A DNA stretch of 38,049 nt, from contig CANHGL010000017.1 in assembly GCA_947460245.1 (NCBI GenBank), forward strand, positions 1 through 38,049, written 5' to 3'. The notes under the pieces were generated by a model, which was not told where the DNA came from, did not search any database, and saw nothing but the letters and a program-made list of their open reading frames with translations. Source of the stretch: Sphingobacteriales bacterium (GTDB taxonomy: Bacteria; Bacteroidota; Bacteroidia; Chitinophagales; JADIYW01). Positions 1 through 38,049 of the stretch are shown here, piece by piece (the first letter of the stretch is position 1; the number at the start of each line of letters is the position of its first letter). A program made the translations under genes and the position numbers.

Positions 1-1760
1 AGTCTACAGAAGTGATAAAAAACATTTTTATCTCATCAAAGAGATATGATTTGCTTGAATTATTTTCTAGTTTATTGGATATATCTGACTATTTATCTGA
101 CACTATTTATAATGAATTAAAAATAATAAAAGATAAATACAGATATCTAAACTTCATATCAACTGCATCTAATTCAGAAATAAAAAAGTTTGATTCTCTA
201 TTTGTAAATCAGCTCAATAAATACATTAATAACCCGAATAGGGATACAGTACAACAACAAAACCGATTCTATTTTAACTCAGATATAGCAAAAAATATTC
301 TTATTGATATATATAATAGAGCCTTCATAGATGACTCCTTGCTAGTTAAATATTTAGTTTTTCAGGATTTGCAATATAAGATAACAGAAAGGATGAGCGA
401 AGACCATATGGTTTACAATCAAGGAGCTGATAGTTCACTACAAGCTATTAATAAATATGAAAATGATTACTTCTGTATCAATAATTCAGAATTTCTTCTT
501 GACAGAGATAATAATAATACTCTATATTATAAGTTTTTTAAGGATCTCGATGACTTTAACAGGGGTTATATTTTTTTAGACTCAAGTATTAATGGTATTT
601 GGTATTTCATAGCCGAAGATTATCGAATTAATAATAGCAATAATATCAAATGGCCTGATTTTGATAGTACAAAATTAGACCTATATGTTATACATGCTGA
701 CTCAAGAAATATAATTATTAGAAAGCTAATTTCTCTAGACTCGTTAAATAAAATAATTAATCTCAATAATCCAAAGTCTAATCAATTCTTTAGTTCAATT
801 TATTTTAATGAGATAAATAATAATTCAAAAATATTATACGATATCCTTATTAAGCCAATAGAAGCAGTTATAGACTCTCAGAAAAATTATAAACTAATTC
901 TTCCAACAAACCTAATTACCCTTCCCCTTGACTATATAATCGCAAAAGAAAGAAATTTTCTGCCCCATTTTTCAGAATTCTCTGACATAACTAGTGTCTT
1001 ATTTAAAAAAGACACCCTGTTATATGATGAATATGACTCGACAGTAGTCTTCTCTGAATTGATTTACAATAATACCTATTGTAATATCAATAAAGCTTAT
1101 TCTCCAGCTTTTCGAAGCGGAATTCTTGACCTAAAATATTCTAGAATAGAAAAAGAAGGGATTAACAAAAGTACACCTATAATAAGTTTTACAGGACTGA
1201 ATGCAACAAAAGAGAACTTTCTTAAGGCACTTTTAGACAAGAGCAAATCTAATATACACATTATTACTCATGGCACATATATTCCCTTTATGTCTTCTGC
1301 TTATAGTGACAGCTCTATAGATGAAAATACAGATCGTAGCAATAGCTATACGCCAGAAATTCCGGCAGAAAGGCAGTTGCTGCTTTTTTCATCTGATTCA
1401 TCAAGATTGCTCTCACAGAATAATTTACTAACATCTTACGAAATAAAATATTTAGACAACCTATCTCATATAAAACTCGTTTTTTTGTATGCTTGCGAAA
1501 CAGGCTTAATCGATGACAACCGAACAAATGTGAGCGGATACTCAGGTTTTGTGAAGGAGCTTTTAGATAGAGGCGTTAAGTCAGTTATTGCTACTCGTTG
1601 GAAAATTCAAGACAAATCTGCAGCTGATTTTGCATCGTTATTTTATAAAAACCTGAAGGATCTTGGTGAGTATTCAGAGGCCTTTTATCAAACCAAGTTA
1701 CATTATTTCAAGACCAAACAAAATCCCTTTATTTGGACCTCTTACGTATTTGTTCAATAG
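1..1760 (+). CDS. CHAT-domain (caspase-like peptidase) protein, 5'-truncated by window edge
   Basis: The reading frame is open to the first base of the window. The first possible start, a GTG at 12, is probably internal, so the real N-terminus lies outside. The C-terminal third matches the CHAT fold of clan CD cysteine peptidases: a His-Gly pair after a beta strand (IIITHG-like, H420-G421 counted from the GTG) and a Cys at the end of a hydrophobic strand (FLYACETG, C495), followed by a GFVKELLDRGVKSVIATRW segment typical of the family. The first 380 residues are Asn/Ile/Lys-rich and I do not recognise them; family members often carry TPR repeats upstream. CHAT proteins act as proteases in bacterial immunity or signalling systems, but no partner gene is visible. 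Base composition is clearly more AT-rich than the neighbours. It converges on tRNA-Phe, whose 3' end faces it. The domain call is firm; the role is unknown. Confidence 0.8.
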   Translation, partial: STEVIKNIFISSKRYDLLELFSSLLDISDYLSDTIYNELKIIKDKYRYLNFISTASNSEIKKFDSLFVNQLNKYINNPNRDTVQQQNRFYFNSDIAKNILIDIYNRAFIDDSLLVKYLVFQDLQYKITERMSEDHMVYNQGADSSLQAINKYENDYFCINNSEFLLDRDNNNTLYYKFFKDLDDFNRGYIFLDSSINGIWYFIAEDYRINNSNNIKWPDFDSTKLDLYVIHADSRNIIIRKLISLDSLNKIINLNNPKSNQFFSSIYFNEINNNSKILYDILIKPIEAVIDSQKNYKLILPTNLITLPLDYIIAKERNFLPHFSEFSDITSVLFKKDTLLYDEYDSTVVFSELIYNNTYCNINKAYSPAFRSGILDLKYSRIEKEGINKSTPIISFTGLNATKENFLKALLDKSKSNIHIITHGTYIPFMSSAYSDSSIDENTDRSNSYTPEIPAERQLLLFSSDSSRLLSQNNLLTSYEIKYLDNLSHIKLVFLYACETGLIDDNRTNVSGYSGFVKELLDRGVKSVIATRWKIQDKSAADFASLFYKNLKDLGEYSEAFYQTKLHYFKTKQNPFIWTSYVFVQ

Positions 1761-1819
1761 AATATCCCCACATTATCAAATTATCTTCCCTTAAGGACGT
1801 AAAAACCCCAGTAAATATT

Positions 1820-1843
1820 AAAAAACCCCAGTAAATACTGGGG
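1820..1843 (-). terminator. Rho-independent terminator of tRNA-Phe with duplicated 3' arm
   Basis: On the minus strand, directly after the tRNA, a hairpin with a CCCCAGTA/TACTGGGG stem (1826-1843) is followed by six T. A second copy of the 3' arm plus T-run (the + strand AAAAACCCCAGTAAAT block) lies 20 bases further on, at 1801-1816. The segment therefore appears to be a tandem duplication of half the terminator. It may also stop the convergent CHAT transcript. Confidence 0.75.
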
Positions 1844-1856
1844 TTCTGGTCGATTG

Positions 1857-1932
1857 TGGTGGTGTGGGGCGGGATCGAACCGCCGACACAAGGATTTTCA
1901 GTCCTTTGCTCTACCGACTGAGCTACCGCACC
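1857..1932 (-). tRNA. tRNA-Phe (GAA)
   Basis: The reverse strand folds into a complete cloverleaf with encoded CCA: acceptor GGTGCGG/CCACACC, D stem GCTC/GAGC, anticodon stem AAGGA/TCCTT with loop CTGAAAA (anticodon GAA), variable GTGTC, and T stem GGCGG/CCGCC with loop TTCGATC. The discriminator base is A. The acceptor stem contains one C5-A68 mismatch, where bacterial tRNA-Phe of this type normally has C-G. A Bacteroidota-type promoter lies about 90 bases upstream and a terminator follows immediately. The gene is the boundary between the AT-rich CHAT gene and ordinary-looking chromosome. Confidence 0.95.
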
Positions 1933-2237
1933 ATTCTTTTTTCAGTCTTTTACTCGGACTTTACCCCGATCTCTTTCGGGGGACTGACCTACAGCAACAA
2001 ATCGTTTTAATACAAACGGTCGGCAAAGATAGTGTTTTTTCTATTTTATGCAAAATAATTAGTGCTACTAACCCTATAATCCTCTCTTAAACCGGAAATA
2101 CTACTCATTTAGCGGATAATCCCTTCTATTTACTGGCCTATGATGCCAACTCAATCTCTGCATTAATATCGAAGGCAAAAGAAGCGATGATAAATATGGG
2201 AGCGACGCGCGCAGAAAATTGCCTCCACCTTACTCCT
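1933..2237. other. Gene-free interval upstream of tRNA-Phe
   Basis: This stretch holds the tRNA-Phe leader and promoter (2024-2054, minus strand). The leader contains a hairpin with a CCCCGA/TCGGGG stem at about 1963-1981. From 2055 to 2237 I see no recognisable gene. A plus-strand frame from 2112 stays open for about 65 codons but has no start codon, runs antisense into the OsmC gene and resembles nothing I know. Confidence 0.5.
2024..2054 (-). promoter_or_regulatory. Bacteroidota-type promoter for tRNA-Phe
   Basis: On the minus strand, TTTG (2051-2054) is followed after 19 bases by TATCTTTG (2024-2031). This is a full match to the Bacteroidota -33/-7 consensus (TTTG, then TAnnTTTG). It implies a start near 2018-2020 and an 85-base leader before the mature tRNA. 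Confidence 0.75.
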
Positions 2238-2651
2238 CTAGTTTACGATTTCAAAACTATGCGTGATGATAGCGGTCTTGTTCAGCATATGTGTAACGCT
2301 ACAATATTTTTCCATCGATAAGTCTATCGCTTTTTGCACATTGGCTTCCTTTAATGGGCCTTCAAATATATAATGTACATGAATTTTTGTAAATACCATA
2401 GGATGTTCTGCTGCGCGTTCTGCATCTACGGTTACCTTATAGCTCTTCACCTCTTCTCGCATTTTCTGTAGCATCGACAATACATCCATGCTGGTGCATC
2501 CGCCAAGTCCCATCAATATCAATTGCATGGGCCGCGCACCTAACTCCTCTCCGCCAATATCCGGAGAGCCATCCATATCCACAATGATACCTGTTTCATT
2601 TTTTGCCTGCAAGTGAACGGCTTGGTTCACTCTTTCTATTTCTATTTTCAT
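2238..2651 (-). CDS. OsmC/Ohr-family protein
   Basis: This 137-residue protein has the length and layout of small OsmC-family members. The two redox cysteines of the family are present: C52 in a GLGGCTSMDVL segment at the start of the central helix, and C117 in KYCSVTHML. In OsmC and Ohr these cysteines reduce organic hydroperoxides; the YhfA-like subgroup with this motif style has a less certain substrate. The N-terminal part (GARPMQLILMGLGGC) is typical of the fold. The protein should be cytoplasmic and homodimeric. It follows the DUF3089 gene on the same strand, but the 66-base gap and a TACCTTTA element just before its ATG suggest its own promoter. Family is certain; exact substrate is not. 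Confidence 0.9.
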   Translation of the reverse strand: MKIEIERVNQAVHLQAKNETGIIVDMDGSPDIGGEELGARPMQLILMGLGGCTSMDVLSMLQKMREEVKSYKVTVDAERAAEHPMVFTKIHVHYIFEGPLKEANVQKAIDLSMEKYCSVTHMLNKTAIITHSFEIVN

Positions 2652-2717
2652 ACCTATAAAGGTATCAGTTAGGGGGAATAGTTTGACGTAGTAAATATTT
2701 TTTTAGTGTTAAAGAAA

Positions 2718-3698
2718 CTACTGCTGTGTTGACTTACGTGTTTCCATAAATGTTTTAACGCGCAAGGCTACATTCTCCCGAATATTAGCATAAAACAAGG
2801 CATAATCAAAGAGGTGATAATTTTTATATGCCATCGGGATAAATCCGGATGCCGAGGGTTTCTGGATCTCCAGCACGCCATTGCCACACCTAGCGCCACA
2901 CAGATTTTTTTTAATCCCCTGCCATTGTTTGCTTATTGCTCCCAAATGATATTCCGCAGCTACAAATGTTTTTTCTGTTGTCCAGCTCAATGGATTTACT
3001 ACTACTGCATTCGTATATTCTGTAAGAAAAGAAATAGGTGCATCCATCCCAAAAGTACAATAGCTGATATACCCTCCAAATGTATCTGGGTGGTTAGAAA
3101 CTTGTAAAAACTGAAATTGATTTTCTTGGGTAGGATAACCGATGATATAAGCCTCCACTAATTTTTGCTGTAGCGAAGTGCCATCAAAAAATTCTCTGAG
3201 TAAGCGTTGTGCATGCATACTTCCCTGGCTATGACCGGCTATAATAATGGGCCTGCCATGGTTAAAATGCTCCAGATAATATTGAAAGGCTGCTTTAATA
3301 TCCTGATAGGCTAAATCAAAGGCTTGTTGTGATTTTTCTGTATGACGGGTGAAAAAATTATGGAGTACTGCCTGCCGGTAGCGGGGTGCGTAGACCTTAC
3401 AACTACCATTAAAAACACTAGCCTGATATTTTATCGGGAACTCGTCTGTACGCCTGTTCAAAGCTTTGTCGTTCAGCGAAGCATTGCCGGAATAACCACT
3501 CAGCGCTGTTGTAGGATGGATATAGAATACATCGACTGACGCACTATCCTGTTTGTCGCTCCATCCGGATTGTACAGGAATCCAGTCTGCATTATCCGCT
3601 CTATCAGGTAGTGCCGCCCAGTTGGGCAGTTGGGCATAATCCACTGCCTTAACGCTGCTAAAGGCCAAGAACAGATAAACCAGGAAGAGCTGTCGCAT
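2718..3698 (-). CDS. DUF3089-family alpha/beta hydrolase, secreted
   Basis: This 326-residue protein has an N-terminal signal peptide (hydrophobic run of residues 4-16, likely cleavage after VKA near residue 19), so it is predicted to be exported. The body matches DUF3089: a DVFYIHPTTA strand near residue 56, a YAPRYRQA motif, and the nucleophile elbow GHSQGS around residue 155, which supplies the catalytic serine of an alpha/beta hydrolase. The C-terminal CGARCGNG stretch has two cysteines that may form a disulfide outside the cytoplasm. The substrate of the family is not established. An element TAGCTTTA sits just before the ATG and could be the -7 promoter box. It is transcribed away from thiL. 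Confidence 0.85.
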   Translation of the reverse strand: MRQLFLVYLFLAFSSVKAVDYAQLPNWAALPDRADNADWIPVQSGWSDKQDSASVDVFYIHPTTALSGYSGNASLNDKALNRRTDEFPIKYQASVFNGSCKVYAPRYRQAVLHNFFTRHTEKSQQAFDLAYQDIKAAFQYYLEHFNHGRPIIIAGHSQGSMHAQRLLREFFDGTSLQQKLVEAYIIGYPTQENQFQFLQVSNHPDTFGGYISYCTFGMDAPISFLTEYTNAVVVNPLSWTTEKTFVAAEYHLGAISKQWQGIKKNLCGARCGNGVLEIQKPSASGFIPMAYKNYHLFDYALFYANIRENVALRVKTFMETRKSTQQ

Positions 3699-3744
3699 AA
3701 TATGTAAAGCTAAAAATTACTGTGCACTATATCATTAGTTTTTT

Positions 3745-3776
3745 TCTGCAGGAATAGAGGGACTATCGTATCTTTG
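3745..3776 (+). promoter_or_regulatory. Promoter of thiL, probably giving a leaderless mRNA
   Basis: TATCTTTG (3769-3776) is a perfect Bacteroidota -7 box. TCTG (3745-3748), 20 bases upstream, is a one-mismatch -33 box. The start codon of thiL is at 3781, four bases after the box, so transcription should begin at or next to the ATG. Confidence 0.6.
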
Positions 3777-3780
3777 CGGC

Positions 3781-4818
3781 ATGGCAACTATAAAACGTAC
3801 AGAAATTTCTTCTCTTGGAGAGTTTGGATTGATAGACCGATTGACGCAAGGATTATCCTTGCAAAATGCATCCTCCATGCTAGGGCCAGGCGATGATGCC
3901 GCCATCCTGCAACCTGCAAACACACAAGTGGTAACGACAGATATACTGGTAGAAGGCATCCATTTCGATTTAGTATATACTCCGCTAAAGCATCTGGGCT
4001 ACAAAAGTGTCATTGTGAACCTTTCGGATGTATATGCGATGAATGCAATACCTAAACAGATACTTGTCTCTATTGCTATTTCGAATCGCTTCTCCGTGGA
4101 AGCAGTAGATGAAATCTATGATGGCATAAAACTAGCCTGCGAAAAATATCAGGTGGATTTAGTGGGTGGGGATACTACTGCCTCTCCTAAAGGACTTATT
4201 ATTAATGTAGTGGCCATCGGCGAACAACACAAAGATCATATAGTGCGCAGAAGCACAGCGAATGAAGGAGATATCCTTTGCGTTTCAGGAGATTTAGGCG
4301 GCGCCTATATGGGCTTACAAATGCTTCAAAGAGAGAAACAGGTATTTCTGAATGCACCAGAGGCCAACGTCGAACTAGAGGGCAATGATTATATAGTAGG
4401 TAGACAATTAAAGCCGGAAGCGAGAAAAGATATTATCGAATTCTTTGAAGCCGAAAATATTATTCCGACGTCTATGATAGATATCTCCGATGGACTAAGT
4501 TCTGAGATTCTACATCTCTGTAAGCAATCCAATATGGGCTGTCAGCTTAATGAAGCAGGCGTTCCTATTGCCAATGAAACTTATAATAAAGCATTGGAGT
4601 TCGGTATCGATCCTATCAACTGTGCATTGAGCGGAGGGGAAGATTATGAATTGTTATTTACTATCGATAAGAAAGATGCAGACAAAATAAATCATCATCC
4701 TGATATTTCCGTGATTGGAGAAATGCTGGATGCTAACCTCGGTGTGAAATTATATACTAAGGGTGGCAACTATCATGACATTATTTCGCTGGGATGGGAC
4801 GGCCTGAAAGATGAATAA
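3781..4818 (+). CDS. thiL: Thiamine-monophosphate kinase ThiL
   Basis: ThiL phosphorylates thiamine monophosphate to thiamine diphosphate, the last step of cofactor synthesis, in the cytoplasm. The 345-residue product has the family motifs in order: GPGDDAA (residues 35-41), DVYAMNA, VGGDTTAS, a second ISDGLSSE motif and SGGEDYELLF near residue 285. The aspartates bind Mg-ATP. Length is normal (about 320-350). The ATG at 3781 is preceded by a -7 promoter element at 3769-3776, leaving practically no leader. The next gene on the same strand encodes a TspO-like protein 55 bases downstream. TPP-dependent transketolase is encoded elsewhere in the window but not in this operon. Identification is secure. 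Confidence 0.95.
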   Translation: MATIKRTEISSLGEFGLIDRLTQGLSLQNASSMLGPGDDAAILQPANTQVVTTDILVEGIHFDLVYTPLKHLGYKSVIVNLSDVYAMNAIPKQILVSIAISNRFSVEAVDEIYDGIKLACEKYQVDLVGGDTTASPKGLIINVVAIGEQHKDHIVRRSTANEGDILCVSGDLGGAYMGLQMLQREKQVFLNAPEANVELEGNDYIVGRQLKPEARKDIIEFFEAENIIPTSMIDISDGLSSEILHLCKQSNMGCQLNEAGVPIANETYNKALEFGIDPINCALSGGEDYELLFTIDKKDADKINHHPDISVIGEMLDANLGVKLYTKGGNYHDIISLGWDGLKDE

Positions 4819-4873
4819 CAAAAACGTACTCCATAAACTGTAAATCTATAACTTCACTTATATACTCTATTAT

Positions 4874-5344
4874 ATGCGTACTTTTCTAAAACTATTCATC
4901 AGCGTTGTAGTATGTTTAGCGGTAGGCGGTGTATCCGGTTATTTCACTGCTTCTGCAATTCCAACGTGGTATGTAACACTGAATAAACCCTCTTTTAATC
5001 CTCCCAATTATTTATTTGCTCCTGTATGGACAACACTCTATATCATGATGGGTATCGCCTTTGGTTTGGTATGGAAAAGTAATGCCACTCAGTATGTAAA
5101 AAATAAAGCCATGTTGTTTTTTATCATACAACTGGTGCTCAATTTTTTCTGGTCGATTATTTTCTTTGGGTGGCACCAAACTGGCTTAGCGCTCGTAGAG
5201 ATTATCCTGATGTGGATTTTCATCTTATTATCCATTATATCGTTCAAGCCTATTACAAAAGTGGGCGCAGGATTGTTGATTCCTTATCTGGCTTGGGTAA
5301 GCTTTGCTACGCTACTCAACTTCAGCATCTGGAGGTTGAATTAA
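4874..5344 (+). CDS. TspO/MBR family membrane protein
   Basis: The 156-residue protein contains five predicted membrane helices (about residues 5-27, 48-66, 78-98, 104-122 and 130-150) and TspO signature segments: PTWYVTLNKPSFNPPNYLFAP (residues 30-50), the WTTLYIMMG helix and NFFWSIIFF. TspO proteins bind porphyrins and cholesterol-like ligands and influence tetrapyrrole or stress physiology in bacteria. No haem or carotenoid genes are adjacent. Its stop codon overlaps the stop codon of the convergent guanine deaminase gene. Family call is firm; ligand unknown. Confidence 0.9.
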   Translation: MRTFLKLFISVVVCLAVGGVSGYFTASAIPTWYVTLNKPSFNPPNYLFAPVWTTLYIMMGIAFGLVWKSNATQYVKNKAMLFFIIQLVLNFFWSIIFFGWHQTGLALVEIILMWIFILLSIISFKPITKVGAGLLIPYLAWVSFATLLNFSIWRLN

Positions 5345-5811
5345 TATTCTATCTTATCTGTTTTGTTTTTCCACTCCCGAAAAGCCAATATGGCCTCTTC
5401 TCTTCCCAAAGGAATCATCGGTATTTTTCTTTCTTCAGGCTGCACCGCAATTTCTTCATAAATCATCGAGTCGTCGAAGCCTATCGCCGCGGCATCTACT
5501 CTTGTGTTAGCATAGTATATTTTGGATGGCCTCGCCCAATACAGCGCCCCTAAACACATAGGACATGGCTCACAAGAAGTATATACTTCACAGCCATCTA
5601 ACTGAAAACTATTCAAATGCTGACAGGCATTTCTAATGGCTACCACTTCTGCATGTGCAGTAGGGTCGTTGCTGGATGTAACTTGATTATGTCCTTCACC
5701 TATAATTTTTCCATCTTTCACAATCACACACCCAAATGGCCCACCTTTGCCGGAGGCCACAGAAAGATTGGATAACTCGATAGCACGTTGCATGAATTCT
5801 ATTGAACGCAT
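5341..5811 (-). CDS. guaD: Guanine deaminase (cytidine-deaminase superfamily)
   Basis: GuaD deaminates guanine to xanthine in purine salvage or nitrogen recovery. The 156 residues have the length of Bacillus GuaD and the same conserved blocks: GGPFGCVIVKDG (23-34), NDPTAHAEV (48-56) with zinc ligand H53 and proton shuttle E55, and SCEPCPMCLGALYWARP (79-95) with zinc ligands C83 and C86. A GFDDSMIYEEI block near residue 113 and a C-terminal WKNKTDKIEY tail also resemble GuaD rather than TadA. The gene lies upstream-to-downstream of metF on the same strand with a 57-base gap and may share its transcript. A nucleoside deaminase with another substrate is the alternative. Confidence 0.85.
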   Translation of the reverse strand: MRSIEFMQRAIELSNLSVASGKGGPFGCVIVKDGKIIGEGHNQVTSSNDPTAHAEVVAIRNACQHLNSFQLDGCEVYTSCEPCPMCLGALYWARPSKIYYANTRVDAAAIGFDDSMIYEEIAVQPEERKIPMIPLGREEAILAFREWKNKTDKIEY

Positions 5812-5868
5812 AGGAAATTAGATTTTAGTTTTTAAAAAATTGAATGATTACTCGTTAAGGCGATAGTA

Positions 5869-6825
5869 TTAAACCAGCTCCTTACATATTGCAGCCGTGG
5901 TCTTGGCGTCTCCCATGGTATAATAGTGAAGACAAGGAACTCCAAACTGTACAAGCTCCTTGCTCTGTTGTATGCACCATTCTATCCCTACTTGTTTAGC
6001 AGCTGCATCATCCGCGCAAGTCCTAACAGACTTCACCAAATCTTCAGGTAAGTCTATATAAAACGAAGAAGGGATGGAATTCAGTTGCGACACACGGGTG
6101 ATAGGTTTTAAACCTGGTATGATGGGTACATTAATGCCTATACGTCTGCAGTCTTTCACGAAATCAAAATATGCTGCATTATTAAAGAACATCTGTGTAA
6201 CGATGTAGTCCCCGCCTGCATCTATTTTCTTTTTAAGACACAATAAATCCTCTTCGTAGTTTGCTGCTTCAAAATGTTTTTCAGGATAACCTGCAACGCC
6301 TATATTAAAGTCTGTCTTTACCGGATTGATTAAATCCTGATCAAGATATTCACCTTTGTTCATGCGGGCAATCTGCTCTACCAGCTCTAATGCATAAGCA
6401 TGTCCATCTAGTTCCGGTACAAATTTCTTTTCCATTTTTCTGGCATCCCCGCGCAATGCAAGAATATTCTGAACTCCTAAGAATCCAAGATCTATCAGTG
6501 CATTCTCCGTTTCTTCCCTGGAGAATCCTCCACATAGAATATGAGGTACGGCTTCAATATTATATCTGTACTTTATAGCTGCACAAATACCTACGGTACC
6601 CGGTCGTTTACGGACGGCTATTTTCTCAAAATAACCTCCCGGAGCTTGCTTATATTCAAATTCCTCCCGGTGATAGGTAACGTCTACAAAGGGCGGCTTG
6701 AACTCCATCAAAGGGTCAAGTATCTTCGTAATAGAATCTATACTCCTGCCTTTTAGTGGCGGTAAGATTTCAAACGAAACAAGTGTTTTGTCTTGGTGCT
6801 GTGCAAGTATATCGGTTACTTTCAT
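5869..6825 (-). CDS. metF: 5,10-methylenetetrahydrofolate reductase
   Basis: MetF reduces 5,10-methylene-THF to 5-methyl-THF with FAD and NAD(P)H, the methyl donor for methionine synthase. The 318-residue TIM-barrel protein has SFEILPP with the catalytic Glu (E19), the DVTYHRE strand, LGVQNILALRGD (about residues 115-126), a YPEKH motif and VTQMFFNN (about 210), all typical of the family. Length matches bacterial MetF (about 300-320). It is divergent from the riboswitch-controlled methionine synthase genes that use its product. A TATTTTTG box on the minus strand (6840-6847) just before the ATG could be its promoter, though no good -33 box is present. The riboswitch is on the other strand, so MetF itself is not under it. 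Confidence 0.95.
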   Translation of the reverse strand: MKVTDILAQHQDKTLVSFEILPPLKGRSIDSITKILDPLMEFKPPFVDVTYHREEFEYKQAPGGYFEKIAVRKRPGTVGICAAIKYRYNIEAVPHILCGGFSREETENALIDLGFLGVQNILALRGDARKMEKKFVPELDGHAYALELVEQIARMNKGEYLDQDLINPVKTDFNIGVAGYPEKHFEAANYEEDLLCLKKKIDAGGDYIVTQMFFNNAAYFDFVKDCRRIGINVPIIPGLKPITRVSQLNSIPSSFYIDLPEDLVKSVRTCADDAAAKQVGIEWCIQQSKELVQFGVPCLHYYTMGDAKTTAAICKELV

Positions 6826-6922
6826 TTTTCTTTGGGCAACAAAAATAGTAAATACTAAAGTAAAATCATAAGATTAACAGTAAGCATAATACGTATGGTA
6901 TACCTGAATACTTTATGTAACT

Positions 6923-6954
6923 ATTGTTTAATTAGAGACCAAAGCCTATCTTTG
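6923..6954 (+). promoter_or_regulatory. Promoter of the S-box/metH transcript
   Basis: ATTG (6923-6926, one mismatch to TTTG) is followed after 20 bases by TATCTTTG (6947-6954), a perfect -7 box. The predicted start near 6960 lies about 25 bases before the first riboswitch helix, in the same orientation as metH. Confidence 0.65.
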
Positions 6955-6985
6955 AGCTTTAATTATTTTTGTTCTTTACATACCA

Positions 6986-7116
6986 ACTTATTGCGAAAGA
7001 CGGAGGGAATAGGCCCGTTGATGTCTTGGCAACCAGCAAATAATAAGCGTTTAATGCTCCCATTTGCTACGGTGCCAAATCCTACTTTGTAATTCACTTT
7101 ACAAAGAATGATAAGT
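6986..7116 (+). promoter_or_regulatory. SAM-I (S-box) riboswitch
   Basis: The conserved S-box core is present in order: GGAGGGA (7002-7008), GGCCCG (7012-7017), GATG (7020-7023), GGCAACC (7028-7034) and GGTGCCAAATCC (7071-7082). The P1 helix closes between ACTTAT (6986-6991) and ATAAGT (7111-7116). P3 is formed by AGCAAAT/ATTTGCT and P4 by CTTTGTAA/TTACAAAG (7085-7106). SAM binding should reduce expression of the downstream methionine synthase genes. About 80 bases separate P1 from the ATG at 7200. I see no clean terminator hairpin with a T-run there, so control may act on translation or on an alternative fold. Confidence 0.93.
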
Positions 7117-7199
7117 AAGTCTTCCATATCAGCTTTCCTTATCCCCTTCGTAATACTGTCATCAGGTAAATAGAGAACATACCTTTTAATCTATTATTT

Positions 7200-8216
7200 A
7201 TGCAGACATTGCTCGATCAAATTGCAAGAGAAAGAATACTAATACTAGATGGTGCTATGGGTACCATGATACAGCGGTATAAGCTGGAAGAAGAAGATTT
7301 TAGAGGCGAGCACTTTAAAAACCATGGCTCTCCCCTGAAAGGTAATAACGACCTTTTATCCATCACTCGTCCGGAAATTATTCAGGAAATACATCGTCAG
7401 TATTTTGAAGCCGGTGCCGATATCATAGAGACTAATACCTTCAGTGGAACTACTATTGCACAGGCAGATTATCACCTGGAAGATGCTGTATATGCCATCA
7501 ACTACGAAAGCGCAAAGATTGCAAAAGCAGTGGCAGAAGAGATAACTAAAAATGAACCACATAAGCCTCGATTTGTAGCAGGCGCCATGGGGCCAACCAA
7601 CAGAACCTGTTCCATTTCTCCGGATGTAAACGATCCTGGATATCGCGCGGTTACTTTTGACGGGCTCGTAAAGGCTTACTATGAGCAGGTGCAAGCATTA
7701 ACAGATGGCGGGGTGGATATTTTGCTGGTAGAAACCATCTTCGATACCCTCAATGCCAAGGCGGCACTATTTGCCATTCAATCTTTCTTTGAAGATTCTG
7801 GCAAGACATATCCTGTTATGATTTCAGGTACTATCACGGATGCCAGTGGAAGAACGCTGAGCGGACAAACAACAGAAGCTTTTTTAATTTCTTTATCTCA
7901 TGTGCCACTCTTCTCTATTGGATTGAATTGTGCTCTGGGGGCAAAAGAATTAAGGCCGTATTTACAAATACTTGCCAAAGAGGCTCCCTTCCTCGTGAGT
8001 GCATATCCAAATGCAGGACTTCCAAATGAATTTGGTGCATATGATGAAACTCCGGATATTATGGGAGAGCAGATTCGCGAATTCTTAGACTTAGGACTTG
8101 TCAATATTTTAGGGGGATGTTGTGGTACTACGCCGGATCATATCAAACGTATAGCAGCTATCGCAAAAGAATATAAACCGAGGAAGGTGGAATTATCAAT
8201 GATGGAACACAGATAA
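7200..8216 (+). CDS. metH: Methionine synthase, homocysteine-binding (N-terminal) part
   Basis: The 338 residues correspond to the first module of cobalamin-dependent MetH, which binds homocysteine through zinc. Seen directly: [14 protein letters not shown] (14-27), [32 protein letters not shown], and the zinc-ligand cysteines in GLNCALG (near 242) and GGCCGTT (C307, C308). The protein stops after this module, and the folate, B12 and activation modules are encoded separately from 8691. Split MetH is known in Bacteroidota. The last residues (EHR and the stop codon) fall inside the border repeat of the inserted GxxExxY unit, so the present C-terminus may have been shaped by that insertion. Expression should be under the upstream SAM-I riboswitch. 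Confidence 0.93.
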
Positions 8217-8240
8217 AACGGATTTTACGGATTTACACGG
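8206..8240 (+). repeat. Left border repeat of GxxExxY unit
   Basis: The stretch begins AACACAGATAA and continues with repeated CGGAT-type words (ACGGATTTTACGGATTTACACGGAT across 8218-8242) up to the ATG of the GxxExxY gene. It is an imperfect inverted counterpart of 8632-8674. It includes the stop codon of the preceding methionine synthase gene. Confidence 0.6.
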
Positions 8241-8633
8241 ATGAAGGATTTATTACATAAAGAATTGACTGATGCCATAATAAAGGTCTATTATTCCGTA
8301 TACAATGAATTAGGTTATGGCTTTCTGGAAAAAGTATACCAGAATGCATTCTATCTAGAATTGAAGAGTCATGGATTTGATGTAATTGCACAGCAACAAA
8401 TAAAAGTATTTTACAAAGAAAGTCTGGTAGGCGAATACTATGCTGACTTAATAGTAAATGACTTGATCATCATAGAACTAAAAGCAAGCGAAGTATTGGT
8501 TTTAGAAAATGAATTACAGTTATTGAACTATCTAAGGGCAACGGATAAAGAAATTGGACTGCTGTTTAATTTTGGTAAGAAGCCGGAATTTCGCAGAAAG
8601 ATATTTACAAACGATAAGAAAGTATTTCAATAA
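8241..8633 (+). CDS. GxxExxY protein (PDDEXK_3-like)
   Basis: The 130-residue protein has the signature G27-F-L-E30-K-V-Y33 that names the family, then a core resembling a PD-(D/E)xK nuclease: YYADLIV (Asp near residue 73) followed by IIIELKA with the E-x-K pair near 84-86. No experimentally proven role is known to me. Copies are common in Bacteroidota and other phyla and are typically bordered by short CGGAT/ACACAGAT-type repeats, as here. It sits between the two halves of methionine synthase, 24 bases after the first and 57 before the second, and is not expected to act in methionine synthesis. Either it is carried by a small mobile unit or it is a nuclease-fold protein of unknown purpose. 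Family is firm; function open. Confidence 0.9.
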   Translation: MKDLLHKELTDAIIKVYYSVYNELGYGFLEKVYQNAFYLELKSHGFDVIAQQQIKVFYKESLVGEYYADLIVNDLIIIELKASEVLVLENELQLLNYLRATDKEIGLLFNFGKKPEFRRKIFTNDKKVFQ

Positions 8634-8674
8634 TAAAATCCGTGATAATCAGTTTCATCTGCATTATCCGTGTT
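8632..8674 (-). repeat. Right border repeat of GxxExxY unit
   Basis: Read on the minus strand, this begins AACACGGATAA and continues with AACTGATTATCACGGATTTTA. The first 11 bases match the left border AACACAGATAA with one difference. Together the borders define a unit of about 470 bases (8206-8674) around the GxxExxY gene. Confidence 0.6.
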
Positions 8675-8690
8675 CAAATAAAAAATATAC

Positions 8691-11357
8691 ATGGTTACCA
8701 ATGATCACATCCTGAAGTTGAGCGGACTTGAACCGCTAATTATCACGCACGAATCTGTTTTCGTAAATATTGGAGAGCGCACCAATGTAACGGGCTCCAA
8801 AGTATTTCTAAAGATGATCAAAGAAGAACGCTTTGAAGATGCCCTTTCTGTAGCAATGGATCAAGTGCGTGGTGGTGCGCAGGTGTTGGATGTAAACATG
8901 GATGAAGGAATGATTGATGGTGAAAAATCCATGGTGAAGTTTCTAAATCTTATCGCTTCGGAACCGGAGATCTCCCGCATTCCTATCATGATTGATTCCT
9001 CTAAGTGGGAAATCATAGAAGCAGGATTAAAATGTATACAGGGAAAAGGCATCGTGAACTCCATCAGTCTTAAAGGAGGAGAGGAAGAATTCATACGACA
9101 AGCTAGTTTGATAAAGAAATATGGTGCTGCTACAGTAATCATGGCTTTTGATGAAAAAGGACAAGCAGACAGTTATGAAAGAAGAATTGAAATCTGTCAG
9201 CGCTGTTACGATATCTTGGTCAACGTGGTAAAGTTTAATCCAAACGATATCATCTTTGATCCAAATATATTCCCTGTTGCAACGGGAATGGATGAACATA
9301 AAAACAATGCCGTTGATTTCTTTCAGGCTACACGATGGATACGAACCCATCTGAAAGGTGCACACGTGAGTGGCGGTGTGAGCAATGTCTCCTTTTCTTT
9401 TAGAGGGAATAACCTCGTACGCGAAGCCATGCACTCCGCATTTCTATATCACGGAATAAAAGCAGGAATAGACATGGGTATCGTTAACCCTACCATGATT
9501 GGAGTCTACGACGATATAGAGAAAGAATTACTAGAGCGCGTAGAAGATGTATTATTAAATCGCAGAGAAGATGCTACCGAGCGATTGTTGGAATATGCAG
9601 AAACGGTAAAAGGTGTGGCAAAAAGGAAAGAAGAAGACTTAAGCTGGCGGAATCAGTCTGTACAGGAAAGGCTGAAATATGCTTTGATAAAAGGCATTGT
9701 AGACTATATAGATGCAGACACTGAAGAGTGTCGTCAACTATATGAAAGACCGCTAGAGGTAATTGAAGGGCCGCTAATGGATGGTATGAATGTGGTGGGG
9801 GATTTATTTGGTGCAGGAAAAATGTTTTTGCCTCAGGTTGTAAAGAGCGCCCGCGTTATGAAAAAAGCAGTTGCCGTTTTACTGCCTTATATTGAAGCAT
9901 CGAAAGCTGCAGGCGCCAGCAGTAAGCAGGGAAAAATTTTATTAGCTACTGTTAAAGGCGATGTGCATGACATAGGCAAGAATATCGTTGGTGTAGTGTT
10001 GGGTTGTAATAATTTTGAAATCATTGACCTCGGTGTGATGGTGCCGTGTGAAAAAATACTGGATGCTGCAGAAAGAGAGCAGGTTGATATTATAGGATTA
10101 AGTGGCTTAATAACTCCTTCCTTAGATGAGATGGTATTCGTAGCTAAAGAAATGAAACGAAGGGGGATGAAACAGCCTCTTCTAATAGGCGGAGCCACTA
10201 CTTCTAAAATTCATACTGCGGTAAAGATCGAACCGAATTACGACCATCCTACTGTACATGTACTGGATGCCTCCAGGAGCGTTCCGGTAGCAAGCAGTCT
10301 GCTGAATAAAGATCAACGAGCAAACTTTGAAAAAAATATTCGCGAAGAATATGAGATGATGCGTAAGCGACATCAGGGCAAACAAATTACTAAAGACTAT
10401 ATCTCTTTAGAGCAGGCCAGAAGCAATAAGCTCCAACTCAACTGGGAAAATTACACCCCTCCGAAACCTGCATTTACAGGTGTGAAGGTGTTTGATCATT
10501 ATAATCTCTCCGAGTTAAGAACTTATATCGACTGGACGCCTTTTTTCTCTACCTGGGAATTACATGGAAAGTATCCAAATATTTTGGAGGATAGTGTTGT
10601 GGGCACAGAAGCGAAAACGCTTTTTGCAGATGCCAATTTATTGCTGGATAAAATCATTGCCGAGCAATGGTTAACCGCAAAAGCAGTAGTTGGTTTCTTC
10701 CCGGCAAATAGCAGAGAAGATGATATTCTTATAAAAGATAACCCGCATGTTTTACACCACCTCCGTCAGCAAAACAAAAAAGGGGATGGCTTGGCTAACT
10801 ATTGCCTGAGCGACTATATAGCTCCATTGGATAGTGGAAAAGAAGATTATATCGGAGGGTTCGCAGTAACAACAGGGATAGGAATAGAGAAATGGCTAAA
10901 ATATTTTGAAGAGCAGCACGATGATTATAATAAGATTATGCTTGCAGCTTTAGCAGACCGATTAGCAGAGGCCTTTGCAGAACGCATGCACGAACGCGTT
11001 AGAAAAGAATTCTGGGGTTATGCCAAGGCAGAAAACCTGAATTCAGAAGACCTCATCAGAGAGCAGTATAATGGCATCCGCCCTGCTCCGGGTTACCCCG
11101 CCTGTCCTGACCATACGGAAAAACCAGCCTTATTCCAGCTACTTGACGCAGAAAAAAATACGGACATACGGCTTACAGAAAGCTATGCCATGTACCCGGC
11201 ATCCAGCGTTAGCGGTTGGTACTTCTCACACCCAGACAGCAAGTATTTTGGGATAGGAAAAATCTCTAAAGATCAGATAGAAGACTATGCACAACGCAAA
11301 AATATGCCAGTTACAGATGCTGAACGCTGGCTACAAAGCGTTCTGAACTATGAGTAG
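8691..11357 (+). CDS. metH: Methionine synthase, folate/cobalamin/activation part
   Basis: The 888-residue protein carries the rest of cobalamin-dependent MetH, which transfers methyl from 5-methyl-THF via B12 to homocysteine. Modules in order: pterin-binding TIM barrel (about 15-300; [34 protein letters not shown]), B12 cap (about 310-410), B12 Rossmann domain with the DxHxxG motif [12 protein letters not shown] (near 423-434) whose His ligates cobalt, and the AdoMet activation domain with [12 protein letters not shown] (near 790) for reductive reactivation. It pairs with the 338-residue homocysteine module encoded upstream. The GxxExxY insertion leaves this gene without an obvious promoter of its own, so read-through from the S-box promoter is likely. 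Identification is secure. Confidence 0.95.
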
Positions 11358-11372
11358 CAAGTAATAGAAACC

Positions 11373-11401
11373 CATCCCCCCAACCCCCTTGATAAGGGGG
11401 A
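11373..11401. repeat. C/G-tract inverted repeat, left copy
   Basis: This 29-base block is the inverted complement of 11538-11566 with one mismatch. It contains its own short hairpin (CCCCCTT-GAT-AAGGGGG). It lies 16 bases after the metH stop codon and may help end that transcript, although no T-run follows. Confidence 0.75.
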
Positions 11402-11537
11402 GATGTAGGTCCTTTATGTTTATCATTTCTACACCCAGGCCATCTTGATAATGGGCAACGGGTCTACGGTTATGTCTCTTAATGCTGACCAACTCCCCTA
11501 ATTTGGGGTAGATATAGGTCCACAGTATTTTTTGACT

Positions 11538-11566
11538 TCCCCCTTATCAAGGGGGTTAGGGGGATG
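11538..11566. repeat. C/G-tract inverted repeat, right copy
   Basis: This is the inverted partner of 11373-11401 (28 of 29 bases). Between the two, at about 11490-11521, is a third diverged copy (CTCCCCTAATTTGGGG followed by AGATATAGGTCC). The left copy is followed by the similar AGATGTAGGTCC. The group resembles dispersed intergenic repeats rather than a gene. Confidence 0.7.
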
Positions 11567-11682
11567 AAGATGAGTGTCTTCAATATACAAAATCCTGATG
11601 ATACACCGATATATTAATTGATAATCAACTGATTGTGTTTTTTCTGAAAATTTCTGCTAATTTTTTTGCCCAAGAAACTACT

Positions 11683-11699
11683 TTGGCATGAGAATTGTA
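11683..11699 (+). promoter_or_regulatory. Sigma-54-like promoter
   Basis: TTGGCATGAGAATTGTA has the GG and TG doublets of a -24/-12 promoter at the correct distance (consensus TGGCACG, four bases, TTGCA), with two mismatches. The expected start, near 11710, is exactly where the first hairpin of the candidate RNA begins. Confidence 0.4.
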
Positions 11700-11709
11700 A
11701 AATATAAGC

Positions 11710-11797
11710 TGTCCCGCAAAGGACAAAGAAGTTAAAAAAACATTTTCATTTGGTTGGTTTAGAATAATCCCGGACAGCAATGTCCGGGATTTCTATT
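11710..11797 (+). ncRNA. Candidate small RNA ending in a strong terminator hairpin
   Basis: Between metH and the convergent serine hydrolase is a stretch without an ORF. It starts with a small hairpin TGTCC-CGCAAA-GGACA (11710-11725), runs through an A/T-rich middle, and ends in an 11-base-pair hairpin (AATCCCGGACA/TGTCCGGGATT, loop GCAA, 11766-11791) followed by TCTATTT. Both hairpins use the same TGTCC/GGACA words, so alternative long-range pairing is possible. The large hairpin could instead be the terminator of the minus-strand hydrolase gene, which ends 13 bases away. No known RNA family was recognised. Confidence 0.4.
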
Positions 11798-11803
11798 TGC
11801 GTC

Positions 11804-13024
11804 CTATTCCGGTCTTGCAGGTTCTGTAGCACCTTCCTCCTCGTCATTCTTTACTGTATTCTCTCCATAAAGGATATCCCAGATCTGCTGGATTTTATAT
11901 ACGCTATTGCTGAAGTGATTGCTTAAGATAATTACGGAAGTCTTATCGCTGATTTTTCTATTGAATACACTGTTATAGCTATGCCACCATCCGTTGTGAT
12001 AAATCAGGCGTGTACCATCCGGCTGGTCCCTAACCCTCCAGCCTAAACCATAATTTTTATCTCCCTGTCGCTCAAAACTCTGAGGCGTAAATGCAAGTCC
12101 AAGTAAATCGGATTTAATAAATTTTCCTGCATACAATGCCTGATCCCACTTATACATATCCCTTACGGTGCTGTATATCCCCTTATCTCCCAAAACACCG
12201 TCAGTGTATACTATTCTGTCTTCTCTCCAAGAAGAACCGCTATATCCCTTTGTGGCAGATGGTCGAACACTTAATGGATCATAAGTCCAGGTATCTGTCA
12301 TACCCAGCGGAACAAAAATATTCTGATGCATAAAGTCACAGAAAGGCATATCTGCAACATCTTCTACTATCAATGCCAATAATGCGAAATTGGTATTGTT
12401 GTACATAAAATGAGTATCCGGCTTATAGAGTGGTTTGGGCTTATAGCGCAGCATTAGCGACAACACATCCCGGTTGGTCATAAACTTCTGTTTATTCTTC
12501 CATAATGTCTCTGAAAAATTCAGGTAGTTAGGCAAGCCGGAACGGTGGTTGAGCAACATCCTAACTGTAATCCCCTCGTATGGAAAATTAGGTATATATT
12601 TTTCTACCTTATCCTCTAGTGTAATAAGGTGTTGTTGTAATAAAAGTAAAATTGCTGCGGAAGTAAATGTTTTGGAGGTAGATGCTATTTGATAGGTAGA
12701 ACCTGCTGTAGGACGCTCCCCTCTTGCATAATCTTTATACCCATAATACCGCTCAAAGATAGGAGTACCCTTAAAGGAAATCAATACAGAGCCACTAAAT
12801 CCGTTCCTAACCTTAGTATCGAAATAAGCATCCAGTGCATGGATTTTCTGTTGTATAGAAGAATCCTCCAGCTTAATATTTTCTTTTGGATATTGAACGT
12901 ACACCCCAGGCTTAATCTCTGGTTGTTTAAATGGAGAAGCATCTCTATCGCTTATAGAATGTCTGCAAAACGTGAAACAGAAACTACTTATTAAAACAAC
13001 TATCGTGAGCAACGCCTTCTTCAT
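11804..13024 (-). CDS. Beta-lactamase-like serine hydrolase, exported
   Basis: The protein belongs to the class C beta-lactamase/penicillin-binding-protein-like hydrolases. The three motifs are visible: S-T-S-K (nucleophile Ser and Lys at about residues 115-118 from the chosen start), Y-N-N about 100 residues later and H-N-G near residue 345. I choose the ATG at 13024, not 13063, because it opens a clean signal sequence (MKKALLTIVVLISSFCFTFC); cysteines 16 and 20 could be lipidated, though the lipobox is imperfect. With this start it has 406 residues. Such enzymes in Bacteroidota act in the periplasm as esterases, D-amino-peptidases or peptidoglycan-related hydrolases, and only rarely as lactamases. 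The substrate cannot be read from the sequence. It is convergent with the candidate small RNA. Confidence 0.88.
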   Translation of the reverse strand: MKKALLTIVVLISSFCFTFCRHSISDRDASPFKQPEIKPGVYVQYPKENIKLEDSSIQQKIHALDAYFDTKVRNGFSGSVLISFKGTPIFERYYGYKDYARGERPTAGSTYQIASTSKTFTSAAILLLLQQHLITLEDKVEKYIPNFPYEGITVRMLLNHRSGLPNYLNFSETLWKNKQKFMTNRDVLSLMLRYKPKPLYKPDTHFMYNNTNFALLALIVEDVADMPFCDFMHQNIFVPLGMTDTWTYDPLSVRPSATKGYSGSSWREDRIVYTDGVLGDKGIYSTVRDMYKWDQALYAGKFIKSDLLGLAFTPQSFERQGDKNYGLGWRVRDQPDGTRLIYHNGWWHSYNSVFNRKISDKTSVIILSNHFSNSVYKIQQIWDILYGENTVKNDEEEGATEPARPE

Positions 13025-13138
13025 CTTGTTTATTTCCTTTTCTTTCTTCAACACCATGTACAACTATCAGTGAGTGTAAAAATAACCTTTTTGAGGTATT
13101 ATTAAACTGCAACAGGCGAGAGAATAAAAATTACTTTT

Positions 13139-13146
13139 TATTTTTG
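13139..13146 (+). promoter_or_regulatory. Possible -7 promoter box of the DinB-like gene
   Basis: TATTTTTG matches the TAnnTTTG consensus and lies 18 bases before the ATG at 13165. No convincing TTTG is seen about 20 bases upstream. The box overlaps an alternative TTG start at 13144, which argues for the ATG. Confidence 0.35.
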
Positions 13147-13164
13147 AGTGTTCATAAAACAAAT

Positions 13165-13668
13165 ATGCAATTCAACAAATCACTATTATCTGAATTTCTG
13201 CATGAAGCAGAGAATACGCGAAAACTACTACAGGCCGTGCCCATGCATCAGGCAGACTGGAAGCCACACGAAAAATCTATGAGTATTGGAGAGTTGGCCA
13301 TACACATAGCTGATCTTCCAAGCTGGCTTCTCATTACACTCGATAAAGAAGAGCTCGATTTTGCCAAAGAAGCACCAGCGCAAAAAAATGCCCGCAACAC
13401 AGAAGAATTATTAGCGATTCACGATGCCGCAATAGAGCAGGCAAAAATAAGTCTAACGGCTGCTGAAGACAATCAGCGCTTCATGGAGACCTGGACGATG
13501 CGGAATGGTGAACAAATCTTTATGACCATAAGAAAGATAGGCGCCATCAGGGGTTGGGTATTTAATCATGTATATCATCATCGAGGACAGCTCACTGTTT
13601 ATCTGCGCTTACTAAATATTCCCGTTCCGGGAATGTATGGCCCAACGGCAGATGAACGTAGCATGTAA
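13165..13668 (+). CDS. DinB-like four-helix metalloenzyme-fold protein
   Basis: The protein (167 residues from the ATG at 13165) matches the DinB/DinB_2 family. The expected metal-binding histidines are visible: one in GELAIHIADLPSW (near residue 47) and the pair in NHVYHHRGQLTVYLR (near 137-141). The C-terminal PVPGMYGPTADE is also typical. Family members form a four-helix bundle with Ni or Zn; some act as thiol-dependent transferases, but most are uncharacterised. The frame extends seven codons further to a TTG at 13144. I prefer the ATG because a -7 box overlaps the TTG. It precedes the light/flavin cluster by about 70 bases and may or may not belong to it. Confidence 0.85.
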   Translation: MQFNKSLLSEFLHEAENTRKLLQAVPMHQADWKPHEKSMSIGELAIHIADLPSWLLITLDKEELDFAKEAPAQKNARNTEELLAIHDAAIEQAKISLTAAEDNQRFMETWTMRNGEQIFMTIRKIGAIRGWVFNHVYHHRGQLTVYLRLLNIPVPGMYGPTADERSM

Positions 13669-13736
13669 GGCATCCAGCTTCACACAAAACTTAAACTAAT
13701 TGCTGTATTTATTGTTTCTTTTGAAACAGAACAACT

Positions 13737-14435
13737 ATGCAGCATTACTTAATTGTTGGAGCTTCCAGCGGTATTGGACAGGAATTAGCCCTACAGCTTG
13801 CGGAGTCTGGAAAGCAGGTAATCGCCACCTATAATAAAAATGAACCCTTAGATAAAAATCCAAACATCCGTTATCATCATTTGAATGTAATGGAAGAGAT
13901 TCCTTCCTTGGATTTCTTACCAGATGAACTAGCGGGATTTGTATACTGTCCGGGTAGTATTCTACTAAGGCCATTCGAAAGAATTAAGGCTACTGATTTT
14001 GCATCTGATTTTAAACTGCAGGTAGGCGGAGCCATCCAGTTGCTTCAATTGGTTTTACCCAGATTGAAGAAATCGGCAAATGCATCAGTCGTATTATTTT
14101 CTACTGTTGCCGTACAAACCGGGCTTGCCTTCCACACGCAGGTTTCCGCTTCTAAAGGCGCCATCGAAGGACTAACGAGAGCATTAGCAGCAGAGTATGC
14201 GCCAACTATAAGGGTAAACTGCATTGCACCCTCTTTAACAGATACCCCTTTGGCAAATTCCTTATTAAATAATGAACAGAAAAGAGAAGCTAATGCTCAG
14301 AGACATCCATTAAAAAGAATTGGTACTACGAAAGATATCGCCAACATGGCATCATTCCTGCTTTCTGAAAACGCCTCCTGGATTACAGGACAAGTACTGC
14401 ACGTAGACGGAGGGATGTCTGCTATAAAGAGTTAA
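13737..14435 (+). CDS. SDR-family oxidoreductase lacking the catalytic tyrosine
   Basis: The 232-residue Rossmann protein has the SDR coenzyme motif GASSGIG (8-14), the DGGMS end motif (224-228) and the PSLTDTPLA segment (165-173). The active site is atypical. In the Y-x-x-x-K motif the lysine (K140) is present in VSASKGA but the tyrosine position is Val136. The usual catalytic serine position falls on S122/T123, and the N-A-G motif is replaced by C-P-G (71-73). It may therefore bind NAD(P) without classical dehydrogenase chemistry, or use another acid. It opens the tightly spaced plus-strand run that continues with TIGR03643-type, photolyase-like and flavin reductase-like genes. Related Tyr-less SDRs appear to exist in the same context, so this is probably a subfamily trait and not a mutation. 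Confidence 0.85.
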   Translation: MQHYLIVGASSGIGQELALQLAESGKQVIATYNKNEPLDKNPNIRYHHLNVMEEIPSLDFLPDELAGFVYCPGSILLRPFERIKATDFASDFKLQVGGAIQLLQLVLPRLKKSANASVVLFSTVAVQTGLAFHTQVSASKGAIEGLTRALAAEYAPTIRVNCIAPSLTDTPLANSLLNNEQKREANAQRHPLKRIGTTKDIANMASFLLSENASWITGQVLHVDGGMSAIKS

Positions 14436-14508
14436 ATAAAAATCACCTATCTGTAAAACAAAACTGCTTAGTTTTTACATACCTGTTCGACAATAATGAT
14501 ACCAAGTG

Positions 14509-14778
14509 ATGGAGCAAAAATATATTGACAGAATAATTGAAATGGCATGGGAAGACAGAACTCCCTTTGAAGCTATTAAAATACAATTTGATTATGCAGA
14601 GGCAGATGTAATCAAACTGATGCGAAGAACACTGAAACGCAGTAGTTTTAATTTATGGAGAAAGAGAGTGAACAGTGGTGTTAGTCAGAAACATCTGAAG
14701 AAAAGAAATTCTGAGATATCACGATTTAAGTGCACGCGACAGAAAACTATCTCGATGAATAAAATAAGTAAGCGATAA
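14509..14778 (+). CDS. TIGR03643-family small protein
   Basis: This protein of 89 residues begins MEQKYIDRIIEMAWEDRTPFEAIKIQF, continues with VIKLMRRTLKRSSFNLWRKRV, and ends in a strongly basic tail. The N-terminal 55 residues are the conserved part of the TIGR03643 family, which looks like a small helix-turn-helix protein but has no known function. A GTG one codon earlier (14506) is possible; I chose the ATG at 14509. Its stop codon abuts the ATG of the FAD-domain photolyase-like gene, so translation is probably coupled. Family members commonly neighbour cryptochrome genes, which suggests a role in DNA or cofactor handling there, but this is inference. Confidence 0.85.
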   Translation: MEQKYIDRIIEMAWEDRTPFEAIKIQFDYAEADVIKLMRRTLKRSSFNLWRKRVNSGVSQKHLKKRNSEISRFKCTRQKTISMNKISKR

Positions 14779-15879
14779 ATGGATCCAGCTTTCCCCACCG
14801 ATTATACATCGATTCTGAAAAGGATAGACGCTGTTGATCCTCTTCAATATGGAAGAACCCGAAATTATAATAATGGCGCAGTAACCTATTTATCGCCCTA
14901 TATCTCAAGAGGTGTTATCAGTACTAAACAAGTATTAGAGATTGTATTAGCAAAAGGCTACGCCATTTCTCATATAGAGAAGTTTGTAAAAGAGCTCTGC
15001 TGGCGGGATTACTTTCAACGGGTTGCACAGCACAAAGATGTTAACCAAGATATAAAGCAACTACAAGCACCTGTTTTAAACAATGAAACGCCCAAAGCTA
15101 TATTGAATGCCTCTACAGGAATACAGGGTATTGATCATGCTATAGAGCTGCTGTATAAAACCGGATACATGCACAATCACTGCAGGATGTATACCGCTTC
15201 CCTGGTGTGCAATATTGCTAAATCGCACTGGCACAACCCCGCCCAATGGATGTATTATCATTTGCTCGACGGTGACTGGGCCAGTAACGCCTGCAGCTGG
15301 CAATGGGTTGCCGGCGCAAACAGTAGTAAAAAATATTATGCCAACCAGGAGAATATAAACAGATATACCTATACAAAACAAGAAAACACATTTCTAGATT
15401 CCTCCTACGAAACCATTGAACAAATGGAGAGACCTGCTGCATTATTATTTACTGAAAAATTTACGCCAGAAAACTATTTGCCAGAAAACTCTACGCTTAA
15501 AATAAATAACTCCATTCCTACTTACATCTATGATTACTATAATCTCGATCCACTATGGCATGAGCAGGAAAACGGGAATCGGATACTATTAATAGAACCT
15601 GATTTTTTTAAGCGCTATCCAGTAAGTAGAAAATGTATAGCCTTTATGCTGAAATTAAGTAAAAATATTCCCGACATTCAAGTATATACTGGTTCATTTA
15701 AGTCTTTCAAAGAAAATTACTCTGTAAAAAGTATTTTTTACAAAGAACATCCTCTCCATGAAGGTTATAGTGGAACTGAAGAAGCCAGAGATTGGATTAT
15801 AGATAACATTACAGAATATTATCCATCCTTTTTTAGTTATTGGAAAAAGATAGAAAAGCAGTTGAGCAAAAAATTATAA
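14779..15879 (+). CDS. Photolyase/cryptochrome-like protein with FAD domain first
   Basis: The 366-residue protein starts directly with the helical FAD-binding region of photolyases: YLSPYISRGVIS (37-48), FVKELCWRDYFQRV (69-82), TGYMHNHCRMYTASL (128-142) and LLDGDWASNACSWQWVAG (162-179). These contain the conserved FAD-contacting residues and electron-transfer tryptophans. The usual N-terminal antenna domain is missing. Instead, residues 245-366 (YDYYNLDPLW, RILLIEPDFFKRYPVS, IQVYTGSF) look like a Rossmann-type antenna-like domain placed at the C-terminus, that is, reversed order. It sits between a TIGR03643-type gene (0-base gap) and a flavin reductase-like gene (4-base gap). It could be a light-driven repair enzyme, a photoreceptor or a flavin-binding partner; activity is not predictable. 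Confidence 0.85.
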   Translation: MDPAFPTDYTSILKRIDAVDPLQYGRTRNYNNGAVTYLSPYISRGVISTKQVLEIVLAKGYAISHIEKFVKELCWRDYFQRVAQHKDVNQDIKQLQAPVLNNETPKAILNASTGIQGIDHAIELLYKTGYMHNHCRMYTASLVCNIAKSHWHNPAQWMYYHLLDGDWASNACSWQWVAGANSSKKYYANQENINRYTYTKQENTFLDSSYETIEQMERPAALLFTEKFTPENYLPENSTLKINNSIPTYIYDYYNLDPLWHEQENGNRILLIEPDFFKRYPVSRKCIAFMLKLSKNIPDIQVYTGSFKSFKENYSVKSIFYKEHPLHEGYSGTEEARDWIIDNITEYYPSFFSYWKKIEKQLSKKL

Positions 15880-15883
15880 ACGT

Positions 15884-16492
15884 ATGATCTTAAACAAAAA
15901 TGATATTGAAGAATTAGAACAGCGCTACCGAACTGCCTTTATAAATTCCTTATCTGGTTTTCGCCAAGCCGTGTTGGTAGGCACAACCTCTCCTCAGCAT
16001 AATAATAACCTGGCCATCTTTAATTCGCTCATTCACTTGGGTGCACATCCTGCCTTGTTTGGGTTGATAAGCAGGCCATCAAACGTACAGCGAGATACCT
16101 TGCAAAACATCCTAGACACTAAGGTATATACCGTAAACTATGTACAAGCTGCAGATTATACAAAGGCACATCAAACTTCTGCACGATACGAAAAAGATAT
16201 TTCTGAATTTGAAAAAGTAGGCTTTAATACATTTTTTTATCCCGAATGCCAGGCCCCATTTGTGGAAGAGGCTATTGTAAAAATAGCGCTACAATTCGAA
16301 GAATGTATTCCTATTCCTTTAAACGGAACGGTGCTTATCATTGGCAGCGTGATGCAGGTGCATATCGCCGATGCTATGGTAGAAGAAGACGGGTTTGTAA
16401 ACTTAGCGGCATCAGAAGTATTGATTAGTCAGGGCCTTGATGCTTACTTTATCGCTAAAGACCTAGGGCGGCTTCCTTATGCAAAACCTTAA
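15884..16492 (+). CDS. Flavin reductase-like (FMN-binding split barrel) protein
   Basis: The 202-residue protein fits the DIM6/NTAB-type flavin reductase-like family. Seen are LVGTTSPQHNNNLAIFNSLIHLGAHPALFGLISRP (32-66), the typical barrel segment around the flavin site, and a C-terminal region with GTVLIIGSVMQVHIADAMV (about 148-166). Such proteins bind FMN or FAD and reduce it with NAD(P)H, or use bound flavin for other redox steps. Encoded four bases after the FAD-domain photolyase-like gene and 23 before DUF2256, it is likely to supply or keep reduced the flavin of the two photolyase homologues. That role is inferred from gene order only. Confidence 0.82.
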   Translation: MILNKNDIEELEQRYRTAFINSLSGFRQAVLVGTTSPQHNNNLAIFNSLIHLGAHPALFGLISRPSNVQRDTLQNILDTKVYTVNYVQAADYTKAHQTSARYEKDISEFEKVGFNTFFYPECQAPFVEEAIVKIALQFEECIPIPLNGTVLIIGSVMQVHIADAMVEEDGFVNLAASEVLISQGLDAYFIAKDLGRLPYAKP

Positions 16493-16515
16493 GTTAAATA
16501 TAAAGCCCTTTAGCA

Positions 16516-16656
16516 ATGAAAACATTAAAGAAAGAATTTTTGCCACAAAAGATTTGCATCGTTTGTGGAAGACCTTTTACATGGCGTAAAAAATGGGAAA
16601 AAGTTTGGGAAGAGGTAAAATATTGCAGCGAGCAATGCAGAAGAAATAAACAATAA
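16516..16656 (+). CDS. DUF2256 zinc-ribbon mini-protein
   Basis: This 46-residue ORF starts at an ATG and ends two bases before the next ATG. It carries two cysteine pairs: C14-x-x-C17 in [10 protein letters not shown] and C37-x-x-x-C41 in KYCSEQCRR. Between them is a conserved basic/aromatic stretch ([14 protein letters not shown]). This is the complete DUF2256 pattern, suggesting a small zinc-binding protein. DUF2256 genes are usually found next to cryptochrome/photolyase genes; sometimes the domain is fused to other proteins. Its function is unknown. Close spacing to the following photolyase suggests co-expression and perhaps a nucleic-acid or protein contact. Confidence 0.9.
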
Positions 16657-16658
16657 AT

Positions 16659-18134
16659 ATGAGCAGAACCGGTATTATTTTTCCCCATCAATTAATAGAG
16701 CAGAATATACTTGCTTCGACATGCGACACGATTTATTTAGTGGAAGAATGGTTGTTCTTCAGACAATATAATTTTCATAAACAGAAAATTGCTTTTCACA
16801 GAGCGAGTATGAAATTTTATGAAAGCTATCTTCTATCAAAAAACATAAGCGTAGTATATGTGGATGCTCAACAGGAACTATCGGATATACGCAAACTGCT
16901 TCCTTATTTAAAAACAAATGGTATTGATCATATAGAATACATAGACACTACAGATTATTTGCTGGAAAGAAGGATAAACCAAGCCTGCAATAAACACCAG
17001 ATTAAATTACATCTGCATCCTACATCGTTATTCATGAATACTGCTGAAGAGATAGCTGCCTACTTCTCAGATAAAAAAAGAATGTTTCAAACTGACTTCT
17101 ATAAACACCAGCGCATACAGAAAAATATACTAGTAGACGAGCATAAGAAACCACTGGGTGGTAAGTGGACCTTCGATGAGGAGAATCGTTTAAAATATCC
17201 GAAAGGAAAAAACCCACCGAAAACTAATTTCATAGCTGGAAATAAATTTAATACAGAAGCCATCACATATACAAAAAAACATTTCTCTGATAACTACGGA
17301 AAGCTAAATCCTGATTTTATTTATCCTACTACTTATACTGAAAGTAAGGCGTGGTTAAATGATTTTTTTCAATCCAGATTTTCTGAATTTGGTGCTTACG
17401 AAGATGCTATCCTATCTTCTGAAAATATACTACACCATAGTGTTTTAACACCTATGATGAATGTGGGCTTGTTAACACCAGACTATATTATAGAGCAAAC
17501 CCTCCTCTATGCAGGACAGCATGAGATTCCATTAAATTCTTTAGAGGGTTTTATCCGACAAATTATAGGATGGAGAGAGTTTATAAGAGCAGTTTACCAA
17601 TTAAAAGGTACGGAAGAACGCACCAAAAACTACTGGGGCTTTACCCGAAAAATACCCCCTGCCTTCTGGACCGGAACTACGGGAATAGCTCCGCTGGATG
17701 ACACTATAAAGAAAGTGTTGGAAACAGGTTATTGTCATCATATTGAACGACTGATGGTGTTGGGTAATTTTATGCTATTATGCGAATTTGATCCAGATGA
17801 AGTTTACCGCTGGTTCATGGAATTATTTATTGATGCCTACGACTGGGTAATGGTGCCTAATGTTTATGGTATGAGCCAGTTTTCAGATGGTGGGCTAATG
17901 GCCACCAAACCCTATATAAGTGGCAGTAATTACTTAATGAAGATGAGTGATTATAAAAAAGGAGATTGGCAAAAAGTGTGGGATGGATTATTCTGGAGAT
18001 TTATGCACGTACACCGCGACTACTTCTTACAGAATCCCAGATTAGGCATGCTGGTAAACAGTTTTGATAAAATGCCGGAGGACAAACGCATGGGTCATCT
18101 GCAAAATGCTGAAGCGTTTCTTAATAAATGGTAG
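16659..18134 (+). CDS. Cryptochrome/photolyase of the PhrB-like group without Fe-S cysteines
   Basis: The 491-residue protein matches the prokaryotic (6-4) photolyase/FeS-BCP group. The N-terminal DPRP domain (IFPHQLIEQN, LVEEWLFFRQYNFHKQKIAFHRASMKFY; 7-55) is followed by the helical FAD domain (FIRQIIGWREFIRAVY 298-313; GYCHHIERLMVLGNF 357-371; WVMVPNVYGMSQFSDGG 396-412). The paired histidines of the active site are H360-H361. The four cysteines that hold the 4Fe-4S cluster in PhrB are absent by my alignment: the position before the HH helix is in IAPLDD (343-348), and the segment with the Cys pair and the fourth Cys is shortened to MSDYKKGDWQKVWDGLFW (429-446). It closes the light/flavin cluster. 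Likely a DNA photolyase or a cryptochrome; substrate unproven. Confidence 0.9.
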   Translation: MSRTGIIFPHQLIEQNILASTCDTIYLVEEWLFFRQYNFHKQKIAFHRASMKFYESYLLSKNISVVYVDAQQELSDIRKLLPYLKTNGIDHIEYIDTTDYLLERRINQACNKHQIKLHLHPTSLFMNTAEEIAAYFSDKKRMFQTDFYKHQRIQKNILVDEHKKPLGGKWTFDEENRLKYPKGKNPPKTNFIAGNKFNTEAITYTKKHFSDNYGKLNPDFIYPTTYTESKAWLNDFFQSRFSEFGAYEDAILSSENILHHSVLTPMMNVGLLTPDYIIEQTLLYAGQHEIPLNSLEGFIRQIIGWREFIRAVYQLKGTEERTKNYWGFTRKIPPAFWTGTTGIAPLDDTIKKVLETGYCHHIERLMVLGNFMLLCEFDPDEVYRWFMELFIDAYDWVMVPNVYGMSQFSDGGLMATKPYISGSNYLMKMSDYKKGDWQKVWDGLFWRFMHVHRDYFLQNPRLGMLVNSFDKMPEDKRMGHLQNAEAFLNKW

Positions 18135-18200
18135 CGCCTGAAGACCTCAACTATTTGATAAAATCATAAGAACAGTTAATAGAGATAGGAATCACGCCCA

Positions 18201-21200
18201 CTACATATTTCTTCTGTATTGTCCGCCTACCTCAAACAGAGCGTTAGTCACCTGACCTAAGCTACAGTATTTTGCCGTTTCTATTAATATTTCAAACAAA
18301 TTTTGATTTTGTAGTGCAGCAGCTTTTAATCGCTCCAATTGTTGTTGCGCGACCTCGCTGTTTCTGGTATGCAAATACTTAATGTTAGAAATCTGTAACT
18401 GCTTCTCTTCCTCCGTACTGCGTATAACTTCTTTTGGTAAAATAGTGGGAGAGCCCTTGGAAGACAAGAAAGTGTTCACCCCAATAATCGGCATCTCTCC
18501 TGTGTGCTTTCTCATTTCATAATACATACTCTCTTCCTGTATCTTGCTGCGTTGGTACATAGTTTCCATAGCACCTAATACGCCTCCACGCTCTGTAATT
18601 CTATCGAACTCTGCATACACGGCTTCCTCTACCAGGTCGGTTAATTCTTCAATGATAAACGAACCTTGAATAGGGTTTTCATTCTTTGCCAACCCTAATT
18701 CCTTATTAATAATTAGCTGTATCGCCATCGCCCTTCTCACACTTTCTTCCGTTGGTGTAGTAATAGCTTCATCATAGGCGTTAGTGTGCAATGAATTACA
18801 GTTATCATAAATAGCATACAAAGCCTGTAGCGTAGTGCGGATGTCATTAAAATCAATTTCCTGTGCATGTAAGCTTCTGCCACTCGTCTGTATATGGTAT
18901 TTTAATTTCTGACTTCTGTCATTTGCTTTATACAGATGCTTCATGGCTTTCGCCCATATTTTACGGGCTACTCTGCCGATTACTGAATACTCCGGATCGA
19001 TACCGTTAGAGAAAAAGAAAGACAAATTAGGTGCGAAATCGTCTACCTTCATACCCCTTGATAAATAGTATTCTACAAAAGAGAAACCATTAGACAAGGT
19101 AAAAGCCAATTGTGAAATAGGATTGGCACCAGCTTCTGCAATATGGTAGCCGCTGATAGAAACGGAATAGAAATTTCTTATTTGATGTTGTACAAAATAT
19201 TCCTGTACATCTCCCATTAATTTTAAAGAGAACTCTGTAGAAAAGATACAAGTATTTTGCGCCTGGTCTTCTTTTAGAATATCTGCTTGCACCGTACCCC
19301 TTACCTGCGATAATGCATATGCCTTCAACTTATCATAAATTGCTTTGGGCAATACCTGATCGCCTGTTACCCCTAGCAACAGTAAGCCTAAACCATTATT
19401 TCCTTCCGGCAAAGCACCATTATATGCGGGTCGTTTTACTTTTTTTTGTTGATAGATCTGCTCTATCTTTTGATTCACTTCTTCTGTAAGATTATGCTCG
19501 CGGATATATTTCTCACACTGCTGATCGATGGCAGCATTCATAAAAAAAGCACAGATAGTTGCAGCAGGCCCGTTTATCGTCATAGATACCGACGTAGACG
19601 GATCGCATAAATCAAAACCAGAGTATAATTTTTTTGCGTCATCCAGCGAACAGATAGATACTCCTGAATTACCGATCTTTCCATAGATATCCGGACGCAA
19701 TGCAGGATCTTCCCCATAAAGCGTAACACTGTCGAATGCCGTAGACAAACGTTTAGCTGAAACCCCTAGCGATACATAATGGAATCGCTTGTTGGTGCGC
19801 TCCGGACCACCCTCACCGGCAAACATACGTGCTGGATCTTCGTTCTCTCGTTTAAACGGAAAAACTCCTGCAGTGTATGGAAACTCTCCGGGTACATTTT
19901 CCTGCAAGTTCCATTTTAGAATATCTCCCCAAGCCTCATACTTCGGAAGCGCTACTTTTGCAATTTGTAAGTGTGATAGCGACTCTGTATGTGTTTTTAT
20001 TTTTATCTCTTTATCCCTTACTTTAAATACATAAAATTCATTGGAATAGTTGGCTTGCTTTGCCTTCCACGTATCTAATATCTCTTTACAATCCGGATGC
20101 AACTTCAACGACTTCATGTGTATGAGTTGATCTACTTCCGGTGTTGTTTTTTCTGCCATTTCCTTTACGCGGTGTAGTGCATAAAGATCTTGCGCAATTT
20201 CTTTTTGCTCTTTTACCCAGTTATCATAATTCCGGTTATTAGAAGTAATATCTGAGAGATAACGCACTCTAGAGGGAGGAATGATAAATATTTTTTCTGA
20301 TGCTCCTGTTCTTAGTTGAATCTTGGAATCCCACTGAACTTGATTCTTTTCAATGATTTTCTGAACAACAGCCTTGTATAATTCATTAGTACCCGGATCA
20401 TTAAACTGTGCAGCAATACTTCCATATACCGGCATTTCTTCCGGATCTATATCCCACCAGCCTTTATTGCGCTGATATTGTTTCTTCACATCACGCAATG
20501 CATCCAGCGCACCTCGTTTATCAAATTTATTAATCGCAACCAGGTCAGCAAAATCAAGCATATCAATTTTTTCTAACTGAGAAGCTGCGCCATACTCCGG
20601 CGTCATTACATATAAGTTAGTGCTGGCATAATCTACTATTTCTGTTCCTGATTGACCTATGCCTGAAGTTTCAATAATGATGAGGTCATAGGCGGCAGCA
20701 CTCAATATATCTATCGTTTGATGTAAGGATTTGGAGGTAGAGGCATTAGTTTGGCGTGTTGCCATAGAACGCATGTACACGCTAGGATTGTTGATAGCAT
20801 TCATGCGTATTCTGTCACCTAATAAAGCACCACCAGTTTTTCTTCTACTTGGATCTACAGAAACAATGGCTATAGTCTTATCCGGAAAATCGAGTATAAA
20901 TCTGCGTACCAACTCATCGGTTAATGATGACTTCCCCGCTCCGCCCGTTCCAGTAATCCCCAGGGTGGGAGTGGGTATTTTTAATGCCGACACTTGGGCA
21001 TGAAATCTTTCAAATTCTTCGGAGTAATTCTCCGCGCTGGAAATCAGCTGCGCGATATGGTGAATATCTTTTGCTTTCAGTTTTTTTTCATCCAAACTTA
21101 TCCCCTTTCCACACGGAAAATCACAACGCTGCAGTAAATCATTAATCATACCCTGCAAACCCATTGCACGTCCGTCATCCGGACTATATATACGTTCAAT

Positions 21201-21551
21201 CCCGTAGGCGTGTAATTCTTCAATCTCAGAAGGCAATATAGTACCGCCGCCACCGCCTACAATTTTAATATGTCCACATCCCCGCTCCTTCAATAAGTCA
21301 TACATATACTTCAGAAATTCTGTGTGTCCACCCTGATAGGAAGTGAAAGCAATTGCATTAGCATCTTCCTGTATAGCACACTCCACAATCTCCTGCACAG
21401 AGCGGTTATGCCCCAAATGGATAACCTCTGCTCCGGAAGCCTGGATAATTCTGCGCATTACATTAATAGCCGCATCATGCCCATCGAAGAGAGAGGCTGC
21501 GGTAACAATTCGTATCTTATTTTTCAGCTGGTATGGAACTGGCTCTTGCAT
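18201..21551 (-). CDS. icmF: Fused B12-dependent acyl-CoA mutase (isobutyryl-CoA mutase, IcmF)
   Basis: The 1116-residue protein has the full IcmF layout. It begins with a B12-binding domain (FDGHDAAIN at 22-30, with the cobalt-ligand His25). Then comes a MeaB/ArgK-like G-protein chaperone domain (GTGGAGKSS at 201-209, NKFDKRG as base-recognition motif) and a methylmalonyl-CoA-mutase-type TIM barrel ([25 protein letters not shown] near 567-592; [13 protein letters not shown]). IcmF interconverts isobutyryl-CoA and n-butyryl-CoA; GVFPF in the substrate pocket favours this over methylmalonyl-CoA mutase. The G-domain loads and protects the cofactor. Length is normal (about 1090-1120). It is transcribed from its own promoter, divergent from transketolase. 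Pivalyl-CoA mutase, a close relative, cannot be excluded. Confidence 0.93.
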
Positions 21552-21568
21552 AGGTAATATTGATAGTA

Positions 21569-21602
21569 CAAATTTAAGGTATTACCGGAGTTTTTAAGCA
21601 AA
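21569..21602 (-). promoter_or_regulatory. Promoter of icmF
   Basis: On the minus strand, TTTG (21599-21602) is followed after 22 bases by TAAATTTG (21569-21576), a match to TAnnTTTG. The expected start is about 12 bases before the icmF ATG, so the leader is very short. Confidence 0.5.
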
Positions 21603-21776
21603 AACTCTGCTTAAATAACAAAGTAATCGACTAAAGCTCACTTATCCTGCTTACAATTATTTCCTCTTCATCGAATTTACCGACAGGACAGCGGCAGAAA
21701 TTTTCATATAGCAGTTGTCATAGATTACAGCAAGAAAATAGATATTCACATTATCTTTTAGAAACGTATAAAATGG

Positions 21777-21784
21777 TATTTTTG
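21777..21784 (+). promoter_or_regulatory. Probable -7 box for the transketolase operon
   Basis: TATTTTTG fits TAnnTTTG. A weak -33 partner TTTT lies 17 bases upstream (21756-21759). The implied leader is about 50 bases. I see no riboswitch in it, in particular no TPP aptamer. Confidence 0.4.
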
Positions 21785-21838
21785 AAAAAATTGTGCCCGG
21801 AAGCAATTTTATTTTTTATCCGGTATTAAACTTCTGCT

Positions 21839-22678
21839 ATGCAAATTGACGAACTACAGCAAATCGCCACACAGGTAAGAAGAGATATTGTGCGCATGGT
21901 ACATCAATGCAAGAGTGGCCACCCAGGTGGTGCGCTGGGTTGTACTGATTTTCTTACTGCATTGTATTTTGAGATAATGAAAGTAGACACCTCATTTAAT
22001 ATGGATGGCGTTGGAGAAGATTTGTTCTTTTTATCCAACGGACATATCTCACCACTGTTCTATAGCGTGCTGGCAAGACGTGGTTTTTTTGAGCCGAAAG
22101 AATTGGGATCATTCCGTCACATCAACTCTCGTTTACAGGGCCATCCTACTACGCATGATGGATTGCCGGGCATCCGTATCGCATCAGGTAGTTTAGGACA
22201 AGGCATCTCTGTAGCTGTTGGTGCAGCTCTTGCAAAAAAGATGAATAAAGACGACAGATTAGTTTATGTGTTAACAGGCGATGGCGAATTACAAGAGGGT
22301 CAAATTTGGGAAGCAGTAATATTCGCTGCAGCTAAAAAAGTAGATAATCTGGTTGTTACTGTTGACTGGAACAATTGCCAGATTGATGGTACCACACAAC
22401 AGGTTTGTGATCTGGGAGATTTGCGTGCAAAATTTGTCGCTTTCGGATGGGATGTACTGGAGATGAATGGAAATGATATGGAAGAGGTTGTGCGCACCCT
22501 TAAAAGTGCTCAGCAACATACCATGAAAGACAAACCGGTATTAATCTTAATGAAAACAGAAATGGGCTTTGGCGTAGATTATATGATGGGTACCCATAAG
22601 TGGCATGGCAGCGCACCTAATGACGAACAATTAAAAAACGCATTTGCGCAATTGCCGGAAACACTCGGTGATTATTAA
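21839..22678 (+). CDS. Transketolase, N-terminal (TPP-binding) subunit
   Basis: The 279 residues cover the first half of transketolase, which with its partner transfers two-carbon units in the pentose phosphate pathway. Seen are HQCKSGHPGGALGCTDFLTALYF (22-44), LSNGHISPLFYSVL, GSLGQGISVAVGAALA (118-133) and the TPP motif GDGELQEGQIWEA, ending in WNN about 30 residues later (Asn ligands for the metal ion). The two-gene form is common in Bacteroidota and other bacteria. The second subunit follows after 33 bases. Cofactor TPP is the product of thiL in this window. A 1-deoxyxylulose-5-phosphate synthase is unlikely because of length and motif spelling. Confidence 0.93.
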   Translation: MQIDELQQIATQVRRDIVRMVHQCKSGHPGGALGCTDFLTALYFEIMKVDTSFNMDGVGEDLFFLSNGHISPLFYSVLARRGFFEPKELGSFRHINSRLQGHPTTHDGLPGIRIASGSLGQGISVAVGAALAKKMNKDDRLVYVLTGDGELQEGQIWEAVIFAAAKKVDNLVVTVDWNNCQIDGTTQQVCDLGDLRAKFVAFGWDVLEMNGNDMEEVVRTLKSAQQHTMKDKPVLILMKTEMGFGVDYMMGTHKWHGSAPNDEQLKNAFAQLPETLGDY

Positions 22679-22711
22679 ACGACTTCTTCACTATTTAGTA
22701 TCGGAAAAAAT

Positions 22712-23674
22712 ATGTCATTAGCAAATATCACCTATACAGAAAAGAAAGATACAAGATCCGGATTTGGGGTCGGTATATACGAAGCGGGCCTTGCCAATAA
22801 GAATGTAGTAGCGCTTTGCGCTGACCTGGTAGGCTCACTTAAGCTGGAAAAATTTATTGAAACATTTCCAGACAGATTTATACAAACGGGAATAGCAGAA
22901 GCCAATATGATTGGTATCGCTGCTGGCCTTACCATTGGTGGAAAAATTCCGGTAGCTACTACCTTTGCTAATTTTGGAACAGGAAGGGTATATGATCAGA
23001 TTCGTCAGTCAGTAGCATACTCCGATAAAAATGTGAAAATCTGTTGCTCGCATGCAGGCCTTACGCTTGGCGAAGATGGTGCTACGCATCAGATACTGGA
23101 AGATATAGGTTTGATGAAAATGCTTCCCGGAATGACGGTAATGGTTCCCTGTGATTATAATCAAACCCGATTGGCTACCAAGGCTATTATAGAAAAACAT
23201 GGTCCTGTTTACCTGCGCTTCGGAAGGCCGGTATGGCCAATATTTACTATTGCTGAAGATCCAGACTTTGAAATTGGAAAAGCACAATTCTTATCGGAAG
23301 GCAAGGATGTAACCATTATCGCCTGTGGCCATTTGGTCTGGCATGCAGTGCTTGCAGGTCAAGAGCTGGAAAAGAAAGGAATCAGTGTAGAAGTAATTAA
23401 TATGCATACCATTAAACCGCTGGATGTAGATGCTATTCTACGTTCTGTACAAAAAACGAAATGTGTAGTAACCGCTGAAGAGCACCAGATGGCGGGCGGA
23501 CTTGGGGAAAGCGTGGCAAGCGTATTAGCACAGTCGTATTTAGCTCCACTCGAAATGGTAGCTGTAAAAGACAGCTTTGGTGAAAGCGGTACTCCTGATC
23601 AGTTACTGGAAAAATATGGCTTAATGCCAAAGAATATTATCGCTGCTGCAGAGAAAGTAATGGCAAGAAAATAA
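22712..23674 (+). CDS. Transketolase, C-terminal (pyrimidine-binding) subunit
   Basis: The 320-residue protein is the second half of transketolase. The pyrimidine domain contains TRSGFGVGIYEAG (15-27), FIQTGIAEANMIGIAAGL with the catalytic Glu that activates TPP (near 63), ATTFANFGTGR and CSHAGLTLGEDGATHQ. The C-terminal domain runs from about residue 190 (EGKDVTIIACGHLVWHAVLAG; EEHQMAGGLGESVASVL; FGESGTPDQLLEKYGL). It would form an alpha2beta2 complex with the product of the gene 33 bases upstream. It converges on the amidase gene, with stop codons 11 bases apart. Confidence 0.93.
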   Translation: MSLANITYTEKKDTRSGFGVGIYEAGLANKNVVALCADLVGSLKLEKFIETFPDRFIQTGIAEANMIGIAAGLTIGGKIPVATTFANFGTGRVYDQIRQSVAYSDKNVKICCSHAGLTLGEDGATHQILEDIGLMKMLPGMTVMVPCDYNQTRLATKAIIEKHGPVYLRFGRPVWPIFTIAEDPDFEIGKAQFLSEGKDVTIIACGHLVWHAVLAGQELEKKGISVEVINMHTIKPLDVDAILRSVQKTKCVVTAEEHQMAGGLGESVASVLAQSYLAPLEMVAVKDSFGESGTPDQLLEKYGLMPKNIIAAAEKVMARK

Positions 23675-23685
23675 TACGTCGGAAA

Positions 23686-25131
23686 CTAACTGCTAACAGT
23701 AGATTTCTTTTTCGCCTTTCTTTCTACGTCCTTATCCAATGTAAAAAATTTTTGGGTGTCTTCTAATTCAAAGGCCAACTCTAATAGTTTGCGCTCTTCT
23801 CCACACATCGCTGCAAACTGAACCCCTATAGGTAAACCTTCTTTACTAATTCCTAAAGGCAAAGAGATAGCAGGCGCTCCTGTTATATTTTGAGTCGTTG
23901 TAAAATTCACATAACTATCCAGTTTTGTAATAATCTCTATGGTATTTATGTGCGGACCAAAATAACCAATCGGTGGTGCTGGGTGCGATAGTGTTGGGCT
24001 CATCAAAATATCATAGTTACTGAATAAGGCATTATAGAATCCGGTATGTGCCTTTAAATTTCTGATACTGCTAAATGCTTTTAAGGATAAGAGCGGAAAA
24101 AAACCAGCCAGCTCCTTTGTAAATTTGGCGGTCTTTAAATGACTAAAGGATAGTCCATTAGTAGCATATTCTGATAATACGGAAGCAAAGGAAAGAAATG
24201 ACCAGTACACCATAAAATCAAGGGTGATGCTGTGTTCAAAAGGATTTTTAATATAGACAACCTCATGCCCAAGCTGCTCGCAAAGTTTGCCTGCTTCCAG
24301 AACCGCATGGGTTACTTCTGCATGACTCTCCATGCCGGTAGAGGAGGTCGTGAAAAGGGCAATTTTTAATCGTTTTTTCCCGGCATGCTGTACCTGTCCG
24401 ATTTCAGGAAGTTGGGTATTTTTATAATACTGTTCTAACCCGGCATAATAATTCGCAGTATCTCGCACAGACCTGGAAACAATTCCGTCCTGTGCAATAT
24501 TAATCGGGACTATCGCAGTGGGCGAAGTAATATTCCTTCCTGCTGAAGGCTTTAAACCCACCAAGCCACAACACGAAGCTGGTATTCGGATAGAACCTCC
24601 ACCATCTGATGCATGCGCAAATGGGACAACGCCAGCTGCGACCAACGCAGCTGCTCCTGCAGATGAACCTCCGGTAGAGTGTTCGGTATTCCAGGGATTC
24701 CTGGTTTCTCCATGCTGCAATGTTTCTCCGCAAGGCAATAAGCCAAACTCTGATGTGCTGCTCTTTCCTAATACGACGCTGCCGGTAACCGCCAAAAGCT
24801 GCTCTACTATTTTATCATTCTTTTTAGCCAGTTTAATCTTAAACCCACTAGATCCTTTCAGTGTTGGAAATCCTGCAACATCATTCAAGTCTTTAATAAA
24901 TGTGGGTACTCCACTAAAAACTCCTGATATGTGATGATTGCTTTCTGCTAATGCAGCTTCATAATTGGCATTCACAATCGCATTCAATACATTGTCTGAT
25001 TTTTTCGCACGCTCTGACGCACATGCTACTGCTTCCTGTACAGTAAATTGCTTGCTTTGAATTTGTGCTGCTACTGCTGTTGCATCTAAATTTCCGAGAA
25101 TGCCAATATTATAGGTATTTACTTTTGCCAT
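23686..25131 (-). CDS. Amidase-signature family hydrolase
   Basis: The 481-residue enzyme has the complete Ser-cisSer-Lys triad of the amidase signature family: Lys in GVPTFIKDLNDVAG (near residue 83), the cis-Ser in STGGSSAGAAALVAAG (near 156-160) and the nucleophile Ser in SDGGGSIRIPASCCGLVGLKPS (near 179). A C-terminal LPLGISKEGLPIGVQFAA block is also typical. Members hydrolyse amides ranging from Gln-tRNA (GatA) to fatty-acid amides or nylon oligomers. No gatB or gatC lies nearby, so a stand-alone catabolic amidase is more likely than GatA. The last 12 residues are Lys-rich. No signal peptide is evident. Confidence 0.92.
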   Translation of the reverse strand: MAKVNTYNIGILGNLDATAVAAQIQSKQFTVQEAVACASERAKKSDNVLNAIVNANYEAALAESNHHISGVFSGVPTFIKDLNDVAGFPTLKGSSGFKIKLAKKNDKIVEQLLAVTGSVVLGKSSTSEFGLLPCGETLQHGETRNPWNTEHSTGGSSAGAAALVAAGVVPFAHASDGGGSIRIPASCCGLVGLKPSAGRNITSPTAIVPINIAQDGIVSRSVRDTANYYAGLEQYYKNTQLPEIGQVQHAGKKRLKIALFTTSSTGMESHAEVTHAVLEAGKLCEQLGHEVVYIKNPFEHSITLDFMVYWSFLSFASVLSEYATNGLSFSHLKTAKFTKELAGFFPLLSLKAFSSIRNLKAHTGFYNALFSNYDILMSPTLSHPAPPIGYFGPHINTIEIITKLDSYVNFTTTQNITGAPAISLPLGISKEGLPIGVQFAAMCGEERKLLELAFELEDTQKFFTLDKDVERKAKKKSTVSS

Positions 25132-25210
25132 GTGTAATCAGATTTCTAAAAGTACTTATTTTTAACTCTATAGTTAAACCTTTATGTATTTTTAAAGTCC
25201 AACGATATAC

Positions 25211-25750
25211 ATGCAATTTAATGATAGCGACATCTTAGCACTTTTCCGCACCGGAAATGCAGCAAACAAAGAGCAGGCTTTCCGGCAGTTGTTGAGCAAT
25301 TACCAGCAACGACTGTACTACCATGTGAGGCGATATGTTAGCAACCATGATGATGCCAATGATATTTTGCAGAATACCTTTATCAAGATTTGGAAAAATT
25401 TGGAAAAATTTAGAAGCGATAGCAGTCTGTATACCTGGCTATACCGAATTGCAGGTAATGAAGCCATTACCTACCTACAAAAAACACGGAAATTGCAAGC
25501 GCAGGAACTGACGGAATCTACGATGAATCATCTAATCGCTTCCGACAGTATTGATACCGAAGAAACCTTGAAACGATTTAGGGTAGCAGTAGAAGATTTA
25601 CCGGCAAAACAAAAACAGGTTTTTATACTCCGCTATTATGATGAGTTGACTTATGAAGAAATTGCGCAGATTACAGATACCAGTATTGGGGCTCTAAAAG
25701 CATCCTATCACCATGCCGTTAAAAAAATAGAAGAAAAATTAACTGCCTGA
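25211..25750 (+). CDS. ECF-type RNA polymerase sigma factor
   Basis: The 179-residue protein has region 2 (YVSNHDDANDILQNTFIKIWKNLEKFRSDSSLYTWLYRIAGNEAITYLQ, about 43-90), which binds core polymerase and the -10 element, and region 4 (LPAKQKQVFILRYYDELTYEEIAQ...ALKASYHHAVKKIEEKL, about 133-177), a helix-turn-helix for the -35 element. It is followed after 35 bases by a single-pass membrane protein and then by a small secreted protein, the usual order of an ECF sigma, its anti-sigma and a target or sensor. It probably controls an envelope-stress response and its own operon. Identification as ECF sigma is firm; its regulon is unknown. Confidence 0.93.
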   Translation: MQFNDSDILALFRTGNAANKEQAFRQLLSNYQQRLYYHVRRYVSNHDDANDILQNTFIKIWKNLEKFRSDSSLYTWLYRIAGNEAITYLQKTRKLQAQELTESTMNHLIASDSIDTEETLKRFRVAVEDLPAKQKQVFILRYYDELTYEEIAQITDTSIGALKASYHHAVKKIEEKLTA

Positions 25751-25785
25751 TTAAACCTTATTGAAAATAAAACATCTAATTAGAA

Positions 25786-26307
25786 GTGGATAGAAAAACA
25801 GACATAAAAAAAGAATTAGAAAACCTATCATCGGTATTGCTCTCTTTTAAAGAAAAAGATACTACTCCTTTGGCGACAGAAGGATACTTTGATGGATTGG
25901 CAGACCAGATTATTGATACCATACAACATCAAGAATTTCAAAAAACAAAGGAAGGTGTTTTGTCTTTTGATATCTTCCATCACCCAAAACTCATTCCTTA
26001 TTTATCGAGACTTAGTGTCGCGGCTACTTTAGCAGGAATTATCATATTGGGTGTGCTAGGCTATAAGGATACAATACATGAGAACATTTGCCATGATGGT
26101 ATTGCCTGTCTTACACAAGATGAAATCTATCAATACGTACATGCCAATAGCAATGCATTTGAAGTAGAAGAGATTCAGGAGGGGATGAAAATATTCTTAG
26201 AAAACGACAATACATCTATGGGTATTCAAACAATAGAAGTTATTAAATATATAGACCAAAATAAAAATATGCTGGATACAGAAGATGCAGCAACTGATAT
26301 TTTCTAA
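25786..26307 (+). CDS. Single-pass membrane protein, putative anti-sigma factor
   Basis: The 173-residue protein starts at GTG 25786; an in-frame stop six bases upstream rules out an earlier start. It has a cytoplasmic-looking N-terminal 70 residues, one membrane helix (about 75-92, LSVAATLAGIIILGVLGY) and an 80-residue acidic outer part. There is no HxxxCxxC zinc motif, so it is not a ZAS-type anti-sigma by sequence. Position between an ECF sigma factor and a secreted protein, plus this topology, make an anti-sigma role the best guess. I recognise no named domain. Confidence 0.65.
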   Translation: MDRKTDIKKELENLSSVLLSFKEKDTTPLATEGYFDGLADQIIDTIQHQEFQKTKEGVLSFDIFHHPKLIPYLSRLSVAATLAGIIILGVLGYKDTIHENICHDGIACLTQDEIYQYVHANSNAFEVEEIQEGMKIFLENDNTSMGIQTIEVIKYIDQNKNMLDTEDAATDIF

Positions 26308-26336
26308 ATACATTATAAACAATAAAAATCAACACT

Positions 26337-26840
26337 ATGAAGACATTACTTATTTTATGCATGAGCTTATTTTTGCTTACCAACCACATGATTGCACAAC
26401 CTCCACCACCAAAGGGAGAAGGCGCAACAAATGAAAAAGTGGAAGCCTTAAAAATTGCGTTTATTACTAAACGTCTAAACCTTACCCCTGAAGAATCTCA
26501 GAAATTTTGGCCAACCTATAACCAGTATGAGGAAGAAAAAAAACAGGTGCGTAAAGCCTCTATTGGCAGCATAAAAGAGCTTAAGGAAGATGGTGAACTT
26601 ACTAATACGGAAGCGGAAACTGCCATTTCGAAATACATTGAGTTTAAAGCTAAAGATCTAGACCTCACTAAAAAATATGTAGCCGAATTCAGAAAAATCT
26701 TACCTGCCACCAAGGTGGCTAAGTTGGTTACTGCAGAAGATCATTTCAAGAAAATGCTGATGAAGCAGGCGCAGCAAGGTGGGGGGCAACGACCTGGCGA
26801 AGGTCAAGGGCAGAAACCCTGGAAAGGTCAGGGGCAATAG
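26337..26840 (+). CDS. Small periplasmic helical protein (Spy/CpxP-like layout)
   Basis: The 167-residue product has a signal peptide (1-20, cleaved before QPPPP) and a helical, charged body. The segment LNLTPEESQKFWPTYNQYEEEKKQ (47-70) resembles the LTxxQ repeats of Spy/CpxP periplasmic chaperones and metal or stress sensors. The second helix region ends near residue 142, followed by a Gly/Gln/Pro-rich tail with GxGQ repeats. As last gene of the sigma/anti-sigma operon it could sense periplasmic stress or be the regulated effector. Similarity is by pattern only; homology to Spy is not proven. A strong terminator follows. Confidence 0.65.
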   Translation: MKTLLILCMSLFLLTNHMIAQPPPPKGEGATNEKVEALKIAFITKRLNLTPEESQKFWPTYNQYEEEKKQVRKASIGSIKELKEDGELTNTEAETAISKYIEFKAKDLDLTKKYVAEFRKILPATKVAKLVTAEDHFKKMLMKQAQQGGGQRPGEGQGQKPWKGQGQ

Positions 26841-26852
26841 TCGCTAAGAATA

Positions 26853-26883
26853 AAAAAGCCGAACACTTGTTCGGCTTTTTTTA
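26853..26883 (+). terminator. Rho-independent terminator, likely bidirectional
   Basis: A stem GCCGAACA/TGTTCGGC (26858-26875) is flanked by AAAAAA on the left and TTTTTTT on the right. It can therefore end both the plus-strand sigma-factor operon and the convergent recQ transcript, which stops at 26902. Confidence 0.9.
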
Positions 26884-26901
26884 TACATACAGCGATAAAT
26901 A

Positions 26902-29109
26902 CTAATTAGCGATATCGCTTAAAAACTTAAGTCGAACAAGTTGTATCTCCCTAAGCTCTATATCTTCAGGTTTTAATTTTTTATACGCTAACTGAACATC
27001 ATCTGTGTCTGCCTGCATAAAGTATTCACGTATTTCATCCTGAATATCTTCATCCACAGCATCCTCCAAATAATAATTAATATTTACTTTGGTCCCTGAG
27101 TTTACAATGGTTTCGAGCTCTGTAATAAGATCATCCATCTGCAATCCGAAAGAACTGGCAATATGCTCCAGGGGCATCTTCTTGTCTATAGACTTAATAA
27201 TATTCACTTTGGTGCTAGAGTTTTTATTGGCAGATTTTATATTATCGAAATCTGCAAAACGCTCTAAATTGTTCACTTCTACATACTGGCTAATAGCCTC
27301 ACAGAAGGCTTGTCCAAAACGCTGTGCCTTGCCACTGCTTACGCCGGTAATATTACTCAGCTCCTCTAATGTAATAGGAAAGAGGGTTGCCATCTCTTCC
27401 AATGAGGGATCCTGAAATACTACGTAAGGAGGTACACTCATCTGCTTTGCCACTTCCCTGCGGATATCTTTCAATTGAGCAAATAATAGTGGCTCCAACA
27501 CATTACCAGATTTTCCATTTACAGAGATATCTTCATCATCCTCACCATCTTCAAATCTGTTGTTTAGAATAATTTTAATTGATGCAGGTTTCTTAATAAA
27601 CTTCTTTCCTTCTTCCGTAAGCTTAAGTACACCATATTGCTCAATATCTTTTTCCAATAAATTAGACAGGATTGCCTTACGTATTACCGAATTCCAGAAG
27701 AGCATATCCTTCGCCGCACCTGTACCGAAGCGTTTAATCTTATCATAATTATTGGTGGTGATATCGGAAGATTTTCTGCCAATGAGAATATTGATAGTAT
27801 TAATGATATTAATGCGTTCATTCGTCTCTTCTACTACCTGTAAAGCTAATTTGGTTTCGTCTTTCGCCTCGAATTGCTCTTTAGGATGCAGACAGTTATC
27901 ACAGCTTCCGCAATTCTTCATCTCCTCTCCAAAATAATGAAGCACAATTTTTTTTCTGCACTCTCCGCTTTCAGCATAAGCCTCTACCTCACCCAGTTGC
28001 ATCACCGCTATTTCTTTTTCTGCTACAGACTTCTCCTTATTAGAGAGTATAAACTTTTCAAACTTATGAATCTCTTTTGGAGAGAAATAAGCAATGCAAT
28101 TCCCTTCCAATCCATCTCTGCCAGCCCGGCCTGTTTCCTGATAATAATTCTCCAGTGATTTAGGAATATCATAGTGAATAACAAACCGTACATCTGGTTT
28201 GTCTATCCCCATTCCGAAAGCTATGGTAGCCACAATAACATCTGTATCTTCCATAAGAAACTGATCCTGACGTTCGCTGCGCACTTGTGGATCCAAACCC
28301 GCATGATAGGCAGCTGCATTGATGCCGTTTACCCGTAAGACCTCTGCAAGTTCCTCTGTAGAATTTCTGCTTAAGCAATAAATAATACCAGAGCGCTTAC
28401 CGTCTTTCTTAATGTATTTGATGATGTCTTTTGCTGCATCCTGCTTGCTGGCCTTTGGACGAATCTCATAATAAAGATTATCCCTTAGGAAAGAAGAAAT
28501 GAAAATCTTGGGATTCGTCATACCCAGCGTCTTCACAATATCAGACTGCACCTTGGGGGTAGCCGTTGCTGTTAATGCCACCAATGGAATATTCCCTTCA
28601 ATATCATTCAACATGTTCTTTATCTTCCTGTATTCCGGTCGGAAATCATGGCCCCATTCAGAAATACAATGTGCCTCATCTACCGCTACAAAAGAAATTT
28701 TTATGGTCTTAAGAAAATCTATATTTTCCTGCTTCACCAGCGATTCCGGTGCTACATACAACAGTTTACAGCTACCAGATACAATATCACTCTTTACTTG
28801 ATTGATTTGTGCTTTATTTAACTGTGAATTGATAAAGTGGGCGATATTATCAGTACTGCTATAGCCTCTGATTAGGTCTACCTGATTTTTCATCAGTGCA
28901 ATTAAGGGGGAAACAATAATTGCCGTCCCCTCAGATATAATCGCCGGCAGCTGATAACAGAGGGATTTACCTCCCCCTGTGGGCATAATCACAAATGTGT
29001 CTTTCTTATCCAGTATACTTTCTATAATGGCTTGCTGGGTGCCCTTAAACTTCTCAAAACCAAAATACTCCTTTAATGCCCCTGTTAGGGTGGCTGTCTG
29101 AACGCTCAT
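26902..29109 (-). CDS. recQ: ATP-dependent DNA helicase RecQ
   Basis: The 735-residue 3'-5' helicase works in recombination and replication-fork repair. Motifs in order: Walker A MPTGGGKSLCYQLPA (42-56), DEAH box with the RecQ-specific SEWGHDFRPEY, motif III VALTATATPKVQ, motif VI QETGRAGRDG near 330, then the four-cysteine zinc site (ECRKKIVLHYF...CGSCDNC, about 378-406), the RQC winged helix and an HRDC domain (LLFAQLKDIRREVAKQ...LSNITGVSSGKAQRFGQAF, about 535-610). About 120 further residues continue the C-terminal extension seen in longer Bacteroidota RecQs. A terminator-like hairpin lies 18 bases ahead of the start codon on the same strand. Confidence 0.95.
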   Translation of the reverse strand: MSVQTATLTGALKEYFGFEKFKGTQQAIIESILDKKDTFVIMPTGGGKSLCYQLPAIISEGTAIIVSPLIALMKNQVDLIRGYSSTDNIAHFINSQLNKAQINQVKSDIVSGSCKLLYVAPESLVKQENIDFLKTIKISFVAVDEAHCISEWGHDFRPEYRKIKNMLNDIEGNIPLVALTATATPKVQSDIVKTLGMTNPKIFISSFLRDNLYYEIRPKASKQDAAKDIIKYIKKDGKRSGIIYCLSRNSTEELAEVLRVNGINAAAYHAGLDPQVRSERQDQFLMEDTDVIVATIAFGMGIDKPDVRFVIHYDIPKSLENYYQETGRAGRDGLEGNCIAYFSPKEIHKFEKFILSNKEKSVAEKEIAVMQLGEVEAYAESGECRKKIVLHYFGEEMKNCGSCDNCLHPKEQFEAKDETKLALQVVEETNERINIINTINILIGRKSSDITTNNYDKIKRFGTGAAKDMLFWNSVIRKAILSNLLEKDIEQYGVLKLTEEGKKFIKKPASIKIILNNRFEDGEDDEDISVNGKSGNVLEPLLFAQLKDIRREVAKQMSVPPYVVFQDPSLEEMATLFPITLEELSNITGVSSGKAQRFGQAFCEAISQYVEVNNLERFADFDNIKSANKNSSTKVNIIKSIDKKMPLEHIASSFGLQMDDLITELETIVNSGTKVNINYYLEDAVDEDIQDEIREYFMQADTDDVQLAYKKLKPEDIELREIQLVRLKFLSDIAN

Positions 29110-29126
29110 AATAAACCGATTAGCAT

Positions 29127-29150
29127 AAAAAAACCATCCTTATCAGATGG
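29127..29150 (-). terminator. Terminator-like hairpin directly upstream of recQ
   Basis: Read on the minus strand, CCATC-TGATAAG-GATGG is followed by seven T and then, 17 bases later, the recQ ATG. The 5-base-pair stem is short but the layout is that of an intrinsic terminator or attenuator in the recQ leader. Confidence 0.4.
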
Positions 29151-29315
29151 GATCAAATTACCCCTTTAATGTAGAAAGAATTCTATGAAATCAAGCACAA
29201 AAGGGTGTTAAAAATACTTACGACCCCCCGATTTAACAAAGTCTTTTATAGGGCATCCCAAAAAACAGTTAGTCGGTAGTTTTGGGTATATGTTTTACTT
29301 ATCTTTACGGCAGAT

Positions 29316-30398
29316 ATGAATAAAAATCTATATGCCGCTATTATGGCAGGAGGAATTGGAAGTCGATTCTGGCCCGCAAGCAGAACCTCCAAGCCTAAAC
29401 AATTTCTGGATATTCTGGGAACCGGCAGAACGCTCATCCAATCTACTTACGATCGGTTTCTAAAGATTTGCCCAAAGGAAAATATATATATACTTACACA
29501 TGCAGATTATGTGCAGCTGGTGAAAGAGCAGCTCCCGGATATCACCGATGAGCAAATACTAATGGAGCCCGCGAGAAAAAATACAGCACCTTGTATTGCC
29601 TACTGCTCCTTTAAACTGAATAAGATAAACCCAGAAGCCAATATCATTGTAGCACCTTCCGATCACATTATATTAAATGAAGAAGCGTTTATCAGCACAG
29701 CTACGCTGGCGGCTGATTTCGTAGCGCAAAATAATGCACTGGCTACCCTTGGAATTCGTCCTACGCGGCCCGATACCGGATATGGCTACATTCAATACCT
29801 TGAACAGGAAACCAGCCCGGGTATCCATAAGGTAAAGACCTTTACCGAGAAGCCCCAAAAAGAGGTGGCTGTTCAATTTTTAGAAAGTGGCGATTTCTTA
29901 TGGAATGGGGGCATCTTTATCTGGAATGTAAAAAGCATCTTGAGTGCTTTAGAGAAAAATCTGATTGAGGTATATGATGCATTCGTGGAAGCAGAACCAC
30001 ATATACTTACCGATATGGAGGAAACAGCTGTTGAAAAAGCATTCGTTACCTGCCCAAGTATCTCTATAGACTACGGCGTAATGGAGAAAGCAGATAATGT
30101 ATACACGCTGCCTTCCAGCTTTGGATGGAGCGACTTAGGCACCTGGGCATCCCTGTATGCAGAGAAAGAAAAGGATTATTTGCAAAATGCCGTAAATGGA
30201 AAAAATGTAGTTGTCTATGACTCCAGTAATAATATTATCAATGTTCCCGAAAAGAAGTTAGTGGTGGTACAAGGCTTGGAAAATTATATTGTGGTGGATA
30301 CACAGGATGTACTATTGATCTGCAGCAAAGATGAAGAGCAACGCATTAAGGAGTTCACGCATGACATAAAGATGAAAAAGGGCGATAGGTTTCTTTAG
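29316..30398 (+). CDS. manC: Mannose-1-phosphate guanylyltransferase
   Basis: The 360-residue enzyme forms GDP-mannose from mannose-1-phosphate and GTP for polysaccharide and glycoprotein synthesis. It has the nucleotidyltransferase signature AIMAGGIGSRFWPASR...PKQFLDILG (8-36), EPARKNTAPCIAY (84-96), the VAPSDHII strand (about 112), FTEKP (172-176) and WNGGIFIW. The length fits the GMP-only form; the C-terminal phosphomannose isomerase domain of fused enzymes is absent. A TATCTTTA element at 29300-29307 suggests a start only a few bases before the ATG. Downstream genes on the same strand are unrelated in function. Confidence 0.93.
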   Translation: MNKNLYAAIMAGGIGSRFWPASRTSKPKQFLDILGTGRTLIQSTYDRFLKICPKENIYILTHADYVQLVKEQLPDITDEQILMEPARKNTAPCIAYCSFKLNKINPEANIIVAPSDHIILNEEAFISTATLAADFVAQNNALATLGIRPTRPDTGYGYIQYLEQETSPGIHKVKTFTEKPQKEVAVQFLESGDFLWNGGIFIWNVKSILSALEKNLIEVYDAFVEAEPHILTDMEETAVEKAFVTCPSISIDYGVMEKADNVYTLPSSFGWSDLGTWASLYAEKEKDYLQNAVNGKNVVVYDSSNNIINVPEKKLVVVQGLENYIVVDTQDVLLICSKDEEQRIKEFTHDIKMKKGDRFL

Positions 30399-30483
30399 TA
30401 AATACTACAGAACGCTGATAAATAATAAGTTTTACATATCTTCAGAAATCAATAAAATTATTACCACCCAATAAACCAACACT

Positions 30484-31944
30484 ATGGCTAATTTATTTGC
30501 AAAAAAATCACTGGAGCGCATATTAAGTGAATCCGGCGAAACTGGTGAACACACGTTAAAGCGAACACTAGGCTCAACAGCATTGCTGGCTTTAGGCGTC
30601 GGAGCTATTATCGGTGCAGGTATTTTTGTTCGTACTGCTGCAGCAGCAGGAAATCATGCCGGTCCGGGCGTAATGATATCATATATTATTGCGGGTATTG
30701 GATGTGCGTTTGCTGGGTTGTGTTATGTAGAATTTGCTTCTATGATTCCGGTAGCAGGAAGCGCCTATACGTATTCTTATGCTACCATGGGCGAGCTCAT
30801 TGCCTGGATTATCGGATGGGATTTAATTTTAGAATATGCATTAGGTGCCGCTTGTGTAGCCATTGCCTGGTCAGAATATCTGAATAAACTTTGTGAACAC
30901 TATTTTGGATTCACCATTCCTTATGCATTTTGTCACTCTCCATTTCAGGTGGATAATATTACAGGCGTTCACGGAATAATAAATATTCCTGCACTATTTA
31001 TATTGGGTGTTTTAACGCTGGTATTAATTCGGGGAACGAAAGAGTCTGCCAATCTCAATGGTATCATAGTGCTGCTTAAGGTGATTATTGTTATCATTTT
31101 TATTGCTGCAGGATGGCACTTTATCAATCCGATTAACCACGCAATTATTGTTCCTCCTAATACCGGTGAATCTGGTGTGTTTGGGTGGAGTGGCGTTTTG
31201 CGCGGTGCAGGTATAGTATTCTTTGCTTATGTTGGATTTGATGCAGTTTCAACTGCTGCACAGGAAGCAAAAAACCCACAGAAGGGCATGCCTATCGGTA
31301 TCCTCGGATCGCTGGCCTTTTGCACAGTACTCTATATCTTATTTTCTTATGTGCTAACCGGTATTGCTAACTATAAAGATTTCAGCGTAACAGGACCTGG
31401 ACATGAAGCCGCAGTTGCTTATGCCATCACTACCTACATGAAAGGCTACGAGTGGTTCGCAGGTTTAATTACCATCGCTATTCTCGCAGGATTCTCCTCC
31501 GTAATATTAGTAATGTTATTAGGACAATCTCGTGTATTCTTTTCAATGTCTAAAGATGGTTTATTGCCAAAAGCATTTTCAGAAATACATCCGAAGTTCA
31601 GAACTCCTGCCAAGGCAAATGCATGGCTATTCTTCCTGGTAGGTATCTTTGCTGCTTTTGTACCAGGTGATATAGTAGGTGATATGACGAGTATCGGAAC
31701 ACTGTTTGCCTTCATCCTCGTTTCTATTGGTGTTATCATTATGCGTAAAACCAATCCGGATACTCCTCGACCTTTTAAAACACCATTAGTGCCATTGGTA
31801 CCCATCTTAGGAGTGTTGGTTTGTGGGTTTATGATTTTCGGATTAGGAAAAGAAAACTGGATACGCTTAATTATTTGGTTGCTTATGGGATTTGTTATCT
31901 ACTTTGGATATAGCAGAAGACATAGCAAATTAAATAAGGGTTAG
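30484..31944 (+). CDS. APC-family amino-acid permease
   Basis: The 486-residue inner-membrane protein has 12 predicted helices and the APC signature LALGVGAIIGAGIFVRTAAAAGNHAGPGVMISYIIAG (about 36-72), covering the unwound first helix with its GAIIGAGIF substrate loop. Other family marks are EFASMIPVAGSAYTYSYATMGELIAWIIGWDLILEY (83-118) and FFAYVGFDAVSTAAQEAKNPQKGMP near residue 247. This spelling is typical of cationic-amino-acid-transporter-like (CAT/YfnA) members that exchange or import amino acids with protons. The substrate is not predictable. It ends 31 bases before the next gene. Confidence 0.92.
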   Translation: MANLFAKKSLERILSESGETGEHTLKRTLGSTALLALGVGAIIGAGIFVRTAAAAGNHAGPGVMISYIIAGIGCAFAGLCYVEFASMIPVAGSAYTYSYATMGELIAWIIGWDLILEYALGAACVAIAWSEYLNKLCEHYFGFTIPYAFCHSPFQVDNITGVHGIINIPALFILGVLTLVLIRGTKESANLNGIIVLLKVIIVIIFIAAGWHFINPINHAIIVPPNTGESGVFGWSGVLRGAGIVFFAYVGFDAVSTAAQEAKNPQKGMPIGILGSLAFCTVLYILFSYVLTGIANYKDFSVTGPGHEAAVAYAITTYMKGYEWFAGLITIAILAGFSSVILVMLLGQSRVFFSMSKDGLLPKAFSEIHPKFRTPAKANAWLFFLVGIFAAFVPGDIVGDMTSIGTLFAFILVSIGVIIMRKTNPDTPRPFKTPLVPLVPILGVLVCGFMIFGLGKENWIRLIIWLLMGFVIYFGYSRRHSKLNKG

Positions 31945-32017
31945 TAAATTATAGACATCCATTTTACCCACGTGATTGGGGATGGAGAATAATTATTCAA
32001 CTCTAAACTTGAACAGC

Positions 32018-33037
32018 ATGAGATTGCTCATCTTCTTTTTAGCTATTGTATTTTTTACTTCCTGTAAACAAAATACATCCTCCACGGATATTTTAGTTTC
32101 CGATTATTTTAATTACCCGGATTCTTTGGAATCAGCTGGTGTAAAAATGATCCCCATTAAAACTCCAGTTGGGGAATTTAAAGTATGGACAAAACGGTTT
32201 GGCAATAATCCAAAAATAAAAATATTGTTGCTGCACGGCGGACCTGCCATGACGCATGAGTACATGGAATGCTTTGAAACTTTTTTCCAGCGACAAGGAT
32301 TCGAGTTTTACGAATACGATCAGTTAGGCTCTTATTACAGTGATCAGCCTAAAGACAGCAGCCTATGGACAACTGCACGTTTTGTGGAGGAAGTAGAACA
32401 AATACGACAAGCAATATGCGCAGACAGTAGTAATTTCTATGTGTTAGGAAATTCGTGGGGCGGTATTTTAGCTATGGAATATGCTTTAAAATATCAAAGA
32501 CATCTAAAGGGATTATTGGTAGCCAATATGGTAGCGAGCGCTCCAGAATATGGCAAATATGCAGAGGAAGTATTGTCCAAACAAATGAAGCCCGAAGTGT
32601 TGGCTGAAATCAGAGCACTGGAAACAAAAAAAGACTTTAGCAATCCTCGATATATGGAATTACTCCTTCCTAACTTCTACAAAGAACACCTTTGCCGTTT
32701 AAAAGAATGGCCGGATGCCTTCAATCGTTCTATGAAACACGTGAACAGTGAAATCTATACCATGATGCAGGGACCGAGTGAATTTGGTATTAGTGGGAGA
32801 CTGGCCAGCTGGGATATTAAAAACAGATTAAAAGAAATAACAGTTCCTACTTTAATGATAGGTGCCAAACATGACACCATGGATCCTAATGCCATGGAAG
32901 AACAAAGTAAACTGGTAAAAAAAGGCCGCTATCTGTATTGTCCTAATGGAAGTCATTTATCCATGTGGGATGATCAGCAAATATTCATGAACGGCGTAAT
33001 ACAGTTTATTAAAGATGTAGATGGGGGAAAGCTGTAG
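32018..33037 (+). CDS. Proline iminopeptidase-like alpha/beta hydrolase, lipoprotein
   Basis: The chosen ATG (32018) gives a 339-residue protein with a lipoprotein signal (MRLLIFFLAIVFFTSC, lipidated Cys16). Starts at 31982 or TTG 31976 only add a polar stretch in front of it. The hydrolase fold shows the oxyanion HGGPAMTHEYM (about 70-80), a YDQLGSYYSDQP segment as in proline iminopeptidases, the nucleophile elbow GNSWGG (near 147) and a C-terminal catalytic His in NGSHLSMWDD (near 316). These enzymes remove N-terminal proline from peptides or act as amide/ester hydrolases. A surface-anchored peptidase next to an amino-acid permease would make sense for peptide use, but this link is inferred. 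Confidence 0.87.
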   Translation: MRLLIFFLAIVFFTSCKQNTSSTDILVSDYFNYPDSLESAGVKMIPIKTPVGEFKVWTKRFGNNPKIKILLLHGGPAMTHEYMECFETFFQRQGFEFYEYDQLGSYYSDQPKDSSLWTTARFVEEVEQIRQAICADSSNFYVLGNSWGGILAMEYALKYQRHLKGLLVANMVASAPEYGKYAEEVLSKQMKPEVLAEIRALETKKDFSNPRYMELLLPNFYKEHLCRLKEWPDAFNRSMKHVNSEIYTMMQGPSEFGISGRLASWDIKNRLKEITVPTLMIGAKHDTMDPNAMEEQSKLVKKGRYLYCPNGSHLSMWDDQQIFMNGVIQFIKDVDGGKL

Positions 33038-33049
33038 AAATTATATTCC

Positions 33050-34588
33050 CTACGCCTCCTGATCTTCACTGAAAGGCAGCGCTGCTTTTAGTTTATTGTG
33101 CAACTTCTCGTTATAATCTTCAAGCAGGTAATTGAAATAGTTTTTGGTGGCTTTGCTTAAACAGCTGATGTATACGTTCAGTCTATATTTTATTTCTTCC
33201 TGCAAAGCATTAATTAAAGGCAATGCATCTAAATAATTAGTAGCATTTTCCCGAATACGCTGAAAGTGATTTTCTATAGAAATATCCAGAGACTCGAGCG
33301 TTCTCTTTCCCTTGTTATACAGCATATAGTATACGCGTTCCATATCAAAATCAAAATCCTGAGTAGCCGGAAATAACTCTTTCACTGTATCGGGCAAATC
33401 ATAAATCAACCCCTTATCCATCTGTTCCTCTCGTTCGTATAAATGCTCCAGGAATTTTTCAGGATTCACAAATACATCCTTCCAGTCTATAAAATCTTGC
33501 CACAACCCCAAACGACGGGCATTGTTACCAAGGTCTATAACCGTAAACTTATCTTTAGTTGGCAGCCTTCTGCTACCTCGCCCTATCATCTGATGATAGA
33601 GTGTTAATGATCTCGTAGCCCTATTTAAAATAATACATTCCACTGTGGGTTCATCAAATCCTGTTGTAAGAATACCCACACTGGTAACGATAGCATCTGG
33701 CGTTTCTTTCAGCCACTGCAACACATCTTTTCGGTCTTGTTTATTACTCGTACTGTCTAAGTGTCTAATAGCTACACCCTGATCCGATAGAAATTTCTCT
33801 ACCGATTTTGAAGTAGCCACAGAACTATTAAAAATAAGTGTCTTCTTTCCTTTTGCCTTTTCCTGATATGCCCGAAGTAATCGTTCGTGCATATCAAAAT
33901 GCATATAGATTCTATCTAATGAGCTGACGGTATAATCACCATCAATACCCACTTTTAATCCACCAAGATGTACATCATAGGTATAGGTGGTTGCATCACT
34001 GAGATAGCCCTTAGATACCAGTTCTTTAATAGAGTCTCCAACAATCAGGCGTTTATAGTTTTGTCGTAAAGGTAGGTTCTGATTAGAACTCAGTGGTGTG
34101 GCAGTTACCCCAAGTATAATCGCATTCCTGAAATAGTGAAATATTTTTCGGAAAGAGTTGTAATGAGCCTCATCCACAATTACAAGGTCTATATCCTGCA
34201 AATACTCCTCATCATCTTTTAATCTGTTGTTCAATGTTTCTACCATTGCTAAAAAACAGAGATATTCCTGCTGATCGGAAATTTCTTCTACCTCACTTGT
34301 AATTAATTTGCAATGAATACCCGCCTCTTCGAGCGCATTAGAAGTTTGTTTCAATAACTCAATTCTATGCGTTAGGATAAGAATTTTCTTTTGATGTTGC
34401 TCTATGTATTTACGAGTAATCTCTGAAAAAATTACCGTCTTACCTCCACCTGTAGGCAGCTGGAAAACGATATTCTCTCTGCGCTCATTCTCCAATAAGT
34501 GTTGAAATATGCGTTGTATATATTCCTCCTGATAGGGGTAGAGGCGTTTTGCTGTTTCTGCTCTTTCTTTTATGCCTGAGATCTTCAT
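33050..34588 (-). CDS. DEAD/DEAH-box helicase (ResIII/XPB-like)
   Basis: The 512-residue SF2 protein has Q-motif-like YPYQEEYIQRI (18-28), Walker A PTGGGKT (45-51), a DEAH box in DLVIVDEAHYNSF, motif III GVTATPL, and helicase C-terminal motifs TSVGILTTGFDEP and QMIGRGSRR (near 345). The arrangement resembles stand-alone relatives of type III restriction helicase subunits and XPB-like helicases. No methylase, nuclease or specificity gene is nearby, so there is no support for a restriction system. The last 140 residues are helical and unassigned. It is convergent with the lipoprotein hydrolase gene (12-base gap). Substrate is unknown. Confidence 0.88.
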   Translation of the reverse strand: MKISGIKERAETAKRLYPYQEEYIQRIFQHLLENERRENIVFQLPTGGGKTVIFSEITRKYIEQHQKKILILTHRIELLKQTSNALEEAGIHCKLITSEVEEISDQQEYLCFLAMVETLNNRLKDDEEYLQDIDLVIVDEAHYNSFRKIFHYFRNAIILGVTATPLSSNQNLPLRQNYKRLIVGDSIKELVSKGYLSDATTYTYDVHLGGLKVGIDGDYTVSSLDRIYMHFDMHERLLRAYQEKAKGKKTLIFNSSVATSKSVEKFLSDQGVAIRHLDSTSNKQDRKDVLQWLKETPDAIVTSVGILTTGFDEPTVECIILNRATRSLTLYHQMIGRGSRRLPTKDKFTVIDLGNNARRLGLWQDFIDWKDVFVNPEKFLEHLYEREEQMDKGLIYDLPDTVKELFPATQDFDFDMERVYYMLYNKGKRTLESLDISIENHFQRIRENATNYLDALPLINALQEEIKYRLNVYISCLSKATKNYFNYLLEDYNEKLHNKLKAALPFSEDQEA

Positions 34589-34688
34589 GTATCGTTAGTA
34601 TTAGTGCAATATTTTATATTGCTATTGCCGTTTTTTCGGCAACCGCTCAATATACAAATTTTTATGTGGGTAGAAAAGAAAAGTGAGG

Positions 34689-35588
34689 TTATAAAATCAT
34701 TGCGTCATAAGAAATTAACACGGACAATCCTTTTGACTTAAAATATTGATGTACAGCTTCCATACCTGCATCGCTGGCTACCAGTACAAAATCTCCTCCC
34801 CATGCCCCAAGCGATTTTATCGCACCCGGAAAGTCGGAGAAATACATTGACTTTACCGATGAAATTTTTAAGACGTCTGATAGTAAAGCTTCGTGTTGCT
34901 CTATATATACACTAAATTCATGCAGCGTAGTAGCCTGAATGATGCCGTCAGTGAGTATAGGCAATTGATCGATATATTGTTTTTTATCTGCAACTACCGA
35001 CTTATAATGTGCTATACCTTCCCGGGAGTTTTGTTTTTTTCCTAAATGCAGGAAATACAAATGCTCTTTAAATACTGGATTAAAATCTACTGAAATAATC
35101 GCGCGCTCGTTTCCGAGTATTTGGTAAGTGATAGGGCCTTTTGCAGTAGCACACGCAATATCGTAGCCGCTGCCTCCAAAGGTCTGCGCCAATAAACGAT
35201 ATGGATCTATTCCAAAGTATTGTGCTATCAAACTTAAAAGCGTAGAGCTGCTCCCTAAACCCCAATTATTGGGGAAGTCGAGCTGTGTAGTAAAGCACAG
35301 CTGTTGCTCCTCAATGGGGCACAATTGTAGAATGCTTTGCAAACGTTCTGCAACCGCAATATCTGTAGTTTTTTTTATCTGTAGCTGCGCGTCGAACTGT
35401 GCCTCAAACCATGTGTGATGGTTGGCGTCAACACCTTTCCATAATATTCCTGTCTCCGAAGATGCTTCTACGGTAAGCGTCTGGCCATATTTTGTGGGAA
35501 GGGCGAGTGCCTTTGCTCCATCTAAAATAAAATATTCTCCTGTTAAGAGGAGTTTGCCATTCGCTGAAAAATGTTGAGTGGTCATCAT
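34689..35588 (-). CDS. GYDIA-type GHMP kinase (mevalonate pathway)
   Basis: The protein has the GHMP kinase motif 1 SANGKLLLTGEYFILDGA, the ATP loop GLGSSST (Pro-x3-GLGSS-type) and GGSGYDIACATAKGPI, the segment that names the GYDIA subgroup. I place the start at 35588 (299 residues) because the sequence GGAGG, inside the longer frame that begins at 35603, lies eight bases ahead of this ATG and would be a good ribosome binding site. The longer form would abut the HMG-CoA reductase stop codon exactly. It probably phosphorylates mevalonate or phosphomevalonate; the family's exact step is not settled from sequence. It is third in an operon with IPP isomerase and HMG-CoA reductase. Confidence 0.85.
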   Translation of the reverse strand: MMTTQHFSANGKLLLTGEYFILDGAKALALPTKYGQTLTVEASSETGILWKGVDANHHTWFEAQFDAQLQIKKTTDIAVAERLQSILQLCPIEEQQLCFTTQLDFPNNWGLGSSSTLLSLIAQYFGIDPYRLLAQTFGGSGYDIACATAKGPITYQILGNERAIISVDFNPVFKEHLYFLHLGKKQNSREGIAHYKSVVADKKQYIDQLPILTDGIIQATTLHEFSVYIEQHEALLSDVLKISSVKSMYFSDFPGAIKSLGAWGGDFVLVASDAGMEAVHQYFKSKGLSVLISYDAMIL

Positions 35589-35603
35589 CTGGGAAACCTC
35601 CAT

Positions 35604-36923
35604 CTATTCTACTTCTTTACTTGCAGAACGTAGTTGTTCCAGAAGCACTCTGGTGGTAGTAAACGAAACTACCTTGTCTTTGAAATATGCTAAAGCCTGC
35701 TCCTTCTCCCGTTCTGTGGCTTCCAGATAGTTTAAAATATTCAATAAATGCATTTTCATGTGCCCTTGTTGAATGCCCACTGTGGTAAGTGCTCTCAATG
35801 CTGCAAAGTTCTGCGCCAGACCTGCCACTGCAGCAAATTGCATCAGCTGCTTCGCATCCGGATTTCCTAAAATCTGTAAACTTCGTTTTACCAGCGGATG
35901 CAATTGGGTAAGCCCTCCTACCGTTCCTACCGCCAGAGGAAGGTCTATCCAGAATTTAAATGTATCATTTTCCAAAGAGCAATGGGTTAAGCTGGAATAT
36001 CTTCCATTGCGTGCTGCATAAGTATGTCCGCAAGCCTCTACCGCCCTAAAATCATTTCCTGTAGCAATAATCACAGCATCCACTCCGTTATAAATACCTT
36101 TATTGTGTGTTGTAGCACGATGTGGATCTACCTCAGCAATCCTCACGGCCATTCTCACTTTTTCTGCAAACTCCCGCGGCTGTAATCCACCTACTATTCC
36201 TAAATCCTCTATCGGACATTCTACCCATGCACGCACCAAACAATCCGGCGTGTAATTGGAAACAATAGACAATATAACCTTTAGCGTCCCCGGAAAATTA
36301 TTTCTGGTTACATATTCTTTTAATAAAGTAGCATACTCTTCCAGAACAGAATTGATGAAGTTAGCACCCATAGAATCACAGGTTTCAAAACTCACCTTTA
36401 GTTGGAAATAATCTGCCTCAAATGCCGTCATATCAATCAGCTCTACATCCAAAACTCCACCACCACGGGCATCCATATTTACGGTAAGGTATTTGGCACC
36501 CTCTAATAATTCTTTTTTAAGAACAGGGAACTGCTCGAATAAAATTTGCTTATCTCCCACATAGGTAAAGTGTACCTGACCAATCTTTGTTGTGCCTATT
36601 ATGGTTGCATGAAATCCGCCACGCTCACCCCAGAATTTTCCTGCATTTGCCATAGCGGCTACCACGGAGCTTTCTTCTATCGCCATTGGCAGGCAATACC
36701 ATGAGCCGTTAATCAAAAAGTTAGGCGCCACACCATATGGCATGTACATATTAGTAAGTGTGTTTTCACAGAAGTCGTCAAATATTTTTTGTACAGCAAC
36801 ATCTTCATGCCAATAACTCAATAGCTCTTGTTTTACAGATACATCTCCACTAAAGTAATTGCTTACAACCCAGTCTATTTTTTCTTCTTTACTAAGTTTG
36901 GAATATCCGTTAATCTGTTTCAT
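35604..36923 (-). CDS. Hydroxymethylglutaryl-CoA reductase, class II
   Basis: The enzyme reduces HMG-CoA to mevalonate (or the reverse), the committed step of the mevalonate route. The 439 residues show class II features: ENTLTNMYMPYGVAPNFLING (53-73), the catalytic Glu83 in AIEESSVVAA, CDSMGANFIN near 185, the catalytic Lys in THNKGIYNGVDAVIIATGND (near 267) and the catalytic His in QQGHMKMH near the C-terminus. Membrane helices of class I are absent, as expected for the bacterial soluble form. It lies between IPP isomerase (6-base gap) and the GHMP kinase (adjacent), so the operon is biosynthetic and not the degradative mevalonate system of Pseudomonas. Confidence 0.95.
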   Translation of the reverse strand: MKQINGYSKLSKEEKIDWVVSNYFSGDVSVKQELLSYWHEDVAVQKIFDDFCENTLTNMYMPYGVAPNFLINGSWYCLPMAIEESSVVAAMANAGKFWGERGGFHATIIGTTKIGQVHFTYVGDKQILFEQFPVLKKELLEGAKYLTVNMDARGGGVLDVELIDMTAFEADYFQLKVSFETCDSMGANFINSVLEEYATLLKEYVTRNNFPGTLKVILSIVSNYTPDCLVRAWVECPIEDLGIVGGLQPREFAEKVRMAVRIAEVDPHRATTHNKGIYNGVDAVIIATGNDFRAVEACGHTYAARNGRYSSLTHCSLENDTFKFWIDLPLAVGTVGGLTQLHPLVKRSLQILGNPDAKQLMQFAAVAGLAQNFAALRALTTVGIQQGHMKMHLLNILNYLEATEREKEQALAYFKDKVVSFTTTRVLLEQLRSASKEVE

Positions 36924-36929
36924 CCGAAT

Positions 36930-37961
36930 TTATTTTACACGAAAAAAGGCCTTTGCAAGTTTCAATCCTTCCAGTTGATGATATAAAAATCCTTCCAGCG
37001 CTTCATAAGAATGTTCTGCATATTGTAACAATGCAGAAGCCTGCCCATATACAGAAGACGCATGCAGTTGCTCTCTTAGATAATAGCCATCCAGGAAATT
37101 CTTTACCCCTCCCGAAACTATGAATTGTTTGCATAATGCATTTGCACCTAACTCCTGCAGTAAATCATTAACAAATCCGGTCATCTCTGCTGCGCTGTGT
37201 CCTATCTGTGCGATAGCAGCATATCCATCCTGTTTTTGTTTTTCTCCACGAAGCAGTTCCAGCTTAGAAAAATTAGTACCTCCATGTGCAGCAAACTCTA
37301 TGGCTTCTATCGGTAGCTGCAATAATGCACGCAAACTTTCCCTGCCCATTCCTTGGCCAACTTCTTTTACAATAATTTTCTTTTTCGTTAGCGCAATAAA
37401 TTGTTGAATCGTTTGAATAGGCGCTACCGTAATTTTATCTCCTTCTGGTTGTAGCCACTCCTGCAGAGGGTTTACATGTATGATGATTCCATCTGCCTGA
37501 AGTCGATCTACCATTTGATCTATTTTGTCCGACTTATTTTCCTTCAATAAATATTCCAACTGCGCAATGCCTATGTTTGCGTAAAAAGGAAGATGGCTGC
37601 CAATGATAGCACGAAAATCAAAATCCTTTAAGCGCGTATCGCTCTCTAATAATGCTCTGCAAGAACCTAAGCCCATCCCCATACCAAATTGATTGCAGGC
37701 TTTGGCAAGATTTGAGTTAATCTTAAATGCTTTCTCTGTTCCTCCTGTCATACTTGATACCCAGATAGGTGTCTGTATTGACTTGCCTAAGAAAATTGTT
37801 TCAGGTAGTTGCTCTTGAGGATGTGCAGATAGCAATGGCTCATAGGAGAACCGCTTATCCAAATGTAAACTTTCTACCTGCGACTGGAAAGCCAGTTGGA
37901 TATGGTCTTGCTTCCGCTCTGCTGCGGTTGGGTCTGATGGTATATTTTCCAAAGTATTCAA
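36930..37961 (-). CDS. fni: Isopentenyl-diphosphate delta-isomerase, type 2 (FMN-dependent)
   Basis: Type 2 IDI interconverts IPP and DMAPP using reduced FMN. The 343-residue TIM-barrel protein has R16-K-x-D19-H20 near the N-terminus (RKQDHI), VSSMTGGTEKA (68-78), HVNPLQEW near 158 with the conserved Gln and Glu of the active site, VKEVGQGMG, and EFAAHGGTNFSKLE for phosphate binding. It is first in the minus-strand mevalonate operon and is followed six bases later by HMG-CoA reductase. HMG-CoA synthase, the remaining kinase and the decarboxylase are not in this window; they may lie beyond the right edge. Confidence 0.95.
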   Translation of the reverse strand: MNTLENIPSDPTAAERKQDHIQLAFQSQVESLHLDKRFSYEPLLSAHPQEQLPETIFLGKSIQTPIWVSSMTGGTEKAFKINSNLAKACNQFGMGMGLGSCRALLESDTRLKDFDFRAIIGSHLPFYANIGIAQLEYLLKENKSDKIDQMVDRLQADGIIIHVNPLQEWLQPEGDKITVAPIQTIQQFIALTKKKIIVKEVGQGMGRESLRALLQLPIEAIEFAAHGGTNFSKLELLRGEKQKQDGYAAIAQIGHSAAEMTGFVNDLLQELGANALCKQFIVSGGVKNFLDGYYLREQLHASSVYGQASALLQYAEHSYEALEGFLYHQLEGLKLAKAFFRVK

Positions 37962-38049
37962 TGCTTCTATAAAATTAACTATATCTCTTAAAAAATTCTC
38001 CTAAAAAAAGATATTACCTTCTGTTCGTTTATTTTTTTTGCACCTGCAA

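Follow-up and report, generated by a model that had tools for sequence, protein, structure and literature searches.

The 38,049-nucleotide window analyzed here (positions 1 to 38,049 of contig CANHGL010000017.1 of a Sphingobacteriales bacterium) contains a photolyase-like open reading frame (ORF) whose domains appear to be in the wrong order. Does this ORF encode a complete protein in which the FAD domain precedes an antenna-type domain, or a photolyase that has lost its N terminus? The original prediction favored the former, a natural domain permutation within the cryptochrome/photolyase superfamily.

The gene and its catalytic domain

The ORF at positions 14779-15879 (forward strand) encodes 366 amino acids from an ATG, followed by a stop codon, and its identity as an FAD-first photolyase gene was established by Pfam searches and by alignments with PDB sequences and with homologues. 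As other photolyases have the antenna first as a rule, we considered that the gene might be truncated or miscalled, its N-terminal antenna being lost or lying upstream. However, the TAA (14776-14778) of a DUF2805/TIGR03643 gene directly abuts the ATG of the photolyase gene (14779), and therefore no N-terminal antenna has been overlooked upstream of the frame. In addition, the same length and domain order are found in 33 homologues from many families, which align end to end with the 366-residue protein at 45-70% identity, and in copies carried by two Persicobacter plasmids. Close homologues with an N-terminal antenna, which according to the original prediction would point to truncation, were found neither among the 33 aligned relatives nor in 395 Bacteroidota genomes searched with a profile of the C-terminal domain. 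Truncation was thus ruled out, the probability left to it being negligible, and judging by its sequence the ORF product is a real, untruncated photolyase-family protein.

The catalytic, FAD-binding domain occupies residues 1 to about 215-217 (14779-15429, forward strand), as delineated by Pfam and by PDB photolyase matches. FAD_binding_7 (PF03441) matches residues 69-188 with 80.2 bits (E = 1.8e-22, cut-off 27) over profile positions 1-127 of 203, which places the protein in the cryptochrome/photolyase superfamily. Residues 23-182 align with positions ~226-398 of PDB photolyases, i.e., beyond the antenna domain of those proteins, so that the FAD domain does come first, as had been predicted. 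The FAD_binding_7 profile has 203 positions; the match stops at 119-128 in all the FAD-first proteins that were scanned but continues to 198-202 in two antenna-first proteins. FAD-first proteins therefore either lack the final third of the FAD domain or have a very different version of it.

We mapped the active-site residues by alignment on the Anacystis nidulans photolyase (1owl). The motif ELCWRDY (residues 72-78; 14992-15012, forward strand) contains E72 and W75, which are invariant in the family alignment and are the counterparts of the cyclobutane pyrimidine dimer (CPD) contacts E283 and W286. HNHCRM (residues 132-137; 15172-15189, forward strand) provides N133 and M137 for N349 and M353, and His134 occupies the position of R350, an Arg in antenna-first CPD photolyases. 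The segment DGDWASNACSWQW (residues 164-176; 15268-15306, forward strand) contains the flavin contacts D164, D166 and N170 (D380, D382 and N386), the proximal Trp W174 (W390) and W176 of the substrate pocket (W392). W151 corresponds to W367 of the Trp chain, and the third, distal Trp of the classic triad, W314, is replaced by V99. The CPD contacts E72, W75, N133, M137 and W176 are invariant or nearly so among family relatives; the Glu, Asn, Met and Trp contacts of CPD photolyases are thus conserved. All FAD-first proteins but one have HNHxRM, versus HNRxRM in antenna-first CPD photolyases. The CxxC...C motif of the four Fe-S cysteines was found in none of 34 Bacteroidota-type sequences.

Ancestry of the C-terminal domain

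The C-terminal part of the protein forms an alpha/beta domain (residues 240-366; 15496-15876, forward strand) that fold searches and profile comparisons identify as a relocated and shortened antenna-type domain of the HUP fold. It includes YDYYNLDPLW at residues ~251-260, RILLIEPDFFKRYPVS at 268-283 and IQVYTGSF at 300-307, and it is well conserved, with a mean column identity of 58% across 14 relatives. Searches with this domain gave no match in Pfam, PF00875 included, and none among PDB sequences.

An AlphaFold2 model of the domain alone, built from five sequences (pLDDT 75, pTM 0.74), shows strands at domain positions 17-20, 36-41, 70-73 and 88-90 with helices between them and a terminal helix. 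The six best Foldseek matches of this model are all photolyase-family proteins, being CRY-DASH chains (2vtb/2j4d) with E values of about 0.01, and the unrelated fold that would have spoken against the original prediction was not seen. With VIA-align, pigeon CRY4 and the Fe-S photolyase PhrB came first, tied with other HUP-superfamily folds at a Z score of about 4. The full-length model, also made from five sequences, has low confidence in the FAD domain (mean pLDDT 53); taken from this model, the C-terminal domain matched the N-terminal domains of the Escherichia coli and Thermus photolyases (1-129 and 2-122) at Z scores of 5.5-5.7, a universal stress protein doing equally well, in a candidate list that may be enriched in photolyases owing to the FAD domain. 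The structural alignments pair the C-terminal domain with photolyases and cryptochromes from their residue 1 or 2 onward, with Z scores of only 4-6, the range of generic HUP-fold matches, in which universal stress protein and nucleotidyltransferase domains tie. Such ties are expected, since photolyase antennas also belong to the HUP-type folds, and structure alone does not decide.

The link came from sequence profiles. Compared with the C-terminal domain of Deinococcus FAD-first proteins, the Bacteroidota C-terminal profile gave an E value of 0.015, and compared with canonical antennas alone 0.02-0.026 (z = 2.8, reached by 4 of 150 shuffles), both little above shuffled controls. The Deinococcus proteins themselves (P0003 and relatives, from plasmids) have a weak C-terminal match to Pfam DNA_photolyase (PF00875; E = 0.001), and their C-terminal domain is linked to 35 canonical antenna domains with a profile E value of 4.8e-9. 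Against a profile that merges the Deinococcus and canonical antennas, the Bacteroidota domain scored 1.8e-5 (z = 10.3), a value reached by 0 of 147 shuffles, with short-chain dehydrogenase (SDR) and flavin-reductase controls near zero; the aligned region starts at the second strand and extends to the end of the domain, into the post-antenna motif. As the merged profile was built after the weak single-profile scores were known, the link is strong but not final. At the level of predicted folds and profiles, residues ~240-366 are shown to be related to the antenna domain, in shortened form, and to have moved from the N to the C terminus.

The FAD-first layout occurs in fused or split form in Deinococcus. 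On a plasmid of Deinococcus sp. QL22 (L049:1336-2627), the FAD domain and the antenna domain are encoded by separate ORFs that overlap by 4 nt, the partner gene being annotated as hypothetical; this pair is a Deinococcus counterpart of the cyanobacterial phr4/phr5.

Several features set the Bacteroidota domain apart from canonical antennas. The chromophore motif of their first strand, RxDLR, is replaced by YNxYNLDP, and the domain, of about 105 residues in Bacteroidota, is shorter by tens of residues; it apparently has no fourth helix and no fifth strand. The family-specific KEHP (residues 322-325; 15742-15753, forward strand) follows the fourth strand, and its K, H and P are invariant in the family alignment. 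SFFSYWKK (residues 350-357; 15826-15849, forward strand) has two counterparts in the alignments, YTVFTPYxKxW, the post-antenna motif of canonical proteins, and FFGFWKRV in the phr5-like QL22 protein; likewise, the family consensus around residues 346-362, GYYPSFFSYWKKIEKQL, pairs with GkPYTVFTPYskkWkekl in canonical proteins and resembles the QL22 sequence. The antenna-type domain announced by the original prediction thus stands as to ancestry, in a reduced version devoid of RxDLR. We use the name antenna for descent, not for function.

Two other readings of this domain have to be weighed. It might be an unrelated small Rossmann/HUP domain, similar to universal stress proteins or nucleotidyltransferases, that was recruited to an antenna-less photolyase. 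The ties with universal stress protein and PPAT/NaMN-adenylyltransferase folds, the lack of a PF00875 match and the weak score against antennas alone are in line with such a recruitment, as is the unmatched C-terminal domain of the NewPHL proteins (see below). We nevertheless find it unlikely in view of the merged-profile score, of an alignment that extends into the post-antenna motif, of the photolyase origin of all six top Foldseek matches, and of the unmistakable antenna at the same place in the Deinococcus FAD-first relatives, that of QL22 ending with FFxFWKxx. Conversely, the domain might still serve as an antenna, with a chromophore of another kind, such as a flavin, lumazine or deazaflavin, the protein then differing from CRY-DASH in topology only. 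Its strong family-specific conservation (Y251, W260, R268, E273, KEHP, YxG and SFFxxWK) exceeds what a mere lid would appear to need, but the absence of RxDLR and a size well below canonical length make a working antenna doubtful. The natural permutation raises the question of whether an antenna domain placed at the opposite terminus can still function.

Relationship to known FAD-first photolyases

We built a tree of 47 FAD cores, from 26 FAD-first proteins (16 from Bacteroidota, 4 from Deinococcus and 6 from alphaproteobacteria) and 21 antenna-first proteins. A branch with 100/100 support separates the two sets in this unrooted tree, for which the program flagged long branches (the NewPHL rows), and the grouping of Bacteroidota with Deinococcus is weak (81/45). 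By both its N-terminal catalytic domain and the separate grouping of its FAD domain, the 366-residue protein belongs to the FAD-first topological class.

In marine Synechococcus/Cyanobium, reverse domain order has been reported for Phr4/Phr5, encoded by two genes, and for the single-gene Phr6, for which Fe-S cysteines are described and a (6-4) role was proposed; Phr7 is described as composed of an N-terminal FAD domain and a C-terminal Z-domain (PMC9426592). PMC13274461 presents NewPHL/SPL proteins as CPD photolyases of inverted topology that act on single-stranded DNA (ssDNA), with NewPHLs reported to be specific for ssDNA in CPD repair; in PMC9649867 and PMC9498864 they are described as devoid of the N-terminal domain and possibly ancestral. 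The NewPHL, SPL and Phr7 proteins go back to Emmerich et al. 2020 and Xu et al. 2021 (cited after PMC9426592, PMC13274461 and PMC9178010). The permutation is therefore real and conserved, as predicted, but not new in kind (PMC9426592, PMC13274461), and the Bacteroidota proteins are a new branch of an already published FAD-first type. Four elements are new here: an antenna-type domain present at the C terminus in reduced form, a clear connection to canonical antennas by way of Deinococcus, an operon in which DUF2805 is coupled to the photolyase, and the mutual exclusion with CRY-DASH (see below). We found no description of the Bacteroidota branch or of its DUF2805 operon in the literature searched, which was largely open access; such sequences may already be among the SPL proteins collected by Xu et al.

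Like the Bacteroidota protein, Phr4/5/6 have the FAD domain first and a photolyase (antenna) domain at the C terminus, which in the Bacteroidota protein is detected at the profile level only, by the merged profile. The four Fe-S cysteines of Phr4/6 are absent from the Bacteroidota branch, which is thus not a Phr4/6; its C-terminal domain is also much shorter than that of Phr4/5/6 and its operon is different, the cyanobacterial proteins being compared by description. The Deinococcus Phr4/6-like proteins (P0003, L047, L048 and L049) keep the CPD contacts: at the Glu position, three of the four have Glu and the other Gln, and W, HNHxRM and WQW are retained, although (6-4) repair was proposed for the Phr4/6 type on account of its Fe-S cysteines.

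With NewPHL/SPL/Phr7, the Bacteroidota protein shares the leading FAD domain, the lack of Fe-S cysteines, a CPD-type active site with HNHxRM and, alphaproteobacterial proteins serving as NewPHL stand-ins, the same side of the 100/100 branch. In contrast, no profile similarity to the Z-domain was detectable: comparison with the C-terminal domain of the six alphaproteobacterial stand-ins gave E = 0.2, within the range of shuffles. Homology of the FAD domain and the CPD contacts are common to the 366-residue protein and class I CPD photolyases, but the latter are antenna first and possess the third Trp of the triad, and the protein scores only 66.7 and 66.1 bits with the class I models NF007955 and TIGR03556 (cut-offs 506 and 885). 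It similarly falls short of the antenna-first CRY-DASH model TIGR02765, at 63.8 bits for a cut-off of 317.05.

The Bacteroidota branch and the Deinococcus bridge suggest that the antenna has moved and shrunk rather than being simply absent. We propose, tentatively, that the "short" photolyases might not be primitive antenna-less ancestors. They could descend from one FAD-first ancestor with a C-terminal antenna, which later degenerated to various degrees, leaving a near-complete domain in Deinococcus and Cyanobium, about 105 residues in Bacteroidota and a barely recognizable one in NewPHL, while the task of CRY-DASH was taken over.

Distribution, neighboring genes and probable role

Of 295 Bacteroidia genomes searched across the class, 36 carry the FAD-first gene, in almost all cases at full length and with the same start, so that the domain order does recur in other Bacteroidota. 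In the 395 Bacteroidota genomes, the C-terminal profile gave 18 strong matches, all of them in 364- to 417-residue frames of the FAD-first family, and no antenna-first protein carrying this domain. Weak matches in three genomes (G567, G272 and G522) were taken as chance; the first two adjoin or lie in unrelated proteins. A viral collection yielded no further relatives, and the FAD-domain matches in phage records were to other photolyases only. One degenerate copy (G185:C160:2262-3227; E = 4.6e-32) has nine in-frame stops and is likely a pseudogene.

The best functional clue is the near exclusion of CRY-DASH, scored as TIGR02765 above its cut-off. Among the 295 Bacteroidia genomes, 88 have CRY-DASH and 36 the FAD-first gene, with a single genome having both versus 10.7 expected (Fisher p = 2e-5); among the 128 with a class I-like photolyase, the numbers are 52 and 24, with none having both versus 9.8 expected (p = 6e-7); and nine families that hold both kinds include 1 double carrier versus 7.0 expected (p = 2e-4). 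These p-values are optimistic, as the genomes are related, but the pattern recurs across families. The family-stratified comparison has a base that admits genomes for carrying either gene, which favors exclusion; exclusion was also tested on an independent base. CRY-DASH is a CPD photolyase of the ssDNA type. The FAD-first gene therefore seems, from this distribution, to stand in for CRY-DASH, and its niche is likely similar to that of CRY-DASH and NewPHL, namely, CPDs in single-stranded or unwound DNA. A widespread gene, labeled by generic models simply as FAD-binding, is thereby given a concrete predicted function that can be put to the test.

The DUF2805/TIGR03643 gene (14506-14778, forward strand; PF10985, E = 5.4e-33) that precedes the photolyase gene is found near the FAD-first gene in 21 of 37 loci, with a junction of -4 to +1 nt in 17 of these 21, which implies coupled translation. 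A search of the open literature revealed no link between DUF2805 and photolyases. A flavin reductase-like gene (15884-16492, forward strand) starts 4 nt downstream of the photolyase gene in the window and is present in 14 of the 37 loci, and an SDR gene (13737-14435, forward strand) lies upstream, SDR genes occurring in 12 loci. A DPRP/prokaryotic (6-4)-type photolyase gene (16659-18134, forward strand) is also present in the window, and genes of this type occur in 18 of the 37 loci; another photolyase is found in about half of the loci.

These neighbors bear on a further explanation, according to which the protein senses light like a cryptochrome, the fold being retained without DNA repair, with the DUF2805 protein as a DNA-binding effector. 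Tight translational coupling to DUF2805, the other adjoining light and redox genes and the presence of two further photolyases in the same genome would suit a sensor. Against it, all CPD contacts and the photolyase-type asparagine at flavin N5 (N170) are conserved, and the near-complete exclusion of CRY-DASH suggests a common repair task, so that we deem a sensor quite unlikely.

Weighing this sequence-derived evidence, we regard the protein as probably a blue-light FAD-first CPD photolyase that stands in for CRY-DASH and whose relocated, reduced antenna domain serves mainly as a scaffold or lid. Near-UV or blue light would excite FADH-, and an electron would pass to the cyclobutane dimer, bound through E72, W75, N133, M137 and W176 and most likely located in single-stranded or unwound DNA. 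Photoreduction would proceed through a W174-W151 relay in which V99 takes the place of the distal Trp. The C-terminal domain is predicted mainly to pack on the FAD site or close it, in place of the final third that canonical FAD domains have, and probably does not bind the usual antenna chromophore; in the 2020 NewPHL paper, the C-terminal domain is reportedly described as sealing the FAD site. Likely partners of the enzyme are the DUF2805 protein, to which it is coupled, and the flavin reductase, which may contribute to flavin supply or reduction and to DNA handling.

Some observations were made on the other genes of these loci. The CxxC of the Fe-S cluster is absent from 17 of 18 DPRP-type neighbors (16659-18134 and 17 relatives); the exception, L107, belongs to G080, the sole genome with both the FAD-first gene and CRY-DASH. 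In 18 loci (L088, L089, L090, L092, L094, L097, L100, L104, L108, L109, L112-L117, L004 and L041), a photolyase-like gene of ~500 codons, located close to the FAD-first gene or immediately downstream of it, has NFRMR at the HNR position of CPD photolyases; its product is thus probably not a CPD photolyase, and it falls near CRY-DASH in the tree. Finally, a TspO/MBR family gene (PF03073) is located at 4874-5341, about 9.4 kb upstream of the photolyase gene, and a TspO gene directly precedes a photolyase gene on a Mesorhizobium plasmid (L057) as well.
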